64,000 nucleotides of DNA, taken from the NCBI GenBank assembly GCA_009917695.1, contig JAACJG010000001.1, positions 393,219-457,218 on the forward strand, in the 5' to 3' direction. Under the pieces are notes generated by a model. The model saw nothing but the letters and a program-made list of their open reading frames with translations. It was not told the origin of the DNA and did not search any database. A program made the position numbers and the translations under genes. Below are positions 1 to 64,000 of the stretch, piece after piece; the stretch's first letter is position 1; every line of letters begins with the position of its first letter. Source of the DNA: Candidatus Rifleibacterium amylolyticum. GTDB lineage: Bacteria > Muiribacteriota > Ozemobacteria > Ozemobacterales > Ozemobacteraceae.

Positions 1-1
1 G

Positions 2-1213
2 GGCGAACTCAAAGATGGCGACATCATTGCTGCTGGTCAGACGCGCTTTCGCGTCAGTATCAGCGCAAACGAAAGCCAGAACCTGTCGACCTGCCGACGC
101 TGTGGCAACCGGTTTGCCAGGCCGGGCCAGATGTCGGCATCTTCAACGGTATGCCCGGCCTGTCAGGCCGAAATTGCGCTCGAAGAACAGGATAAATTCG
201 CGAAAACCAGGGTTCCGGTGCTGGCCAGCTGTTGCGAATGTGGCGCCGATGTCGGCAGTTATGCGGCTTCTGATGGAAAAGGTCTGATTCTGGCTGAAGT
301 CGCGAGTTATCTGTGCCGCAGCTGTTACGGCAAAAAAACAGGTGCCGGTTCTTTTGCGCGTGTCGACCATCATCAGCTTATACAGGAACTTGGCAAAGGC
401 GGCATGGGAGCCGTCTATCTTGCCTGGAACCCTGACACCTGCCGCCTTGGTGCTCTTAAACGGATTTTGTTGCCCGAGCCTGATGCTCAGATTGCGCGAC
501 GTTTTGTGCGTGAAATGAGAATTATGAGCGGGTTGTCGCACCCTAATCTGGTGCGGCTTTATGAGGACGGTGTGCATGAAGGTTCGCCATATTTTGTGTC
601 TGAATACCTTGCCGGCGGGTGTCTGAGCCGATATCTTGCCAAAAAAGGCGGTCGACTTGTGGTTAAGGAGGCTGTCAATCTTGCCTGTGACATGCTCGAT
701 GGTCTCGAGTTCTTTCATGCTTCAGGTCATATTCATCGTGATATCAAGCCGTCGAACATTCTACTGGCAGACACAGATGGCAAGACTAAGATGGTTGCCA
801 AAATCGCCGATTTCGGGCTGGCAAAAAGTTTTGTTAACGTCGGCGGAACCCGTCTTACCCGCGCCAGTGAGTTTGCCGGTTCGCTGTATTTTACGCCCCC
901 CGAGCAGATACTCAATTTTGCCCGCACCGGCCCGGCGGCTGACATATATTCTGCCGGCGTGACGCTTTATCAGCTGTTGACCGGCTGTCTGCCCTACGAC
1001 TTCGGCGGCGGCGCAAGTTCAAAAAGCCTGAAAGATTCCATGTTGACAGTGCTTGAAGAACCGGTAATTCCGTTAAGGCAGCGATGTGCCGAAATCGAGC
1101 CGAAACTTGCAGGCATTGTCGAAACGGCTATCGCCAAAAAGGCCGAAGAACGTTATGCTTCGGCGAAGTCTTTTAAAGATGAACTGCAGAAATATCTGGG
1201 AGCCCGGTCATGA
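2..1213 (+). CDS. FHA-zinc ribbon-Ser/Thr protein kinase, 5' end outside the window
   Basis: The reading frame is open from base 2, well upstream of the first ATG at 131, so the gene begins outside the window. The first visible residues (GELKDGDIIAAGQTRFRVSI) match the last strands of an FHA phosphothreonine-binding domain. Next come four Cys pairs (CRRC, CPAC, CCEC, CRSC) that look like two zinc ribbons. A complete Hanks-type kinase domain follows: glycine loop GKGGMGAVY, lysine in ALKRI, catalytic loop HRDIKPSN, DFGLAK, and a PPEQ motif in place of APE. No membrane segment is visible, so it is probably cytoplasmic. The last 4 bases (ATGA) overlap the next kinase gene, which implies translational coupling. 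An FHA domain on a kinase usually reads the phosphorylation state of itself or a partner; the substrate is unknown. Confidence 0.9.
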   Translation, partial: GELKDGDIIAAGQTRFRVSISANESQNLSTCRRCGNRFARPGQMSASSTVCPACQAEIALEEQDKFAKTRVPVLASCCECGADVGSYAASDGKGLILAEVASYLCRSCYGKKTGAGSFARVDHHQLIQELGKGGMGAVYLAWNPDTCRLGALKRILLPEPDAQIARRFVREMRIMSGLSHPNLVRLYEDGVHEGSPYFVSEYLAGGCLSRYLAKKGGRLVVKEAVNLACDMLDGLEFFHASGHIHRDIKPSNILLADTDGKTKMVAKIADFGLAKSFVNVGGTRLTRASEFAGSLYFTPPEQILNFARTGPAADIYSAGVTLYQLLTGCLPYDFGGGASSKSLKDSMLTVLEEPVIPLRQRCAEIEPKLAGIVETAIAKKAEERYASAKSFKDELQKYLGARS

Positions 1214-2481
1214 AAAAATGCCGGTTCTGCGCAGAAGAGATTCAGGACGATGCGATAAAGTGTCGTTTCTGCGGAGAATTCGTCAGCCAGAGCAATGTCT
1301 TTAACGGCATCGGCCCCGGTGACACGGTCGATGGCTTCAAGATCGAAAAAGAGATCGGGCGCGGCGGCATGGCCATTGTTTATCTGGCCGCTGACAGTCG
1401 TCTCGACCGGCATGTTGCGCTAAAAGTACTGCCGCCGAATCTGATTCATGACGAGCAGCTTTGTCGCCGCTTTCAGAAAGAAGCACGTCTGGCCGCCAGT
1501 ATGACGCATCCGAACATTGTTCCGATCTATTCGGTCGGTGAGTCTTCTCTTAAACAGCCGTACATTGCGATGGCATTCATGCAGGGCGGAACCCTGACCG
1601 GCCGCATCAAATCCGGTCCTCTGCCGGTCAGACAGGCGGTCTCCATTGTTTCCGGTGTTCTTGGCGGTCTCGGTTACGCCCATGAAAAGGGCGTTATTCA
1701 CCGCGACATCAAGCCTGACAACATTCTGTTTTCCGACGCCGGTCAGCCGGTAATCGCTGATTTTGGTATCGCAGCGGCGGCGCAGGGCAGCAAGACTGCA
1801 ACGAATCTGAGTATAAGCATCGGCACGCCGCTTTACATGAGCCCCGAGCAGTTCAAGGGCGAAACAGTAGACTGTCGCAGTGATATTTATTCAACCGGTG
1901 CGCTGCTGTATCAGATTCTTACCGGCGAACCTCCATTCAGGCGAGCAGACCTGCCGGGCTTGATGTACGAGCACATGACGGTAGCACCAACGCCGCCGGC
2001 TGAGAAGCGTCGAGAAATTCCTGAATCGCTCAGTGCCGCGATCATGAAAGCGCTCGCCAAGCCTCCAATAGACCGCTTTCAGACAGCGGTCGAATTTCTC
2101 TCAGCCATAAGCGGAGATTTGGGATTCGATTCGGTTAATCTGTCGATTTCCTCAATACCCCCTGCTGTAACTCCTGTCTTTGACGATGTTGTGGCGACGC
2201 AGCCAGTTGCTGGCGTGCAGCCGCGAAAAACAGACCCAGATGTTTCCGTAAACGAGGATGCCGATTTTGTCACGTCGCATCCAGTGTCGTTGCCAGAAGC
2301 GATTGGTGCCAGGGCTGAGGCTGGTGCCGGCAGAGCATCCGCTGTTTCTGCCAGTGGCGTCGCAGCGGTCGCACATAGCCTGCCGTCATTAGTGCCCCGA
2401 ATCGGTACTGCTCTATACGTGGTCGGGTTGCTTATCTATCTGGTGCTGTTGCTTACAGTCTTTTTGGAAAATTATATTTGA
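1210..2481 (+). CDS. Zinc-ribbon Ser/Thr protein kinase with C-terminal membrane anchor
   Basis: This 423-residue protein starts with a short zinc ribbon (CRFC at residues 4-7, CRFC near 18-21). The kinase domain spans roughly residues 38-300: GRGGMAIVY, VALKVL, HRDIKPDN, DFGIAAA and a GTPLYMSPEQ activation segment, so all key catalytic residues are present. A linker of about 90 residues rich in Ala, Val and Pro leads to one hydrophobic segment near residues 398-420 ending in ENYI, a tail anchor that would leave the kinase in the cytoplasm. The gene overlaps the upstream FHA kinase by 4 bases. A membrane protein gene follows after 13 bases, so the four genes up to 3927 look like one transcript. 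Substrates cannot be read from sequence. Confidence 0.9.
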   Translation: MKKCRFCAEEIQDDAIKCRFCGEFVSQSNVFNGIGPGDTVDGFKIEKEIGRGGMAIVYLAADSRLDRHVALKVLPPNLIHDEQLCRRFQKEARLAASMTHPNIVPIYSVGESSLKQPYIAMAFMQGGTLTGRIKSGPLPVRQAVSIVSGVLGGLGYAHEKGVIHRDIKPDNILFSDAGQPVIADFGIAAAAQGSKTATNLSISIGTPLYMSPEQFKGETVDCRSDIYSTGALLYQILTGEPPFRRADLPGLMYEHMTVAPTPPAEKRREIPESLSAAIMKALAKPPIDRFQTAVEFLSAISGDLGFDSVNLSISSIPPAVTPVFDDVVATQPVAGVQPRKTDPDVSVNEDADFVTSHPVSLPEAIGARAEAGAGRASAVSASGVAAVAHSLPSLVPRIGTALYVVGLLIYLVLLLTVFLENYI

Positions 2482-2494
2482 ATAACGGAAAAGT

Positions 2495-3142
2495 ATGTTA
2501 AGAATTGTCGTTCTGATATTTTATATTTATGTTCTTTTCAGCAATGAGATGTCTTTTGCTGACGACGATCTGATCTTTGTTCTGGCAATAACTGCCTTGA
2601 TGTTGCCGGCAATGGCAGTTGGATTTTATTATATGCGGGCAGAGTCCGGCGGCGTCGATAGTCTGCTGCAACTGGCGGGCAGAGCAGAAAGAGCGGCGGA
2701 GGAAGACCTGGCAGCATTCAGAATCAAATATCTGGCGGCGCGCGAAAGCCTTTATACTGCCGGCATGTTTTTCTGGCTGTCACTGGTTCTGGTTCTCGCC
2801 AAAGAGCGTTATCTGGTAAGCAGCAATAATCTTGATTATCAGCTTGTGCTCGCTGGCATGATTCCTGTCATCTGCCTGTCGGTTTATGAAGACGCCTTAT
2901 ATCTGGTTTTAAAGATTAAAGCCGGTATGCAAACCAGATTGCCGGTAGAATACGATCTCTGGTTAAGCTGGCTTAACTGCGTAATGTTGTGTGTTCTTGC
3001 AGTAATGCACGCGTTGCCTTATTACGATTCAAATCTTGGTGTTGCTGTTTTCGGCGCGATGGCTCTGGTGGCAACTCTTTATGCGGCAGGCGTTTATTTC
3101 GCCCGCTACCGCAAGGCTCATAAAAGAGGTGGCAACGCATGA
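2495..3142 (+). CDS. Polytopic membrane protein of unknown function
   Basis: I do not recognise a family for this 215-residue protein. It has about five hydrophobic segments (residues 1-20, 28-47, 87-107, 115-140 and 150-200) and a charged cytoplasmic-looking loop near residues 50-85 rich in Glu, Arg and Ala. It ends in a basic tail. The ATG follows GGAAAAG at a normal distance. The gene lies 13 bases after a membrane-anchored kinase and overlaps the next membrane protein gene by 4 bases (ATGA). It may be a target or partner of the kinases, but only co-location supports that. Confidence 0.75.
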   Translation: MLRIVVLIFYIYVLFSNEMSFADDDLIFVLAITALMLPAMAVGFYYMRAESGGVDSLLQLAGRAERAAEEDLAAFRIKYLAARESLYTAGMFFWLSLVLVLAKERYLVSSNNLDYQLVLAGMIPVICLSVYEDALYLVLKIKAGMQTRLPVEYDLWLSWLNCVMLCVLAVMHALPYYDSNLGVAVFGAMALVATLYAAGVYFARYRKAHKRGGNA

Positions 3143-3927
3143 TGATGATACATCTGGTTGTGCCTGTGCTCTTTCTCGCGCTGCTGCTTCTGAGGCGTAA
3201 GAGCTACGCGTGGATGATTGCAACTTCTCTGGTAATGGCTATTGGCGCGATGATGGTTAATGTCTCTAACCTTAACTCGGACTGGACTGAATTTTTGCTG
3301 GCGCAGTTGTGTATCATCTATCTCATGGCATTCGGTCTTTTGCTGAGAAGGGCTGAAGTCGGAGTTTTTAAACTTTTCTGGCGGGCCCGCATGCGTGGCA
3401 CCAAAGACTTTTCGCATGACGAGCTGATACAGCTGCTGGGCTTTACATCTTTAGCCAGAAACGCATTCCTGCATGTCGCGGTTGTTATCTGTCTGCTGAC
3501 AGTCGTTGCTGCAATTGCTGTAGACATAATCGAGACGTTGAACATGCCGGTTGAATCGGCAATAACTTTGCTCGATGAAACCCCGCCGCCCGGCTATGAA
3601 ACTCCAGACTACAGTGGCATGGGGGCGGTGCCTGGAAATGTTTCAGCCGACACACCGGCAACATCAGTTGCTACGCCGTCATATTATAGAGATTCTTCGC
3701 TGCGCTTTCCCAGCGTATTGTTGCCGGTTTTCTGGCCTCTGCTTGTCGGGCTTTTGTTTGCACATTTCCTGTTGCGTATTCAAGACGTGTCATGGTTCAG
3801 GGCTTTGCCAGTATCTGAACTTGAACGCCGGCCGGTCGATTTTCCGTCGTATCTCTGGTTGTTTCCGGCACTGGCGATTTTCATGGTCTGGTCAGAAACA
3901 ATCTTTGCCTGGCTGCTGGTCTTATAA
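3139..3927 (+). CDS. Polytopic membrane protein of unknown function
   Basis: This 262-residue protein has hydrophobic segments near residues 3-40, 50-72, 110-135, 190-215 and 240-260. A Pro/Thr/Ser-rich loop of about 50 residues (DETPPPGYETPDYSGMG region) lies between the third and fourth and probably faces the periplasm. No family is recognised. It is the last gene of the kinase cluster, coupled to the preceding membrane protein by a 4-base overlap, and it runs head-on into recN with only 32 bases between the stops. No clear terminator is visible there. Confidence 0.75.
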   Translation: MMMIHLVVPVLFLALLLLRRKSYAWMIATSLVMAIGAMMVNVSNLNSDWTEFLLAQLCIIYLMAFGLLLRRAEVGVFKLFWRARMRGTKDFSHDELIQLLGFTSLARNAFLHVAVVICLLTVVAAIAVDIIETLNMPVESAITLLDETPPPGYETPDYSGMGAVPGNVSADTPATSVATPSYYRDSSLRFPSVLLPVFWPLLVGLLFAHFLLRIQDVSWFRALPVSELERRPVDFPSYLWLFPALAIFMVWSETIFAWLLVL

Positions 3928-3959
3928 TAATTGACCAGGAATTTTATGAAATGACAGCT

Positions 3960-5633
3960 TCAGCTATTTTTTAGCAGGTTGCGGGCGAAGTTCAGGCCAT
4001 CGCTGTCGGTTCGACCAAGCATACGGGCGATTTCTTCGATGCGCCTGTCGCCGTCTACCTGGTTGATTTCGACGCTGGTCTGGTCGTTTGCGACTCTCTT
4101 GGTAACGGTAAAATGGCAGCCGCCTTCTTTGGCGATCTGATGCAGATGGGTGACCAGCAGAACCTGTTTTTCGTTGCCGAGGGCGCGCAGACTTGCGGCA
4201 ACCGCTTCGGCGGTTTTACCACCAATACCTGCGTCGATTTCGTCGAAAACCAGCGTTGGCAGAGCATCACTGCGGGCCAGCACTTTTTTTATGGCGAGAG
4301 CGACGCGTGACAATTCTCCACCTGATGCAATTTTGCGCAACGGGCCGCCGGGGGCGCCGGGGTTGAGGGCGACGCAGAATTCAATGTTCTCAGCACCGTG
4401 CGAGCCGGGATTACATGGGGTCAGAGCCGCATTGAAACGAGCAGCATTGAAGCCGAGGTCAGCCATCTCAGCTGAAACCAGCTGGTCCAGTTTTTTAGCA
4501 AGACTGTTGCGCTCTTTGCTGACAGCCTTAGTCAGCTGAACGAATTTTGTATCTGTAGCTTCAAGCTCTTTTCTGACCTTGTCGCGGGTCGAATCAGGTG
4601 CGAAAAGCTCTGATAATTCCTCGTTCACCTTTTCTCTGAGGGTAAAAAGCCCGGCAAAATCGGTTGCATGCTTGCGGCAGATGCGCGAAATATCAGAAAG
4701 CCGTGATTGTATCTGGTAGAGTCTTTCTGGATCGAGACCGGTGCTGTCAGCGAGTTCTTCGATATCTGTCTCAAGAGCTTTCAGATCGTAATATGCACCG
4801 TTTATTCTCTGATAAAGCTCGTCGATGCTCTTGTCATACTGACTTATCCGTTTAAGGTTGTCAGCAGCTTTGAAAACTTGCGATGTCGCGCCCGAAGTTT
4901 CTTCGCTGCCAGAAAGAAGAGCTGCTGCTGACTGTAGACTGCTGATGATCTGCTCGGCGTGGCTGAGCTTTTTGAGCTCATCCTTGAGATCATCTTCTTC
5001 GGAATAGCTGTTCAGACTCAGGCTGGTAATGTCCTGTAAAATCGCCTGCAGTTCATTAATGCGGGAAGCCGAATGTTGCTGGCGTGCTTCGAGTTCCTGG
5101 AGCTTCTGCTGCAATTTCTGGCGTTGTGCAAAAACTGTTTGCAGTTCAGATAGGTTTTGTTTATGGGTGTTGCCGCCGGTGCGATCGAGCAGGCCGCGCT
5201 GCACCTCGGGTTCAAGCAATGTCTGGTGCTCATTCTGACCATGTATCTCGGTCAGATAAGGGCCAAGTTGCTTTAAAAATGCAGCTGTGGTCAAGATGCC
5301 ATTGACCATGACGCGACCGTTACCTTCTTCTTTGAATGTTCGCGAAATCGACAGGGAATGCGGGTCTTCTTCGTTATGGAACCCGGATTCTTCAAGAAAT
5401 CTTGCCAGTTCTGGCAGTTGTGATATGTTGAATTCAGCCTGAATGCGAGCTGTCGTCTGACCTGGCATGACCAGGCCGCTGCGTGCTTTTTTGCCAAGCA
5501 GAAGTTTGACGGCTTCGAGCAGAATACTTTTTCCGGCTCCGGTTTCGCCGGTTATCACGTTGAGCCCGCGAGAAAAGCGCAGCGAGGCTGTGTGCATGAA
5601 CAGGAAGTTTTCGAGCAGAATTTCAGCGATCAT
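3960..5633 (-). CDS. recN: DNA repair ATPase RecN
   Basis: RecN is an SMC-like ATPase acting early in double-strand break repair. The 557-residue protein has Walker A GETGAGKS at residues 29-36, a long central coiled coil (about 150-360), the ABC signature SGGELSRVALA and Walker B LVFDEIDAGIGG near the C terminus. Length is normal for the family (about 550). I place the start at MIAEILLENF (5633). The frame is open 31 codons further up, but that would run 83 bases into the SpoIID-like gene, and RecN proteins begin at this point. The spacing to the upstream stop is 10 bases, so the two genes are probably co-transcribed. No strong Shine-Dalgarno is visible, consistent with coupling. Confidence 0.95.
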   Translation of the reverse strand: MIAEILLENFLFMHTASLRFSRGLNVITGETGAGKSILLEAVKLLLGKKARSGLVMPGQTTARIQAEFNISQLPELARFLEESGFHNEEDPHSLSISRTFKEEGNGRVMVNGILTTAAFLKQLGPYLTEIHGQNEHQTLLEPEVQRGLLDRTGGNTHKQNLSELQTVFAQRQKLQQKLQELEARQQHSASRINELQAILQDITSLSLNSYSEEDDLKDELKKLSHAEQIISSLQSAAALLSGSEETSGATSQVFKAADNLKRISQYDKSIDELYQRINGAYYDLKALETDIEELADSTGLDPERLYQIQSRLSDISRICRKHATDFAGLFTLREKVNEELSELFAPDSTRDKVRKELEATDTKFVQLTKAVSKERNSLAKKLDQLVSAEMADLGFNAARFNAALTPCNPGSHGAENIEFCVALNPGAPGGPLRKIASGGELSRVALAIKKVLARSDALPTLVFDEIDAGIGGKTAEAVAASLRALGNEKQVLLVTHLHQIAKEGGCHFTVTKRVANDQTSVEINQVDGDRRIEEIARMLGRTDSDGLNFARNLLKNS

Positions 5634-5643
5634 AAGAGCTGTC

Positions 5644-6954
5644 TCAGTATATGTTGCGCGATATGCCAGGTTCTCCTGGAGTCCAGAAGAGTTTGCGCAG
5701 GCCAACGGCTGTATAACCGCTCCCATTTTCGGATATTTGCCTGAGCGCTCCTTTTATTGACCCGGGCTTTCTGGTTTTGCCGCTGCGGCGCAGAGCGTTA
5801 ACCTGGGTCGGGTTCGGTGGTGCCGCGAGCGATACCGGTGTTGTCTGGGGCAAACTGGCAACCACAATGGGCCTGTCTTCTACAGGCTTGCCAGTTGGTA
5901 CTGCATAACGCATGGTGGCCAGTTGCGTGCCCGGGTAGTAGAATGCCAGTATCTGGCGAAAACCGTAGCCAATGGCAGCCATACCAATGGCACCATCCTG
6001 GCACATACCAACGCGGTGGCCGAAATTCTTGTGGGTTGAGGCTTTAGCCGCGGAGCTCAGTTGCGCGATTCTGATCTTTTTTTGCGGAGCTGGCAGCTTG
6101 CCCTTCAGAGAGTTCGTTTTGATGAGTTTACCATAATAACAAAACGGCTTATGGCCTGAGATCCCGTCAAAGTGCCCGATAAGATATGGCACTGAAGCAC
6201 CTTTCCAGGCTGCCCGACTGTCGATGATATAGCCGCCGCAGTTTGAATGGTAAACGGTGTTGGCCGGCGAGTTCCCATAAATCAGTATTTTGCCGGCAGT
6301 CTCGATGACTGCTTTGCTGGCGGCTTTTATCTCGCGGGCTATCCCGCTGTAAACCTGACAATGTACTTTGTCGCAGAGCTGAAAATTATCTTTGTCTGAA
6401 TGTCGGCTAAGATTGCGAATGGCATAAGTGCGGGCGGCAATTGTCTGCGCCTGCTGGGCAGCATCAGGGGCGCGGTTAAAAATTTCTGATGGAACTACCG
6501 ATTTGAGATAATCTTCGATATCAACTACGTTAACGCCACGCAGGCCACCGCTTTGCGGGAAAATTGCGATCGAGCCGCGATATGAAAAAGATTTTCGGCC
6601 GCCGGCACGAACTTTGAGATTGATTGGTGGCCGGCCAACTGCTGAAAACAACAGCTCGTTACTGAAATAATACAGACTTTTTCGGGCATCGACGGCAACT
6701 TTCATTTTGCCGCCTTTCATAGCAGTTATCACAATTTCTGCAGCCTTGCCTGAATAAACCGATTGTCGCTTGTTCTGGTCGAATATCTCGATAAAACCAG
6801 AGGATGGCTCGATCTTCCAGGTATCTGGCAGACCCTGTGAGACCAGACCGATTCGAATATTACGACTGGCATTGAGGCACGAAATCTGTGCGCACAACGG
6901 CATAGACAAAAAGCAAAGGAGCAGGCAGACAATCAATTTTGTATAAAAACGCAT
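5644..6954 (-). CDS. SpoIID/LytB-domain secreted protein
   Basis: The 436-residue protein has a signal peptide (residues 1-22, ending CLLLCFLSMPLCAQ). It contains a SpoIID/LytB domain at about residues 125-350: VDIEDYLKSVVPSE, then QAQTIAARTYA with the catalytic-type Glu/Arg region, VYHSNCGG and HRVGMCQDGAIGMA. SpoIID is a lytic transglycosylase cutting denuded peptidoglycan in sporulating Firmicutes; homologues in Gram-negatives act on the wall in division or remodelling. The last ~80 residues are basic and Pro/Ser-rich with no recognised domain. The gene lies 10 bases upstream of recN and 65 bases downstream of the permease gene. A perfect hairpin lies just before its start. No sporulation genes are seen here, so a wall-remodelling role is inferred. 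Confidence 0.85.
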   Translation of the reverse strand: MRFYTKLIVCLLLCFLSMPLCAQISCLNASRNIRIGLVSQGLPDTWKIEPSSGFIEIFDQNKRQSVYSGKAAEIVITAMKGGKMKVAVDARKSLYYFSNELLFSAVGRPPINLKVRAGGRKSFSYRGSIAIFPQSGGLRGVNVVDIEDYLKSVVPSEIFNRAPDAAQQAQTIAARTYAIRNLSRHSDKDNFQLCDKVHCQVYSGIAREIKAASKAVIETAGKILIYGNSPANTVYHSNCGGYIIDSRAAWKGASVPYLIGHFDGISGHKPFCYYGKLIKTNSLKGKLPAPQKKIRIAQLSSAAKASTHKNFGHRVGMCQDGAIGMAAIGYGFRQILAFYYPGTQLATMRYAVPTGKPVEDRPIVVASLPQTTPVSLAAPPNPTQVNALRRSGKTRKPGSIKGALRQISENGSGYTAVGLRKLFWTPGEPGISRNIY

Positions 6955-6961
6955 GCATGGA

Positions 6962-6983
6962 TTCTACCCTGTAACGGGTAGAA
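6962..6983. promoter_or_regulatory. Perfect 8-bp inverted repeat before the SpoIID-like gene, with a third half-site
   Basis: TTCTACCC (6962-6969) pairs with GGGTAGAA (6976-6983) over a 6-base loop. A further copy of GGGTAGAA lies at 7012-7019, next to the stop of the permease gene. The hairpin is 8 bases from the SpoIID-like start codon on the minus strand. There is no T-run, so it is a poor terminator. An operator or a translational control hairpin is possible; the role is not determined. Confidence 0.4.
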
Positions 6984-7019
6984 CGTCAATACCCCGTGCA
7001 TAGATTCGTGAGGGTAGAA

Positions 7020-8288
7020 TCAGTTTTCGTTATTCTGGGGCAGCGTGGCGGTATAACCAAGATCGTTAACCGCTTTAAGCACCAGGTCAGAGGAGCATTT
7101 TCCATAGATCTCGGCACGTTTTTCGCTAAGAAGAACCTTAGCATCGCTGACACCGTCAATTTCAAGAATGGTCTGGCGCACTGCCTGAGCGCAGTTTCCA
7201 CAAGACATGCCGTCTACATCAATGATCAGATCGGGATGTGATGTGGCTTCGACGGAGTTGCAGCTGGTGCAGCAGTTCGCGGCAGTTCGGCTCTTATACC
7301 AGCTGATCACCAGTATGGCAATCATGAAGACAGCACTTATGCTCTCTAACATACTCAACTCAACGTGACATGCCGGCTGAGAGGTTGCCAGCAGACCGGT
7401 CGAGAAAGTCTGGTTGAGATAGTCAAATATCAAGCCACCTGCCAGTGAGCCGACCATAACGGTGGTGATGTAGACGATTGCGGACACACGACCGAGAACC
7501 TTGAATACCACAGAAATCGCGGCAGCATTAGTAGCCGGCCCGCTGATCAGAAACACAAAGGCTGCTCCGGGTGACACACCCATGTGCATAAATCCCAGCG
7601 CAATCGGAATTGAAGAGGTCGAACAGACATATATCGGAATTCCGATCGCCAGCATGAGAAGCATGGTGAGATAGTAATTGCCGATGTACTGACTGACGAA
7701 ATCTGGCGACATAAAAGTCGAAATCAGGCCGGCGACCAGTATGCCGACAACCAGGGCCCGGGCTATTTCGCCCGGAAGCGTAATCAGGCCATAGTTGAGG
7801 GCCGACTTTATTTTTGCACCGAAGCTGAGATGTTCTTCTGGCAGATCGTGCGTGCCCTCGCTCTTCTGCTGACTGCCTTCGTCGACGGCAGATACGATCA
7901 GACCGCCAATTATGCCGGTGATGAAGGCCGCCAGTGGTCTGAACCAGGCGAAAAAAGGGCCAAGAAGCCCGTAGGTGGCCAGAATCGAATCCACCCCGGT
8001 TTGTGGCGTCGATATCAGAAATGAAGTCGTCGCGCCTTTGTTGGCACCGTGTTTGCGCAACGAAGCCGCAACCGGAATGACCCCGCATGAGCACAGCGGC
8101 AGAGGAACGCCGAGCAGAGTAGCCTTGATGATCGAACTGTATTTTCCGCTGCCGAGGTGTTTTTCGACCCAGCGCGGAGATATCATGACCGATAAAACTC
8201 CAGATATCAGAAAACCGAGGATGAGATAAGGCGACATCTGTCCGAGGACCGACCAGCATGCGTGCAGTAGCGTAATCACTTGTTGCAT
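7020..8288 (-). CDS. SO_0444-type Cu/Zn efflux permease with fused HMA metal-binding domain
   Basis: The 422-residue protein is a permease of the DUF318/UPF0718 type, with 8 or more membrane segments in two blocks (residues 10-125 and 170-330). The first block carries the conserved LPLCSCGVIPVA motif, whose Cys pair probably handles metal. After a short Cys cluster (NCCTSC near 345) comes an HMA domain at about 355-420 with the copper-site motif GMSCGNC. This architecture is known as the SO_0444 family, proposed to export copper or zinc. The start has AGGATT about 10 bases upstream. A pair of direct repeats at 8350-8379 may be its operator. It is followed by the SpoIID-like and recN genes on the same strand; no functional link is evident. 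Confidence 0.87.
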   Translation of the reverse strand: MQQVITLLHACWSVLGQMSPYLILGFLISGVLSVMISPRWVEKHLGSGKYSSIIKATLLGVPLPLCSCGVIPVAASLRKHGANKGATTSFLISTPQTGVDSILATYGLLGPFFAWFRPLAAFITGIIGGLIVSAVDEGSQQKSEGTHDLPEEHLSFGAKIKSALNYGLITLPGEIARALVVGILVAGLISTFMSPDFVSQYIGNYYLTMLLMLAIGIPIYVCSTSSIPIALGFMHMGVSPGAAFVFLISGPATNAAAISVVFKVLGRVSAIVYITTVMVGSLAGGLIFDYLNQTFSTGLLATSQPACHVELSMLESISAVFMIAILVISWYKSRTAANCCTSCNSVEATSHPDLIIDVDGMSCGNCAQAVRQTILEIDGVSDAKVLLSEKRAEIYGKCSSDLVLKAVNDLGYTATLPQNNEN

Positions 8289-8349
8289 TTGGTATTAATC
8301 CTGTCTTAAAATATACTAAAAATATATCATTTACAGCTGAAAATGCAAA

Positions 8350-8379
8350 TCAAAACCGGCTGACACTTTGTCAAAACCG
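8350..8379 (-). promoter_or_regulatory. Direct repeat pair upstream of the metal permease, possible operator
   Basis: TCAAAACCG occurs at 8350-8358 and again at 8371-8379. The two copies are exactly 21 bases apart, two helical turns, and each is followed by a GTCAG/CTGACA-like sequence. A TTGACA-like hexamer reads on the minus strand at 8374-8369 within the second copy, although no good -10 box is found at the right distance. Position and spacing suit a dimeric regulator of the metal exporter at 8288. The regulator is not in the window. Confidence 0.35.
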
Positions 8380-8420
8380 CGTCAGATAAAAACAAAACAA
8401 ACCGTCATTATATGAAAAGT

Positions 8421-8463
8421 CTCAGGCTCTCGGATATATAGAGCTGACGTAGTATCGCCTGAG
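8421..8463 (-). terminator. Possible terminator after the TPR protein gene
   Basis: On the minus strand CTCAGGC directly after the TAG stop pairs with GCCTGAG at 8427-8421. An inner CTCT/AGAG pair lies in the loop, and CTTTT follows. The stem is short and the T-run weak, so this is tentative. Confidence 0.35.
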
Positions 8464-9747
8464 CTATTTGTGCAGGCGGTTTACTCGTTGCAGCAGGTCG
8501 CTGGCACGGCTGTCTTCAGGATCTTTCAACAGCATTTCTTCGCACAGGCTTTTAGCTGCCGGCAGGTCGCCAAGTTGAAAGTTGGCTTCGGCAACTGCGA
8601 GCTGAATGCGGCGTTCTGCCGGGTATTTATTGCGCACCTGTTCGAGATACAGAATCGCATCGGCGCCCTCACCAATGTAATAGCAGGCCTTGAAGTATTT
8701 CAACAGCGTATCGGCATCGCGGTCTTTCTGGTCGAGCGCCTGTTTGTAGGCGTCTTTTGCTCTAGCCCAGCGCCTATTTTCACTGGCGTTGTCGCCGAGC
8801 AGCAACAGAGCGTCGTGATAGGCCGGTGCTATTTCAAGTGCTTTGCGCAGGGCTTCACGGCCTTCCGGGCCTTTGTCCTGGGCGAACATGCTTCTGGCTT
8901 CCTTATACAAAGCTACTGCTTCGGGCGGGGTGTCAGATTCGCTGACCTGGACAGGTTTAACTGCTGGTTCTGAGACAGGGGCTGCGTCGGTAGGCTCGGC
9001 GACAGCTGGTGTCTCTGTTGGCGGAGTTGTCACAAATGCCGATTCTGTCTTCTTAAATGGCACAAAAATTGGCGAAGACTTTTCGAGATTGCTGATCACA
9101 TCGCCTATTTCTTTGTGGAAAGCCGCAGCTTCAGCCGAAGTATCGGCGGCAGGCGCGGCCATTAGCGCACGCTTATACATGCTGATTTTTGCAGCAGGTT
9201 TGTCTGCTGGCATGCCAGAAGCACGACTGGCAAGTTGTCTGGCAAAATCGAGACCGCTGGCAGATGACTGTTCAGCCGGTTTCGTTGCAGTTTCGGCTGC
9301 AGCCTTGTCAAAAGTCAGTTTGAATGCGACAGTCACATCGGTTATACCGCTTTTGTTTTTGGCAACTTCAGTTACATCAGCGATGAAACTAACGTCACCG
9401 ATTTTAACGTTGCCGATCTGCTGACCTTTGCTGATTTTAGCTGCAGTGGCAGGTATTGTTTCGGAACTGGCGATTACTTTTCCGCTATCCAGGACCTGGA
9501 TCTTGAAGGCTATCTGCTTGAGTGTTCCAAGTTCACCCTTTGCCTGCCAGTTTTCGATAAAAACGATTTCAAAATCGTGCAACTTTCCATTGAATGGCGC
9601 TTTCTCCGCGAACAAAGCCGAGCCCGGGTGGGGATCGTAACTGAACATTCGCTCCAGCTTGAGTTCTGCTGTTTCTCCATAAGAAACGCTGATGCTTATA
9701 AATGCGACGAAGACTGACAGGACGATAAGCCTTAAAATTTTTGCCAT
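8464..9747 (-). CDS. Secreted TPR-repeat protein
   Basis: The 427-residue protein begins with a signal peptide (MAKILRLIVLSVFVAFISIS, cleaved near SYGETA). Residues 25-145 look like a beta-rich domain with DFEIVFIENW and IADVTEV motifs, perhaps CARDB/immunoglobulin-like. A Pro/Thr/Ala-rich linker follows, then about four TPR units (residues 285-420, for example ALYKEARSMFAQDKGPEGREAL and AYHDALLLLGDNASENRRW). I chose the ATG at 9747, which has GGGGGA upstream and a clean signal peptide. A GTG at 9789 overlapping the upstream stop would add 14 residues ahead of it. It lies 38 bases after the giant kinase gene and is probably co-transcribed. It is likely a periplasmic scaffold, perhaps linked to that kinase. 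Confidence 0.8.
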   Translation of the reverse strand: MAKILRLIVLSVFVAFISISVSYGETAELKLERMFSYDPHPGSALFAEKAPFNGKLHDFEIVFIENWQAKGELGTLKQIAFKIQVLDSGKVIASSETIPATAAKISKGQQIGNVKIGDVSFIADVTEVAKNKSGITDVTVAFKLTFDKAAAETATKPAEQSSASGLDFARQLASRASGMPADKPAAKISMYKRALMAAPAADTSAEAAAFHKEIGDVISNLEKSSPIFVPFKKTESAFVTTPPTETPAVAEPTDAAPVSEPAVKPVQVSESDTPPEAVALYKEARSMFAQDKGPEGREALRKALEIAPAYHDALLLLGDNASENRRWARAKDAYKQALDQKDRDADTLLKYFKACYYIGEGADAILYLEQVRNKYPAERRIQLAVAEANFQLGDLPAAKSLCEEMLLKDPEDSRASDLLQRVNRLHK

Positions 9748-9785
9748 AATTAAGAGGTCCCCCGAAATTTTTACTTTTCGATAAA

Positions 9786-12700
9786 TCACAGATTACTGAT
9801 TGTGCCGCCGGAATTATTCACTTCCTTGCCGCTGTTGCCGCTGAAACTGTTTCTGCCCAGCCGTACGTTTGCTTTACGGCCGCGCACGGTAATGCCGTTT
9901 TTGCGGTTGCCGGTTATGACGTTATTGCTGATAGCCGCCGGCTGGGCATCCCAGACTTCGATCCCGGCCATGCCATTGTCTTTGATTGTATTGCCATCAA
10001 TGTTGCCGCCGCCGCCCTGGTAGATGAACATCCCGTTTTCCTGATTGGCGAAGATGTTGTTGCGTGTGAATTCAGGGGCAGCGCGATCTTTGATGCCGAT
10101 GCCGGATTTCCCACATTGTGTAACGGTGTTGTCGCTGGCTCTGGCGCGGGTAACGCCGCTGAACCAGATTCCGTAAATTGCGCAGCCGCTGATGCGGTTG
10201 CCAACTATTGCAGGGGAGCCGCCGGCGACTGTTATACCCATCGCCTTTGAGCTGTTAATGGTGTTGCTGCGAATTGTTGGAGTTCCGCTCCGGACTTCTA
10301 TTGCCGCAACCCAGTCTGGTGAACTGGCAGGAGTAGAATTAGAAATGATACAGCCGGTAATCTCTGCGCTGCCGCCATTTATCAGTAATGTTGGCGCTGT
10401 TGATCCTGAATTGTTGGTAAATGTCAGGCCACTGATTCTACCACTGCCAGAAATAGTTAGTGTCGGGCCACGGGATGAGTTGATTACGCAGCCTGATGGC
10501 GACGCGCCCTCAATGTTGATATTGCCGGAAATAACGATTGCTTCATTATAGCTGCCGGGCAGGATTTTTATGGTCGCGCCGTCTTTTGCCGCACGCATGG
10601 CATCTGCAATTGTTTTGTAATTGCCCTGGGCGCCAACGGTTAATTCGCTGGCAGCTTTTTCAGCCGCGGCTTTTGCGGCTGCTTCAGCTTCTGCCTGTGC
10701 CTTGTTGCGTGCATCGGTGATTCTCGCATGCATTTGACTGACCTGAGAATTGGCCGGGTGCAGTTGTTTGGCTACAGAAGCGGCTTTTAGCGCATTTTCA
10801 TAATCTTTTTGAGTAAGCAGTTTTTCTGCTTCGGCAAGAGCTTTGCCAGCTGCGCTATTGCGCAGCGTCGCTGCCTGGTCGGTTGCCCCGACTATTTCAA
10901 GGTTCTTCAGAAGATTCTGTAAATTTTCGTTTTGCTGTAGAACCTGATTGCTGTTTATGATCTGGGTGATCTGGTTAGTATACTGTTCGACGCGTGGGTC
11001 GATTTTTGGCGTTTTCTGTTCGATGTCGAGCTTTATGAGGGCTTGCTCAAGATTTTTCAATTCTGTATCTCCGCTCAAACCAGGCAGCTTATAGAGCTGT
11101 TTGAGCAGATTAAGCGCTTCTTCGGCTGACTTCGGACTGGTCTCATTGATCGCCTTCAGATAATTATCACGTGTAAGACCGATCATCGCGACCTTTTTGT
11201 CTTTCTGGTTCCAGTTGTCAAAATCTTTGAGGGCTTCGAGAACTGTATTAATATTCGGGCCGGGCTTGAAGCCTTTAATGGTCTTTTCAGATGCAGCGAG
11301 GCTGGTTTCGGCGATTCTGCCAATTTCGGCTTTGATGTCAATTCTGCTGTCTTTATCAAAAGCCTGTAGAACCATGAGTATGCGCTCGGCTTCGCCAGAA
11401 TTTTCAGCTTTTTCAGCCTTGGCTCGAATCTTTTTGGCGGTATCAAGGTGAACTTCTGCCGTATCATAGCCTGAGTCCAGCTTTTTAACCGCATCGAAAA
11501 GTTTGAGTGTTTCATCAACAGCAGACGCCTGCGGGTTGTCTGCGAATTTATTTATATTGGCAATATGGCCGTCAATCTCTCTTTGAATTGCTGCCGCCCG
11601 TGCTTTTTCGGCGAGGCGTGTTTCGAGTGCGACAAGTTCGCTGGTAAATTCTGTGTTGTCCTGGTAGATGGGTTTGAGCTCGGCGGCGAGAGCAATAGCC
11701 TGATCCGGCGCCGAAGATTCAAGCTTTTTGAGTTCACCCTGACAGCGGTCGAGAAGATGCTGTTCGAGTTTGCCGGCGGCTTCAGTATCGGCAAACTCGC
11801 TATACATTGATTTGATTGCTTCTCTTATTGATGCTACATCTTGCGGGATTCTGGCTTTTTTTATGTCACTGAAAATCGTGTTAACAACTTTGGCCTGACG
11901 TTCAAGTCGCTCGCGTTCGGCTTCTGCGGCGCGGCGCTTCTCTTCCTGGGCGATGCGCATTTCGATCTGTTGCTTGACTTCGTCGAGCCCGGTCGCGCCG
12001 GGTTTGATCTGAATGCAGGTCTGAAGGGTGTTCAGGGCTTCGGCCGGCGATTTTTCGATAAGCTCAGAAGTTCTGGCAAAGTATTTCTGGTAGAGGTCGT
12101 CGCGATTTTTCTCGACAAGATCGCTCGAATCTGCGTATGTCGCCAGTTTACCAAGTTGCTGCAGTATGTCGTCAACCGGAGCAGGCGGAACTATTGCCTT
12201 TATTTGCCCGGCTATGTTTCGCGCCAGATCATCACGTTCTTTTTTCAGCTCTTCTGATGAACGCATGCTGGCAAGACTCTCTTCGGCCAGCTTGATTTTG
12301 GTATCCAGTCCTGGCAGAACCGGGCAGGTATTTTTGGCTGAATTGAAAAGTTCTATGGCCTTTTGTGGATTGCTGACGATCCAGTTGTCAGCCTCTTTTG
12401 CTATTTTGTCGCCGAGCTTGCGGCTAAAAGCATCTGCTGCTTCAGCGTCGCCAAGTTCCTGCACCTTCATAATGCGCTGGCAGATAAGATCGGGGCTCTG
12501 GCCGGGCACGTAGTTTTCGATTGCAGCCTCAAGAGCTTTTTTCAGGGTGCTCAGCATGGTTGCCTGGGCAAGCTCTTCTTCCTGCTTCTTTGCCAGCTTT
12601 TCGGCTTCCTCTATTTTTGCTGCCAATCCTTCAGTTTCAGGAAAATATGTCTGAAGATCACGATAATAAGCCAGAGACTTTTGTGGATGACCGGCGAGAG

Positions 12701-15065
12701 ACTGTTCGCCAAGATTGATGAAACGTGCCTGCCAGGCAGCGGCTATGTCTGCGCTGGTACTTGCCATTCCAAGGGTTTCGAGTTCCTGCATTACGGTTTG
12801 CAGCTCACGCGTCCCTGAAGCTGGTTCAAGCTTGTCGACCAAGGCAAGCGCCTGCTTGTTCAGGGTCTCTATGCGCGTGCGCAGACGATCGTATTTTTCT
12901 TTTTCCTGTTGCAGGCGGGAAAGTGTCAGCGCCGCTTTCGGGTTGGTCGGGTCGAGTGCTATCGCCTGTCCGAAAAGTTTGATGGCGGTATCAAAATCTT
13001 TGCTGCTTTCAGCATTTTCAGCACTTTCAATCAGCGCCTGAGTAAGCTTTTGTCTGAGATCGGGCGCGTATTTTTTACCTTCATCACTGTTGGCAAAGCT
13101 CTCAAATTGGCTACGCGCATCATCCAGGTTATGGGCTTCGATAAGTTTGATGATTTCGCCAGCGCGTTCGTCAGCGCTGCGGTCGCCACTAAGACCGAAG
13201 TAATAGGCGGCCCCGCCGGCGCCCAGCAGAACGGCGAATACGGCAGGCAGCATATATTTTTTGCTGGCAGGAGGTTGTTCAGACGCTTTAACCAGGCCGG
13301 ACAGCGAAGATATGCCGGAGCGCGAGGTCGAGCGTCTGCCAGTATTCGAATGAGGCATTGATTCGGGCGCATGTTCTACCAGCCAGGCTTCAAGGGTGTC
13401 GATGACTTCGTTCTCTGAAGGTCGTGCTGCCGGGCTTTTATCAAGCATTCGTCTGACCAGGCCAACAATCGGAACCATGGTCATATCAGGAATAGCAGCC
13501 TGAGCCGGCAAAGTCGCCTCGATATGCTTCATGGCGATATCCAGTTCCTGATTTTGTGAGCCTTCGGCTTTGAAGGGCACGGTACCGAAAATCAGTTCCC
13601 AGAATATTATTCCGAGTGAATATATGTCTGATTTACCAGAGAGATTGCGACTGCCTGTGCACTGTTCAGGCGACATGTACTCAGGGGTGCCTACGGTCAT
13701 TCCTGTTTTGGTGAGGCTGGTCTGGGTTTTGGCAATGCCGAAGTCAAGAATTTTCACCAACCCGGTAGGGGTAATGATGATGTTGGAAGGCTTGAGGTCA
13801 CGATGTATTATATTGTGTTCATGGCAGGCTGCGATGCCTTCGGCCAGCTGCAGCATGAGCGGAACCGCCTGTCGACTGTCTCTTTGAATGGCATTCTTGA
13901 GCTGGGAAAGCGGCTTGCCTTCGATGTATTCCATGACCAGGAACGGCCGACTGGTGACCTTGTCGCGGCCCGAGGCATAGATGCCCATGACGTTGCGATG
14001 CCCTACGGTGGCAAGGGTTTGCCCCTCGCGAATGAACCTGTCAACAAGCGAATTATCACCGGATGTGCTGTCGTGCAGGACCTTGATGGCGACCACCCGG
14101 TTCAGCGACGTATCGAGAGCCTTATAAACCTTACCCATGCCGCCACTGCCAATTTCCTGCTGGATCTGGTAGATTTCGCCAATGGTCGCGGCTGAATCAG
14201 CCGAATGGTCACTGCCACCTGCATCGACGCGCAGACGGTTGAGAATCTGTTTAAGAAGCTCAAGAATTTCTGGGACTTCTGGCCTCTCGTCAGGCTTCTT
14301 TGCCAGCATTTTGGCGACGAGCGATCTGAAGCTGTCGCCCTGCTGAACCTGCGCAAACGCTTTAAAATCTGGTGTGTCATTGAGGTGCATCAAGGCAATC
14401 GCCAGCGCCGGGTCATCGGCGTGGCCCTCGATGTTAAAAGGCAGTTTCCCTGTAAGCATTTCGAACAGCATGACTCCGGCAGCGTAGACGTCGGTTTTGG
14501 CAGTAATGTCGGCCTTGCCCAGGCATTGTTCAGGCGACATGTAGTGTGGCGTGCCAATTGCCATGCCAGTTCGAGTGTGACGGGTCGCGGTTTTTGCTAT
14601 ACCGAAGTCGACCAGTTTGAGCTGGCCCTCTTTGTTGATCAGTACGTTATCCGGTTTGAGATCGCGGTGTACGATACCTTTCTGGTGACAGGCATGAATC
14701 CCGCTGAAAAGCTGGATGAAGTGATTGACCAGGCTTACCCGGTCTTCCATCAGGGCGTCTCTATGGCAGCCAAGACTTTTGCCATCAACGAATTCCATGA
14801 CCAGAAACGGAACGCCGCCCTCTTCGACATCAGACGCGTAAACATTGATGACAGCAGGATGATTGATCGTCGCCAGAATTCGGCCTTCGTTGAGAAAGCG
14901 CTTGACTATCTCTTCTTCTTTTGCCATATCGGCAAGCAGAAACTTGATCGCCACTTCGCGCCCGAGGTTGATGTCGAGGGCACGGTAGACCTGCCCCATT
15001 CCGCCGGCGCCGAGACGTGACAATATTTTGTAATGTCTGCCAATTATCTGTTCTGGTTTGAACAT
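9786..15065 (-). CDS. Giant tandem-kinase membrane protein with helical region and beta-helix tail
   Basis: The protein has 1759 residues. Kinase domain 1 (about 12-275) has GAGGMGQVY, VAIKFL, HRDLKPDN and DFGIAKTATRHTRTGMAIGTPHYMSPEQ split around its activation loop. Kinase domain 2 (about 298-560) has GSGGMGKVY, VAIKVL, HRDLKPSN and DFGIAKTQTSLTKTG. Both look catalytically intact. One membrane segment (about 602-622) follows. Residues 625-1470 are helical, TPR-like or coiled coil, rich in Ala, Glu and Lys. From about 1473 to the end is a right-handed parallel beta-helix of the NosD/PbH1 type, with repeated N-x-I and GNxI strands. The start at MFKPEQIIG avoids overlap with the divergent gene. 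The layout suggests a cytoplasmic double kinase with a large periplasmic sensor or scaffold. Duplication of one kinase domain is likely, given the similar activation loops. Confidence 0.9.
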   Translation of the reverse strand: MFKPEQIIGRHYKILSRLGAGGMGQVYRALDINLGREVAIKFLLADMAKEEEIVKRFLNEGRILATINHPAVINVYASDVEEGGVPFLVMEFVDGKSLGCHRDALMEDRVSLVNHFIQLFSGIHACHQKGIVHRDLKPDNVLINKEGQLKLVDFGIAKTATRHTRTGMAIGTPHYMSPEQCLGKADITAKTDVYAAGVMLFEMLTGKLPFNIEGHADDPALAIALMHLNDTPDFKAFAQVQQGDSFRSLVAKMLAKKPDERPEVPEILELLKQILNRLRVDAGGSDHSADSAATIGEIYQIQQEIGSGGMGKVYKALDTSLNRVVAIKVLHDSTSGDNSLVDRFIREGQTLATVGHRNVMGIYASGRDKVTSRPFLVMEYIEGKPLSQLKNAIQRDSRQAVPLMLQLAEGIAACHEHNIIHRDLKPSNIIITPTGLVKILDFGIAKTQTSLTKTGMTVGTPEYMSPEQCTGSRNLSGKSDIYSLGIIFWELIFGTVPFKAEGSQNQELDIAMKHIEATLPAQAAIPDMTMVPIVGLVRRMLDKSPAARPSENEVIDTLEAWLVEHAPESMPHSNTGRRSTSRSGISSLSGLVKASEQPPASKKYMLPAVFAVLLGAGGAAYYFGLSGDRSADERAGEIIKLIEAHNLDDARSQFESFANSDEGKKYAPDLRQKLTQALIESAENAESSKDFDTAIKLFGQAIALDPTNPKAALTLSRLQQEKEKYDRLRTRIETLNKQALALVDKLEPASGTRELQTVMQELETLGMASTSADIAAAWQARFINLGEQSLAGHPQKSLAYYRDLQTYFPETEGLAAKIEEAEKLAKKQEEELAQATMLSTLKKALEAAIENYVPGQSPDLICQRIMKVQELGDAEAADAFSRKLGDKIAKEADNWIVSNPQKAIELFNSAKNTCPVLPGLDTKIKLAEESLASMRSSEELKKERDDLARNIAGQIKAIVPPAPVDDILQQLGKLATYADSSDLVEKNRDDLYQKYFARTSELIEKSPAEALNTLQTCIQIKPGATGLDEVKQQIEMRIAQEEKRRAAEAERERLERQAKVVNTIFSDIKKARIPQDVASIREAIKSMYSEFADTEAAGKLEQHLLDRCQGELKKLESSAPDQAIALAAELKPIYQDNTEFTSELVALETRLAEKARAAAIQREIDGHIANINKFADNPQASAVDETLKLFDAVKKLDSGYDTAEVHLDTAKKIRAKAEKAENSGEAERILMVLQAFDKDSRIDIKAEIGRIAETSLAASEKTIKGFKPGPNINTVLEALKDFDNWNQKDKKVAMIGLTRDNYLKAINETSPKSAEEALNLLKQLYKLPGLSGDTELKNLEQALIKLDIEQKTPKIDPRVEQYTNQITQIINSNQVLQQNENLQNLLKNLEIVGATDQAATLRNSAAGKALAEAEKLLTQKDYENALKAASVAKQLHPANSQVSQMHARITDARNKAQAEAEAAAKAAAEKAASELTVGAQGNYKTIADAMRAAKDGATIKILPGSYNEAIVISGNINIEGASPSGCVINSSRGPTLTISGSGRISGLTFTNNSGSTAPTLLINGGSAEITGCIISNSTPASSPDWVAAIEVRSGTPTIRSNTINSSKAMGITVAGGSPAIVGNRISGCAIYGIWFSGVTRARASDNTVTQCGKSGIGIKDRAAPEFTRNNIFANQENGMFIYQGGGGNIDGNTIKDNGMAGIEVWDAQPAAISNNVITGNRKNGITVRGRKANVRLGRNSFSGNSGKEVNNSGGTISNL

Positions 15066-15082
15066 GCCCGTTAATCTACGAT

Positions 15083-15110
15083 ATTGTGCCGCCAAAATCA
15101 AGCCTGACAA
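15083..15110 (-). promoter_or_regulatory. Candidate promoter of the giant kinase gene
   Basis: On the minus strand a -35-like TTGTCA (15110-15105) and a -10-like CACAAT (15088-15083) are 16 bases apart. Transcription would start about 10 bases before the ATG at 15065, so the leader would be very short. It is a weak match, supported by its place in a 106-base divergent intergenic region. Confidence 0.3.
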
Positions 15111-15171
15111 AACTCTGTTGAATATACAAAAAAAACTGTCAGATCGTGAGTGTTATGATAAAATCAGGATC

Positions 15172-18100
15172 ATGGAAGAGAATATAAATACTCAGAGGCT
15201 CGAAAGTATCGCAAGAGAGCTCGATCGTCGTAAACAGGAACACCAGCAGGGTGGGGGAAAACGCCGAAAATTACGCAAATATCTGCGGCGCCTGCTGATG
15301 GTTGTGGCGATAGCTTTTCTGGTGCTGGCCAGCATATTTTTCTTTAATTTTTTCCGGCTGAATTCTGATCTGATCGAGGGGCACATCAAGCAGGGTATCA
15401 TTCCCAACCTGACGCAGGGCCGATTCAACCTGCACATGGGCTCGATTTCAGGAAATCTGCTGTACGGTGTCGAGATCGAAAATGTTCTGATTCAGAACCC
15501 GCATTTTGAGTCGGCGTCGACGGTGTTGACGGTCCCCAGGGTTTCGCTTAGCTACTCGTTGTTTGATATTCTTTTTGGCAAGCTGATCCTTCAGAAAGTT
15601 GTCATTGATAGACCGGCTTTGAGCCTGCATCGCAACGAAAAGGGCCGGGGCAGCTGGGATTTTTCTACAACCGAACCAGTAGCTGCAACCGCCGATGAAA
15701 CACGCTGGCAGAAGCAGGATCGTGCCCAGGTTGTTGCAGACCGATACCTGGCCGATATACGCATCAATAATCTTTCGATTCTGGTGCCGAATCCTGAAAA
15801 ATTTATCAGCGACGATTTTGCCGCACGTATTTTCAGGCTGCCGGCTAAAACCTGGCAGATGTCTGGCATTAACCTTTCTTTACGGAAATATCCGGCCGAA
15901 GAATTCTTTACGCATATACTGCGCGTTTCTTTGCCTGAACGTCCAGATTTTATGCGGTTTCAGGTGACCAGACTCAAGAAAAACGGCAACTTCACCATAA
16001 CATTCGACGGACTCGGACAGAACTACAATCTGGCAGTCGATAATATCGGTCAGGATGGTCGCAAGATAAATCTGTATGACGGAAAGAATCGCGATCGTCT
16101 TAATCTCGAATGGGTCTGGGCAAGACAAAATATTGCGCTGCCCGAAAGGATTCGCGGCCTGAATGGTGTTTTGCAGGTGCCGCAGTTCAATGACCTGGTT
16201 AAGGAATGGCTGCCACAGGAGCACAAACTGGCCGGCAGTCTTCAGGCGAAGTTTGCCTGTCGGGGGCAACAACCCCTCTATGACGCTCAGGTTGAGCTGG
16301 AACTTGCCAGCGCCGAAGTGCGACTTCCTTATGTGCCGGTTCTCGAAAACCTCGATCTAAAGGCTGCCAGTTCAGATCGCATCGCCAGAATAAGTCGGCT
16401 CGAGTTTGACACGGCCGGAATACACAACCTGCATGCGGGCTGGCTGAATTATGCTGACGAAGCCAATATCAGCACCGAAATCGAATCTGATCTTGCCGGC
16501 GACAAAATGTTGGTGGCGGCTACTTATTCTCGCCTGCTCCCAGGCTCGCATCAGCTGGCGGCGCGATTGTCACGCAACGCCGGTACGGCAGAAATCAGCT
16601 TTGTCAGAACTGTCGACAATAAGGCAATAGTTTACAGCGATTTTGATTTCAACGCCGGTATTGTAGAAAAGGGCAGCGTTTCTGGCATGTTGCCGCTCAA
16701 CCTGCTGCCGCAGCAGATGCGCGACCAGCTGCAGTCATATTTTTCCCGTGTCGATCTGCTCGGACCATTGCAGATCAGCACTGGTTTCGCCAGAATCGAC
16801 GACTGGAAAAACAGTCTGGTTGTGCTTAGTTTTGATGGAGCACGCATAATCAATCGCATTAACCCGAAAGACTTTGTCGAAGTGCAGGGTATGGCTGAAC
16901 TCGCTTCCGGTACACTCACCTGCGACAATCTGCTGGCGAGCATCGATAATCTGGCGATAAAGACTTCGGGGCGCGCGATTTTAAGCGAAGAGGCTCCCTT
17001 TTTCAAAGATTATCAGGCTGAAGTTACCCTGTCGACAACCGGCAACGGTGTCTTTGAAATCTCTTCAGAGCGGCTGCAGTCTTCATTTGGGCTGACGCAT
17101 CGACCAGATTTCGATCGTATTGAGCTCATCGGCGAGCGCCTGGCCAGTGCCCGCGTAGCTGCCGATGCTTCTGAAAACCGCATAGATCTTGATATTAAAA
17201 AGCTGCTTTTCATCAGGCACGGCAAAATGCTTTGGGCAGAGGATCTGCTCGGCGCTCTGGTTACTGACCGTTTCAATATTGCAGCGCGCGAAAGACCTGA
17301 TCAGATAACTCTTGATGCTAAACTCGGATTCTTTGGTATTCCGATGGAACTCGCGGCAAAAGCCTCTCTCAAGCAGAAAAACCTCGAAACCTTGAGCTTC
17401 AAGGGTGGTGGCGCCAACTTTACCCGCCTGATCGAGGCGATCAAGACTCAACCAGAAGGCGCGGCCTTTATAAAAAAATACCCGTTCGTGCTTACCGGCA
17501 ACTTTAACTTCGCGTTCCTGGGCTCGGGTTCGCTAGAACAACCGCTTATTGACGGCTGGTTGCGGTTTCCGGCGCTTAATCTAAATATGCCGCAGTTCTC
17601 AGCGCGTCTGCCATTTTACATTCAAGTAAAAAACGATAAAGACGCTTATCTTGCGGTGGTCAAGGCCGGCGCCGCAGCGCTCAAGGTAAAGGGCGTAACC
17701 TTCGATCTCGGCATGACCAATGCTGAAGTTATCATCAGCAATCCTTTTGCCGGCGGCGGCCCGAAATTTTCTCTCAAAGGCGATTCGCAGATCTTTGGCG
17801 CTGCTCTAAAGGCTGAAGGCAGCATTCTGCCGGGTCAGCAGAAAATTGAAAAATTCAAAATTTCGCTGCGCAGTCAGAAGATCGAGACTCTTGCCTCAGA
17901 AATAGCCAGAATCGGGCGGTTTGCTGTTCCCTTTCAGTTGTCGGGAAGCTTTTCGGCATGGGCCGATCTTGACGGCCGATTTGCTGCGCCATCGAGTCGT
18001 GGCGAGGTGAGTGTTTCGAAGATAAATCTTGATTTTCCGCTGTTCGAAAAGAGCGGGCAGGCTGTACTGCTGGCGCGTGATTTTTCCGGGAGTGTTGCTT

Positions 18101-19632
18101 TTAACAAGCGGGATGACAGGTTTTTCGGGCTCGAAATCAAAAGTTTCACCGGAAAAATTCTCGATGCCATAGTTAAGATCAGCGGCAAGGCTCATCTCAA
18201 AAACCTTGATCGTGGCTTCAAACCAGAAATAGAACGTCTCGATGCCGAACTCAGCGATCTCAGCGTCGCCCGTGTCTTTGATTTTCTTGCTTCCGGGCTG
18301 TTACCGAAATCTCTGGTTGGAACAATGCAGGTCAAGAGCGGCGACCTGGCCGGCAAATTCTCTCTGTCAGGAACTCCTGACCGAATTCTGGCTACCGGCA
18401 GCGCTTCTCTTAAAGACGGTGCCATTGCATTCAACGCTTTCAAGAACAATGTCGAAAAACTTTCGGCCGAACTCGATTTTTCTGGACGCACCGATTCGGG
18501 TTATGCACGTATTGGCGTCAAAGATCTTACTGGGCAGTTCGGCCGCTCGACGTTCAAGGTTTCAGATGGCTGGCTTGAAGACCCTACGCGCACCGGGCGT
18601 CTGTCGTTGCAGGGCAGCTTCGATCGCGTTTTCCCTGCCGATATGCTGGCGATGCTGGGCGGCATGGTGGTAAAAGCTGTTTCTTTTCCGAAAGAAGGCT
18701 GGCTGGCCGGCAGGCTGAATCTGTCTGGGACAATCGCCAAGCCAGAACTGCAGGGCGAGGTCAGCAGCAATGAGATGACAGTGCAATACGATTCCGGGGA
18801 ACAGGTTTTTGCGTTGCCACTCGGCAACAGTCTGGTCAAATTCAACTTTGATCCGACGAGCGGCGAGGCCGAGGTGTTGATGTCTACATTTGGATTGCTT
18901 GGTGGTGAGGTTTTTGTCGAGCAGGCAAAGGGCACATTTTTGCCGGGCCGCCCATTTACCATGAATTTGCAGGGTGGTTTGCACGATGTTGATTTTGCCA
19001 AGCTTGCCATAAGCGGGAAATCTGGCTTTCGCGGTACTGTAGATGGCACAATTAAAGCGGCCTGGATGGGTCCGGGCGAGCGTGATGCCGTTTTCAACCT
19101 GAATTTTAAGAATATCCATCTACCGGAACTACCTATGATAGATGTTTCGGCCATGGGCAAAAATCGTATCGATTTTATTGAAAAGCCTGATTTTTCGGTC
19201 GGTCAGCTTAATTTTTACGTCACAACTGACGAAGAAGATCTTTATAAGGGCCGCCTGCTGATTGCTGACGGGCTCTTTGCCGGCCCGCACCTGCGGCTGG
19301 AGATCGGCAACAGCGAGTTCAACCCGTCTGCTTTGCAGCTGGATGCAAAATTGATGATCAATCCGCAGAGTCTGCGCCAGACTTCGATTGGCAAAAAGTT
19401 GAAAAAATGGACTTCGACCGCCCAGGACAGCGCGACCGGTGTGCCCTTTGTTGATCTTACCGTCAGCGGAACCTGGGATAAACCCGAGCTGATCGCCGCG
19501 GCAATCAAGAAGCGGGCTGAGAAGAGAATCAAACGTAATGTCATTAAAAGAATCTTTGGCGGGCGACGAATTCATAAAGCCAGCGTCGAAGAGCTCATGC
19601 AGTGGTTTCCAGGCTGGAAAAAGGGGATGTGA
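15172..19632 (+). CDS. AsmA/TamB-like envelope protein
   Basis: The 1486-residue protein has a basic, helical N terminus, one membrane segment (residues 41-61) and a very long beta-rich region facing the periplasm. Repeating short strands with G-x-hydrophobic alternation (for example KVVIDRPALSLHRNEKG near 145 and the last 300 residues around GRLNLSGTIAKPELQGEV) are typical of the AsmA/TamB/YhdP group, which form grooves that carry lipids between membranes. The phrase LSGTIAKPELQG is a hallmark-type repeat of that superfamily. The C terminus is basic (KKRAEKRIKRNVIKRIFGG). The start at MEENINTQ (15172) has AGGA just upstream; the frame is open 38 codons earlier but that would overlap the divergent kinase gene. 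An FHA gene follows after 3 bases. The exact subfamily is not certain. Confidence 0.82.
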   Translation: MEENINTQRLESIARELDRRKQEHQQGGGKRRKLRKYLRRLLMVVAIAFLVLASIFFFNFFRLNSDLIEGHIKQGIIPNLTQGRFNLHMGSISGNLLYGVEIENVLIQNPHFESASTVLTVPRVSLSYSLFDILFGKLILQKVVIDRPALSLHRNEKGRGSWDFSTTEPVAATADETRWQKQDRAQVVADRYLADIRINNLSILVPNPEKFISDDFAARIFRLPAKTWQMSGINLSLRKYPAEEFFTHILRVSLPERPDFMRFQVTRLKKNGNFTITFDGLGQNYNLAVDNIGQDGRKINLYDGKNRDRLNLEWVWARQNIALPERIRGLNGVLQVPQFNDLVKEWLPQEHKLAGSLQAKFACRGQQPLYDAQVELELASAEVRLPYVPVLENLDLKAASSDRIARISRLEFDTAGIHNLHAGWLNYADEANISTEIESDLAGDKMLVAATYSRLLPGSHQLAARLSRNAGTAEISFVRTVDNKAIVYSDFDFNAGIVEKGSVSGMLPLNLLPQQMRDQLQSYFSRVDLLGPLQISTGFARIDDWKNSLVVLSFDGARIINRINPKDFVEVQGMAELASGTLTCDNLLASIDNLAIKTSGRAILSEEAPFFKDYQAEVTLSTTGNGVFEISSERLQSSFGLTHRPDFDRIELIGERLASARVAADASENRIDLDIKKLLFIRHGKMLWAEDLLGALVTDRFNIAARERPDQITLDAKLGFFGIPMELAAKASLKQKNLETLSFKGGGANFTRLIEAIKTQPEGAAFIKKYPFVLTGNFNFAFLGSGSLEQPLIDGWLRFPALNLNMPQFSARLPFYIQVKNDKDAYLAVVKAGAAALKVKGVTFDLGMTNAEVIISNPFAGGGPKFSLKGDSQIFGAALKAEGSILPGQQKIEKFKISLRSQKIETLASEIARIGRFAVPFQLSGSFSAWADLDGRFAAPSSRGEVSVSKINLDFPLFEKSGQAVLLARDFSGSVAFNKRDDRFFGLEIKSFTGKILDAIVKISGKAHLKNLDRGFKPEIERLDAELSDLSVARVFDFLASGLLPKSLVGTMQVKSGDLAGKFSLSGTPDRILATGSASLKDGAIAFNAFKNNVEKLSAELDFSGRTDSGYARIGVKDLTGQFGRSTFKVSDGWLEDPTRTGRLSLQGSFDRVFPADMLAMLGGMVVKAVSFPKEGWLAGRLNLSGTIAKPELQGEVSSNEMTVQYDSGEQVFALPLGNSLVKFNFDPTSGEAEVLMSTFGLLGGEVFVEQAKGTFLPGRPFTMNLQGGLHDVDFAKLAISGKSGFRGTVDGTIKAAWMGPGERDAVFNLNFKNIHLPELPMIDVSAMGKNRIDFIEKPDFSVGQLNFYVTTDEEDLYKGRLLIADGLFAGPHLRLEIGNSEFNPSALQLDAKLMINPQSLRQTSIGKKLKKWTSTAQDSATGVPFVDLTVSGTWDKPELIAAAIKKRAEKRIKRNVIKRIFGGRRIHKASVEELMQWFPGWKKGM

Positions 19633-19635
19633 AGT

Positions 19636-21048
19636 ATGAGAAAATCACTTTTTAAATCTATACTGCTTGTTCTGATTACCTTTTTTGTTGGTGCTTCATG
19701 CGATGTTTCGGCTGCAGAATTGAAGCTTCCACAGGTTGTAAGACCAGGTGACCTGTTTGTTGTCAATCTGGTGCCAGATCAGCAGGTAGACAAGCAGGTA
19801 AGCTTCAAAATTGATACGAAGCAGTTGCAGTTTATGGGAGCGCAGCAGGGCACTCCTGATATTCAGATCAAGAGTGACGCAGAATTTGAGATAAAACCTG
19901 AAAGCGGCAGTCTGGCGGCCCGTTATGATCTGCTTTTCCAGTCATTGTCATCAGGAAGCGCTGTCATCAACTATCAGGACAGCCGCGGCGAGCACAACCT
20001 CACTGTCGTATTTACGCCATTAGACGCTTCACGTGGTTATTCATGGCTGATTCTGGCGGTGGGCGTGGTGTTGCTGATCGTTGGCGTCAAGCTCTGGCGC
20101 TATCAAAAGAGCGCACCCGAGATGATGTCGACCAAATCGTTGTTCATGAACTACGAAGAACTCGAAAAGGCGCGCAAGATGTATTTCCCGGAAGAGTCTG
20201 CTGATGCAAAGCCAGCGCCGCCAACCACAGTGCCTGATTCTGCCCCAGCCGTGCCGGCAGCCTCGGCTGCGGCCAAGTCTCCGGCAATCGTTGAGGGACC
20301 CAAATCTTCTTCCGGTAGCAGCACCAGCAAGCAGCAGGCCGTAAAGCCGGTAAACGTGGCTTCCCGCCTTGCGCAGTTTATCGACAATGACGAAGAGCCT
20401 TCGGCAAAGCCTCTAAAAATGCCGACTCAGACAACCTCTCCGGTTGCCGATAAAACGATGCCGACCTCACCGGCAGCGGTAAAAGCCAACAGCACCCAGC
20501 CGGCAGCCCCGGTCATCTCCGACGAAAGCACTGTTCCGGTAATGCACACCACGCCGGCCGGTGAAAGCACCGTTCCTGCTGCTGCCGCGGTTCCAGTGTC
20601 AGAAGAACCGGTCGATGCAAACAAAACCATACCTTCACAGAAATCGGCACAGGCGCCAGCTGTCGAACCGCCGAGGCCCAAACTCGGCATTGCGCCGGTT
20701 GAGGCCGAACTGCGCAAAGATACCGGCGAGCGGGTTGTTCGCAATAAGATGGTTTTTGCGATCGAAGACGAAAAGGGCTGCCCATACGAGGCTGAATCAG
20801 AGATAATCAAGATCGGCCGTCGCAAGGACTGCCAGATTGTACTCACTGCTTCAGAGATCAGCCGCGAACACATTGAGGTGTTGATGGAAAAAGGCAAAAT
20901 CTGCGTCAGGCCGCTGACGACTTCGAACATTTGCCGCCTCAACGGCAATGAGCTCAAAAAGTCAACACCAGTCAAACCTGGCGATAAGCTCAACATGGGC
21001 GGCACCGAGTTCCTCGTCACCAAAGCCCGCCCCACTTTACCTGTTTAA
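19636..21048 (+). CDS. Secreted/membrane FHA-domain protein
   Basis: The 470-residue protein has a signal peptide (residues 1-26) and a beta-rich extracytoplasmic domain (27-130). A membrane segment at about 134-154 is followed by a Pro/Ala/Thr-rich low-complexity linker (200-350) and a C-terminal FHA domain (about 395-465: IKIGRRKDCQIVL, SREHIEV, NGNELKK, GDKLNMGGTEFLV). The FHA domain therefore lies in the cytoplasm, where it could bind a phosphothreonine made by one of the Ser/Thr kinases. The gene begins 3 bases after the AsmA-like stop, so the two are co-expressed, and the giant kinase is the divergent neighbour. A link between kinase signalling and envelope lipid transport is my inference. 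Confidence 0.85.
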   Translation: MRKSLFKSILLVLITFFVGASCDVSAAELKLPQVVRPGDLFVVNLVPDQQVDKQVSFKIDTKQLQFMGAQQGTPDIQIKSDAEFEIKPESGSLAARYDLLFQSLSSGSAVINYQDSRGEHNLTVVFTPLDASRGYSWLILAVGVVLLIVGVKLWRYQKSAPEMMSTKSLFMNYEELEKARKMYFPEESADAKPAPPTTVPDSAPAVPAASAAAKSPAIVEGPKSSSGSSTSKQQAVKPVNVASRLAQFIDNDEEPSAKPLKMPTQTTSPVADKTMPTSPAAVKANSTQPAAPVISDESTVPVMHTTPAGESTVPAAAAVPVSEEPVDANKTIPSQKSAQAPAVEPPRPKLGIAPVEAELRKDTGERVVRNKMVFAIEDEKGCPYEAESEIIKIGRRKDCQIVLTASEISREHIEVLMEKGKICVRPLTTSNICRLNGNELKKSTPVKPGDKLNMGGTEFLVTKARPTLPV

Positions 21049-21149
21049 GACGCCAGCAATATACCGCAGATAAACCGCAGCCCACTCTTCGCACAAAGCC
21101 GCAGAGACACAACGAACTGCCGGGCTGTAACAATTCATAGTCAAAGAAA

Positions 21150-21217
21150 GTCATTGCTTCAGGGCAAAGCCCTGAAGCGGTATGCCGAAGGCATAAGCCA
21201 GCTTTGAGCTAATCTCT
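21150..21217 (-). repeat. Fragment of the dispersed palindromic repeat family
   Basis: This copy consists of stacked hairpins. GCTTCAGGGC/GCCCTGAAGC (21156-21178) has a 3-base loop. It is followed by TATGCC-GAA-GGCATA (21181-21195), then AGCCAGCTTTGAGCTAATCTC. The second half is the reverse complement of parts of the copies at 25486 and 41288 (GATTAGCTCAGAGCTGGCTTATGCC). The outer GTCATTGCGAGG end is reduced to TCATTG. Confidence 0.75.
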
Positions 21218-21339
21218 TCGATCTTGAGATCAGACTCAGAACTGGTCTTGTATCTTCAGCATGCGATTCACTTGCTGCCGTCAATCATGGCTTCAGCGGC
21301 AGAGAAGTTGATAAGACGACGATATTCTGGCAAATTGCA

Positions 21340-21363
21340 TTCAGGTTTGAACCTGAAGTTTTT
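21340..21363 (+). terminator. Possible terminator after the AsmA-FHA operon
   Basis: TTCAGGTT-TG-AACCTGAA forms a perfect 8-bp stem and is followed by GTTTTT. It lies about 290 bases after the FHA stop, with the repeat fragment between them. The inserted repeat may have pushed the terminator away from its gene. Confidence 0.4.
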
Positions 21364-21438
21364 AGGGTTATAGCCATAAAAACTTTGTGGTTTGGCAGGT
21401 TTTTTGTAAAACAGCCTTAAAAGTCGGCGCGTTTCAGA

Positions 21439-22542
21439 TCAGTTTCTGATCTGGAACTCTACTGATTTCTGGCGGGGGTTGCCGGCGCTGTCGGTGACTT
21501 TGATATTCAGCCGGTAACGGCCGTTGGCGAGGAGGGTGGTGTCGAGATGATTGGTGGCCGAGTAGCCTGAAACGGTCGTGCCGCTGGTCAGGTTGATCAG
21601 AAAAAAGCGCGGGCCATCGGCGCCGTTGGCGCGAACCCGGCTGTTGCCGAGGCGCAGTGAATCGCGATAGATGACCTTGCTCAGTTGTATTCGCTCGCCG
21701 GTAAACGGCAGGCGGTCGAATCTCACTACCTGCTGTTCAGGAATCTGGTTGGTGATGCTGCCGTCGGTGTTCAGGTGGTCGAGCGACCAGGCCGCCATAT
21801 ATATGGAATGTTGATAGGCCGAGCGGTTCATGCGATCGTTGGCGCCAATGACAAGATCAATTCTGCCGTTGAGGGTACGGTTGTTGCCATCGAGCATTGC
21901 TGCTTCGTCGCTGTCATGTCTGGCTGCGTAGACGTTATGGATTACCGGCGGATAATAATCTTTCACTGTTGCAACTAACGCTGCCGGGTTGAGATAAGTG
22001 CCGTCCGGGCCAATTATCTCAAGATGAATGTGGTCGTAATTTCGCTTTTCTGGAAAAACCGGCTGGTGCCAGCGTGCGACAGCGCCAATTTTGCTGCCGG
22101 CAGCGATCTGGCGACCTGATTCCGCTGCAGAGAAGATTTCCGAAGGTACTGAATCGGGAGCGATATGGCGAAACATCCAGCTTTTGCCGGTTTCATCGAC
22201 AACAGCGACCTCCAGGTAACGGGTGTTCGAAGTCATCCCGCGTCGGAAAGGTGTGCGTCGGTAACTGAAGCGGTGCGGACTGGCAGACGCTTCTATCTTG
22301 TAGTCGTTGACGCTGACACGACCGTTGACTGGCGTATAGACATCGGTTCCGGCTGGCGCACACAGGTCGAGCCCGCCATGAAAATAGGGTATGTTCTGAT
22401 AATTCTGGTAATCGTAAAACTGCGCGCCAACATCGAACGCGGTTTTATATATGGCAGGCAGTTCACCGGCAGATATTGCATTTGGCAGCGCAACGCAGAG
22501 AAGCGCTGTAAAAAGTATTGTTTTGTGTGCTGACAGATTCAT
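21439..22542 (-). CDS. M23-family metallopeptidase, secreted
   Basis: The 367-residue protein has a signal peptide (residues 1-25). Its N-terminal half is a LytM/M23 zinc peptidase domain with the motifs HGGLDL near residue 55, FRHIA and HIHLEI near 175, which give the usual zinc ligands and catalytic His. M23 enzymes cut peptide cross-links of peptidoglycan. The C-terminal half (from about 205) has Ig-like strands, ending in a TDSAGNPRQKSVEF strand pattern typical of a surface or wall-binding domain. It could be an active endopeptidase or an activator. It is encoded alone, with repeats on both sides. Confidence 0.88.
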   Translation of the reverse strand: MNLSAHKTILFTALLCVALPNAISAGELPAIYKTAFDVGAQFYDYQNYQNIPYFHGGLDLCAPAGTDVYTPVNGRVSVNDYKIEASASPHRFSYRRTPFRRGMTSNTRYLEVAVVDETGKSWMFRHIAPDSVPSEIFSAAESGRQIAAGSKIGAVARWHQPVFPEKRNYDHIHLEIIGPDGTYLNPAALVATVKDYYPPVIHNVYAARHDSDEAAMLDGNNRTLNGRIDLVIGANDRMNRSAYQHSIYMAAWSLDHLNTDGSITNQIPEQQVVRFDRLPFTGERIQLSKVIYRDSLRLGNSRVRANGADGPRFFLINLTSGTTVSGYSATNHLDTTLLANGRYRLNIKVTDSAGNPRQKSVEFQIRN

Positions 22543-22624
22543 TACCCTGTCTCCTCAAGTAAACTGTTGACAGACTATCACAAAATCCGCCGAACAGAAG
22601 CATGAGATTTAAGAAAGAGACAAT

Positions 22625-22662
22625 CCGCAGATTACACAGATTTCGCAGATTATGAAGAAGGA
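22625..22662. repeat. Dispersed repeat, copy 1 (CCGCAGATTACACAGATT family)
   Basis: The sequence beginning CCGCAGATTACACAGATTTC is almost identical to 23415-23450 over about 36 bases. It lies 65 bases beyond the stop of the Uma2 gene. A degenerate relative (CCACAGATTACGCCGATTTC) is at about 25630. Confidence 0.8.
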
Positions 22663-22689
22663 AGAGGAATGGCCAATTGCGGCAGATGA

Positions 22690-23334
22690 TTAGCTCTTGC
22701 GGGTTTTGGCGGCCTTGCCGTTTTTTGGCGGGGAAGGTCGTCTGGCTATTTTGATCTCAGGAAACACCCGTTTGAGGTCAAGTTTCAGCTCAGGGAAAAT
22801 GGGCGAGACGAGTTCGTGCTCGCGCGCGAGTCTTTTCTCGCAGCTGTATTTGCTCTTCTTGTCGAGATTGAAGATGCTGATTATCTGGTGAACCGGATCG
22901 ACTATCCAGTATTCGCGCACGCCATGCCGCTCATAAAGGGCAAACTTGACAATAAGATCACGGCTGGCGCTGCCTGGTGAAAGAATCTCGACGGCCAGGT
23001 CGGGTGCGCCAATGCCACCACGTTCTTCGATTTTATCAGGGTCGCAGTAAACGACTATGTCTGGCTGAACGACATTGGAAGCGTAATCAGCCGTCTCATC
23101 AGCCTCAGGAAGCAGCACGTCAAATGGCGCACTGAAAAGTTTGCAAGGGTGACCGTCAAAAAAATCAAACATCAAAGAAACCAGAACAACTACCAGGCTC
23201 TGATGTGTGGCACCGGGAGCCGGGGTCATGGCAAAAGCTTCACCGTCGATGATTTCCCAACGCTCGTCATCCTTCCAGTTGCGGTATTCAGCATAAGTAA
23301 AAACGTCGCGTTTCTTACGTAAAGGCAGTCCCAT
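22690..23334 (-). CDS. Uma2-family (DUF820) restriction-endonuclease-fold protein
   Basis: The 214-residue protein matches the Uma2/DUF820 family of PD-(D/E)XK-fold putative nucleases: FTYAEYRNWKDDERWEIIDGEAF at the start (split motif), VVQPDIVVYCDP, then GAPDLAVEILSPGSASRDLIVKF and YWIVDP. The acidic residues in QPDIVV and DLAVEILSP correspond to the nuclease site. Such genes are frequent in environmental genomes with many paralogues; their biological role is not known. The start MGLPLRKK (23334) has GGAGAT upstream. The C terminus ends NGKAAKTRKS, and a close match to this tail lies at 23481-23545 as the remnant of a second copy. Confidence 0.88.
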   Translation of the reverse strand: MGLPLRKKRDVFTYAEYRNWKDDERWEIIDGEAFAMTPAPGATHQSLVVVLVSLMFDFFDGHPCKLFSAPFDVLLPEADETADYASNVVQPDIVVYCDPDKIEERGGIGAPDLAVEILSPGSASRDLIVKFALYERHGVREYWIVDPVHQIISIFNLDKKSKYSCEKRLAREHELVSPIFPELKLDLKRVFPEIKIARRPSPPKNGKAAKTRKS

Positions 23335-23414
23335 AATTATCTCCAAGCTTATATATAATTCAGCATACCACAAATTTGAACTGCAGACCCCGAAGATTGA
23401 AAGCGGGAAGTCAG

Positions 23415-23450
23415 CCGCAGATTACACAGATTTCGCAGATCATGAAGAAA
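23415..23450. repeat. Dispersed repeat, copy 2 (CCGCAGATTACACAGATT family)
   Basis: It is nearly identical to 22625-22662. It lies 66 bases beyond the stop codon of the Uma2 remnant at 23481, the same spacing as copy 1 has to the intact gene. This indicates duplication of gene end and repeat together. Confidence 0.8.
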
Positions 23451-23480
23451 GAGTTTGTTGGCTTGAAATGCAAAGCTTGC

Positions 23481-23545
23481 TCAGCTTTTTCTGGGTCTGG
23501 CGGGTTTGCCGTTTTGGGATGGAGAGTGCTGTGTAGCCTTTTTGT
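23481..23545 (-). pseudogene. Remnant: C-terminal end of a second Uma2-family gene
   Basis: Reading the minus strand down to a TGA at 23483-23481 gives a tail ending PSQNGKPARPRKS. It aligns with the tail PSPPKNGKAAKTRKS of the intact Uma2 gene. Only about 20 codons remain. Upstream lies the PIN toxin gene, starting 2 bases beyond the readable similarity. The rest of this Uma2 copy seems to have been lost or replaced by the toxin-antitoxin pair. Confidence 0.6.
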
Positions 23546-23547
23546 GC

Positions 23548-23964
23548 TTATTTGATAGTAGAAATGAACTGCTCACAGTTCATTACAGGAATATCGGAAG
23601 CCTTGAAGGCTTTCTGATTGCGTGAAATTATGACATCGACACGATTTTCTCTAGCAGTGTAGAACTGTAAGGTGTCTTCGAAGTCGTTGAAACTTTGATC
23701 TGCAAGGGCCAGGTCGATTATTTTACCACTCAGGTCGAGTATGTCTACGATCAGCAAAAAGTTGCTCAAAATCTGTCGCAGTTCATTTCTGCCGTAATTT
23801 TTTCTAAGTATGTAAGAGATATTGGCAATACTAAGCGATGAGATGTAGAGCTGAGCCTTTTGTTTTTCACCAATAGTGAACAGTCGGGCTGCAGCCGGGT
23901 AAAACGGCATGCGTCTGCCGATGAGATCGAGTATTATGTTTGTGTCGATCAGAGCGCTTTTCAT
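23548..23964 (-). CDS. PIN-domain toxin (VapC-like ribonuclease)
   Basis: The 138-residue protein is a PIN-domain nuclease. The first acidic residue is in LIDTNIILDLIGRRMPF (Asp7), and the later cluster NDFEDTLQ with VDVIISRN completes the Mg-binding site. Family members usually cleave tRNA or rRNA when not bound by the antitoxin. The start overlaps the antitoxin stop by 4 bases (ATGA), giving coupled translation with antitoxin first. The RNA target is not known. Its 3' end abuts a fragment of an Uma2 gene, suggesting it was inserted or captured at that place. Confidence 0.87.
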   Translation of the reverse strand: MKSALIDTNIILDLIGRRMPFYPAAARLFTIGEKQKAQLYISSLSIANISYILRKNYGRNELRQILSNFLLIVDILDLSGKIIDLALADQSFNDFEDTLQFYTARENRVDVIISRNQKAFKASDIPVMNCEQFISTIK

Positions 23965-24209
23965 TTGTGCTTCTTTTCAACCTGTTCGGCAATATAGCTC
24001 TTATAGTCAAAATCTGCGGGGATCTTGATTATTCCACTCAGGCTCTTTACCAATGGTGTGATCTCGTCTTCCTCTGATTTTTCTGTCGATGTAAGTGCAG
24101 AAAAATACGCCTCGACCATTCTGGAAAGGCTTATTTTGTGGTGCTGCGCATATTCACGAGCTTTCTCTATAATATCTTTGTTCAGTTTCAGAGTCAGTTT
24201 GCTTTCCAT
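23961..24209 (-). CDS. Antitoxin of the PIN pair (DUF6364-like)
   Basis: The 82-residue protein has an N-terminal DNA-binding part of ribbon-helix-helix type (SKLTLKLNKDIIEKAREYA, then HHKISLSRMVEAYF) and an acidic, flexible C terminus that would wrap around the toxin. This resembles the DUF6364 family paired with PIN toxins. It is first in the operon and overlaps the toxin gene by 4 bases. Its promoter overlaps a palindrome TATACGTATA, the expected binding site for autoregulation. Confidence 0.85.
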   Translation of the reverse strand: MESKLTLKLNKDIIEKAREYAQHHKISLSRMVEAYFSALTSTEKSEEDEITPLVKSLSGIIKIPADFDYKSYIAEQVEKKHK

Positions 24210-24220
24210 AAAAAATCTCC

Positions 24221-24259
24221 TATACGTATAAAAATACTAAAAAAACACGTATAAGTCAA
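24221..24259 (-). promoter_or_regulatory. Toxin-antitoxin promoter with overlapping operator
   Basis: On the minus strand TTGACT (24259-24254) and TATTTT (24236-24231) are 17 bases apart. A perfect palindrome TATACGTATA lies at 24221-24230, just after the -10, where it would cover the transcription start. The related half-site ACGTATA lies at 24247-24253, just inside the -35. Two sites about 26 bases apart fit cooperative binding by the antitoxin or the complex. Confidence 0.65.
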
Positions 24260-24322
24260 GAAGCCTTGGCAGGACCCTCTTTGTATCTATTTTTCAAGCC
24301 CCGGGTAATCTTAACCACAAAT

Positions 24323-24353
24323 AAAAAACCGCGCCGGGTTTCCCCGGCGCGGC
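24323..24353 (-). terminator. Rho-independent terminator of the lipoprotein gene
   Basis: On the minus strand GCCGCGCCGGG pairs with CCCGGCGCGG around a short loop and is followed by TTTTTTA. It lies about 30 bases after the stop at 24382. It is a strong GC-rich stem with a clear U-tract. Confidence 0.9.
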
Positions 24354-24381
24354 TTAAAATACTATCGTAGAAGGAAACAGT

Positions 24382-25350
24382 TTATCCTTCTACTTGAGTT
24401 CTAGCGGCCTGAAAGTTGATTCCGCTTACATCCGCTCCGCTAACTTCAACCTTGGTAGAAGTTGGTGTGTAGGTGTGGTCGGCCTTGACGGGTTTGAAGT
24501 AATATGTTCCATTCTGCAGATTAGCACTGTATCTGCCAGATTCAGTTGCGAAGTGATTAACCATTTGTGTCATTGCTTCATCTGAATATACATATACCAT
24601 GCAATCGGTCTGACCTGAGCCATCAGCCGCATAAACATAACCAGAAACGTTGTATGCTGCATCAGTTCCAACTGTTACGTCGTTAACACCAGCTACAGTT
24701 GACAAATCCATTGTTGTATTATGATTGTTAGCATAACCTTGAACCATTGCCGTAACATTTGCTATCACAGTATTGAGATCATTTGTTTCGGCAACAGAAA
24801 GTTTGTCGAGATTATATTCGAACTGTGCATAAGTTCGAGAACTGGCACCTGTATTCCACTTTTCATAAACCAGCGCTTTGGCTGTAGTCGTCGGGTCAAT
24901 TGTCACTTCATGATCACTTCCAGTTTTTTCTGAAGTGCCGAGATAGCCAATGCTCTTGAGAATCAGCTTATCGTTTGCATAAACTTCCATAGCATATTGA
25001 TTGTAACTGGTTACATTAAGGCTGGGGATGGTAAGTGTCAAATTGTCATTGCTGTCTGTAGCCAAGCCGGTTTCGTATTTTTCGCCTGTACCGACCAGCG
25101 CTCCGGTTGCATCCATCGGGGTAATTTTTACATAAACCTTATCGGTTGATATTACTATCGCCGGTCTTAAAGCGTTTCGTTCGCTTGCAGCAAAGGCAGC
25201 TGCGCCAGCACCGCCGGTTGAAGCGGTTATTATCAGGCCAATCGCCAGAGCTGCAAAAATTCCGCCGCTGCTGCCGCCGAAACAACCTGTCATTACTACC
25301 ATGCTGCCGACGAAGGCAACGAGAATCAGTACACACATCAGTTTTTTCAT
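24382..25350 (-). CDS. Putative lipoprotein with carboxypeptidase-regulatory-like C-terminal domain
   Basis: The 322-residue protein has an N-terminal signal ending VVMTGC (Cys23), a plausible lipobox. A Gly/Ala-rich hydrophobic stretch follows (residues 25-55, GGIFAALAIGLIITASTGG). Residues 65-215 hold beta-rich and helical parts of no known family. The last ~90 residues (VSGYVYAADGSGQTDCMVYV, ATESGRYSANLQNGTYYFKPVK) match the carboxypeptidase regulatory-like or SpaA-type beta-sandwich found in many surface proteins. The ATG follows GAGAGGGG. The gene stands alone with its own strong terminator, so it is likely expressed on its own. Function is unknown; surface location is inferred from the lipobox. 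Confidence 0.7.
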   Translation of the reverse strand: MKKLMCVLILVAFVGSMVVMTGCFGGSSGGIFAALAIGLIITASTGGAGAAAFAASERNALRPAIVISTDKVYVKITPMDATGALVGTGEKYETGLATDSNDNLTLTIPSLNVTSYNQYAMEVYANDKLILKSIGYLGTSEKTGSDHEVTIDPTTTAKALVYEKWNTGASSRTYAQFEYNLDKLSVAETNDLNTVIANVTAMVQGYANNHNTTMDLSTVAGVNDVTVGTDAAYNVSGYVYAADGSGQTDCMVYVYSDEAMTQMVNHFATESGRYSANLQNGTYYFKPVKADHTYTPTSTKVEVSGADVSGINFQAARTQVEG

Positions 25351-25485
25351 GGATTGTTAACCCCTCTCAGTAAATTAGGATGTCTAAACGCTAGCACGAA
25401 ATTTTGTACATGACAATTTTTTTAGCAAGCTTGCACTGATGATGATTCTCACGTGTTTTCGTTCTCGTAATCGTAATTAATCAGT

Positions 25486-25555
25486 GAGATTAGCTCAGAG
25501 CTGGCTTATGCCTTCGGCATACCGCTTCGTCGGCTTGAGGCCTCCTCGCAATGAC
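25486..25555. repeat. Dispersed palindromic repeat family copy
   Basis: This copy runs from GAGATTAGCTCAGAGCTGG through the hairpin TATGCC-TTC-GGCATA and CCGCTTCGTCGG to the end CCTCGCAATGAC. The GATTAGCTCAGAGCTGGCTTATGCC part and the CCTCGCAATGAC end are shared with 41288-41401. Only one half of the large palindrome is present. Confidence 0.8.
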
Positions 25556-25900
25556 TGTGACACAGTGCAGTGCTTGTAATCGTCATCGTGATGGCATGAT
25601 TTGTGTGTTCACTAAAAGAGAAATCCTGTCCACAGATTACGCCGATTTCACAGATGGTATCTATAGATTGGAGTTCACAGAGGATTCATCGAGAGGCTTG
25701 AGTCGGCATTTTGAGATGGATTCTGCGATTTCGCCTGCCGGCTTCGCGCAGAATGACGCAGTATCCCCAAACTATCTGCTGCGACTCGGCGACTCAGCGT
25801 GAGTTCCTTCTCGTCGGCAAGGCCTGCTTGTCGCGCCGAAGCGTCAGCGTAGGCGGACTGCGTTAAAAATCTGCGGCAATCGGGGTAATCGGCGGATGCC

Positions 25901-25943
25901 TTTCTTTCTTTTTTCTTTCTTTCTTTCTTTTCTGCTTCTTCTC
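25901..25943. repeat. TTTC polypyrimidine microsatellite
   Basis: A run of TTTC units with one longer T-stretch, then CTGCTTCTTCTC, gives about 43 bases with C and T on the plus strand apart from a single G. It lies about 35 bases beyond the rlmE stop. Such a tract is prone to length change by slippage. Confidence 0.8.
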
Positions 25944-25979
25944 TTCGCGCCTCTGCGGCTTTGTGAGAGGTCTCTTCGC

Positions 25980-26606
25980 TCAGGTCTGTGGTTTGCAGGC
26001 GGCGGGGCCTTTGAACTGCTGGGCTACCAGAAAAAGTTCGCGGCTGCGGTTGAGTGAGGCCTTGGGGTTGAACGATTTGGCGAAGCCGAAGAGCTTTTTT
26101 GTTCTCTGGAGAAGAGCCTGATACTCAGCTCCTTCGAAAACTTTGGCAACGAAACTGCCGCCCGGCTTTAACAGCTTTTCGGCGATGTCGAGCGCGAGAT
26201 GAACGAGCATGGCTGAATTCTCGGTGTCGGCGTAGTGTACCCCGGTGGTGTCGGGGGCCATGTCACTCAGGATAATATCGAGCTTGCCGGCGGCGAGTTC
26301 GATGATTTTTGCCTGATTGTCAGCATCGCGAATGTCGCCCTGCAAAATGGTGACTCCGTCGATTGGGCGAACCTCAAGCAGGTCTATCGCAATTATTTTC
26401 GCTTTGCCACCAGCTTTGCGCAGGGCATACTGTGACCAGCTGCCTGGTGCGGCGCCAAGGTCGAGAATTTTGCTGCCGGGTTTTATCAGTTTGTACTTTT
26501 CGTCGATTTCTTCGAGCTTATAGGCTGCGCGCGAACGATAATCTTCGGCCCGCGATTTTTTTAAATACGGGTCGTTGAGTCGATTTTTGAACCAGGCCTT
26601 GGCCAT
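25980..26606 (-). CDS. rlmE: 23S rRNA (uridine-2552 2'-O) methyltransferase RlmE (FtsJ/RrmJ)
   Basis: RlmE transfers a methyl group from S-adenosylmethionine to the 2'-O of U2552 in the ribosomal A-loop. The 208-residue protein has the normal length. The K-D-K-E catalytic set is visible: Lys in RAAYKLEEID near residue 31, Asp in LSDMAPDTTG, Lys in FVAKVFEG and Glu in SRELFLVAQ. The SAM motif is LDLGAAPGSWSQYA (45-60). The stop of the upstream 5'-nucleotidase gene is one base before its ATG, so they form one transcript. Confidence 0.95.
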   Translation of the reverse strand: MAKAWFKNRLNDPYLKKSRAEDYRSRAAYKLEEIDEKYKLIKPGSKILDLGAAPGSWSQYALRKAGGKAKIIAIDLLEVRPIDGVTILQGDIRDADNQAKIIELAAGKLDIILSDMAPDTTGVHYADTENSAMLVHLALDIAEKLLKPGGSFVAKVFEGAEYQALLQRTKKLFGFAKSFNPKASLNRSRELFLVAQQFKGPAACKPQT

Positions 26607-26607
26607 A

Positions 26608-28248
26608 TCAGTCGATGAAGGTCTCGCGCAGTTTTACGTTGAATACTCTCTGTTCCGGCCTTTTGTCGATGAGCTGGAGCTCTTCGATGTGTTTGATCAG
26701 GGCGTCGCGAACCAGTATTGTCGTTTTTCTGCGGTTGGGTAAATCGCGCAGATGGGTGAAACCATCGCCACCAGCTGCGACATAATCATTGAGAGCCACG
26801 GTATATATTTTCTCGGCTTCCAGTTCTTTGCCATCAGCGGTGGTCAGCTGCAAAATACGTTTCATTGGCGGTAGAGTCGGATCGTAGGTGATATTCAGTC
26901 CTGAAGGCAGCAGAATCCCGTGCGGTGGGCCTACTACCAGTTTCAAGCCATCGGCATTGGTGCGGTTTTGTTCTATCGAGGTCTGCTGGTCAGTGCTGTC
27001 AATCTCGCGGAATTCATTTGAATATGATTTTTCGAGCAGGTCACGAATCATAAAACCGTTCATCTCGATAACTTCAAGCACGTTGTCAAATGGCTGTACA
27101 AGAAATACATCTTCTACGGTAATTGGCCCTGCTGCAATGGGTTGTCTGATTCCGCCAAAATTTATAAAGGCAAAGTCGGCGCCGGAATGCTTGCGCATGG
27201 CATCTGCGATCAGCGAACCTTCTGGCGAATCGCCGCCACTCACGCCCCGGGCCAGATGCACTCTGGTTTCGCCGACTACGCGTTCCATTTCGGCTCTAAG
27301 TTCATCGAGATAGGAATTCTCAAGAGCTTTGGTTGCAGGGTGTTCACCGATGGTTGCCTGGTCGAGCAGAACCGATTCGAGCCGTAATACTGGCTCATTT
27401 CGGTCGGTCAGATCAATATGTACTATAGAAGCATTCTCGCAGGAGCTACCGGGGTGGGCCACTGCCGTATTATAAGGTGGAACCCAGGTGAATTCTTTGC
27501 TCAGGCGATGGGTGTGCCCGCCGAGTATCAGGTCGATACCCTCTATTTCCCTGGCGATCTGCAAGTCTCCATCATAACCGAGGTGCGACAGAAGTATGAT
27601 GAAGTCGACACCGGACCTGCGCAGAAGCTTTACCAGATTAGTTACAATCGGTTCCGGCTGGCAGAAAATCAGGTCCTTGACATTTTTTTCAAAGGTTATT
27701 GTCGCGGTTTCGGGAGTATCAACACCGATTATGCCAATTTTGCGGCCCTGGTGAGTATAAATGCGGTACGGCTCAGAAAATTCGGGCAGCATTCCGGTCA
27801 TTTTCTCGAAAACATTGCAGCAGATGACCGGAAATTTCTTGCTCTTAAACTGTTCGACAAGGTTCTGATATGTATAATCGAATTCATGATTGCCCAGAGT
27901 TACAGCCGCGACATTCATGTGATTGAGAAAATCGATCATGACACCGCCTTTGGTGCGATCGACTATGGGCGTACCCTGAAAGAAGTCGCCGCTGTCGAGA
28001 TACATGATGCGGGCATTTTGATGAGCCGGGTTGGCTCGATAGGATTCGATAAGGTTGCGCAAAACGGCGAATCCGCCAATTATGCGTTTTTCACCTTCTT
28101 TTGCGTTGGGGTCGGGGCGGGCGGAAATAGCACCATGTGTGTCACTGGTGTGAAAGATTACAAACTCGGCAGCTCCGGCCGCAATGGCCAGAAAGACAAA
28201 TAACACCAGCAGAGAGAGTTGGTGCAGATATCTGATACTATGATTCAT
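26608..28248 (-). CDS. Secreted 5'-nucleotidase/UDP-sugar hydrolase-type metallophosphoesterase
   Basis: The 546-residue protein has a signal peptide (residues 1-27, ending AIAAGAAEF). An N-terminal metallophosphoesterase domain (27-310) contains HTSDTHG, LDSGDFFQGT, LGNHEFDY, LLSHLGYDGD and GGHTHR, all metal or substrate ligands of the UshA/5'-nucleotidase family. The C-terminal 5'-nucleotidase substrate domain (about 340-510) has FINFGGIRQPI and ALNDYVAAGGDGF. It should release phosphate and nucleosides from nucleotides in the periplasm. It is preceded by a small unknown gene 25 bases upstream and followed directly by rlmE. Confidence 0.92.
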   Translation of the reverse strand: MNHSIRYLHQLSLLVLFVFLAIAAGAAEFVIFHTSDTHGAISARPDPNAKEGEKRIIGGFAVLRNLIESYRANPAHQNARIMYLDSGDFFQGTPIVDRTKGGVMIDFLNHMNVAAVTLGNHEFDYTYQNLVEQFKSKKFPVICCNVFEKMTGMLPEFSEPYRIYTHQGRKIGIIGVDTPETATITFEKNVKDLIFCQPEPIVTNLVKLLRRSGVDFIILLSHLGYDGDLQIAREIEGIDLILGGHTHRLSKEFTWVPPYNTAVAHPGSSCENASIVHIDLTDRNEPVLRLESVLLDQATIGEHPATKALENSYLDELRAEMERVVGETRVHLARGVSGGDSPEGSLIADAMRKHSGADFAFINFGGIRQPIAAGPITVEDVFLVQPFDNVLEVIEMNGFMIRDLLEKSYSNEFREIDSTDQQTSIEQNRTNADGLKLVVGPPHGILLPSGLNITYDPTLPPMKRILQLTTADGKELEAEKIYTVALNDYVAAGGDGFTHLRDLPNRRKTTILVRDALIKHIEELQLIDKRPEQRVFNVKLRETFID

Positions 28249-28273
28249 AGGTTGACTCCCGGCCTGGTAAAAC

Positions 28274-28534
28274 TCAGCTCTCTTCGGTCGGTTCGTGTTC
28301 TTCGACGACGAGCTCGATCATTTTTTTATTGACCGAAATAAAGGGGGCATGCACCGTGACATCACTTCGCAGATCAGTTATTGCGGCATCTGTAATCGGC
28401 AGAAAATCTCGGCTCATGCTTTCAGTATTGAGTATGTCAGAGAGGCGGCTGTTCTGCACCAGATGAAGCATGCCTCTAATTTTGTGCTGTGGCGTGAAGA
28501 CGGTGACATTCAGCTGTTCTTTTTTTGCGCTCAT
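28274..28534 (-). CDS. Small protein, DUF6812-like
   Basis: The 86-residue acidic protein has a core resembling proteins annotated DUF6812: LNVTVFTPQHKIRGMLHL, then RLSDILNT and a later VHAPFISVNKKMIELV strand. No function is known for the family. The predicted fold is all-beta with one helix, and there is no signal or membrane segment. It overlaps the upstream radical SAM fusion gene by 4 bases (ATGA) and lies 25 bases before the 5'-nucleotidase, so it is in the same transcript. My family match is from memory and is only moderate. Confidence 0.7.
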   Translation of the reverse strand: MSAKKEQLNVTVFTPQHKIRGMLHLVQNSRLSDILNTESMSRDFLPITDAAITDLRSDVTVHAPFISVNKKMIELVVEEHEPTEES

Positions 28535-29943
28535 TTAGTAACTCCATTCAGAATTATTTCGGCAAAGCGGCCTTCGGCTTCGGCCAGCACACTGCCTTCA
28601 GGTAATATGACAGAAGCCCGTGCAAAGTGCAGGTTTTTGCGCTGGCCAACAAGGGTCGCAACGAATTTCAGTGGCACTCCTACCGGCGCCGGGCGCAGAA
28701 AACGCACGCGCATATCGGCGGTGACCGCAAGAATTTTCATGTCGGCTCCCATCACAGCATAAGCCATTGACTCGTCGAGCAGAGTGCTGAGCAGTCCGCC
28801 ATGGACAATGCCGGCATAGCCCTGGTAAGACGGGCCTGGTGTCCAGGTGAAGGTACAGGTGTGCCCCTCGACCGACTTCTTGACAGGAATATGCAGGCCG
28901 CTGCTGTTGCGTGGGCCACAGACAAAGCAGTGGTCATTGTCGATCAGGTTCAACCCCGAGAGATTCCGGCGTTCGATAAGCGCCCGGGTGTGGGTGAGTG
29001 CGTCGAGAACCTCTGGCCGGTTGAGTGCGGCGGTCGTAGATAGAGTGCCACGTTCATAGAGATGAATGTTGTGGCTTTCGAGGCGGGCTTTCAGGGTTTC
29101 ATAACAGGGAATTTCAAAATTGGGGTGAGTTGGATCACCGGTGAAGACTGGTACACTGCCGAGGTCGTTGAGTCCACTGGTCGCAAGCTCTGGAAATCGA
29201 TAGAAAAGCCAGGGAGGAATGGATATGTGGTGTACCGGAAAAGCCTTGCGCAGCGCAGTTATAGCCTTTTCGACCGCAGAAAAGGGCAGGGGCGGGCGGG
29301 AGTGCATGGCACAGCCGGGGGTTGGCTGGAAAGGCACCAGCCTGATATCCTGCAGCCATGGGTCGGCGGTACAGAATCGTCCGATTTCTTCGATAAAACT
29401 CAGGCGCTCATCTTCGCTCTCGCCGATGCCGATGACGAAGCCGACTGAATAAGGCATCATCGCAGCATGAGCGGCTTCAATACAGGCTCGTCCGGCGCTT
29501 GGGTTGCGGCCGCGTGACTTTTCGAGCGCCTCTCCGGTTGACGCAAGGGCAGCAGACACGAGATTTATGCGGGCTGAGCAGCCGGCTGCGCTGAATTTTT
29601 CCCAGGTAAATGAATCGAGATAGCCGACTTCGAGAACTGGCAGCAGGTTGGCTTCGAGAGCAACCTGACAGGCGGCCAGCAGATAGTCTGCATAAGATGC
29701 GAAACCGCCCTTGTGCAATGCGATCTGAATGTGCGGAAAATCCTGTGGCAGCTCGCCAGAGATAAAGATTACCTCGGTGGCATTGCGTTTTGCCAGGTCG
29801 GTCACGCGCTCTTTGATCTCGTTGAGCGACAGCAGGTCGTCGTCATCGCGATAAAAGGAGCAATAGCCGCAACTCTGGTGGCAGGTGCGGGTCAGTTCAA
29901 GGTATGAGCTAGATACATAAGAAATTGAGACGCAGTTATTCAT
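28531..29943 (-). CDS. CofG-like radical SAM enzyme fused to a PaaI-type hotdog thioesterase
   Basis: The 470-residue protein has two parts. Residues 1-315 are a radical SAM domain with the cluster motif CHQSCGYC (C-x3-C-x2-C) and motifs of CofG, which with CofH makes the deazaflavin ring of F420: VIFISGELP, GFVIGIGESEDER, LQDIRLVPFQPTPG. Residues 335-470 are a hotdog-fold domain with DHCFVCGPRNSSGLHI, GIVHGGLLSTLLDE and VTADMRVRFLRPAP, as in PaaI/FcoT-like acyl-CoA thioesterases. I know of no standard family with this fusion. The start MNNCVSIS at 29943 lacks a clear Shine-Dalgarno, and an upstream start 14 codons earlier is open. No other F420 genes (cofH, cofC, cofD, cofE) are in the window, so its product is uncertain. 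It is divergent from the Bat operon. Confidence 0.85.
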   Translation of the reverse strand: MNNCVSISYVSSSYLELTRTCHQSCGYCSFYRDDDDLLSLNEIKERVTDLAKRNATEVIFISGELPQDFPHIQIALHKGGFASYADYLLAACQVALEANLLPVLEVGYLDSFTWEKFSAAGCSARINLVSAALASTGEALEKSRGRNPSAGRACIEAAHAAMMPYSVGFVIGIGESEDERLSFIEEIGRFCTADPWLQDIRLVPFQPTPGCAMHSRPPLPFSAVEKAITALRKAFPVHHISIPPWLFYRFPELATSGLNDLGSVPVFTGDPTHPNFEIPCYETLKARLESHNIHLYERGTLSTTAALNRPEVLDALTHTRALIERRNLSGLNLIDNDHCFVCGPRNSSGLHIPVKKSVEGHTCTFTWTPGPSYQGYAGIVHGGLLSTLLDESMAYAVMGADMKILAVTADMRVRFLRPAPVGVPLKFVATLVGQRKNLHFARASVILPEGSVLAEAEGRFAEIILNGVTK

Positions 29944-30062
29944 GTCATACAGAGTAACATATCCGCAAAAAAAATCAATTATCACGAAATCGACGCTGCA
30001 ATTTTTGGGAACTTTTGTTATTCTGCGTGGTCTATAGATATAGAAAACTGGAGGTGAGTGCT

Positions 30063-31028
30063 GTGCGCACTGCGAAACTGCTGATAATTCTTGCTCTGCT
30101 GATGGTTACAGCACTGTCGCAGGGTTATGCCATGTCGATCGAGGCCGAGGTCGACCGCAGCGAAGTCGCATTCGGTGAGACGTTGAGCCTTGTGGTCACG
30201 CTTACGCAGGAGCTCGGGTCGGGGCGCACGCAGACCTTTGGCCTGCCGCGCATCAGCTCGATCCCCGGATTCGATATTGTATCGACGCGGAGCGGTCAGA
30301 GCACCAGCTTCATCAACGGCGTCGGCAGTTCGCGCACGCAGGTGGTTTATGAACTGGTGCCACAGGAGCCTGGCAAATTCACTATCCCGGCGTTCAGCTT
30401 CTCTGATGGCAGTGGCAATACCCATTCTACCAAACCGATCGAGATTACTGTGCTGCCTCCACCGGCACAGAAAGAAGAACCTGAGGATGAACGGCCGGCG
30501 TCCGAGCCTTCGCGCCGAGCCGAAGAAGGCTCAAGTCTCTTTAAGGCAATGCTTGTGCTTGGCCTGCTGCTTGCCGCAATCATTGCACCGGTAATGATAC
30601 TTTCGTCAGTCAGCGGTCGCCGCAGTCCGGCAGCTGCCGGCAGGCGGGAAACAGCAATCGAAGATGCCGAGGTTGTCGAGGCTGTCGCACCTTCGGCGGT
30701 GCCACCGCGCCAGGCCATTGATTTCGCGGCTGAAGTGGCCCGCCTCAAACGCCAGCATCCGGAAGCCGACAAGGCTTTTTATCAGCAATATTTTGAACTG
30801 TTCGGCCGCGCCGCTCTCGCCGGCAGCAACAATTTGAGTGAGAGCATGACTTCAGACGAAATGCTGAAAAAGGCGGCCGAAATGTGCAGCTCAGATATTG
30901 CCCGCCAGGCCTGCCGCCGACTCGCCGGCGACATTGAACTGACCCTTTACGCCAACCGTGCGCCGGCGCGGGCATTTTCCGCCATCGACGCCGACGCAAG
31001 AGATATTATCAACGCTATCATGCAGTGA
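30063..31028 (+). CDS. BatD-like membrane protein, first gene of the Bat operon
   Basis: This 321-residue protein has a signal peptide (residues 1-22). A BatD/oxygen-tolerance type N-terminal domain follows (25-135: VDRSEVAFGETLSLVVTL, then VVYELVPQEPGKFTIPAFSF), as does a membrane segment at about 155-180. The C-terminal part is cytoplasmic and helical (residues 220-320). BatD proteins have more Ig-like repeats, so this is a short form. I choose the GTG at 30063 because GGAGGTGA lies at 30050-30057, five bases before it, and the signal peptide then starts properly. It is followed 13 bases later by the MoxR gene. BatD may help assemble the VWA proteins of the complex. Confidence 0.82.
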   Translation: MRTAKLLIILALLMVTALSQGYAMSIEAEVDRSEVAFGETLSLVVTLTQELGSGRTQTFGLPRISSIPGFDIVSTRSGQSTSFINGVGSSRTQVVYELVPQEPGKFTIPAFSFSDGSGNTHSTKPIEITVLPPPAQKEEPEDERPASEPSRRAEEGSSLFKAMLVLGLLLAAIIAPVMILSSVSGRRSPAAAGRRETAIEDAEVVEAVAPSAVPPRQAIDFAAEVARLKRQHPEADKAFYQQYFELFGRAALAGSNNLSESMTSDEMLKKAAEMCSSDIARQACRRLAGDIELTLYANRAPARAFSAIDADARDIINAIMQ

Positions 31029-31041
31029 ACGGGAGTAGCAA

Positions 31042-32037
31042 ATGAACCAGACGCCAGATATTGAAAAGCGAATCGAAGAAGCAGGCCTGATCATCGAGAG
31101 TATCAAAAATCAGGTCAAGCGCGTGCTCGTCGGCCAGTCAGAATTACTCGACAGCCTCGTGCTGGCCCTGATCTGTGATGGCCACATTTTGCTCGAAGGC
31201 GTGCCCGGTCTCGCCAAAACGCTGGCGATAAAAGCGCTTGCGCGCACAGTTAAGACCGGTTTTTCGCGGGTGCAGTTCACGCCTGATCTTCTGCCGGCGG
31301 ACTTGATCGGCACTCGCATTTTCGACCAGAAAACTTCTGAATTTCATACGCACAAAGGTCCGATTTTCTCGAATTTTGTGCTTGCCGACGAAATCAATCG
31401 TGCTCCTGCCAAGGTTCAGAGCGCATTGCTCGAATCGATGGAAGAGCGACAGATAACCATTGAACACGAAACTTTCAAATTGCAGGAGCCTTTTCTGGTG
31501 CTCGCCACTCAGAACCCGATCGAAACCGAAGGCACTTACACTTTGTCTGAGGCGCAGGTTGACCGTTTTCTGTTCAAGGTCGTCGTCAAGTATCCCTCAT
31601 TCGAAGAAGAGCGCCATATAGTGCGCCGTATGGGGCTTGCCGAAAAGTCTCATCAGATCGAAATCATCGAACCGGTGGTGACGGCCGATCAGATAATCGC
31701 CCTGCGCGGCCTGGCGCGCGAAGTTTATGTCGATGACAAGATCGTCGAATACGTTTTGCGTATTGTCGATGCCAGCCGAAATCCTGAAAAATACGGGCTG
31801 CAGCTTAAAAGCTACATTCGCTTCGGTGCCTCGCCCCGCGCCTCGATTTATTTGACGCGCGCTGCCCGCACCCGCGCCATGGTTCAGGGGCGCAGTTACG
31901 TCAAGCCCGACGACGTCAAGGCGGTTATGCCAGAGATTCTTCGCCACCGCATTATTCCAACCTATGAGGCCGAAGCCGACGACATCGATTCTGACGAAAT
32001 CGTCAGAAGAATCATGGAAGGAGTGGCCGTGCCCTGA
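31042..32037 (+). CDS. MoxR-family AAA+ ATPase
   Basis: The 331-residue protein is a typical MoxR ATPase, a chaperone-like enzyme that acts with VWA-domain proteins to activate or mature partners. Visible motifs are Walker A GVPGLAKT (about 53-60), QFTPDLLPADLIG, Walker B VLADEINRAP, sensor 1 ATQNPIETEGTY and the MoxR hallmark LSEAQVDRFLFK. The C-terminal lid has RFGASPRASIYL. A DUF58 gene follows after 18 bases. Its place between BatD-like and DUF58 genes is the usual one. Confidence 0.96.
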   Translation: MNQTPDIEKRIEEAGLIIESIKNQVKRVLVGQSELLDSLVLALICDGHILLEGVPGLAKTLAIKALARTVKTGFSRVQFTPDLLPADLIGTRIFDQKTSEFHTHKGPIFSNFVLADEINRAPAKVQSALLESMEERQITIEHETFKLQEPFLVLATQNPIETEGTYTLSEAQVDRFLFKVVVKYPSFEEERHIVRRMGLAEKSHQIEIIEPVVTADQIIALRGLAREVYVDDKIVEYVLRIVDASRNPEKYGLQLKSYIRFGASPRASIYLTRAARTRAMVQGRSYVKPDDVKAVMPEILRHRIIPTYEAEADDIDSDEIVRRIMEGVAVP

Positions 32038-32055
32038 GGCATCGCCGATTAAGTC

Positions 32056-32946
32056 ATGCTCCCGAAGGAACTGCTCAAAGAAGTCCGTCGCATAGAGATC
32101 AAGACCAGACATCTGGTCGATTCACTCTACGCTGGCGGCTACCGATCGGTCTTCAAGGGTCGCGGCATCGAGTTCGCCGGTATTCGCGAGTATTATCGCG
32201 GCGATGAATTTCGCTCGATCGACTGGAAAGTCTCGGCCCGCAGCGGCAAACTGCATGTGCGCGAGCACATTGAAGAACGTGAACTCCAGGTCGTGGTGGC
32301 ACTCGACCTTTCGGCCTCGATGGCTTTTGGCTCGGGAAGCCGCGAAAAGCGTGAGAGCGCGGTGGAGTTCGCTGCCGCCATCTGTCTGGCCGCCGAGCGC
32401 AGTAACGACCGCGCCGGCGTCTGTCTGTTCACCGATGAGGTCGAAAAGTTCGTGCACCCGGCCAAGGGCCGCACCCACATTTTAAGACTTATACGGGAAC
32501 TGCTCTATTTTATTCCGCAGCATCGCGGCACCGATCTCAAGGCCCCGCTCGACTATCTCAACATGACACTGAGCCGGCGTTCGGTCGTGTTTCTGGTAAC
32601 TGACGCTCTGCGCATTGGCAGTATTGAACGGGAATTGCGTATTGCCGCAGCCCGTCATGACTTTATTCTTGTGCTGGTGCGTGACCCGCGCGAACGCATG
32701 CTGCCTGATGTTGGACTGGTCGAAATCACCGACCCCGAAACCGGAGAGGAAATGGTGATCGATACCTCAGATCGGGCTGCCATGCAGCGTCTGGTCGAAC
32801 GCCAGGTGGTCTTCGACCAGAATCTTACCAGGGTTTGTCGCAATTTTGGCATGGATATGATTACGCTGACTGCTGGAGAGTCAGTGGTTAAACCGGTCTG
32901 CCAGCTTTTCGCCGAGCGCGAACGGCGCATGACAGGCCATAAATAA
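32056..32946 (+). CDS. DUF58 VWA-type protein
   Basis: The 296-residue cytoplasmic protein has the DUF58 motif (GIEFAGIREYYRGDEFRSID with WKVSAR nearby) at about residues 38-65, followed by a VWA fold whose metal site motif is DLSASM at about residue 93. A later Thr/Asp pair (TDALRIGS) completes the MIDAS-like site. DUF58 proteins are partners of MoxR ATPases. It starts 18 bases after the moxR-type gene and ends 11 bases before the next gene. Confidence 0.93.
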   Translation: MLPKELLKEVRRIEIKTRHLVDSLYAGGYRSVFKGRGIEFAGIREYYRGDEFRSIDWKVSARSGKLHVREHIEERELQVVVALDLSASMAFGSGSREKRESAVEFAAAICLAAERSNDRAGVCLFTDEVEKFVHPAKGRTHILRLIRELLYFIPQHRGTDLKAPLDYLNMTLSRRSVVFLVTDALRIGSIERELRIAAARHDFILVLVRDPRERMLPDVGLVEITDPETGEEMVIDTSDRAAMQRLVERQVVFDQNLTRVCRNFGMDMITLTAGESVVKPVCQLFAERERRMTGHK

Positions 32947-32957
32947 AAGAGGAACCT

Positions 32958-33833
32958 ATGAACAGTTTACGAAGCATCTCACGAAAAATCGACGCCATGC
33001 TGATAATGATCATTGCCGGGTTGGTGCTGTCGCTGGCTCTGGCCTGGAATTACTATCAGTCGCGGCGCATGACCTATGTCGAGAAAGAAACTCTGGCTGC
33101 CAGCCTTCTTGCGCACAGCCTGCCTTCGGAAGCGGCTGCTGTTATGCATGAAATGATTCAACGCCAGCCCGTTTCCGAGCGCAGTCTCAAGCTTCGCCGG
33201 GTTTTGTCTGAAGTCTACATGAATGAGCTCAACGACTTCGAAAAAGCTCTGGCCGAGCTGGTTTTTATCAACAATTTTGCGCCCGGGACAGAGGTCGCAA
33301 GTGGCACTGAAGATGCTATAAGATATTGTCTGAATCGCCTTGGGCGCGTCTATGATGTTGAGCGTCGTCGCCTGCTTGAAGGCGGCGAGAACCCGCTTGA
33401 TAATACCGTGAATGAGGCCAGTGTCGTTCGTTTGGGCAACCGACACGCAATCAGCATTGATCAGGTTCGCCAGAAGCTCTCTGGCATGAAAAAAGAAGAC
33501 CTCACGAAAGAACTGGTCGAGTCTGTCGTCAACGGCATGGCGCAGGAGATGCTGCTTGCTCGCGCCGCCGAACGCGAGAACATCAAAAAGGACTCTGCTT
33601 TCATCGAAACGGTACGGCGTTATGAAAAAAATCTGGCAATCAATCACTATCTTCAGAAAAAGGTGCTCACCGATGACAAGCTCAGTGCAGAAAAGCAGCG
33701 CGAACTGATGACTGCCGAAATCAACCGTCTCGCTCAGCTCGAAGAAATGAAAATCGATACAGACGTCATCGCTCGCGAAATTCTCGGTCAGACCGCTTCG
33801 CCGTCTGCCCCGGCCAACCCGCAGGAGAAATGA
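32958..33833 (+). CDS. Membrane-anchored protein with SurA-N-like helical domain
   Basis: The 291-residue protein has an N-terminal membrane anchor (residues 14-36) and a TPR-like helical part (60-125). Residues 150-265 look like the SurA N-terminal chaperone region: HAISIDQVRQKL, LVESVVNGMAQEMLLARAAERENI and SAFIETVRRYEKNLAINHYLQKKV. The parvulin domain of true PpiC/SurA proteins is missing, as the protein ends soon after. A chaperone-like role in the periplasm for Bat complex proteins is an inference. Gaps to both neighbours are small (11 and 4 bases). The following gene contains an inserted repeat. Confidence 0.75.
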   Translation: MNSLRSISRKIDAMLIMIIAGLVLSLALAWNYYQSRRMTYVEKETLAASLLAHSLPSEAAAVMHEMIQRQPVSERSLKLRRVLSEVYMNELNDFEKALAELVFINNFAPGTEVASGTEDAIRYCLNRLGRVYDVERRRLLEGGENPLDNTVNEASVVRLGNRHAISIDQVRQKLSGMKKEDLTKELVESVVNGMAQEMLLARAAERENIKKDSAFIETVRRYEKNLAINHYLQKKVLTDDKLSAEKQRELMTAEINRLAQLEEMKIDTDVIAREILGQTASPSAPANPQEK

Positions 33834-33837
33834 TTCT

Positions 33838-34674
33838 ATGGATCTCCGGTCATTGCGAGGAAGACATCTGTCTGAAGAAGCAATCTCACAGACTGAAGGA
33901 TTGCTTCGTCGTTCTGCTTCGCTCAAGCTTCGCAGAACTCCTCGCAATGACATTAAATCCGTCATTGCGACTGCGAGGCTTAGCCGAAGCAGGAAGCAAT
34001 CTCACAGAGCCTGCAAAAATCTTTTTCAATTTGCGTCTCATATCGATAAGAATGATTGTCGACGAACAGAGAAGCAGCCGGATGGCAGCCCGGTTGCCAG
34101 CTTCGCTGCATCGGCGACGGTAGCTGTTGCTTCGCAGCCGGCGCACCCCGCATTGCCGGCACTGCCACCCGGCGAAGAGATCTATGATCTCATGCCGGCG
34201 CACAGTGTTGGGTTGCCGATTCTGTACATTCTCGGGCAGGTGCTGTTAGTTATCCTTGTATTCTGGTTGCTTGGACTGTTTTATCGCTGGTTGACCACGC
34301 CAGTTCAGAGACCTCGGCGAAAACTTGAACTGAGCCCACAACAGACGGCATTGCGCGCCATCGCCAGGCTTGAGCGTTCGCCTGTCTGGCAGCAACGCCA
34401 GATGAAAGAAATTTGCGAAAGCGTTGCTGCGATTCTCAAAACCTACGCGCACGATGCCTATGCCATAGGAATTGGCGCCGCCGCTACAACTGATGAATTT
34501 CTTGAGAGCTTCCGGCGCACCGGCATGGCAGCTGCGATTTTTGCGCGCAGTCGCGATCTGCTGAACGATTGTGATCAGATCAAGTTTGCCGGCGTCGAGG
34601 GCGACCCGGATCTGGCCGATGGCATGCTTAGTGAGCTCAAACAGCTGATTACTCAGGAGGGCTGGCAGCAATGA
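33838..34674 (+). CDS. DUF4381-like Bat-operon membrane protein carrying an in-frame repeat insertion
   Basis: The 278-residue product has a core with one membrane segment (about 125-149, YILGQVLLVILVFWLLGLFY) and a helical cytoplasmic region (165-278) like the DUF4381 proteins between DUF58 and BatA in many Bat operons. The ATG at 33838 has AGGAG 10 bases upstream, so it is the likely native start. From codon 5 to about codon 55 the sequence is a palindromic repeat (33849-34003) that keeps the frame open and encodes a basic peptide with LKLRRTPRND. The residues between repeat and membrane segment are Ala/Pro-rich. The repeat probably sits in or before the original signal region. Whether translation starts here or at a downstream codon is not known. 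The stop overlaps batA by 4 bases. Confidence 0.72.
   Translation: MDLRSLRGRHLSEEAISQTEGLLRRSASLKLRRTPRNDIKSVIATARLSRSRKQSHRACKNLFQFASHIDKNDCRRTEKQPDGSPVASFAASATVAVASQPAHPALPALPPGEEIYDLMPAHSVGLPILYILGQVLLVILVFWLLGLFYRWLTTPVQRPRRKLELSPQQTALRAIARLERSPVWQQRQMKEICESVAAILKTYAHDAYAIGIGAAATTDEFLESFRRTGMAAAIFARSRDLLNDCDQIKFAGVEGDPDLADGMLSELKQLITQEGWQQ
33849..34003 (+). repeat. Palindromic repeat inserted in frame near the 5' end of a Bat-operon gene
   Basis: It starts with GTCATTGCGAGG (33849-33860), which pairs with CCTCGCAATGAC (33940-33951). After 9 bases a second unit begins with GTCATTGCGA and ends in GAAGCAATCTC (33993-34003). The part 33900-34003 has the same length (104 bases) and order as 36798-36901. 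In both genes it is read in the same frame, giving peptides identical at 30 of 35 positions. Confidence 0.88.
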
Positions 34675-35678
34675 AATGGAACAGCCCTGAATTCATCCTG
34701 TTGTTTCTGCTGATTCCGCTGATCGCGGGTTATCGCCTGTATATCAGTCGCACTGCGAAAAAGGGCGGTTTGCGCTATCCGCTTGCATTTCTCGCCGGGC
34801 ATGGCAAAAGCTGGCGCAGTCGCCTGCTTTTCATTCCTGATCTGATGCGCCTGCTGGTGCTGGTATTGCTGATATTCGCCATGATGCAGCCACAATACGG
34901 CCAGGAACACGAAACCGTGAGCCGGCAGGGCATAGATATAATGCTCGCTATCGACGTCTCGGGCAGTATGGCCGCCGAAGATTTCAAGCCGAATCGTATC
35001 AAGGCGGCGCAAAAGATAACCGAAAACTTTATCTCCGGAATTCAGGATCACCGTATCGGCCTGGTCGTGTTTGCCGGTCTGGCACTTACCCAGTGCCCGC
35101 TGACAATGGACTACGGCGTTGTCACCGAATTACTGCGCCGCACTTCACTAAATATGATCAAATACGATGGCACTGCGATAGGCGATGCCATAATCAATGC
35201 GGTTTATAAATTTTCCGGCGAGCGTCGCGACAACCGCGATCGTGTCGTAATTTTGCTCAGTGACGGCGAGAACAACTCGGGCGTAGATCCTCTGGAAGCA
35301 GCAAAAGTAGCTGCCGATCGCAAGATTCGCATTTATACAATCGGCGTCGGCAGTCTCGAAGGCGCTCCGATTCCGATAATTCAGGGCGGTCGTAAGATGT
35401 ACGCGCGCAATCGCGACGGTTCGCTGTATATTCCAAAAATCGATGAACAACTGCTGAAAGATATTGCTTTCATGACCAACGGCCAGTATTTCAGGGCGAC
35501 TGACAATACTGCACTCGAAGAAATTTACAAGACGATCGCCACGCTCGAAAAGGGAAAGCTCGATGTCAGCCGCACAATTCAATATTCTGAGCGTTTCATC
35601 TGGTTTCTCGCTCCGGCCTTTGCTCTTCTTGCTTTCGAAATCTACCTGCGCAGCAGGGTTTTTCAGAGGTTATTCTGA
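34671..35678 (+). CDS. batA: BatA-type VWA-domain membrane protein
   Basis: The 335-residue protein has two N-terminal hydrophobic segments (residues 5-25, 55-80), a VWA domain (about 90-285) and a C-terminal membrane segment (310-330). The MIDAS motif DVSGSM is at about 97, with the Thr site in GTAIGDAI and the Asp site in LLSDGENN. BatA and BatB are paired VWA proteins that work with the MoxR ATPase; the system is linked to stress tolerance, though its real substrate is debated. It overlaps the preceding gene by 4 bases and the following batB by 1 base. Confidence 0.94.
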   Translation: MKWNSPEFILLFLLIPLIAGYRLYISRTAKKGGLRYPLAFLAGHGKSWRSRLLFIPDLMRLLVLVLLIFAMMQPQYGQEHETVSRQGIDIMLAIDVSGSMAAEDFKPNRIKAAQKITENFISGIQDHRIGLVVFAGLALTQCPLTMDYGVVTELLRRTSLNMIKYDGTAIGDAIINAVYKFSGERRDNRDRVVILLSDGENNSGVDPLEAAKVAADRKIRIYTIGVGSLEGAPIPIIQGGRKMYARNRDGSLYIPKIDEQLLKDIAFMTNGQYFRATDNTALEEIYKTIATLEKGKLDVSRTIQYSERFIWFLAPAFALLAFEIYLRSRVFQRLF

Positions 35679-36712
35679 TGTTGCGTAATCCGGAAAACCT
35701 TCTTTTGCTTGGCGTTACAGCGATTTGGGTAATGCTGCTGTGGCAGGTGACCGCGCGCGACATTCGCCGGCGCCGTGAGGCTTTTGCCAGCATCAGGATG
35801 CTCGAGCGCATTGCCAGCCACAAGCCGACCCGTCGCCCGGTGGTCAAGTGGTTGATGGTTCTGCTTGGACTGGCTCTGATTGGTTTTGCTCTGTTGCGCC
35901 CGCAGGGCAGCATATTCGAAGAAGAAGTCTATGGAGAGGGTCTCGACCTGGTGATCGCACTCGATATTTCGAAGTCGATGTACGCCAATGATATCGAGGG
36001 CAATTCGCGGCTTGACGTGGCCAAAGCGATTCTTTCGCGCATGGCCAACGGTTTGCGCGATGATCGCGTTGGCCTCGTCGTTTTTGCTGGTGAGACCATG
36101 GTGCAGAGCCCGCTTTCTTATGACAAGGGCGCTTTTCTGACTTTTCTCGAACGGGTCAGCCCGAATCTGCTGGCAAAGCAGGGCACAAATATGGCTGGAG
36201 CCATCCAGACTTCGCTCGACCGTTTCGACATGACAGCGTCTCAGTCAAAAGTTATTCTTCTTATTTCTGACGGTGAAGACAGAGATCAGGTGCGACTTCA
36301 GACGGCTGTCGATGAGGCGGTCCGCAAAAAAATTCCGGTTTTCACGGTTGGTATCGGCAGTGAGCGCGGCGGCCGCATACCGGTTGCCCGCAACTGGTTT
36401 GGCGACATCGAGTATTTGAGACACAAGGGACAGGTGGTCGTGTCAAAGCTTGAAGAAAAGACGCTCAGAGAGATAGCAGATAAGACCGGTGCCCGCTACT
36501 TCAGGGCGTCTGACATATCCAGTGCCAAAGAGGTCATTGGCGGCCTCGATGGTATTAAAAGAGTGGCGGTCTCCGGCGGAACCAGGCTGATAAGGCATGA
36601 GCTTTATTATGTGCCGGTGCTGCTGGCATTTTTTCTGCTGCTGCTTGAATGGATGCTCTCAGAACGCATCCCTTACGAACGCGAACGCGACCACTGGTTG
36701 AAACGTATATGA
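35678..36712 (+). CDS. batB: BatB-type VWA-domain membrane protein
   Basis: The 344-residue protein has N-terminal membrane segments (residues 6-24 and 60-78), a VWA domain with MIDAS motif DISKSM at about 96, GTNMAGAIQT and LISDGEDRDQ, and a C-terminal membrane segment (about 305-325). It is a paralogue of the BatA protein just upstream, with which it shares a TGATG junction. The last 4 bases (ATGA) overlap the start of the BatC-like gene. The whole series therefore shows tight coupling. Confidence 0.94.
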   Translation: MLRNPENLLLLGVTAIWVMLLWQVTARDIRRRREAFASIRMLERIASHKPTRRPVVKWLMVLLGLALIGFALLRPQGSIFEEEVYGEGLDLVIALDISKSMYANDIEGNSRLDVAKAILSRMANGLRDDRVGLVVFAGETMVQSPLSYDKGAFLTFLERVSPNLLAKQGTNMAGAIQTSLDRFDMTASQSKVILLISDGEDRDQVRLQTAVDEAVRKKIPVFTVGIGSERGGRIPVARNWFGDIEYLRHKGQVVVSKLEEKTLREIADKTGARYFRASDISSAKEVIGGLDGIKRVAVSGGTRLIRHELYYVPVLLAFFLLLLEWMLSERIPYERERDHWLKRI

Positions 36713-38049
36713 TAAAAGAACACAGCGCAGATACTACTATGAGAACACTTAACAAATTATCTGTTTTTAAAAGCAGAGCAGCTGTAATGACAAAGAGATT
36801 GCTTCGTCATTCTGCTCCGCTGAAGCTGCGCAGAACTCCTCGCAATGACATTATTAACGTCATTGCGACTGCGAGGTGCAGCCGAAGCAGGAAGCAATCT
36901 CATGGTATTCATCTGAGCCATTCCAGATGGCTGGCAAAGGGCTTGATGATTCTGGGATTATGCCTGCTGTTCATGTTGTCGACGATGCCGGTTTCAGCTC
37001 ACCCGGCCTTTAATATCAGACGAGGTCTGGCTGCGCTCGAGAGCGGAGAGCTGGAGAAGGCTGAGAGCGAACTGCAGCGGGCCAGGTTTGCTGAACCAGA
37101 TAATCCGGTGGTTTCGTATAATCTTGGCGTCGTCAGCTATCGTCGCCGCGATTATCAGAAAGCTGCCGGCTTTTTCATGCAGTCGGCGGCGGCTGCCGGC
37201 GCAGATATGCAGATGAAATTCGACAGTCTCTACAATCTTGGCAACACTGCGTTTAAGGCGGGAGATTATGCGGCGGCCGTTTCAGCCTATAACGGCAGTC
37301 TCGAAGTCAGAGATGACCAGCAGGCCCGTTACAATCTTGAGGTTGCCAGCAAAAAGCTGCAGGAGCAACAGGAAAAACAACAGCAGCAGCAGGAAAAACA
37401 GCAACAGAACCAGGATCAGCAGAATCAGCAGCAGAAAGACGGCCAGAAACAGGAGCAGGAGGGTCAGCAGGACAAAAACGATCAGAACTCTGGCGAACAG
37501 CAGAACCAGAAAGATCAGAACAATCAAAATGGCCAGCAGGGTGACCAGCAAAAGCAACAGGCTGACTCACAGTCTGGCAGTGAAGACAAACAGGGCGAAA
37601 GCGAAAATCAGCAGCAGGCCGATTCCGATGAACAGAAGTCTGGCGAACAATCAGATCAGCAGCAGGCGCAAAAACCTGAGTCAGGCAGCGAAGATCAGAA
37701 TGCTTCGCAGACATCACCGCTGAACGAGCAGGCAGGCGAAGATCCTTCTGAAAATCGCGAAGACGTTCAAATGGGCAGCGGCGAAGAGCAGCAGCAGGAA
37801 CCACAGAAGCCCGAAGCGTCACAGCGCGCACGCGCGCTCAAAAATGTCAGACTCAACCCTTATCAGGTTGAACGCCTGTTACAGAAGATGCAGGAACGTG
37901 AGCGGCAGGCACAGCTGCATTATCGCAATGAGCCGCAGCGACTGGATGAAGAAGACCCCTTCAATATGGATGCGCAGCAGCTGCAGGAATGGCTTCAGAA
38001 CCGCGGCCGCCCCCAGCGGCAGCAGCAGGCGGATGAGCCTGACTGGTAA
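36709..38049 (+). CDS. BatC-like TPR protein with Gln-rich region and in-frame repeat insertion
   Basis: The 446-residue protein starts at ATG 36709, overlapping the batB stop by 4 bases. Codons 29-64 are a copy of the palindromic repeat (36795-36901). Only after it comes the hydrophobic signal-type segment (about residues 78-95, LMILGLCLLFMLSTMPVSA), so the predicted protein carries a 70-residue basic extension before its signal. TPR units cover about 98-225 (RRGLAALESGELEKAESELQ, NLGVVSYRRRDYQKAAGFF). A Gln/Asn/Asp/Lys low-complexity region of about 180 residues follows, then a short conserved C terminus (RLNPYQVERLLQKMQERE) typical of BatC-like TPR proteins. A start inside the signal (for example ATG near 36946) may be used instead. 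Confidence 0.78.
   Translation: MIKEHSADTTMRTLNKLSVFKSRAAVMTKRLLRHSAPLKLRRTPRNDIINVIATARCSRSRKQSHGIHLSHSRWLAKGLMILGLCLLFMLSTMPVSAHPAFNIRRGLAALESGELEKAESELQRARFAEPDNPVVSYNLGVVSYRRRDYQKAAGFFMQSAAAAGADMQMKFDSLYNLGNTAFKAGDYAAAVSAYNGSLEVRDDQQARYNLEVASKKLQEQQEKQQQQQEKQQQNQDQQNQQQKDGQKQEQEGQQDKNDQNSGEQQNQKDQNNQNGQQGDQQKQQADSQSGSEDKQGESENQQQADSDEQKSGEQSDQQQAQKPESGSEDQNASQTSPLNEQAGEDPSENREDVQMGSGEEQQQEPQKPEASQRARALKNVRLNPYQVERLLQKMQERERQAQLHYRNEPQRLDEEDPFNMDAQQLQEWLQNRGRPQRQQQADEPDW
36795..36901 (+). repeat. Palindromic repeat inserted in frame before the signal segment of the BatC-like protein
   Basis: GAGATTGCTTC (36795-36805) pairs with GAAGCAATCTC (36891-36901), and CTCGCAATGAC pairs with GTCATTGCGA around a 9-base centre ATTATTAAC. 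The whole copy is a 107-base near-perfect palindrome. It encodes LLRHSAPLKLRRTPRND and following residues in the same frame as the copy at 33849-34003. Confidence 0.88.
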
Positions 38050-38053
38050 GCTG

Positions 38054-39043
38054 TTACAGTTCGATACTTATGGTCTGGTCGGCCGTTTTTCTGGCATTGT
38101 AAAGCGCCACCTGAGCCCGATGAATCAGCTCTTCAATGCTCTCTTCGCTCTCGCGCAGCTGAGTAATTCCACATGAAAATGAAGTGGTGATGCTGTTGTC
38201 GGTAAACTTGATTTTTGCCAGTGCGGTATTGAAATCACCAATTATCTGCTCGGCTTTTCTGGCATCGGTGTCTGGCATGTAAAGAATAAACTCATCGATT
38301 CCGTGTGCGCCCAGCACGTCGCAGCCTCTGATATGCTTTTTAAGCACCTCGGCAGCAGACTTGTAGACATCATGCGCGGCTTCTTCGCCGTAAAGATTGA
38401 TGATCGACTTGAAGTTGTCCATGTCGAGAATGACCAGTGCCAGATCGTGCGGCTCGAACTGGGTGTCGTGAATTTCCTTCTCAAGGCGTCTGATAAAATA
38501 CTGGTGCGAATAAATACCGGTTTCAACGTCGAACTGGCGAAGTTCAGAAATCATGTGCAGCAGTTCTTCCTTTTCGAGTGCCGCTGAACAGGCGCCAGCC
38601 ATGGCCAGGAAAAAATTGCGTGTTGCGATATCTACTTCTATCTCCTGGTCGAAATAGCAGGCGAGGAATCCATACGTTCGGCCTTCCCAGCCTATGTGAG
38701 CGGCCAGACACATGGCGTAATCCTGCTCAATCCGCATTTCTTCGTAGTCGTCAAGATTGCTGGATCGGGTGATGATATTGAAACTGTCTTTAAAAAAGAT
38801 TCTGCCAATGGTATTGCTGCCGATTCTCTTGTGAAAATCATGCAGGGCATTGCGTGATACCCCGTGTGCATGCGTAATATCGAGATAGGACGTTTTTTTG
38901 TTCTGTAACGCGATGTATAAATAACTGGCACGCAACTGTTGTTCGAGAGTGCGCAGCGTCTTCTGGATGAGGCGCGTGGCATTGGATTCGGTGAGGTAAC
39001 CTTTCAGTGACTGAGTCAGCGCGATCAACAGTTTTTCTTTCAT
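38054..39043 (-). CDS. GAF-GGDEF-like protein with altered GIDEF motif
   Basis: The 329-residue cytoplasmic protein has a GAF-like sensory domain (about 20-160) and a GGDEF domain (about 175-325: VILDMDNFKSIINLYGEEAAHDVY, CDVLGAHGIDEFILYMP, FSCGITQL). The signature is GIDEF rather than GGDEF, so the second Gly, which shapes the GTP pocket, is replaced by Ile. An RxxD (RGCD) stands five residues before it, as in the inhibitory site of diguanylate cyclases. It may be inactive for c-di-GMP synthesis and act as a binding protein. AGGAGC lies before the ATG. The gene is convergent with the Bat operon, 4 bases apart, and follows a 70-residue gene by 24 bases. Confidence 0.85.
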   Translation of the reverse strand: MKEKLLIALTQSLKGYLTESNATRLIQKTLRTLEQQLRASYLYIALQNKKTSYLDITHAHGVSRNALHDFHKRIGSNTIGRIFFKDSFNIITRSSNLDDYEEMRIEQDYAMCLAAHIGWEGRTYGFLACYFDQEIEVDIATRNFFLAMAGACSAALEKEELLHMISELRQFDVETGIYSHQYFIRRLEKEIHDTQFEPHDLALVILDMDNFKSIINLYGEEAAHDVYKSAAEVLKKHIRGCDVLGAHGIDEFILYMPDTDARKAEQIIGDFNTALAKIKFTDNSITTSFSCGITQLRESEESIEELIHRAQVALYNARKTADQTISIEL

Positions 39044-39067
39044 CGATGCTCCTTGAAAAAGCCTCTG

Positions 39068-39280
39068 TCAGCTTGGACAGAATTGTTCAAAACATTCCTG
39101 AATCAGCCGGCAACGATGATAAATCTGTTCAAGTTCATCGTTAAGCTCGTCGTTACCAGGATTCAGTTCGGGATCGGCAAGTATCTCGGCCTTGCGTTTC
39201 TGTAACAGGTCATATAAGGCATGCAGCTGCGCACAGAGAACCTTTTGCGAATATCCGCCATTTTTTTCTGACTTTTCCAT
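39068..39280 (-). CDS. Small helical protein of unknown function
   Basis: The 70-residue protein is predicted helical (QKVLCAQLHALYDLLQKRKA, then LNDELEQIYHRCRLIQECFE) and has three Cys. No family is recognised. AAGGAGG lies 7 bases before the ATG at 39280, which decides the start; a further ATG 6 codons upstream overlaps this site. It is 24 bases before the GGDEF-like gene and probably co-transcribed with it, perhaps as a partner. Confidence 0.65.
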   Translation of the reverse strand: MEKSEKNGGYSQKVLCAQLHALYDLLQKRKAEILADPELNPGNDELNDELEQIYHRCRLIQECFEQFCPS

Positions 39281-39340
39281 TATGTCCTCCTTGCGCATCT
39301 TTCATGGCATTGAGCAACTTGCCACATTTCTCGCCATTAT

Positions 39341-39385
39341 AAAACAAAATGCCCCGGCCGCGCAAAATTTTTGCACGCCGGGGCA
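39341..39385 (-). terminator. Terminator of the sigma/anti-sigma/TPR operon
   Basis: On the minus strand TGCCCCGGC pairs with GCCGGGGCA around an 18-base loop, followed by TTTTGTTTTATAA. It begins 11 bases after the TPR stop at 39396. Confidence 0.85.
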
Positions 39386-39395
39386 CTTTTGTCTT

Positions 39396-40106
39396 CTATT
39401 TCTGGTCGAGAACCTTCTGATTCATTTCAATTATACGTTTATAGTTTTCGGCAGCCTTGTCGAGATTATTGGAGTTTTTATAAATTTCACCGAGGTGCAA
39501 CAGCAGCCTGCTGGCAGCCGCCGGGTCATCATCGGCAAATCTGGTGACGCCTTCGTTAATGATTTTTTCTGCGTCTTCGGTTCGATTATTCTGTAGATAA
39601 AGGCGTGCGATCTCATGATATACCGGCACCAGTTTGCCGGTAAGCCTGCGTTTGCCGTCTTCTGGCTCATCTTCGGGGGCAGGCTCGTTTGATATCAGGG
39701 TCAGGATTTTTTTAAGTTCAGCTGCGGCCTCGTCAATTTTACCCTGCTTTTCGTAGATGAATGACAGATTCTTGTGGGCTTCTGCCATTGCCATAACAGA
39801 ATTCCGTCGAATCATTTCCTTTTCCATTTCAGGGTCCATCGGGCCTCTGCGCATCCCGCCCATGTGCGGCGGCATTCCCGGACCATCCCCCTCACCGCCT
39901 TGCGGCCCCATTCCCGGGCGCATCCCAGGCCCCATGCCAGGTCGCATCCCGTGACCTGGCTGGCCGGGTCTCTGTCCATGCAGGCGAGGATTAGTGCCCT
40001 GCCACAGTTCGGGGTTGTCACCCTGATCGGGTTGTTGTGCCGGTAACGGCATTACCAGAGCGACTGCGAGAATCACCATCAGGCCTATAGATAACCTGCG
40101 AATCAT
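39396..40106 (-). CDS. Secreted TPR protein with Gly/Pro/Met-rich N-terminal region
   Basis: The 236-residue protein has a signal peptide (residues 1-24). A low-complexity region (40-90) with repeated GMRPGMGP-type units leads to about three TPR units (105-225: AEAHKNLSFIYEKQGKIDEA, LVPVYHEIARLYLQNNRTEDA, LLLHLGEIYKNSNNLDKAAENY). It overlaps the anti-sigma gene by 4 bases and is the last gene of the sigma factor operon, ending in a terminator. A periplasmic target of the sigma circuit is likely. The GMGP-rich part recalls metal-binding linkers, but that is a guess. Confidence 0.8.
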   Translation of the reverse strand: MIRRLSIGLMVILAVALVMPLPAQQPDQGDNPELWQGTNPRLHGQRPGQPGHGMRPGMGPGMRPGMGPQGGEGDGPGMPPHMGGMRRGPMDPEMEKEMIRRNSVMAMAEAHKNLSFIYEKQGKIDEAAAELKKILTLISNEPAPEDEPEDGKRRLTGKLVPVYHEIARLYLQNNRTEDAEKIINEGVTRFADDDPAAASRLLLHLGEIYKNSNNLDKAAENYKRIIEMNQKVLDQK

Positions 40107-40621
40107 AACTTTTCCTCCTCATTCTGGTCTAAAAATTTCATTGCGCTGTCGAATTCAACAAAGCTCATCATTTCAGATGCTTCATATTTCATAAAGGTTA
40201 CAGCGTTTTTATTTTTTTCGAAAAAAATCGGCATTGCCGGCACTTCACTTTCCATAAAGCTGATTTCTGCCAGAGTTGGCAGAGGTTTCTCGGTTACAGG
40301 GTCTTCGCGTAGTGAAAGCAGAGCAAAGCCGCATACTATCGACAGGCCGAATACCAGCCCATAAGTCATGCCATGAAAATAGCTGTTCCAGAAGCTTTTG
40401 GGCTCTTCATCAGGCTTTTCTGCCACCGCTTCCGGCAGTTTTTCGGGAAAGCAGCGGGCGGTGGCCGCCTGCCATTGCGCTGGCGTCAGCCCCTGCGGCG
40501 GTTCGGCGATCTCGCGTTCGAGCCAGGCAGCGCATTCCAGGCAATTGCCGAGATGTTCCTCAAGTTCACTTTCTGAACCTTTTCCACTGGACATGCAGGT
40601 GCGAAATTCTTCACACTTCAT
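40103..40621 (-). CDS. Membrane anti-sigma factor with zinc-finger domain
   Basis: The 172-residue protein starts with an anti-sigma zinc-binding domain: Cys3 and the H-x3-C-x2-C motif HLGNCLEC near residue 24-31. Its membrane segment (about 85-108, GMTYGLVFGLSIVCGFALLSL) puts the C-terminal 65 residues in the periplasm. Such proteins hold an ECF sigma factor inactive until a signal triggers release. It overlaps the sigma gene by 11 bases and the TPR gene by 4 bases. Confidence 0.87.
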   Translation of the reverse strand: MKCEEFRTCMSSGKGSESELEEHLGNCLECAAWLEREIAEPPQGLTPAQWQAATARCFPEKLPEAVAEKPDEEPKSFWNSYFHGMTYGLVFGLSIVCGFALLSLREDPVTEKPLPTLAEISFMESEVPAMPIFFEKNKNAVTFMKYEASEMMSFVEFDSAMKFLDQNEEEKL

Positions 40622-41150
40622 TGGCGTTTCCTTCCTTTCTGCCGTGACTCTGCCAGAGTTCGGCGAAACGTTTGCGGGCGCGAAAAAGCACGATTTTTGC
40701 GTTGTTTTCGCTTATATCGAGAATCTCGGCGGCTTCTTTGAGCGAAAGCTCGTCCCAGTAGGTTAACAGCAGAATGCTGCGATCACGCTCGGGCATGCGG
40801 TCGAGTATTTCTGCGACGTCCAGGCGTTGCTCAACCTTGTTTTCTGAGCCATTTCCGGATGGTTCTACAAGCATCTGCTGTGCTGCCGGGTTCTTACTGA
40901 TCAGGCGCAGGCAATTATTACGCAGAATGCGATACAGCCAGGTGCGCAGGCGCGCATCGCCTCTGAACGCTGCCAGACTTCTGAAGGCTGCGGCCATGGT
41001 TTCCTGCACTGCGTCTTCAGCCAGTTCGCGACTTTTCAGAAAACGCAGCGCATGCGTGAAAAGAAAATCGCCATGATTCGCGAAGATGCCTCGAAAGCCG
41101 TCTTCGCGCCCCTGTAATGCCAGTTTTATTGCTTCAGAATCATTCATCAT
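40611..41150 (-). CDS. ECF-family RNA polymerase sigma factor
   Basis: The 179-residue protein has sigma region 2 (about 15-85: FLFTHALRFLKSRELAEDAV and WLYRILRNNCLRLI) and region 4 (about 120-170: LPERDRS-like MPERDRSILLLTYW, then LSLKEAAEILDISENNAKI and VLFRARKRF). It should direct RNA polymerase to a small regulon, held by the anti-sigma gene that overlaps it. The start is placed at the ATG at 41150 (MMNDSEA), because upstream residues are unlike the family. One codon later is equally possible, and no strong Shine-Dalgarno is seen. Confidence 0.9.
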   Translation of the reverse strand: MMNDSEAIKLALQGREDGFRGIFANHGDFLFTHALRFLKSRELAEDAVQETMAAAFRSLAAFRGDARLRTWLYRILRNNCLRLISKNPAAQQMLVEPSGNGSENKVEQRLDVAEILDRMPERDRSILLLTYWDELSLKEAAEILDISENNAKIVLFRARKRFAELWQSHGRKEGNANEV

Positions 41151-41192
41151 CTTTTTAGATACCAAGCTTAGCATTCAGGTTACATTTTCCGC

Positions 41193-41238
41193 AAAAAAAT
41201 ATTCAGGGCCAGCAGAATTTTATCTTTGCTGACCCTGA
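41193..41238 (-). terminator. Probable terminator of murB, separated from it by a repeat
   Basis: On the minus strand TCAGGGTCAGC pairs with GCTGGCCCTGA (one mismatch, 14-base loop), followed by ATATTTTTTTGC. It lies nearly 200 bases beyond the murB stop. The palindromic repeat at 41288-41401 fills most of the gap. Confidence 0.75.
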
Positions 41239-41287
41239 TCTGACTGTTAAGCTGAAGTTCTGCAACTATATAGATCGTGAGTTATCT

Positions 41288-41401
41288 GTCATTGCGAGGA
41301 GGGCGTCAGCCCGACGTGGCAATCCCATTGGCAGCAGGATTAGCTCAGAGCTGGCTTATGCCTGCGGCATACCGCTTCGTCGCTACGCTCCTCGCAATGA
41401 C
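41288..41401. repeat. Palindromic repeat copy between murB and its terminator
   Basis: The 114-base unit starts GTCATTGCGAGGAGGGCG and ends CGCTCCTCGCAATGAC. Inside it are a GGCAATCCCATTGG part and the GATTAGCTCAGAGCTGGCTTATGCC...GGCATACCGCTTCGTCGC part shared with 25486-25555. It is a full-size intergenic member of the family. Confidence 0.88.
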
Positions 41402-41435
41402 GAAAATTAAACATTTAATCAACTTTGCCAGACCA

Positions 41436-42344
41436 CTAGATGCGCCCGACGTAGAGTACTTCTTCGCTCAGTTCGATGCCGAAGTCTTTGAGAACTTTCT
41501 GCTTAAGCATGTCGGCAAGTTGCTTAACATCTCTGGCAGTGGCTTTGCCTTCGTTGATGATAAAATTGGCGTGTTTTTCGAATACTCTGGCGCCACCGTA
41601 AGACATCAGCTTGGCACCAGCCTGTTCGAGCACACTGCCGGCGGCGCGACGCCTTTCCTCACCTGGAAGCGGCGGCAGGTTTTTAAAAAACGAGCCGGCA
41701 CAGCCGATTTCGTAGGGAGGGTGCTTGCTGTGACGCTGCTCTAAAATCTCAGCCATCTTAGCTTTGATTTCTTCGCAGTTGCCAGGTTCAAGCTGAAAAC
41801 GTGCGCTGAGAACGATGTAAGGCTCCTGTTTCAGACGACTGGTACGATAATCGAACTGGAAAAATGAATTAGGAACCGTCTTCACGCTGCCATCTGGAAA
41901 CAAAACCTGCGCGTCGATGAGGACATCAGCTATGCTTCGACCGTAGGCGCCGGCGTTACCATAAATTGCGCCACCAATCGAGCCGGGAATGCCGGCAAAG
42001 CTTTCGACGCCGCTCATTCCAAGCTGATGTGCGAGTTCGACGAGAAATTCGAGCTCCAGCCCCGAGGAAAGGCTTACCTGCCGGCTCTCATGATCGACGC
42101 GCTTGAGGTCGGCAGTGAGGTTGTGAACGACGAGTCCGTCAAGTCCTTCATCGGCAACGACCAGATTCGAGCCACCACCGAGGAGAAACCAGGGTATGCC
42201 TTCGCGGCGCGCCAGAGCGATAGCCGCCAGCAATGCGTCGGTCGAAGCCGCTTCGTAGAAATACTCAGCTGGTCCGCCCAGCTTGAAGGTCACCAGGTCT
42301 TTCAGCGGAACATTACGTTTGAGGTTGTCGAGAGAGAGATTCAT
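41436..42344 (-). CDS. murB: UDP-N-acetylmuramate dehydrogenase MurB
   Basis: MurB reduces UDP-GlcNAc enolpyruvate to UDP-MurNAc with NADPH and FAD in peptidoglycan synthesis. The 302-residue protein has FAD-binding motifs VTFKLGGPAEYF, LLGGGSNLVVAD and ESFAGIPGSIGGAIYGNAGAYG, the catalytic Ser loop GCAGSFFKN and the Glu motif in INEGKATARDV. Its length fits the short type II MurB. AGGAAG lies before the ATG. It is downstream of the cyclophilin gene, but a terminator separates them, so it probably has its own promoter. Confidence 0.96.
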   Translation of the reverse strand: MNLSLDNLKRNVPLKDLVTFKLGGPAEYFYEAASTDALLAAIALARREGIPWFLLGGGSNLVVADEGLDGLVVHNLTADLKRVDHESRQVSLSSGLELEFLVELAHQLGMSGVESFAGIPGSIGGAIYGNAGAYGRSIADVLIDAQVLFPDGSVKTVPNSFFQFDYRTSRLKQEPYIVLSARFQLEPGNCEEIKAKMAEILEQRHSKHPPYEIGCAGSFFKNLPPLPGEERRRAAGSVLEQAGAKLMSYGGARVFEKHANFIINEGKATARDVKQLADMLKQKVLKDFGIELSEEVLYVGRI

Positions 42345-42431
42345 GATGCTTCCTTTGCGCGTGATCGATAATTAATTATCGGAAAATCAGCGGCGCAATT
42401 ACAGTGGGTACCGATCAAACTGACTCTATGT

Positions 42432-42470
42432 AAAAAAAATGCTTCGGATTCTGATTGCAGAACCCGAAGC
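42432..42470 (-). terminator. Terminator of the cyclophilin gene
   Basis: On the minus strand GCTTCGGGTTCTG pairs with CAGAATCCGAAGC around CAAT, followed by ATTTTTTTTA. It lies about 20 bases after the stop at 42490. Confidence 0.9.
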
Positions 42471-42489
42471 AATCTCTTCAAATCAGCGG

Positions 42490-43053
42490 TTATTTGAGAT
42501 CCTGAAGGACTGAAACCTGCATCTTGTCACCCTGTCTGATCTTTTCGGGAACATCGTGACCATGCACGAGCTGACCGAAGACAGTGTACTGGTTGTCGAG
42601 ATGAGGAATCACGTCGAGGCAGATGTAGAACTGACTGCCGGCAGAGTTGGGGTCCTGGGCCCGTGCCATTGCCAGTGTGCCTTTGAGATGCTTGCGTGAG
42701 TTGAATTCGGCGGGCAGATTGTAGCCCGGGCCACCAGTGCCGGTGCCCTGTGGGCAGCCGCCCTGAATAACGAAACCCGGCACGACGCGATGGAAGGTCA
42801 GGTTGTTGTAAAAGCCTTTTTTGGTAAGAGTCAACATGCCCTCGACGTGTTTTGGTGCTACATCCGGGAACAGTTCGAGAATCATATCGCCCTTTTCGGT
42901 CGAAATCTTGATAACCGGATTGGTTGCCTTTTCAAGCTTTACGCCAGCCGGAAGCTGTGAGGCTGTTGATGTTTCGGCCGGTGCCGGGGCGGGAGTCTGT
43001 GCCATAGCGATTGGAGCTGCTGCCAGAAGTGCAACGAGAAGAATCTGCCACAT
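42490..43053 (-). CDS. Secreted cyclophilin-type peptidyl-prolyl isomerase
   Basis: The 187-residue protein has a signal peptide (residues 1-18, cleaved near PIAMAQ). A linker and a bacterial cyclophilin domain follow: FHRVVPGFVIQGG with the active Arg, GTLAMARAQDPNSAGSQFY with Gln and Phe, and LDNQYTVFGQLVHG. The Trp usual before LDxxHTVFG in larger cyclophilins is His here, as in other small bacterial members. It should speed prolyl isomerisation of periplasmic proteins. It is a single gene with a strong terminator. Confidence 0.93.
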   Translation of the reverse strand: MWQILLVALLAAAPIAMAQTPAPAPAETSTASQLPAGVKLEKATNPVIKISTEKGDMILELFPDVAPKHVEGMLTLTKKGFYNNLTFHRVVPGFVIQGGCPQGTGTGGPGYNLPAEFNSRKHLKGTLAMARAQDPNSAGSQFYICLDVIPHLDNQYTVFGQLVHGHDVPEKIRQGDKMQVSVLQDLK

Positions 43054-43162
43054 AATATGTCTCCTGTTTGAATTGTGAAGTTATTTTACATCAGTCGTCA
43101 GTCAATTTCAATGCCCGGTCGCAGAATCCATTTTTCGAACCCGATACCGATCACGATACCGA

Positions 43163-43180
43163 TTACGATTACGAGAACGA
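43163..43180. repeat. Short dispersed repeat TTACGATTACGAGAACGA
   Basis: This 18-base sequence also occurs as its reverse complement at 25459-25477. It is preceded here by related CGATACCGAT units (about 43141-43160), so it looks like the end of a small tandem array. Confidence 0.6.
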
Positions 43181-43198
43181 GGGGTAAAGAGAGGGGGA

Positions 43199-43227
43199 TT
43201 GACACTTCACTGAGGAATCATTAAAAC
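43199..43227 (+). promoter_or_regulatory. Candidate promoter of the large unknown secreted protein gene
   Basis: A perfect TTGACA (43199-43204) is 17 bases from TAAAAC (43222-43227). The start codon is at 43236, so the transcript would have almost no leader. GAGGAA lies in the spacer. Either the mRNA is nearly leaderless or another promoter further up is used. Confidence 0.4.
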
Positions 43228-43235
43228 CATAAAGT

Positions 43236-45812
43236 ATGAGACGCAATGTACTGATAACCTGGGTATTGATATTGGCTATGCTGGTGCAGGGCTTTGTGCC
43301 TGTACTGGCCAGTGATGCTTCGCCTGTTTCAGGGCTGTATTCGACGTACCAGCGAGCACATGCTGACTATGTAAAAGCTGTTGAATCGCAGGCTTCGCTC
43401 GATGAGATAAGCCAGAAGCTCGAAATTTATCTCGATGCCCAGGATGCATATCGCGAAGCGACCGGGCAGAATACTGTTCAGAATTCGCCAGCACAGTCTA
43501 TACCACAGGCGTCAGAGCAGCCCTCAGTATCGACGGCGGTAGAGGTTTCGCAGTCTCCTGACCCGTCCGGGCAGTCGCTGGAGCTGTCGGTAGAGGCAGC
43601 CGAAGAAGCACAGATGGCCGAACAGGCAAAAGAAGAATGGAGCCTGTGGCGCCAGTTCAAGTCAAAAATTGTATCTTTCGGCATGAAAATGCTCGGCATG
43701 TCGGGCGATCCCAACGAGATGCCGATGTGGGAGCGCATCGCCTGGACCATAGGCAAGTCTCTGTTGCCGAGTATGGGTGTGGTTATTGCTACAGCTTTGC
43801 TGGCACCACTTTCGCCGGTGGCAATGGTTATTGGCGGTGTCGTAACCGGCGCAGCGCTGGCCGGAGTAATGACTTACGCTTTCGAAAAGCGTATGAACGC
43901 AAGATACCGCACGGTAAAAAAAGAAGACGCAAAAATCTGGCGCGATGTTACGGTGCAGGCAACGGTCGAGGCTGTGATGGCGCCTTTCAATCTCGCGACA
44001 GGTGGCCTGTTCGGTATGGTGGGGCCTACAGTCGGTCACGCGATTGGTAAGGTCGCTCTTACTCAGGCTGGTATCACTTTTGTCGGCCGCGCTCTTTCCA
44101 GCCAGGTCGGCGGCGCGGTCAAAAATGCCTGGGCAAAATATTACTTCAAATACCCTGAAAAGATCGAAGCAACTGAAGCAAGAATCGATGAGATTCTCAA
44201 CGAGCACCTCAGCAGTGGCACGCCATTTTCAGAAGAAACAGTAAAAGAGCTCGACCAGCTGCGTTCTGAGCTGGAAATGATGAAAAGTGAAACCTACAGC
44301 AAGGAAGACGCCATAAAAGATTTCAAACGTGCTGGCGTCTCGGCTCTTATTTCGGGTTTTGCCGGATCGGTTATTTCTGACCGAACCTATAACAGCACAC
44401 TGGGGCGCTGGGCCGACAAAGCTTCGGTAAAGCTGTTTGGCAGTGTGGCCAAGGGCAAGAGCATTGCAAGTCTGTTCTCGACTATGCCGGTTAACTTTGC
44501 CAGCGGTATGACAGGCGCTGCGCTCGAAAAGTCTTTCATCAGTGACGACATAAAAGATCTGCGCGGCGAACAGAGTGCTTATGCCGCCGGAACACCGCCC
44601 TGGGAATACTACGAACGAGCGGTTGCCGATAAAGAGCGCGCCCGCGATTCGATCAATACCACCAGAGCAGGCTTTGATTCAATGCTCAACAATTTTGCCG
44701 TTCATGCTGCCAGACTTAGCGTCGATGCGATAAAATACAATGTTTATGATGGCCCGAAAGCAAGAAAAGCTGCTGTAGAACAAATCTATCGCCAAAAAGA
44801 CCCGGAATGGAAAAAAGCGTCGCAACTTCAGGAAAAATACGAATCTATCAAAGGTAAGGCGCCAAATCCTCTGCGTTATCGTAATCCGGCCAGTTATGCA
44901 AAAGCTGTCATCAACCACAAAAGACAACTCGATGCTGCTCGCTCAGAATGGCTTAAACAGACAGAAGTCGCGCATAAGGCTGAATCGCAGGCGCAGAATA
45001 TAGCTGTCAAGAACGAGATCAAGGCCAGTTACGAGCGCGATGTCAAACTCAATCAGATGCTCGAACTTGGACGCCTGAGCGGCGGCCAGGCGCATCTTGA
45101 AGCCATGAAAAAAGTTCTCAAGGCGCAGAATCCTGACCTTGCTGAGGTCAGTGATGATCGCCTGAGTGAGCTTGCCGCCCTTGCGATCAAGAAAACCTAT
45201 GATGACAAATACGAAAGCAGCAGTAAAAGAGCTGCCAATATCGAAGAGATTCTCGAAAAAAGGCGACAGTATAAAGGTGGCAAACTCGAGCTGACCCCCG
45301 AAGAGGCAAAACTTCTGGGTGGGCAGGCATCGGTTATCAGTCCGTCACAGTACAAGGCTGCTCTTGTTGAAAAATATGTTTATGAGCTCAAATCTCAGAA
45401 TGCTAGATGGTCAGATGTAGAGCGCCGGATGCCAGCCATACTGGCCCGTGCCGAAAAAGAGATGCTGGCTCAGTATAACAACAACTGGGTATCGGTCATG
45501 ACCGCCGAAGCTTATGCCAATGGTCTGGCCAGATATAAATACGACCCGGAGGGCGGCGTCAGCTTCTCAGAAGAAATGAAAAAGCTGGTTGCCAAAGTTC
45601 CGCAGATGGTAAAAAGCAACGTGCTTGGCGAATATACGCGTGAAGTGAACAATGCGATTACCAGTAATATAATTCCGTCAGATCCTTCGAATGATCTGGA
45701 ACGCTATCTGGCAACCTTCGGCAAGACCGCGATAAACGAGAGTACAAGTAAGGTTGTCGATTCGGTTTACAACGCTTCCAGCGAGAAGATCAGATCAAGT
45801 TTCTTTCAATGA
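43236..45812 (+). CDS. Large secreted/membrane protein of unknown family
   Basis: I do not recognise a family for this 858-residue protein. It has a signal peptide (residues 1-25), a Ser/Gln/Pro-rich part (80-130) and Gly/Ala-rich hydrophobic stretches at about 167-212 and 240-285 (VIATALLAPLSPVAMVIGGV, LATGGLFGMVGPTVGHAIGK). A helical charged part and a further Gly/Ala patch (365-385) come next. From about 400 it is helical and coiled, rich in Lys, Glu and Ala, with no repeats obvious. The Gly/Ala segments recall pore-forming or membrane-inserting proteins, but that is only a resemblance. It ends at a hairpin, is convergent with the TonB operon and has a TTGACA promoter. Confidence 0.7.
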   Translation: MRRNVLITWVLILAMLVQGFVPVLASDASPVSGLYSTYQRAHADYVKAVESQASLDEISQKLEIYLDAQDAYREATGQNTVQNSPAQSIPQASEQPSVSTAVEVSQSPDPSGQSLELSVEAAEEAQMAEQAKEEWSLWRQFKSKIVSFGMKMLGMSGDPNEMPMWERIAWTIGKSLLPSMGVVIATALLAPLSPVAMVIGGVVTGAALAGVMTYAFEKRMNARYRTVKKEDAKIWRDVTVQATVEAVMAPFNLATGGLFGMVGPTVGHAIGKVALTQAGITFVGRALSSQVGGAVKNAWAKYYFKYPEKIEATEARIDEILNEHLSSGTPFSEETVKELDQLRSELEMMKSETYSKEDAIKDFKRAGVSALISGFAGSVISDRTYNSTLGRWADKASVKLFGSVAKGKSIASLFSTMPVNFASGMTGAALEKSFISDDIKDLRGEQSAYAAGTPPWEYYERAVADKERARDSINTTRAGFDSMLNNFAVHAARLSVDAIKYNVYDGPKARKAAVEQIYRQKDPEWKKASQLQEKYESIKGKAPNPLRYRNPASYAKAVINHKRQLDAARSEWLKQTEVAHKAESQAQNIAVKNEIKASYERDVKLNQMLELGRLSGGQAHLEAMKKVLKAQNPDLAEVSDDRLSELAALAIKKTYDDKYESSSKRAANIEEILEKRRQYKGGKLELTPEEAKLLGGQASVISPSQYKAALVEKYVYELKSQNARWSDVERRMPAILARAEKEMLAQYNNNWVSVMTAEAYANGLARYKYDPEGGVSFSEEMKKLVAKVPQMVKSNVLGEYTREVNNAITSNIIPSDPSNDLERYLATFGKTAINESTSKVVDSVYNASSEKIRSSFFQ

Positions 45813-45843
45813 CCTGAACTCCTGGCGATTTTTGATATAAAGG

Positions 45844-45872
45844 CCGGGGCCCGCTGTTAAAGCGGGCCCCGG
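45844..45872. terminator. Hairpin between convergent genes, likely bidirectional terminator
   Basis: CCGGGGCCCGCT (45844-45855) and AGCGGGCCCCGG (45861-45872) form a perfect 12-bp stem with a 5-base loop. Neither side has a strong U-tract. It lies between the stops at 45812 and 45912. Confidence 0.6.
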
Positions 45873-45911
45873 TTGCACTATAAGGGAACCATAGGAGTAG
45901 AGAGAAAAAGC

Positions 45912-46934
45912 TTAGTTGAGCTGATATTGAACGGTGATTTTTACCCAGGTTTCACGTGGTTCGCCGTTGTTGAGAACCGGCGAAAACACCCAGCGACGCA
46001 GGGCCTGAGCTCCATTTATCGCCAGTTTGGGATCGATGGTCGAACTCATGGTGACGACATCGCCGACTGTTCCACTTTTTTGGATCAGCACGCGATAAAC
46101 AGCACTGCCATGCACGCCTTTTTTGCGGGCCCAGGTCGGGTATTCCGGCATTACGCGCTTGATAATCGATGGTGGGCTGAAGCGTTCGCTGCTGCCACCG
46201 AAAGATTCGATCGCACCAATTTCGAATACGCCAGAACCAGGGTTTTCGATTTTCTCATCGACACCGGTAGGGGCGGGCATGAAGTCTTCCGGACTGGCGC
46301 TGGTCTGGCTTTCGAACAGCGATGAATCTGGCATGAGCGCTGATGGCTGAGAAGTCATCAGCGGCCCGGCGATATCAGGATCGAGGTCACTGGCACTGCT
46401 TTTTTCGAGACTGAATTGACTGATCGTTTCAAAGGTCGGGCTACTGTGAGTGGGGCGAACTGGTGCGTTGCTGACGGTGGTTTCCTGCACGACTGAGGGG
46501 CGGGTCGATTCGACCGGGGTTTCGGTCACAATCGGGCTTTCGTTAGCCGCAGGAGTTTCGGCGGCCGGTTTTTCGACCTTAGCCGCGACCGGTTGCGGTT
46601 TTGCCGGGGCAGGCGCTGGTTTGGCAGCTGATTTTTTGACCGTTTCCTTCTTGACCGGCTGCTTTTTAACCGGCGGAGTCGCCTTTTTCTGGGTGCCGAC
46701 TGCTTTTTTGGCGCCGGTTTCCTTTTTCTGCTCTACGCCTGAGCCGATGCGCGGGCGGGTGACTGGTGCGATCAGCTTTACCGGCACGACCTGCGCTTTG
46801 ATCGGGGCGTTGATATGTCGCCAGTAAAAGAACGCTGACATTGCCAGCAGCAGAGCAAGATGTATCAGGAGCGAGAGTTGAAACTCTTCTAATCCTTCTA
46901 CTTTTTCGCGTTGAACGAGCTTGAGAATTTTCAT
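45912..46934 (-). CDS. tonB: TonB energy transducer
   Basis: The 340-residue protein has an N-terminal membrane anchor (about 22-42, [17 protein letters not shown]). A long Lys/Pro/Ala-rich spacer with a Glu-Pro-type periplasmic reach spans 60-180, and the TonB C-terminal domain covers 255-340: [39 protein letters not shown] and [14 protein letters not shown]. It transmits energy from ExbB-ExbD to outer-membrane receptors. It overlaps exbD by 4 bases and is the last gene of its operon. Confidence 0.93.
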
Positions 46935-47344
46935 CGGTTTTCGGGTCGGGTTGCCAGGCCGATGTTAACGGCGCCGGAACTCCTGATCTGGTCGAGAACA
47001 TAGACGATACGGCCATAGTTGGCGTCTTTGTCGGCTTCGACCATGACAGGGCGGTCAGGTGAATTGGTTACCCAGGTTTTGATCTGTGTTGTCAGATCGT
47101 TCATTTCAACCTGTTTGCCGGCTATGAAGACGCGACCATTTTTGGCAATCTGTACAGTCATGTTTTCATTTTCCATGGTCGTCGCGTTGGCGGCCTTGGG
47201 GACGTCTACCGGCAGTTTTGCCTTGTCGCGGGCAAATGAGCTGGTTATCATGAAGAAGAATACCAGCAGCAGAATGACGTCGATCAGGTTGGTGACGACA
47301 ATCTGGGGTTTCTGTTTGCGTTTATCAGGCAGCAGCTTTTTCAC
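46931..47344 (-). CDS. exbD: ExbD/TolR-family biopolymer transport protein
   Basis: The 137-residue protein has one membrane segment (about 18-38) with the proton-path Asp in [14 protein letters not shown], and a C-terminal periplasmic domain ([32 protein letters not shown]). I choose the GTG at 47344: GGAGG lies six bases before it, and family members start with such a short basic N terminus. An ATG 29 codons upstream is open but would add an unusual peptide. The start lies inside the end of exbB (20-base overlap). Confidence 0.9.
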
Positions 47345-47969
47345 AGCTGACCTCCATGGTAGCAACCTGGTTGGCGAGGTCGAGAGAATACATTTCGACC
47401 TGTTCGACAAATTCGAGACTTTTGGCTTCACACCAGTTGTGAGCTACCAGCGCGGGAATACCAACCATCAGACCAGCGGCGGTGGTGTAGAGAGCTTCTG
47501 AAATACCACCGGCAAGAGCGGTCGGATCGCCGATGCCAACCGTCGAGATAACGGCAAATGAAGAGATCATGCCGGTAACTGTGCCGGTAAGACCGAGCAG
47601 CGGGGTGATGCTGGCTATGGTGGCGAGTTTGCCAAGATGTCGTTCATACTTCTTGACCTGAACCATAGCTTCCTGGCGCATTACATCAAGAAGGTTTTCC
47701 TTGCCGAGATCGAGATGATCGATTCCGGCAGCGATAACGTTGGCGAGGGGAGTGTTCTCACTGCGGCAGATCTTCATGGCATCAAGGTAATTGCCGGCAA
47801 AGAACGCGCCCTTTACCTTTTTCATGAAGGCTGCACCATTGTTGGGATTGCGGTGATAGAAGCGCAGGCGCTCGATCACGATTGCCAGAGCAATTACCGA
47901 ACAGATTACGATCGGAATCATTACCGGGCCACCACTTACGAACAGGTCTACGAGAAATATCTTTTGCAT
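47325..47969 (-). CDS. exbB: ExbB/TolQ-family proton channel protein
   Basis: The 214-residue protein has three membrane segments (about 10-32, 110-135 and 155-180), with the typical loop HLGKLATIASITPLLGLTGTVTGMISSF and the IALAIVIERL motif at the N terminus. With ExbD it forms the pmf-driven motor for TonB. It is 14 bases after the receptor stop and overlaps exbD. The operon order is TPR protein, receptor, exbB, exbD, tonB. Confidence 0.94.
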   Translation of the reverse strand: MQKIFLVDLFVSGGPVMIPIVICSVIALAIVIERLRFYHRNPNNGAAFMKKVKGAFFAGNYLDAMKICRSENTPLANVIAAGIDHLDLGKENLLDVMRQEAMVQVKKYERHLGKLATIASITPLLGLTGTVTGMISSFAVISTVGIGDPTALAGGISEALYTTAAGLMVGIPALVAHNWCEAKSLEFVEQVEMYSLDLANQVATMEVSCEKAAA

Positions 47970-47983
47970 TTTTCAGTTGCCTC

Positions 47984-49597
47984 CTAGAAATGCGCTTCGA
48001 GTCCGGCGAGGGTGACCCTGCCTTCTTCAGGAACATCGTAACGAACCTTGCTGGCTTCGTCATAAAGATCTTTGATCTTGAGATAGGTGCTGAAACGGTC
48101 GTTGAGTTTGTAACGAACTGCCAGGTCTGAGCGACTGTAATCATCGGCGTCGAAGCTGGCAGTAGGGGTATGGGCCTTGCGATCGAATTCGGCGCGGCGG
48201 GTGAAATCGAGCATCAGCTTGCCTTCAGTGTAGTTGAAGCCGACGTCGAGCAGGCGCTTGGGTTCATAGGAAAGGCGCTGCCCGGTCTGATTGTTTTCAG
48301 TTGTCTGGGCGGTGCCTTTGAGAGTGATGCGGAAATTGTCTTCGATTTTGAAAGAGCCATGCAGGCTGACACCGCTTCTGCGAGCTTCATCGACGAAGTT
48401 CAGCTGCGATTCAAGCAGTCTTTTGCCTGGGTTGTGGAAGTCGAGGTATTCAATGCCATCTTCTTCGGTCTGTCTGAACAGTTCGATGCCCATGGTATCG
48501 CCTTTTCGCGTGCGATAATTCAAAGCGCCGCTGGCTGTTCTTTTGTGCGAAGCGATCAGGGCTGACGGAGCAACGTAGCGACCTGGCATGAAAATCTTTT
48601 CCATGCTGTCGTTTCCAAGATCTTCGTCGTAAGAAAGCAGCAGCTGCCAGGGTTCGCTGAAACGGTAGTCGAGGCTGGCATAGGGCGAAGTTGCGTCTTT
48701 TGCCATCAGACTCATGCGTTTGAGACCAAAGTCGGCAGTAGCCTTGTCGGAAACTTCATAAATGCCACCAAGATCGAAAACTGTTTTGGTGAAGTCGCGG
48801 TCAGGGGAGGCAGTTACGGTATAGTCGTCTTTTTTGAGGTCAAGTGCGGCGCGGCCTTTGAATTTTTCTGCCAGTTTCTTGAGGTAGGTAGCGCCGGCTG
48901 AGACCGAAAAAGCCGTCTGTTCTTCAGAAAAGTTTACCAGTGGATTTTTTACATCGCGCGTAACTGAGTCGACCGAGACTCTGCCGGTGAAAAATGAACC
49001 ATCTTCACGGGTTGAATTGCCTTTTACGTTGATACGGCTGACGCGGTTTTCGATTCCGGCGTCAGGGCTTGGCACTGAGTTCATTCCACGCTGTGCATAC
49101 TCTTCGATCGCATATTCGCCGGCAACGTTGAGATTGTAATTGTCTTCGCCGGTTGCAGATACGTTGGCTTCAAGGCCGGTTTTGCTGGTGTCAACCGAAG
49201 ATCTGAAACCATCGCGTTTCTCGCGTCTAATCGTGACGTCGCCGATGTAACCTTCTTTGCTGCCGCGACCATTGATGATGATTTCATTCGAGCCGCGAGT
49301 GCCGATACCAGCAGCTACAGAGAGCTCATCCTTATTTTCACGGTGAAAATTGTTGAGCAGCTGCTTTTCAGTCATTGGCCTGAATTCGAGCGGGCCAGCT
49401 TCGGGAACCAGTTCGGGCATCGGGAGATTGCGCTCGCCCATGTCCATGGTGACCTGATGGCGGCTCGGATCGATCTTTTCGCTTTGCGCATCCTTGCCGA
49501 CAACCTGCACCTTGCCCATGTCGAACGTGTCGTTGGCGCACAGCTGGGAGCTTATTCCCATTGCCAGTGCGAGAGCGATCAGTTTCCGGGTCTGCAT
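47984..49597 (-). CDS. TonB-dependent outer-membrane barrel with reduced plug
   Basis: The 537-residue protein has a signal peptide (residues 1-21), then a TonB-box-like DTFDMGKVQVVGK near the N terminus. A short segment (60-125, IGTRGSNEIIINGRGSKEGYIGDV) resembles only part of a plug domain. The rest is alternating beta-strands of a barrel that ends LAGLEAHF, with the C-terminal Phe expected for BAM-dependent insertion. Usual TonB receptors have 600 or more residues with a full plug, so this one is compact. Next to exbB-exbD-tonB it is probably their cognate receptor. The ligand is not known. Confidence 0.82.
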   Translation of the reverse strand: MQTRKLIALALAMGISSQLCANDTFDMGKVQVVGKDAQSEKIDPSRHQVTMDMGERNLPMPELVPEAGPLEFRPMTEKQLLNNFHRENKDELSVAAGIGTRGSNEIIINGRGSKEGYIGDVTIRREKRDGFRSSVDTSKTGLEANVSATGEDNYNLNVAGEYAIEEYAQRGMNSVPSPDAGIENRVSRINVKGNSTREDGSFFTGRVSVDSVTRDVKNPLVNFSEEQTAFSVSAGATYLKKLAEKFKGRAALDLKKDDYTVTASPDRDFTKTVFDLGGIYEVSDKATADFGLKRMSLMAKDATSPYASLDYRFSEPWQLLLSYDEDLGNDSMEKIFMPGRYVAPSALIASHKRTASGALNYRTRKGDTMGIELFRQTEEDGIEYLDFHNPGKRLLESQLNFVDEARRSGVSLHGSFKIEDNFRITLKGTAQTTENNQTGQRLSYEPKRLLDVGFNYTEGKLMLDFTRRAEFDRKAHTPTASFDADDYSRSDLAVRYKLNDRFSTYLKIKDLYDEASKVRYDVPEEGRVTLAGLEAHF

Positions 49598-49681
49598 ATT
49601 TTGCCTCCAGCATCTTTATCTTCAATATCTATCGGCAAAAATCTGCTAAATTTTAATCGCTCATTGACAACAGAATGCGGA

Positions 49682-51814
49682 TTATTTCTTCTTCAGAGCT
49701 GTTTCAGCTTCCTGCCGAAGATCAGCGTTTGGCTTAGCTTTGAGCAGTTCTTCATACATCATGCGCGACTTGTTGATGTTGTTGAGTTTCTCGTAGGCGC
49801 GTGCGGCTTCGGCATAAGCTGCCGCGATAAATTCGCTGTCGGGATACAAAACCGGAACTTTGAGCACTTCGAGAATGCCATTTTCGACATCGCCAGAAGC
49901 GATCAGGCTTTTGCCAAACCACAGTCGCGATTCAGGAATTGCGGCATCGGTAGCCGGGTAGTCTTTGAGAATTGCGGCAAACGTATCGATTGCGCCTTTA
50001 TAGTCTTTGGTCTGATAAAGCGATATGCCGACGGCGCGGCGTGCCCGCGACGCCAGAGGGTGTACTGCATCTTCGGCTATTATGGCCTTGTAGTGCTGAA
50101 TTGCCAACGGGTAATTTTCGAGTTCGCGTGCGATTTCGCCAATATGAAAACGGGCTTCCTGTCTGAAGTAGCCTTTGGCGTTCATCAGCTGAGAAAAAGC
50201 CGCAAGAGCCTGTGCCCGGTCTTTCAGTTCGAGCCAGGCAATGCCAATCTTGAAGATTGCGTCTTCTTTAAGCTTTCCATCCGGGTATTTGTTGAGATAT
50301 TCCTGAAATCTTATGATCGCGTCATTATGCCGCCCGGCTTTCATCAGAACCTCTCCGGATCGGAAGGTTGCCTGAGCTGCCAGCTCATTTTTCGAGGCGG
50401 CGATGGCTTCGAACGCAGTCAGTGCATCAGCGTGGCTTTCCTGCATATAAGCAAGTTCACCGAGTTGATAAAGTGCGTCATAGCGGGCTTTTCCCTTAGG
50501 AAATACCTTGATGACCTTGTCGAAGTTGTCGCCGGCCAGCTTGATATTTCCAAGATTGAACCAGCACTCACCAATGCGGTAAATTGCTTTTTCGCGCAGA
50601 TCAGGATCGACCTTTTCGCTGCTGATTTTGTCAAAATATTCGATCGCTTCTTTAAAGCGACTCAGAGCAATGTTAACCAGGCCGGTCTGATAAATCGCTT
50701 CATCAGTTTTTGCATTTCTCGGATATTTTTTGACAAATTCGTCAAAGGCGACCAGGCTCTTTTCGAATTCACCGGTTCGCGACAGCGCCAGCGCCCTGAT
50801 ATATGCCAGATCCGGTCTTTCAGCGGCAGACAGAGCGTCAAGACCTTTTTCAATGGTCACAATAGCTTTTTCATACTGATGCAGATTCATCAGCAGATCA
50901 ACGAGGTTCTTGACAGATTCAGCACGAACTGCGGATCTTTTGTTTTCTGCCTGTTTCTCGAAAAGAGGAATCGCCTTGTCGGGCTCGCCCAGCCTTATAT
51001 GGCACCAGGCGAGAGAATAGGCCGATTTTTGCCCAAGCTGACTGTCTGGCGCCAGCGCAATGGTTTTTGCATACTCACTGGCAGCGTCTTTATAGTTCTT
51101 CAATCGGAAGTGGGCCTCGGCGATGTAAAACTGTAATGGCTGTCGCTTTTCGTCGGGGCAAATCTCAAGAGCGCTGGTAAAATGTTCGAGCGCCTGACGG
51201 TAAATGCTCTGGTTGAATTTGCCGATGCCGGCCTGAAGATGACTTTCGAAACGCTGTGCTTCAGACAAAGAGCTCTCTTTGAGAAGTTCTTCATAAACTC
51301 TGACTGTCTGCTCGGTATCCATGTTATAGCGGACCATGAGAAAGCCGCGCTTGAGGTTGGCGTCTATCCACAAGGGTATGTCGTTGCGGCTGACGCGTGC
51401 AAATGCTTCAGAGGCTGATTTGGGGTTGTTGTCATTGGTGTGTGACCAGCCAAGGCCGTAGGCGGCGCGGTCGCGAAAGATACTGTTCGGGTAATCCTTC
51501 AGCAGTTTTTCGTAAAGGCCAGCTGCCTTGGTGTTGTTTTTCTGGCGGTATTCACACTCAGCCAGCCAGAACAACGCACCATCACTCTGAGAGAAAGATT
51601 GTGGCTCAGAAAGTATTCTCGACAGCACTTTCCCGGCTTCTTCGTAGAGATGGCGCTGGATCAGTCCGAGTGCATAGCGATATTGCTCGACCTGTTCGGG
51701 AGTATCCGCCGCGCATAACGAAGAATTTGCGAAGATCATAAGCAACAATGCTATTGCAAACATCGATGCCCAGAATTTTTGTGCAATTGGTCTGCTCGTA
51801 TTTTTGCTGTTCAA
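49682..51814 (-). CDS. Large secreted TPR protein
   Basis: The 710-residue protein has a signal-type N terminus (residues 14-35, WASMFAIALLLMIFANSSLCAA) and about 15 TPR units to its end (for example QYRYALGLIQRHLYEEAGKV, ALFWLAECEYRQKNNTKAAG, AIYQTGLVNIALSRFKEAIE). TPR proteins of this kind (BamD- or YbgF-like) act as scaffolds for periplasmic and outer-membrane complexes. It is 84 bases upstream of the TonB-dependent receptor gene and may be in the same transcript. A shared system with the receptor is plausible, not shown. Confidence 0.86.
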   Translation of the reverse strand: MNSKNTSRPIAQKFWASMFAIALLLMIFANSSLCAADTPEQVEQYRYALGLIQRHLYEEAGKVLSRILSEPQSFSQSDGALFWLAECEYRQKNNTKAAGLYEKLLKDYPNSIFRDRAAYGLGWSHTNDNNPKSASEAFARVSRNDIPLWIDANLKRGFLMVRYNMDTEQTVRVYEELLKESSLSEAQRFESHLQAGIGKFNQSIYRQALEHFTSALEICPDEKRQPLQFYIAEAHFRLKNYKDAASEYAKTIALAPDSQLGQKSAYSLAWCHIRLGEPDKAIPLFEKQAENKRSAVRAESVKNLVDLLMNLHQYEKAIVTIEKGLDALSAAERPDLAYIRALALSRTGEFEKSLVAFDEFVKKYPRNAKTDEAIYQTGLVNIALSRFKEAIEYFDKISSEKVDPDLREKAIYRIGECWFNLGNIKLAGDNFDKVIKVFPKGKARYDALYQLGELAYMQESHADALTAFEAIAASKNELAAQATFRSGEVLMKAGRHNDAIIRFQEYLNKYPDGKLKEDAIFKIGIAWLELKDRAQALAAFSQLMNAKGYFRQEARFHIGEIARELENYPLAIQHYKAIIAEDAVHPLASRARRAVGISLYQTKDYKGAIDTFAAILKDYPATDAAIPESRLWFGKSLIASGDVENGILEVLKVPVLYPDSEFIAAAYAEAARAYEKLNNINKSRMMYEELLKAKPNADLRQEAETALKKK

Positions 51815-51971
51815 GAGTGTTCTCCATTAACTGTTTCGTCAGTAACCATGTTTGTGAATGGCTTATAAGCGGTCAGCTGTAATTTGTCAGGTGCTTGCGC
51901 TGTATCCAATGAGGGCAAGGCTCATTTTCCGTTGCCTGCCCTGCACATGCTGCTATTGCCACAGGGTGCAA

Positions 51972-52148
51972 TCAGGCTGGTTTGTTGTCGTCGTTGTCTG
52001 AAGAATGATTTTTAGCTTCTTTCTGGGCATCTTTGAACTCTCTGATGCCTCGACCAAGAGCTTTGCCAATTTCGGGCAGCTTGCCGGGGCCAAAAAGAAT
52101 AAGAATTATAACCAGAATGACGATCAATTCAGTGAATCCGATACCCAT
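51972..52148 (-). CDS. tatA: Twin-arginine translocase subunit TatA (TatA/E family)
   Basis: This 58-residue protein was found by translating the gap between larger genes. It reads [20 protein letters not shown] followed by [20 protein letters not shown] and a short acidic, hydrophilic tail. This is the classic TatA layout: one membrane helix, the FGPxKLPEIGK hinge, and an amphipathic helix with GxxxxxF. TatA oligomers form the pore for folded proteins exported with twin-arginine signals. GGAGGC lies six bases before the ATG. No tatB or tatC is nearby. The TPR gene starts 157 bases downstream. Confidence 0.93.
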
Positions 52149-52356
52149 CCGTTTGCCTCCGGTGCATAAAGCTCGGCCTCGATTTTAGCACTTTAACTGC
52201 TTCGCTTCAAGCCGCAAAATAATATTTCAGGAACAATTCAGTTGTGCCTGCGAAATAAGATTTGCTCTCGGAAAAATTTGTTGTAATATGCGGTTATTGA
52301 GGGTGTAGCCAACGATTTGCATTGACAAAGTCAGAGGGGTGAATTAAGCTATCAGT

Positions 52357-53862
52357 ATGGACACAAGAAAAGCATTATCAGTGATTTTAACTGTTGTTTT
52401 CGCTTTTGTTTTGACAACTTCGGTTGGGTTGGCCCAAATCGCAGACGCTGACGGGCTGCTCGTTGATATACCAGAACCACCCGGAGCTCGCTCAGAACTG
52501 CCTTCGCCTATACCCATGGTTTATGAATTCATGGGTGCCATGATGGGTGGAGAATACGACATCTGTCTTGCCAATTTCGATGTTCAGACTTTTCTGGCGC
52601 TGCTTTTCGATCGTCAGATAAAGCGCCTGAACGAAGAAGAATATCGCGAGCTTTTCTCATACCAGATTCAGACGCATCGCAACGAATTCAGATTCTTGTC
52701 CAAGGTCATGAATCGCGTTGCCGGTGGTGCCAAGATCAGTTACTCTGACCCTCGTTATCACAAGGCTGTTCAGAGCAAAGTCGTGATCAGACTCGATACC
52801 ACCCGTGGTAAATTCGAGTTCGTCGTTTACTGCCGTTTTATCAACGAACGCTGGTTTATCTACGATTATGTCCTCAACGGCCAGCGGCTTACCTCAATAT
52901 TCAGAGAAGCCCTGCGCGGCGTCGGGGTTGATAATTATATGTCGTTCCTCAGACCCTTCTATGGCGAAAGACGTGGGTTCCGGCCGATTCGCAACCGCGA
53001 TTACGAATTTGGCTTTCTCGTTCCGAGCGATTTTCAGATCAAGGAAAATGTCAGCCCGGCACTGCTTGCTTCTGTCGGAGCCTTCGATGGCCAATTCCTG
53101 CTGCACGTGCAGGCAGCTACTTATGATGAACCACAGAATCTCGCTCAGGTTGGTAAGGCAATCAAAGAGAGCCTGATGCCTTTCAGTCCGCGCCTGTTCG
53201 ACCAGTGGAAATCAGAGCTTGCCGGTGTGGAAATCGGCAACGTGCTGTTCCACTTTCTCAAGGGTGATAAGCGCCTTTATACCCATATGGTGCTCATTCC
53301 GCTCGGGCGCAAACTCGTGGTACTGAATTTCTATCACAGTAGTCTCGAACTGCTCAAACACATGACCAACATTCGCGAGCGCATGCTGGAAACTCTGACT
53401 TTGCCAAAAATTGAGGCTATCGGCGGCATTATGCCCGGCGAAATTCCTGATGAGCTGACAATATCTTCGGCCAGCGATTTTGGCGAAATCGATTCATACC
53501 AGGAACCGGCATTCGAGAGCAGCAGCGATGAAATAACAATAAGCCCAACCGAAGACTCCTCCGGCTGGACAACCTCAGTCAGCACTGAATTGCCACCGCC
53601 AGACGGCAGCGAACCCGATATGCTTCAACCCGATTCGTTCGGCTATGACGACTACCCCGAACCTCCACCACCGCCTGATGATGATGCTATGATGTCGCCA
53701 GATGATGGCGCAACGCCGCCGGATTTTTACAATGACGACAGCAGCGATGATGACGACATTCCGCCACCGCCTCCGCCCCCTGACGGAAGCTATGGCGATG
53801 GCACCAGTTTTGGTGATGACGACGACGATTATTCGGGTGGCGGCGGCGAAGTATCTTTCTGA
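52357..53862 (+). CDS. Secreted MlaC-like protein with acidic Pro-rich tail
   Basis: The 501-residue protein has a signal peptide (residues 1-27). Residues 55-200 resemble the MlaC/Ttg2D phospholipid-carrier domain: RLNEEEYRELFSYQIQTH, then strands ending RFINERWFIYDYVLNG and LTSIFREAL. Residues 210-350 look like a second alpha/beta domain similar to DcrB/PsbP (FGFLVPSDFQIKE, VLNFYHSSLELLKHMTNI). The last ~150 residues are low complexity: Asp, Pro, Ser and Gly with runs such as DDYPEPPPPPDDD, ending GGGGEVSF. No MlaA/MlaD/MlaE genes are near. Family matches are from motif shape and are moderate. Confidence 0.7.
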   Translation: MDTRKALSVILTVVFAFVLTTSVGLAQIADADGLLVDIPEPPGARSELPSPIPMVYEFMGAMMGGEYDICLANFDVQTFLALLFDRQIKRLNEEEYRELFSYQIQTHRNEFRFLSKVMNRVAGGAKISYSDPRYHKAVQSKVVIRLDTTRGKFEFVVYCRFINERWFIYDYVLNGQRLTSIFREALRGVGVDNYMSFLRPFYGERRGFRPIRNRDYEFGFLVPSDFQIKENVSPALLASVGAFDGQFLLHVQAATYDEPQNLAQVGKAIKESLMPFSPRLFDQWKSELAGVEIGNVLFHFLKGDKRLYTHMVLIPLGRKLVVLNFYHSSLELLKHMTNIRERMLETLTLPKIEAIGGIMPGEIPDELTISSASDFGEIDSYQEPAFESSSDEITISPTEDSSGWTTSVSTELPPPDGSEPDMLQPDSFGYDDYPEPPPPPDDDAMMSPDDGATPPDFYNDDSSDDDDIPPPPPPPDGSYGDGTSFGDDDDDYSGGGGEVSF

Positions 53863-53864
53863 TA

Positions 53865-54617
53865 CTATTTTATTACATCAACTCTGAGCCTGAACCGGCG
53901 GTCGATCTGGCCGCCGGTTTTCTTATAGCTGATGCCATTGTGAGATCTGATTTCGACGCTGTGCGCATCGTTGCCTGTGCTCTGCCCAAGACCGCCAAGA
54001 CTGAACCATTCGCCGGCTCTGGTCTCTACTTCGGTGAGCAGCACTTCCGAAACGCCGCCGTTATCCTGGGCATACCATACCTGCACGATAACGCGATCTT
54101 CATCGATGAGATGGCCAGAAACCTTGAGACCATGTGACGACGCCATGACTACTGTCTCAGGGCCATACCATCCCGGTAGAGAATAGATCTGCACCAGTTC
54201 ATCAGTTAAAGAGGCTTTTGAGAATTCCATGGCTACCACTGTTCGCATACTGCTGGCGGTGGTTGTCGATCTCCTGGTTTCGGCGCGGACGCGCTGCCGG
54301 TAACCCGCGACCTGTGAGTTTTCACTTGTTTGAGAATCGCTTTGAATACTGAATCTCAGTGTCGCCGGCCGGCGGTCCAGCACTGCCGCAAGCTTTTTTA
54401 TTTCGTCCATTTCATATTTGTCAGAAGCGTTAATGGCTACGCCATTGACAGAGGGAACGGGAACAGCGTTTACCCGGCCGCCAAAAAGCGCTGAGATTGT
54501 GTGTGCGACCGAATGCGGGTCGGCATACTTCAGCCGGATCATCTCGATTTCAGCCGCACCGGCCAGCACTGTTAGAAACATTAAAATCAGGAGCAATATT
54601 TTTCTGGTTATTCTCAT
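53865..54617 (-). CDS. Secretin-N-like periplasmic protein
   Basis: The 250-residue protein has a signal peptide (residues 1-21). Residues 22-85 look like a secretin N-domain: IEMIRLKYADPHSVAHTISA, VPVPSVNGVAINAS and DEIKKLAAVLDRRP. The secretin pore domain is absent; instead residues 120-250 form a beta-rich domain (VAMEFSKASLTDELVQIYSL, WFSLGGLGQSTGN) with no clear family. It may bind or regulate a secretin encoded elsewhere, perhaps linked to the T2SS/T4P-like cluster at 60.5 kb. The gene is convergent with the MlaC-like gene; only 2 bases separate the stops. Confidence 0.7.
   Translation of the reverse strand: MRITRKILLLILMFLTVLAGAAEIEMIRLKYADPHSVAHTISALFGGRVNAVPVPSVNGVAINASDKYEMDEIKKLAAVLDRRPATLRFSIQSDSQTSENSQVAGYRQRVRAETRRSTTTASSMRTVVAMEFSKASLTDELVQIYSLPGWYGPETVVMASSHGLKVSGHLIDEDRVIVQVWYAQDNGGVSEVLLTEVETRAGEWFSLGGLGQSTGNDAHSVEIRSHNGISYKKTGGQIDRRFRLRVDVIK
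53893..53923 (+). terminator. Terminator of the MlaC-like gene, inside the convergent gene
   Basis: AACCGGCGG (53893-53901) pairs with CCGCCGGTT (53911-53919) and is followed by TTTTC on the plus strand. It lies 30 bases after the MlaC-like stop and inside the 3' coding end of the opposite-strand secretin-N-like gene. Confidence 0.65.
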
Positions 54618-54685
54618 ATTTTGATTTTACCTGAAAACCAATACAAACGACAGCATAGGTGGATCTTGAAGAGGTAATTTTGTTA

Positions 54686-54713
54686 TTGCGTTGCATTTTC
54701 AATCTGATAGACT
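54686..54713 (+). promoter_or_regulatory. Candidate promoter of the glycosyltransferase gene
   Basis: TTGCGT (54686-54691) and TAGACT (54708-54713) are 16 bases apart, about 40 bases before the ATG at 54750. Both boxes match four of six consensus positions. GGAAAAGAG lies before the start codon. Confidence 0.4.
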
Positions 54714-54749
54714 GTCGTTGACTAAGCCAATGGAAAAGAGAAATCTGAT

Positions 54750-55892
54750 ATGACAGATAAACCTGTAATCATACTGCTTCCTTATGCCGGATGCTCGGGG
54801 CTTGAGCTGTTCGGGCTGCGTTTTGCCCGTGATCTGATCGATCGAGGGCACCAGGCAATTGTTGCTGCACCAGCCGGATCATTGATTGCGCAACAGTGCA
54901 GCGATCGTAAAATCGAGCTTTATCAATTTCCTCTGACTACCAAATATGAGCCGGTCAGCTACCCGGCGGCTTATCGAATGTTGCGGCAGCTCAAGCCGGC
55001 TGCCGTAGTTGCTTTCAGAACCCAGATGATGTACCCAGTTCATCTGGCCAGGCTGTTGACCGGGCAACACGTGCCGTTCTTTTTATTTTACAGAATTGGT
55101 GCCGGTTCGATCTATCGCAAAGATCCGTTACATCGTTATCTGTTCAGAAACCTTGCTGCCGTTGTTCCAAATGCGGATTACGTTCGAGATCGCATTGTCA
55201 ATTTCTGGGGAATTGCCAGCAACAAAGTGCATTGCATAAAAAGTGGTGTCGATACCGTAAGATATCGGCCAGATCCATCGGCTCGGCTCGCTTTGCGGCG
55301 TGAGCTGGGCTTGCGCGAGGATGCGATAGTAGTTGGTTCGAGTGGTCGAATCGAAATGAAGAAGGGTTCCGAAGACCTTTTGCGAGCCATGTTCGATAAT
55401 TCGGGCGTTGCGCGTAATCGCGAGAATGTTCATCTCGTCTACATCGGGCGCGAAACCGAACCTGGCTATATTGGTCATCTGCAGCGGCTTGCCAGCGAGT
55501 TTGACTGTAGCAGCCGCTTTCATATTATGGGGTTTCGCAATGATGTCGAAAAGGTTTATCCAGGCTACGATATTTTTGCATTTGCGGTTAACGTGCGTGA
55601 GGCCTATGCCTATGTAGTGCTCGAGGCTATGGCTTCTGGCGTCATGCCGGTGGTTCCAGATGCCGGCGGTCTTGGCGAAATGTTCAGTGCTGGTGAAGAA
55701 GGTTTGTTTTTCGAGCACTGTAACATGAGCTCATTGCGAAAAGTGCTTGAGCAGGCAATAGATATCGAACCTGCCCGCCGCCGCGAAATGGGAATGCAGG
55801 CAAGACAGCGCATAATCGAACGAGCCAGCTGGCAGGCGATGATGCAGCGTTACCTCGACCTTTTTAGAGATTGTCGTGTTGCCGGTTTCTGA
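54750..55892 (+). CDS. GT4-family glycosyltransferase
   Basis: The 380-residue protein is a GT-B fold glycosyltransferase of the GT1/GT4 type. The N-terminal acceptor half has GCSGLELFGLRFARDLIDRGH. The C-terminal donor half has VVGSSGRIEMKKGSEDLLRA, LVYIGRETEPGY and the E-x7-E motif in EAYAYVVLEAMASG, which holds the sugar nucleotide. It probably builds cell-surface polysaccharide or lipid-linked glycans. A sugar-nucleotide enzyme gene follows after 160 bases with its own promoter, fitting a common glycan pathway. The acceptor is unknown. Confidence 0.9.
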   Translation: MTDKPVIILLPYAGCSGLELFGLRFARDLIDRGHQAIVAAPAGSLIAQQCSDRKIELYQFPLTTKYEPVSYPAAYRMLRQLKPAAVVAFRTQMMYPVHLARLLTGQHVPFFLFYRIGAGSIYRKDPLHRYLFRNLAAVVPNADYVRDRIVNFWGIASNKVHCIKSGVDTVRYRPDPSARLALRRELGLREDAIVVGSSGRIEMKKGSEDLLRAMFDNSGVARNRENVHLVYIGRETEPGYIGHLQRLASEFDCSSRFHIMGFRNDVEKVYPGYDIFAFAVNVREAYAYVVLEAMASGVMPVVPDAGGLGEMFSAGEEGLFFEHCNMSSLRKVLEQAIDIEPARRREMGMQARQRIIERASWQAMMQRYLDLFRDCRVAGF

Positions 55893-55966
55893 GTAATCCG
55901 GTTGACTATGCAGACAACGGTTTTCTGACCTGTAGCTTTAAGCATATCTTTATTTTTTCAGTAAAG

Positions 55967-55995
55967 TTGACTATTTGCCGGGCTGAATCTAGAAT
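55967..55995 (+). promoter_or_regulatory. Promoter of the sugar-nucleotide fusion gene
   Basis: TTGACT (55967-55972) and TAGAAT (55990-55995) are 17 bases apart; each matches the sigma-70 consensus at five of six positions. The leader to the ATG at 56053 would be about 50 bases. A second TTGACT lies near 55903. Confidence 0.6.
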
Positions 55996-56052
55996 GTTCT
56001 TCATGGGCTTGTTGTGCCCAAAATAAGGAATTGGAATGAGTGAGGAAAGAAA

Positions 56053-58560
56053 ATGAAAGCAGTGATTATGGCTGGCGGTTTTGGTACGCGTCTGCGACCG
56101 ATTACATGTAACATTCCCAAACCCATGGTGCCACTGGCGAATGTGCCGATGATGGAGCATATCGTCAATCTGCTCAAACAGTATGGTTTTAATCGTATCT
56201 GTTCGATTCTCTATTTCCAGCCTGAAGTCATAACCAAATACTTTGGTGAAGGTGCTGACTTCGATATTCAGATGGAATACCAGATGGCAACTGCCGATTT
56301 TGGTACCGCCGGCAGTGTCAAAAATACTGAAGAAAAGCTCAAGGATGAGCCTTTTATCATCATTTCGGGCGATGTTCTGACCGATTTTGACCTTTCTGAG
56401 GCTATTCGCTTTCATCGCGAAAAGAAGTCGATGGCCACAATGGTTTTGACACGGGTTACCAACCCGCTTGAATACGGTGTTGTCATTACAGCTGACGATG
56501 GAAAAATCATCAGATTCCTCGAAAAGCCGAGCTGGGGCGAGGTCTTCTCAGATACTATCAACACCGGCATCTATATTCTCGAACCCGAGATTTTCAAATA
56601 TATACCGGCAAAGACCGAATTCGACTTCAGCAAAAATCTGTTCCCGCTCATGCTCAAGGAAGGTCTGCCGCTGTACGGCTACATCGCTGAAGGCTACTGG
56701 AAAGACATCGGCAACCTTGAAGAGTATGTGCTGGCCCACAAAAACGTTCTTAACGGCGAAGTTAAGCTGCAGATTCCGGGTGATCGCCTCAACATTATCG
56801 GCCGTGACGTCTGGGTCGGCAAAAATTCGAATATTTCTGCCAAGGTCAAGTTCAAGGGCGGCGTAATCATTGGCCAGAACTGCGTCATTGAAGACGGTGT
56901 CGATCTCGAAAACTGCGTTCTCGGCGACGGGTGCATTATTAGAAAGAATGCTAAAATCAAGGGCGGCACCCTCTGGGATGGCGTTCACGTTGGTGAGAAT
57001 GCCGAAATCTATGAATCAGTCATCAGCGGCAACACTCATATTCAGGATAAGGTCGTGGTTGAATCTGGCGCGATTATCAGCGAAGAATGCCGTATCGGCA
57101 AGGGCGCGATCATTCGCGAGAACGTCAAAATCTGGCCCAAAAAGCATGTCGAAGAAGGTTCGACCGTATTTTCCAGCATTATCTGGAGCGATAAATGGAC
57201 GAAGAACCTGTTCAGCGATTACGGCATCGCCGGTCTCGCAAATATAGAAATAACGCCGGAAATGGCCTCTAAAATTGGTGCCGCTTTTGGCTCGACGCTG
57301 CCAAAGGGGGCCAGCATCATCACCTCGCGCGATTCTAACAAGATCAGCCGCGTGATTAACCGCGCCATTATCAGTGGTTTGAGCTCTGCCGGCATCAACG
57401 TTGCCGATCTGCGGGTAACTCCGGCACCGGTTGCACGCTACAAGCCCAGCGCTTTTATGCGCGGCGGCGGCGTACACGTCAAGCTTTCCGGCGATGATCC
57501 AAACCAGATCGAAATCAAGATTTTTGACGTCGAGGGTCGTGATATTTCGATCGCTCAGAAAAAGTCGATCGAACGCCTGTTCAATCGCGAAGATTTTCGT
57601 CGTGTTTCGATTCAGGAGGTCGGTGAGATCAGCTTTCCACCGCGAGTGCCTGAGAACTACAGCGAAGAACTGCTGCGTTGCCTCGATGTCGAGGAAATCG
57701 GCAAGCGCCGGCTTAAAGTTGTGCTCGACTATTGCTTCAGCGGCGCCAGCGGTATCTTTAACACCTTTCTTGGCAAACTCAACTGCGAAGTCATTACCCT
57801 AAACGCTTACCATGACGAAAATCGGGTAACCATGGTAACTCCAGAACAGTCGCAGGCAAGTGTCGCTTCGATAGTTAAATCACTTGGGGCCGATCTTGGC
57901 ATAGTAATGGGCGATGGCGCCGAGCATATTACCTTTATCGACGACCAGGGGCGCATAATCAGGGGCGCCGAGGCCATGGTAGTCTGGGCGAAGATGGTTC
58001 TGGAACTTATTCCTGGCGCGCGTATCGCGGTACCGGTATCGGCAACCCATCAGATCGAGACCATGGCGGCAAAGCACGGTGGCACTGTTATCCGCACCAA
58101 AACCAGTGAACGTGCCCTTATGGATGCAGCCATAAACGAAAAGGTCGAGACCTGTATAGATGATCGCGGCGGTATTATTTTTCCGGCATTCCAGGCTGCA
58201 TTCGATGGCATGATCGCCAGTGTAAAACTGCTTGAATTTATCTCGCTGCTGAAAAAGCCGCTGTCTGAGATCATTAACGGAATCCCCGATTTCTATGCCC
58301 GGTCCAGCCGCATTCCATGCCCCTGGGAAGACAAGGGTAAGGTCATGCGCTATGCCATGGATTTTGCCAAAGACAAAGAAACTCATCTGCTCGATGGCGT
58401 CAAGATAATGCTGGGTAACGATGAATGGGTGCTGGTTCTGCCAGACCCCGACCGGCCGTTTGTCAACGTCTGGGTTGAAAGCACCAGCGAAAAGAAGGTG
58501 ACCGATCTTCTCGAAAAAACGGTTACGCGCGTCGAAGAATGGAAAAAGAGTAAAGACTGA
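56053..58560 (+). CDS. Nucleotidyltransferase-phosphomannomutase fusion (mannose-1-phosphate guanylyltransferase family)
   Basis: The 835-residue protein joins three parts. Residues 1-235 are a nucleotidyltransferase (GGFGTRLRPIT, IPKPMVPLANVP, GDVLTDFDL), which makes NDP-sugar from sugar-1-phosphate. Residues 250-370 are a left-handed beta-helix with hexapeptide repeats (GKNSNISAKVKF, IGKGAIIREN). Residues 380-835 are a phosphomannomutase-like region (ITSRDSNKISRVINRAIISG and ADLRVTPAPVARYK). In this part the usual TASHNP phosphoserine loop and the DGDxDR metal loop are weakly conserved (GDGAEHI). That is common in this long fusion family, so the mutase may be regulatory. GDP-mannose is the likely product. 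A good promoter and terminator frame the gene. Confidence 0.88.
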   Translation: MKAVIMAGGFGTRLRPITCNIPKPMVPLANVPMMEHIVNLLKQYGFNRICSILYFQPEVITKYFGEGADFDIQMEYQMATADFGTAGSVKNTEEKLKDEPFIIISGDVLTDFDLSEAIRFHREKKSMATMVLTRVTNPLEYGVVITADDGKIIRFLEKPSWGEVFSDTINTGIYILEPEIFKYIPAKTEFDFSKNLFPLMLKEGLPLYGYIAEGYWKDIGNLEEYVLAHKNVLNGEVKLQIPGDRLNIIGRDVWVGKNSNISAKVKFKGGVIIGQNCVIEDGVDLENCVLGDGCIIRKNAKIKGGTLWDGVHVGENAEIYESVISGNTHIQDKVVVESGAIISEECRIGKGAIIRENVKIWPKKHVEEGSTVFSSIIWSDKWTKNLFSDYGIAGLANIEITPEMASKIGAAFGSTLPKGASIITSRDSNKISRVINRAIISGLSSAGINVADLRVTPAPVARYKPSAFMRGGGVHVKLSGDDPNQIEIKIFDVEGRDISIAQKKSIERLFNREDFRRVSIQEVGEISFPPRVPENYSEELLRCLDVEEIGKRRLKVVLDYCFSGASGIFNTFLGKLNCEVITLNAYHDENRVTMVTPEQSQASVASIVKSLGADLGIVMGDGAEHITFIDDQGRIIRGAEAMVVWAKMVLELIPGARIAVPVSATHQIETMAAKHGGTVIRTKTSERALMDAAINEKVETCIDDRGGIIFPAFQAAFDGMIASVKLLEFISLLKKPLSEIINGIPDFYARSSRIPCPWEDKGKVMRYAMDFAKDKETHLLDGVKIMLGNDEWVLVLPDPDRPFVNVWVESTSEKKVTDLLEKTVTRVEEWKKSKD

Positions 58561-58574
58561 GCCAACTTAAACCA

Positions 58575-58617
58575 CAAGCGCCGCTACAGCTATAAGCTGC
58601 CAGCGGCGCTTGTTTTT
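58575..58617 (+). terminator. Terminator of the sugar-nucleotide fusion gene
   Basis: CAAGCGCCGCT (58575-58585) pairs with AGCGGCGCTTG (58602-58612), with an inner CAGCT/AGCTG pair in the loop. TTTTT follows at 58613-58617. It is 15 bases after the stop at 58560. Confidence 0.9.
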
Positions 58618-58623
58618 ATGAGA

Positions 58624-60117
58624 TCATCTCGGATAAACACAGCGGCCGTCGATGTAAAGTCGCTTTACCTGAAGGTTGCCCAGGCGCGATGGCGCAATTT
58701 TGAAAGGGTCTTCAGGCAGACAGACAAAGTCGGCATGGTAGCCGGTTTTGAGTTGTCCGCGAATCAGTGATTCGCCGGCAAGCTTATGAGGTTCGCTGAT
58801 AAAAAGTGCCAGAGCCGAATTAAGGCTCATGCGCTCTTCAGGGTTGCTGTGGTGCACGAGTGCTGCAACACCGGCAATCGGGTCGATTGCAGTGACCGGA
58901 CTGTCAGAACCTGCTGCCAGTTGAATACCCAGGTCGAGCATGGTCTTGAACGGGTTAAGTCGTGCAGCTCTCTTATTGCCGAGCCGTTGCGCATAAAGCC
59001 CGTCGTTGCCGCCCCAGTAATGGTCAAAGGCCGGTTGAATACAGATGTTTATGGCATTGTCGCGCGCCTGCCTGATCGCTTTGTCAGAAGGCATGATAAA
59101 GTGCTCAATACGGTTTGCTATCGCCGGTTTTCCCCATTTTTTGCAGGCCCAGGCATAGGTTGCAGCCACGGTGTCGATGGCGCGATCGCCGATGGCGTGC
59201 AGAGCCAGATGCAGCTGATTCTGGTGAGCTCTGTTCAACAGGTCTTCGATTTCGCTGGCGTCGAGATAAAGATTGCCGGTGTTGTCTGGCTGGTCATGGT
59301 ATGGCTCGTGAAGAGCAGCGGTGCGGGTGCCCAGAGAGCCATCGACGAGCAGGCAACCGCCCATGCCTTTCCAGCCGTAACGGTGGGGCAGGGAAGGGTC
59401 GCCGGACTGGTTATAGATAACTGTGTGTAAGTCGCTGTTTCGACTGAATTCGGCAACGGCTATGGTATCGGCCGCAGATTCGCGACTGCCTTCGAGTGCG
59501 TGAATCGTGGCAACACCATTCCTGAAACAATGTTGACGAACAAGTTCAAGACCATTGCGTTTAAAAGCTTCCGGTAGTTTATCGATAAGACTGTAAGAGA
59601 GTCTGTAGTAATCGTTGCCGCGGACCAGACCGTCTGGGGCCGACAGGTTCGGTATTATGGTTCTGGCCCATCTGAGTGCAAAAGTGTTGAGTATTGCAGA
59701 ATGCAGATCCTGACGGGTGATCCAGACAAATTTTTCGGGCGCGACAGCGTCGAGTTCTTTGCTGGTTGGTAGTCGATGCTCTTTAAGTCTGGTTTCCTGA
59801 AGGCCCCAGCCGAGAACGAATTCATTTCTGGAACTTTCGTCGGCGAGCAGATCGAAAACCTGGCTGAGGCTGGCAGCCGGCTCAAGCTGCGCGCCTGACA
59901 GTGCGATTCCGGTCTGGGTCATGTGAACGTGAGCGTCGGCAAATGCCGCCAGTATTGTAGCGCCTTCGAGATCGACAGGTGTCATGTCAGGGTGCGCCGG
60001 CAACTGATAGCCGGTTTTTATAATGCGCCCGTTCTCGACCAGCATGCTGTCGAATTCATGGTGCGCGTAATCTGGCAGGTTGCGTCCAGAACAGTTGTGA
60101 AAAAGCAGCTGCGGCAT
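58624..60117 (-). CDS. Amidohydrolase family 3 (YtcJ-like) protein
   Basis: The 497-residue protein has a TIM-barrel amidohydrolase fold. Metal-binding HxH is in FADAHVHMTQTG near residue 63, with later motifs ALHAIGDRAID, NRIEHFIM and GSDSPVTAIDPIAGV. Members of the YtcJ group hydrolyse amide or formamide bonds in small molecules; most are uncharacterised. It is cytoplasmic, with no signal. The small membrane protein gene at 60120 ends 2 bases upstream, so they form an operon divergent from the GspE-type operon. Confidence 0.9.
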   Translation of the reverse strand: MPQLLFHNCSGRNLPDYAHHEFDSMLVENGRIIKTGYQLPAHPDMTPVDLEGATILAAFADAHVHMTQTGIALSGAQLEPAASLSQVFDLLADESSRNEFVLGWGLQETRLKEHRLPTSKELDAVAPEKFVWITRQDLHSAILNTFALRWARTIIPNLSAPDGLVRGNDYYRLSYSLIDKLPEAFKRNGLELVRQHCFRNGVATIHALEGSRESAADTIAVAEFSRNSDLHTVIYNQSGDPSLPHRYGWKGMGGCLLVDGSLGTRTAALHEPYHDQPDNTGNLYLDASEIEDLLNRAHQNQLHLALHAIGDRAIDTVAATYAWACKKWGKPAIANRIEHFIMPSDKAIRQARDNAINICIQPAFDHYWGGNDGLYAQRLGNKRAARLNPFKTMLDLGIQLAAGSDSPVTAIDPIAGVAALVHHSNPEERMSLNSALALFISEPHKLAGESLIRGQLKTGYHADFVCLPEDPFKIAPSRLGNLQVKRLYIDGRCVYPR

Positions 60118-60119
60118 GC

Positions 60120-60455
60120 TTAAAAAGGCAGGTTACGATAAAAGTTTACGGCAGCGGCAAAGCAGTTGGCGATCCACTTTAATGGCGGTGTCAGCAGTGC
60201 GGTAACCCAGCCGAGAACTCGGCTAAGCCTGGTGATGCGGAGAACCCAGAACAGGACAAGAAACAGCAGTAAAAAGCCAAGTAAAAATGCTGAATAGAAC
60301 AGCCAGACTCCGGTTTTTTCGCAGGGCCGGCACAGTGCATCGAGCTGACATGGCGTCAGCCTGTTGCCGAGCAGACGGCAGACGATCTGTGCCGGAATCG
60401 CCCGTGCAACCGGGCGCTTTGAGCAGGTCTGGTTGAGATCTCGCAATGGTACCAT
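60120..60455 (-). CDS. Small membrane protein with CxxC motif
   Basis: The 111-residue protein has an N-terminal Cys-containing part (NQTCSKRP, CRLLGNRLTPCQLDALCRPC) and one or two membrane segments near residues 52-73 and 80-100. No family is recognised. I take the ATG at 60455; an upstream ATG is open but runs into the divergent gene's region. It is coupled to the amidohydrolase gene by a 2-base gap. Confidence 0.6.
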   Translation of the reverse strand: MVPLRDLNQTCSKRPVARAIPAQIVCRLLGNRLTPCQLDALCRPCEKTGVWLFYSAFLLGFLLLFLVLFWVLRITRLSRVLGWVTALLTPPLKWIANCFAAAVNFYRNLPF

Positions 60456-60554
60456 AGGGGCATGATAGCAGAAGCTTTGGTGTCCGGCAACAGAATCTTG
60501 CAAACTTGCGCGATCTGCTGTAGTTGTTGCGATAAAAATAAAAATGGTGCTAAT

Positions 60555-61844
60555 ATGATAACCATGAGCGCAGCCGAAGAAATGATGACTGGTTTACAGC
60601 CGCGAGAAAACGACGGTTTTGGTTTGATGCCGTTGCGTTTTCGCCCCGGCCGGCTCAAGCGCCTGCTGGGACACCGTGAATTCAGCGTTGATGCTGAATT
60701 TATCGAAATTGCCGGGCAACGCATGCTTTACCGGGACCTGCAGAATATTGTTGCGGAAGATGGCCGGATCAAGCTTGAGCTTGCTGATGGCAGGCGCCTC
60801 GAATTGAGCAGTGGAAGCAATAGCCCGGCATTGGCATCTCTGATAAGGCAGCTGGTTGAGCAGGCTCGCGAATTTTCAGCCTATAAATCAGCGTCAGCCG
60901 AATACAATGTTACAGCCAGCATGCAGTTGTTCGAAAGGGTGCTGGGGTTTCGCGCCCTTCCTTATGTGTGGGCAGCTGAAATTCTTTTAAAAACAGCGGT
61001 TGCCAATCATTTTTCTGATGTTCATCTCGAACCGGTTAATGCGACAAAAGCGCGACTGACCTTTCGTGCGGCCGGCAAAGTGCGACAGTCAATTGATATC
61101 GATATGTATCATCAGCAGCGCCTGCTGGCCCGGCTTAAACATCTGGCCGGGTGCCATTCGCACATTTCTGACTCGGCGCAGGAAGGGGCATTCAGACAGG
61201 CTGATTTTGACGTCAGATTGTCTACTTTTCCAACCGATCAGGGTGAGCGGGCAGCATTGCGCATTATTACCACACTGGCATTCCCTGATGTGGCATCTCT
61301 TGGCTGGCAGGCCGGACAGGCAGAAAACTGGCTGGAAATTCTGCAGAACAATCGTGGACTGTTCATAATCAGCGGTGCTGTTGGCAGTGGCAAGACCACA
61401 GCCATGTACGCAACTCTGTCAGAACTGGCTTCGAATGACAGAGGCTTGCGGGTTGTTACCATCGAAGACCCGGTCGAAGCCAGAATTCCCGGCATCTGTC
61501 AGGCTTCGCTCGATTCAACTCGCGAAAAAGATCTGGCAGTTGCCTTTAAGCATCTGTTGCGACAGGACCCCGACGTTATTGCCCTGGGGGAAATCAGAGA
61601 CAGCGCCTGTGTCAAAGAGGCTCTTCAGGCCGCCTTGTCGGGACATCTCATTCTGGCGACATTTCATGCTGGTTCACCTGGCGAAGCGATAGATCGCATC
61701 AGACAAATGGGAGTCGAAGATTATCTTGTTTTTTCGGGTCTGCGTGGCATTCTTCATCTTGAGCTGAAGATCAGCAACTCAGGCTTGCAGCCAGTGGTCG
61801 AACTGGCGAGATATAAGGGCGACAGCCTGCAGGTGTCGAAATGA
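60555..61844 (+). CDS. GspE/PilB-type secretion ATPase, short form
   Basis: The 429-residue protein is a type II secretion/type IV pilus ATPase. The N2-like domain (about 150-240: LKTAVANHFSDVHLEPV, FRAAGKVRQSID) and the ATPase core (250-429) are present. The core has Walker A GAVGSGKTT (about 275-283), the Asp box VTIEDPVEA, Walker B DPDVIALGEIRD and the His box GHLILATFHAG. It powers assembly of a pseudopilus or pilus. The CxxC zinc module seen in most GspE proteins is missing, and the N1 domain is short. ATG 60555 or 60564 are both possible starts; a TAATAT -10-like box overlaps them. The next gene overlaps by 4 bases. Confidence 0.9.
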   Translation: MITMSAAEEMMTGLQPRENDGFGLMPLRFRPGRLKRLLGHREFSVDAEFIEIAGQRMLYRDLQNIVAEDGRIKLELADGRRLELSSGSNSPALASLIRQLVEQAREFSAYKSASAEYNVTASMQLFERVLGFRALPYVWAAEILLKTAVANHFSDVHLEPVNATKARLTFRAAGKVRQSIDIDMYHQQRLLARLKHLAGCHSHISDSAQEGAFRQADFDVRLSTFPTDQGERAALRIITTLAFPDVASLGWQAGQAENWLEILQNNRGLFIISGAVGSGKTTAMYATLSELASNDRGLRVVTIEDPVEARIPGICQASLDSTREKDLAVAFKHLLRQDPDVIALGEIRDSACVKEALQAALSGHLILATFHAGSPGEAIDRIRQMGVEDYLVFSGLRGILHLELKISNSGLQPVVELARYKGDSLQVSK

Positions 61845-62857
61845 ACGCGGCCGGTTTGTTTTTTAGTGCAGAATCTCTGCGCCGCCTGCTGGCAAATAAT
61901 TCTGAGAGCTTCATGGAGCTCGGCTTATTGATGCGCAAGGGCATACCTATGGCCGAAGCCCTTCATCGTGTTTCGCGGTCGGCACGCTCGCATCGCCTGA
62001 AAAATGCGGCAAATCTTGCTTCTATCCGTCTGAATAGCGGCGAAAGCAGCGATAAGGTATTTGCTGCCAGTGACATGGCGGTTTTTCCGCCGGCAGTCCG
62101 CTATATACTTGCTGCGCCCATGCAGGATCAGATTCGTGGCATGTTGATCGCAGATCTTCAGCAGCGTCCAGCTGGTGATTTTAACTTTGAGGCAACACTG
62201 TTTTACCCGGTTATGAGCATGGGCGTCGGCATGTTGACTCTGCTGTCTCTTTATATGTTCGTGCTGCCCCAGATGCGTGAAATATTTCTTGGTCTGCGAA
62301 TCAAAAGCAGTCCGTTTATTGCCATGGTTTTTGACCTTTGTGGCGAAGGTTCGCTGCTTTTTATCATCTTTTTTGTTTCGATCTTTGCTGGTTTTCTTTA
62401 TCTTGCCTTTGTTCTGGCACGCCGCATGACTGATTTTTCCAGGAAAAGAGATGAGATGAATCTTTTGCGGATGCTGGCTGCCGTGCCGGCTGAAAGACGC
62501 CTTACCGTAACCGACCTGATGGCGGTCAAACATAATTTCCCGTCACAGCATGCCAATTTCAGGCAACTTGCCCGAGGTATAGCCGATGGCATGGATGTTG
62601 CCGCTGCCAGTCGGGCAGCTGGAATCAGCGATGGGCTCGCCTGGTTTTTCGCACTTGCCGTTCACGACTGTGGAACTGAGTCGCGGCTTTTGATGCAGGC
62701 TTACGAGTATTATCATGCCAGTATCAAAAATTCTAACGAGAAAACTGTGACCATGATCGAGGTTACCAGCACATTGTTGCTTTCGACTACATTCGGGGCG
62801 TTCGCTTATGCTCTGGTAGAGATGATGAACGCCATCTGCATCGGGACGATCCAATGA
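61841..62857 (+). CDS. GspF/PilC-like inner-membrane protein, first of two
   Basis: The 338-residue protein has the T2SSF-domain layout: helical cytoplasmic part (15-110, SESFMELGLLMRKGIPMAEAL), two membrane segments (about 118-145 and 165-195), a second helical part and a C-terminal membrane segment (310-330). GspF/PilC is the platform for pseudopilus assembly and works with the GspE ATPase. It is shorter than usual (about 400) and diverged. It overlaps the genes on each side by 4 bases. Confidence 0.85.
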   Translation: MNAAGLFFSAESLRRLLANNSESFMELGLLMRKGIPMAEALHRVSRSARSHRLKNAANLASIRLNSGESSDKVFAASDMAVFPPAVRYILAAPMQDQIRGMLIADLQQRPAGDFNFEATLFYPVMSMGVGMLTLLSLYMFVLPQMREIFLGLRIKSSPFIAMVFDLCGEGSLLFIIFFVSIFAGFLYLAFVLARRMTDFSRKRDEMNLLRMLAAVPAERRLTVTDLMAVKHNFPSQHANFRQLARGIADGMDVAAASRAAGISDGLAWFFALAVHDCGTESRLLMQAYEYYHASIKNSNEKTVTMIEVTSTLLLSTTFGAFAYALVEMMNAICIGTIQ

Positions 62858-63867
62858 CAGTAAAAGCCGCCAACCAGGAAATAATCATGTTCTGCCAGAT
62901 GCTGTCGCTGGCTCTCAAAACCGGCCGCCCTTTGCCTGAATCTCTGGCTAAACTCTCGGGACAAAGGCCCGACAACAAGGCTTCGCAATGGTGTCGTGAA
63001 ATTGCTGAGAAAATGGCGTCGGGGTATTCGGTTCAGGAGGTCTGTAGTAGTCTCGCCGATTTCGACCCTGTACTGGCCAGGCTGTTGCCGCTGCTGGGAG
63101 ATAACCGCCTGATCAGGGTTCTCGATTTTTACACGCGCTGTCTGATCAATTTCGAAATGGTGCGCGACCGCATGAAAACAGCTCTGTTTTATCCTCTTAT
63201 GATACTGGCTTTCGTGCTGGCAAACCTTTGTTATCTTAATCTGAACCTTTTTCCACAGGTCATGGTATCGCTGGCTGAATCAGAGAGGTCACTGCCGATA
63301 ATGGTGCGCCTGCTGCATTTTACCGAAGCCAGTCTCTGGCCGATATCTCTGATTGTGCCAGTTCTGATTGCTGCCGTATTCTTGGTGACGATCAAGGCCG
63401 TTGCCGGCATGGTCGATAAAGACTCGCTGATAACCAGACTGTATGGCTTTGCCGATGCTGCCAGACTGCAGGAGACCGCGAGATTGCAGAGTATGGTCAG
63501 CCTTTATCTGCAGGCCGGATTGTCGCTGGAAAAGGCTGTCGACAACTGCGCTCAGATGGCGGGAAAAAGCGATGCCGCCGACCTGCTGAGTATCGGCCGC
63601 GTGCTGTCACAGGGGCGCCCGGCCGAAGAAGCTTTTTGTTACAGCGATGTGTTTATGGAAATAGCCCACGCCGATCTTACTCCCGACCTCTACGCTGAAA
63701 AGCTCGAATATGCTTCCGAGAGCAACTTTCGTCGTTCATGCGCCAGTATCAGAACGAGTTCGCAGATGATGGCGATAACTGCTCTGCTGGCAGCCGGGCT
63801 CTTTGTTGCGTTGATTACTTCTGGCATATTCGATACATATTACTGGTTGATCTGGATGTTTTCATGA
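62854..63867 (+). CDS. GspF/PilC-like inner-membrane protein, second of two
   Basis: The 337-residue protein has the same layout: FCQMLSLALKTGRPLPESLAKL near the start, membrane segments at about 108-130 and 168-188, a second helical half (QSMVSLYLQAGLSLEKAVDN) and a C-terminal membrane segment. It is a diverged paralogue of the previous gene. Two GspF-like genes in tandem are unusual, since one platform protein is normal; they may form a heteromeric platform. Overlaps of 4 bases on both sides show tight coupling. Confidence 0.85.
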   Translation: MTVKAANQEIIMFCQMLSLALKTGRPLPESLAKLSGQRPDNKASQWCREIAEKMASGYSVQEVCSSLADFDPVLARLLPLLGDNRLIRVLDFYTRCLINFEMVRDRMKTALFYPLMILAFVLANLCYLNLNLFPQVMVSLAESERSLPIMVRLLHFTEASLWPISLIVPVLIAAVFLVTIKAVAGMVDKDSLITRLYGFADAARLQETARLQSMVSLYLQAGLSLEKAVDNCAQMAGKSDAADLLSIGRVLSQGRPAEEAFCYSDVFMEIAHADLTPDLYAEKLEYASESNFRRSCASIRTSSQMMAITALLAAGLFVALITSGIFDTYYWLIWMFS

Positions 63868-64000
63868 AACGACGACATGGCTTGACTCTTCTCGAAACCT
63901 GCCTGACCATGACTCTGGCTTCGATTCTGCTGACCACCCTGTTTTTTTTGACAAACAACCATCGCAACATGTTAAGGCGTCTGGATAATAACACTTCGGC
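63864..64000 (+). CDS. Type IV prepilin-like protein, cut by the window end
   Basis: Only the first 45 codons are in the window. They read MKRRHG, then LTLLETCLTMTLASILL, a classic prepilin N terminus. The leader is short and basic, cleavage would follow the Gly, and Glu is at +5 of the mature protein in a long hydrophobic helix. It overlaps the second GspF-like gene by 4 bases. It is likely a minor or major pseudopilin of the same machine. The C-terminal part, needed to say which, lies outside. Confidence 0.85.
   Translation, partial: MKRRHGLTLLETCLTMTLASILLTTLFFLTNNHRNMLRRLDNNTS

Follow-up and report, generated by a model that had tools for sequence, protein, structure and literature searches.

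Probable CGTC-type REP units in the leaders of two bat-operon genes of Candidatus Rifleibacterium amylolyticum

Introduction

Is a palindromic repeat that sits in the 5' ends of two genes of one operon translated with them, and if so, does it donate a peptide to the proteins? The question is raised by a 64,000-nucleotide stretch (the window) of the Candidatus Rifleibacterium amylolyticum genome, in an operon encoding a BatD-like protein, a MoxR ATPase, DUF58, the product of an unknown gene, a DUF4381-like protein, two VWA proteins (BatA/BatB) and the TPR protein BatC. The original prediction, made from the sequence of the stretch, held that the repeat had been inserted in the same reading frame into the DUF4381-like and batC-like genes, and that this might be a second, independent case after the palindromic elements (RPE) of Rickettsia.

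Results

Compounds of short palindromes lie in both leaders

A pattern census confirmed palindromic copies in both 5' ends, at 33849-34003 and 36795-36901, and showed each to be a compound of short palindromes, a unit consisting of GTCATTGCGA, a variable inner hairpin and GAAGCAATCYC (Table 1). The DUF4381 leader carries three units in the order +,-,+ and the batC leader two in the order -,+, always with 9 nt between neighbours. Positions 33899-34004 and 36797-36902 are 90% identical over 106 nt and encode, in the same frame as had been predicted, the basic peptides LLRRSASLKLRRTPRNDIKSVIATARLSRSRKQSH and LLRHSAPLKLRRTPRNDIINVIATARCSRSRKQSH, with 30 of 35 residues alike and 5 different. That the frame is identical in both genes is weak evidence in itself, because the long unit is open in only one of the three frames on that strand. 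The RNA folds computed for the leader compounds reach -58.5 and -51.7 kcal/mol (z -8.7 and -6.1), and an Rfam search of the window gave no match.

Table 1 Genes and repeat units at the two leaders (window coordinates)
Feature	Position	Strand	Basis
DUF4381-like gene with REP-containing leader; conserved core from LPPGEEIYDLMP (~34162)	33838-34674	+	
REP unit, 39 nt, left arm of head-to-head pair; inner stem AGAC/GTCT	33849-33887	+	pattern census
REP unit, long type, 55 nt, 9 nt after 33887; in-frame reading LLRRSASLKLRRTPRND	33897-33951	-	pattern census, stem analysis
REP unit, 43-nt CTGC/GCAG type, 9 nt after 33951, tail-to-tail	33961-34003	+	pattern census, stem analysis
batC-like TPR gene, in frame through REP pair to signal peptide (~36937)	36709-38049	+	
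REP unit, long type, 55 nt	36795-36849	-	pattern census, stem analysis
REP unit, 43-nt type, 9 nt after 36849, tail-to-tail	36859-36901	+	pattern census, stem analysis

Start sites and read-through

Start signals upstream of the repeats, also part of the original prediction, are present and in frame in both genes. The DUF4381-like gene (Pfam DUF4381 match at E 0.00015, under the family's curated cut-off) has AGGAG about 10 nt before the ATG at 33838, which is in frame with the gene body. In batC the ATG at 36709 shares an ATGA with the stop codon of batB, and from it 76 codons stay in frame across the repeats as far as the signal peptide. Past codon index 21, a TTG within the long unit, the DUF4381 frame holds no further ATG, GTG or TTG until index 105, by which the edge of the conserved PALPPGEEIYDLMP has been reached, so the repeat must be partly translated unless an unusual start is used. 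Judged from start codons and frames, translation through the repeat is well supported for DUF4381 and, given the conserved ATGA-overlap start upstream and the open frame, plausible for batC. In at least one of the two genes the repeat is probably read through.

Shuffling gave P values of 0.009 and 0.011 for the open frames of the window genes, which are biased in that the case was chosen because the frame was open, and of 0.040 and 0.031 for those of the congener G005. The simple coding-score caller that we used for gene calls (coding density 89%) sets both window starts downstream of the leaders, because these do not have a native-like coding score.

The family lies mostly between genes elsewhere in the sampled genome

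The census sample comprised stretches totalling 2.03 Mb of the 5.39-Mb genome and 30 further loci picked for holding exact copies. We obtained 80 matches in the 2.03 Mb, against none in a reversed-sequence control, and 44 more units from the 30 loci, about 124 in the sampled genome. Unit lengths of 28, 34, 39, 43, 44 and 55 nt reflect different inner stems, which vary yet stay complementary (GGGC/GCCC, GGTC/GACC, AGAC/GTCT, CTGC/GCAG, GTTCTGC/GCAGAAC); the outer stem is ATTGC/GCAAT, with the compensated variants ACTGC/GCAGT and ATCGC/GCGAT. Pairs were oriented head-to-head in 32 cases, tail-to-tail in three and head-to-tail in one, and the spacer was exactly 9 nt in 28 of the 32 head-to-head pairs, which behave as if the pair were itself the mobile unit. 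A weak consensus like TCTGACCAT can be seen in the 9-nt spacer (for example at G000 C1:46863-46933), and the pairs of genome G013 favour a 7-nt spacer.

That other members of the family are intergenic, as predicted, was borne out at 41288-41326 of the window and beyond it: among about 119 units outside the two bat leaders, none lay inside a well-supported gene in the sampled stretches and loci, as called by the coding-score caller, which is itself prone to leave N-terminal units outside genes. Units flagged inside genes at C2:69083, C4:366151 and C4:368370 merely overlap ORF ends or low-scoring ORFs; two 3-mismatch matches inside genes were dropped as chance, and matches of 72-74 nt were misjoined units. 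The gene frame was open through the unit in 4 of 54 pairs of a unit and its following gene, against 3 of 54 and 4 of 54 in two control frames, a count from which the DUF4381 leader is absent, the caller's start being too far downstream. Genome-wide there was thus no excess of in-frame open units among these pairs, and the RPE-like behaviour proposed for the repeat is not supported for the family in general. No RAYT transposase was found near the units, the one Y1_Tnp match (C1:111277) being more than 8 kb from the closest.

Separately, a unit of the 43-nt type lies in frame at the 5' end of another ORF (C1:365703-365745; L108:5703-5745), which has a signal peptide and is YfiR-like by eye, with AGGAG and an out-of-frame ATG just downstream.

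Relation to known repeat classes

Compared by published text description, the family appears to match the CGTC-tagged REPs that Di Nocera et al. described in 2013, hairpins that end in GTC and have a stem starting AT, mostly in intergenic head-to-head pairs (PMC3733652), which have no dedicated transposase and for which intragenic in-frame cases are reported in several species (PMC3733652). Here, too, the outer stem is complementary and AT-initial, the units are GTC-ended, head-to-head and biased to intergenic sites, they flank no transposase gene, and some are in frame. C or T precedes GTC in 54 of 78 source-genome copies, the CGTC/TGTC tag being eroded in about 30%. The family differs in its 28-55 nt units with a variable inner hairpin, in its near-fixed 9-nt spacer, and in a tail that is mostly CTC where the published short unpaired tail is mostly CCA. 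Its units have a 5-bp outer stem plus an inner stem with purine-rich bulges between them; the published hairpin has an 8-9 bp stem and a 4-5 nt loop.

In Rickettsia, RPE-4 (CGTC-4) and RPE-6 (CGTC-1) are themselves CGTC REPs (PMC3733652), and both the in-frame phenomenon and the element class are already published (PMC3733652; PMC2229807), so the suggestion that the two bat genes are a second, independent case is not supported. Like RPE-4, RPE-6 and RPE-1, the leader units are palindromes that would be translated in frame in protein genes, N termini included, but here only leaders are affected and no unit was found in a conserved domain; the many in-frame copies in conserved genes that mark the Rickettsia elements have no counterpart among the approximately 119 other units. 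GTAG REPs with RAYT transposases and BIMEs are likewise short intergenic palindromes in inverted pairs, but they carry another tag, and the sole Y1 match here is remote from the units.

Exact-pattern copies numbered 71 in the source genome, 50 in G013, 20 in G002, 6 in G005 and 0-3 in each remaining genome of the 57 searched. Copies of the family occur in many phyla, including two Rickettsia endosymbionts, and in 103 of 107 copies from other bacteria GTC is preceded by C or T; CCA tails are common in other phyla, and CTC, CCC or CCT in the source genome. In other phyla, eight long ORFs that span units were considered, seven of which lack a Pfam domain and prove nothing. The eighth is purL of a Bacteroidales MAG (L313:2352-6242), in which a like unit lies in frame at residue 979, between AIRS_C and GATase_5.

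Orthologous leaders are filled, differently filled or empty

Family-level orthologue matches mostly begin after the leaders, and the more distant relatives examined lack the repeat segment. In G004 and G012, batC carries no unit and starts at the ATGA overlap with batB, a start common to the window, G004, G005 and G012. Congeners, however, carry different family units at three of the four orthologous leader sites examined (both in G005, batC in G002), which does not fit a simple single insertion. The G005 DUF4381 leader holds a head-to-head pair, in frame from a TTG and followed by a GTG, and its batC a decayed unit of the 34-nt type in frame after the ATGA start. In G002, the TAA of a decayed batC unit closes the upstream frame, and translation therefore begins at or after the unit's end, likely at the GTG there, which follows the unit's GAGGA; the DUF4381 ATG starts of this genome lie downstream of a long leader. 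Given this stop and these downstream ATGs, read-through is not conserved, and the differing units of the congeners indicate that the leaders have been repeatedly occupied and are variable, and that the peptide is not conserved.

Discussion

We consider it probable that the N-terminal leaders of DUF4381 and batC are dispensable and variable and that selfish CGTC-type REPs are tolerated in them. Short non-autonomous hairpins of this type would be spreading in the lineage and would normally survive only between genes, being purged from genes and tolerated in leaders, and compounds of two or three units would have settled in these two. Because the N-terminal tails encoded by the leaders, which precede the conserved core or the signal peptide, are themselves poorly conserved, units with one open frame could be tolerated there. 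The product would probably be a basic cytoplasmic tail, for which the support is better in DUF4381 and the case plausible in batC. Its peptide would need no function, and the strong hairpins formed by the RNA may affect expression (translation or mRNA stability), as proposed for REPs elsewhere. This is a known, mostly tolerated kind of event and not a new peptide-donating route. It extends a described REP class, with in-frame leader cases, to another lineage, offers in these orthologous leaders a comparative example of N-terminal hairpin tolerance, and cautions against taking REP-coded leaders for conserved protein.

One leader compound may be a copy of the other, made inside the operon through local duplication or gene conversion, a proposal that concerns origin only, is compatible with tolerated REPs, and which we hold as possible but somewhat doubtful. 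In the sampled sequence the tail-to-tail long/43-nt compound with 9-nt spacing occurs only at these leaders, 2.9 kb apart, but 6 of the 55 positions differ between their long units, and copies on other contigs are at least as near (5-6).

It is unlikely that the units are untranslated intergenic REPs with a frame open by chance, both proteins starting downstream, batC at the TTG/ATG of 36937-36940 and DUF4381 at a codon outside the standard set, for instance ATC. The absence of an in-frame excess and the G002 starts at or after the repeat agree with this, as does the view that many N-terminal REPs are probably extragenic (PMC3733652), but DUF4381 offers no standard start between the repeat and its invariant core, the signal peptide of a batC product started at 36940 would lack a basic n-region, and batC retains the overlap start of its relatives.

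More doubtful still is the idea that in this genus the bat operon recruited REP units as start regions for DUF4381 and batC, the same leaders holding different units that are in frame in two species and, in a third, supply the likely ribosome site and start codon of batC. An RPE-like coding palindrome, adapted to in-frame insertion and donating a functional basic peptide to membrane proteins, is highly improbable: the frame and peptide shared by the two genes, the G005 leaders open through different units and the third in-frame leader at C1:365703-365745 would suit it, but none of the roughly 119 other units sampled lies in a supported gene, the G002 frame is closed, and enrichment over control frames is lacking.

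Two further repeat observations were made. Another repeat, about 43-45 nt long and 95-98% alike between copies, is present at 21174-21216, 25488-25532 and 41338-41382 of the window, with two copies close to CGTC-type units at 25538 and 41288. At the G000 contig ends C15, C19, C22 (96-152) and C16 (103583-103639), a unit lies equally far from the end (L022-L025), and these contigs probably break in one longer repeat.
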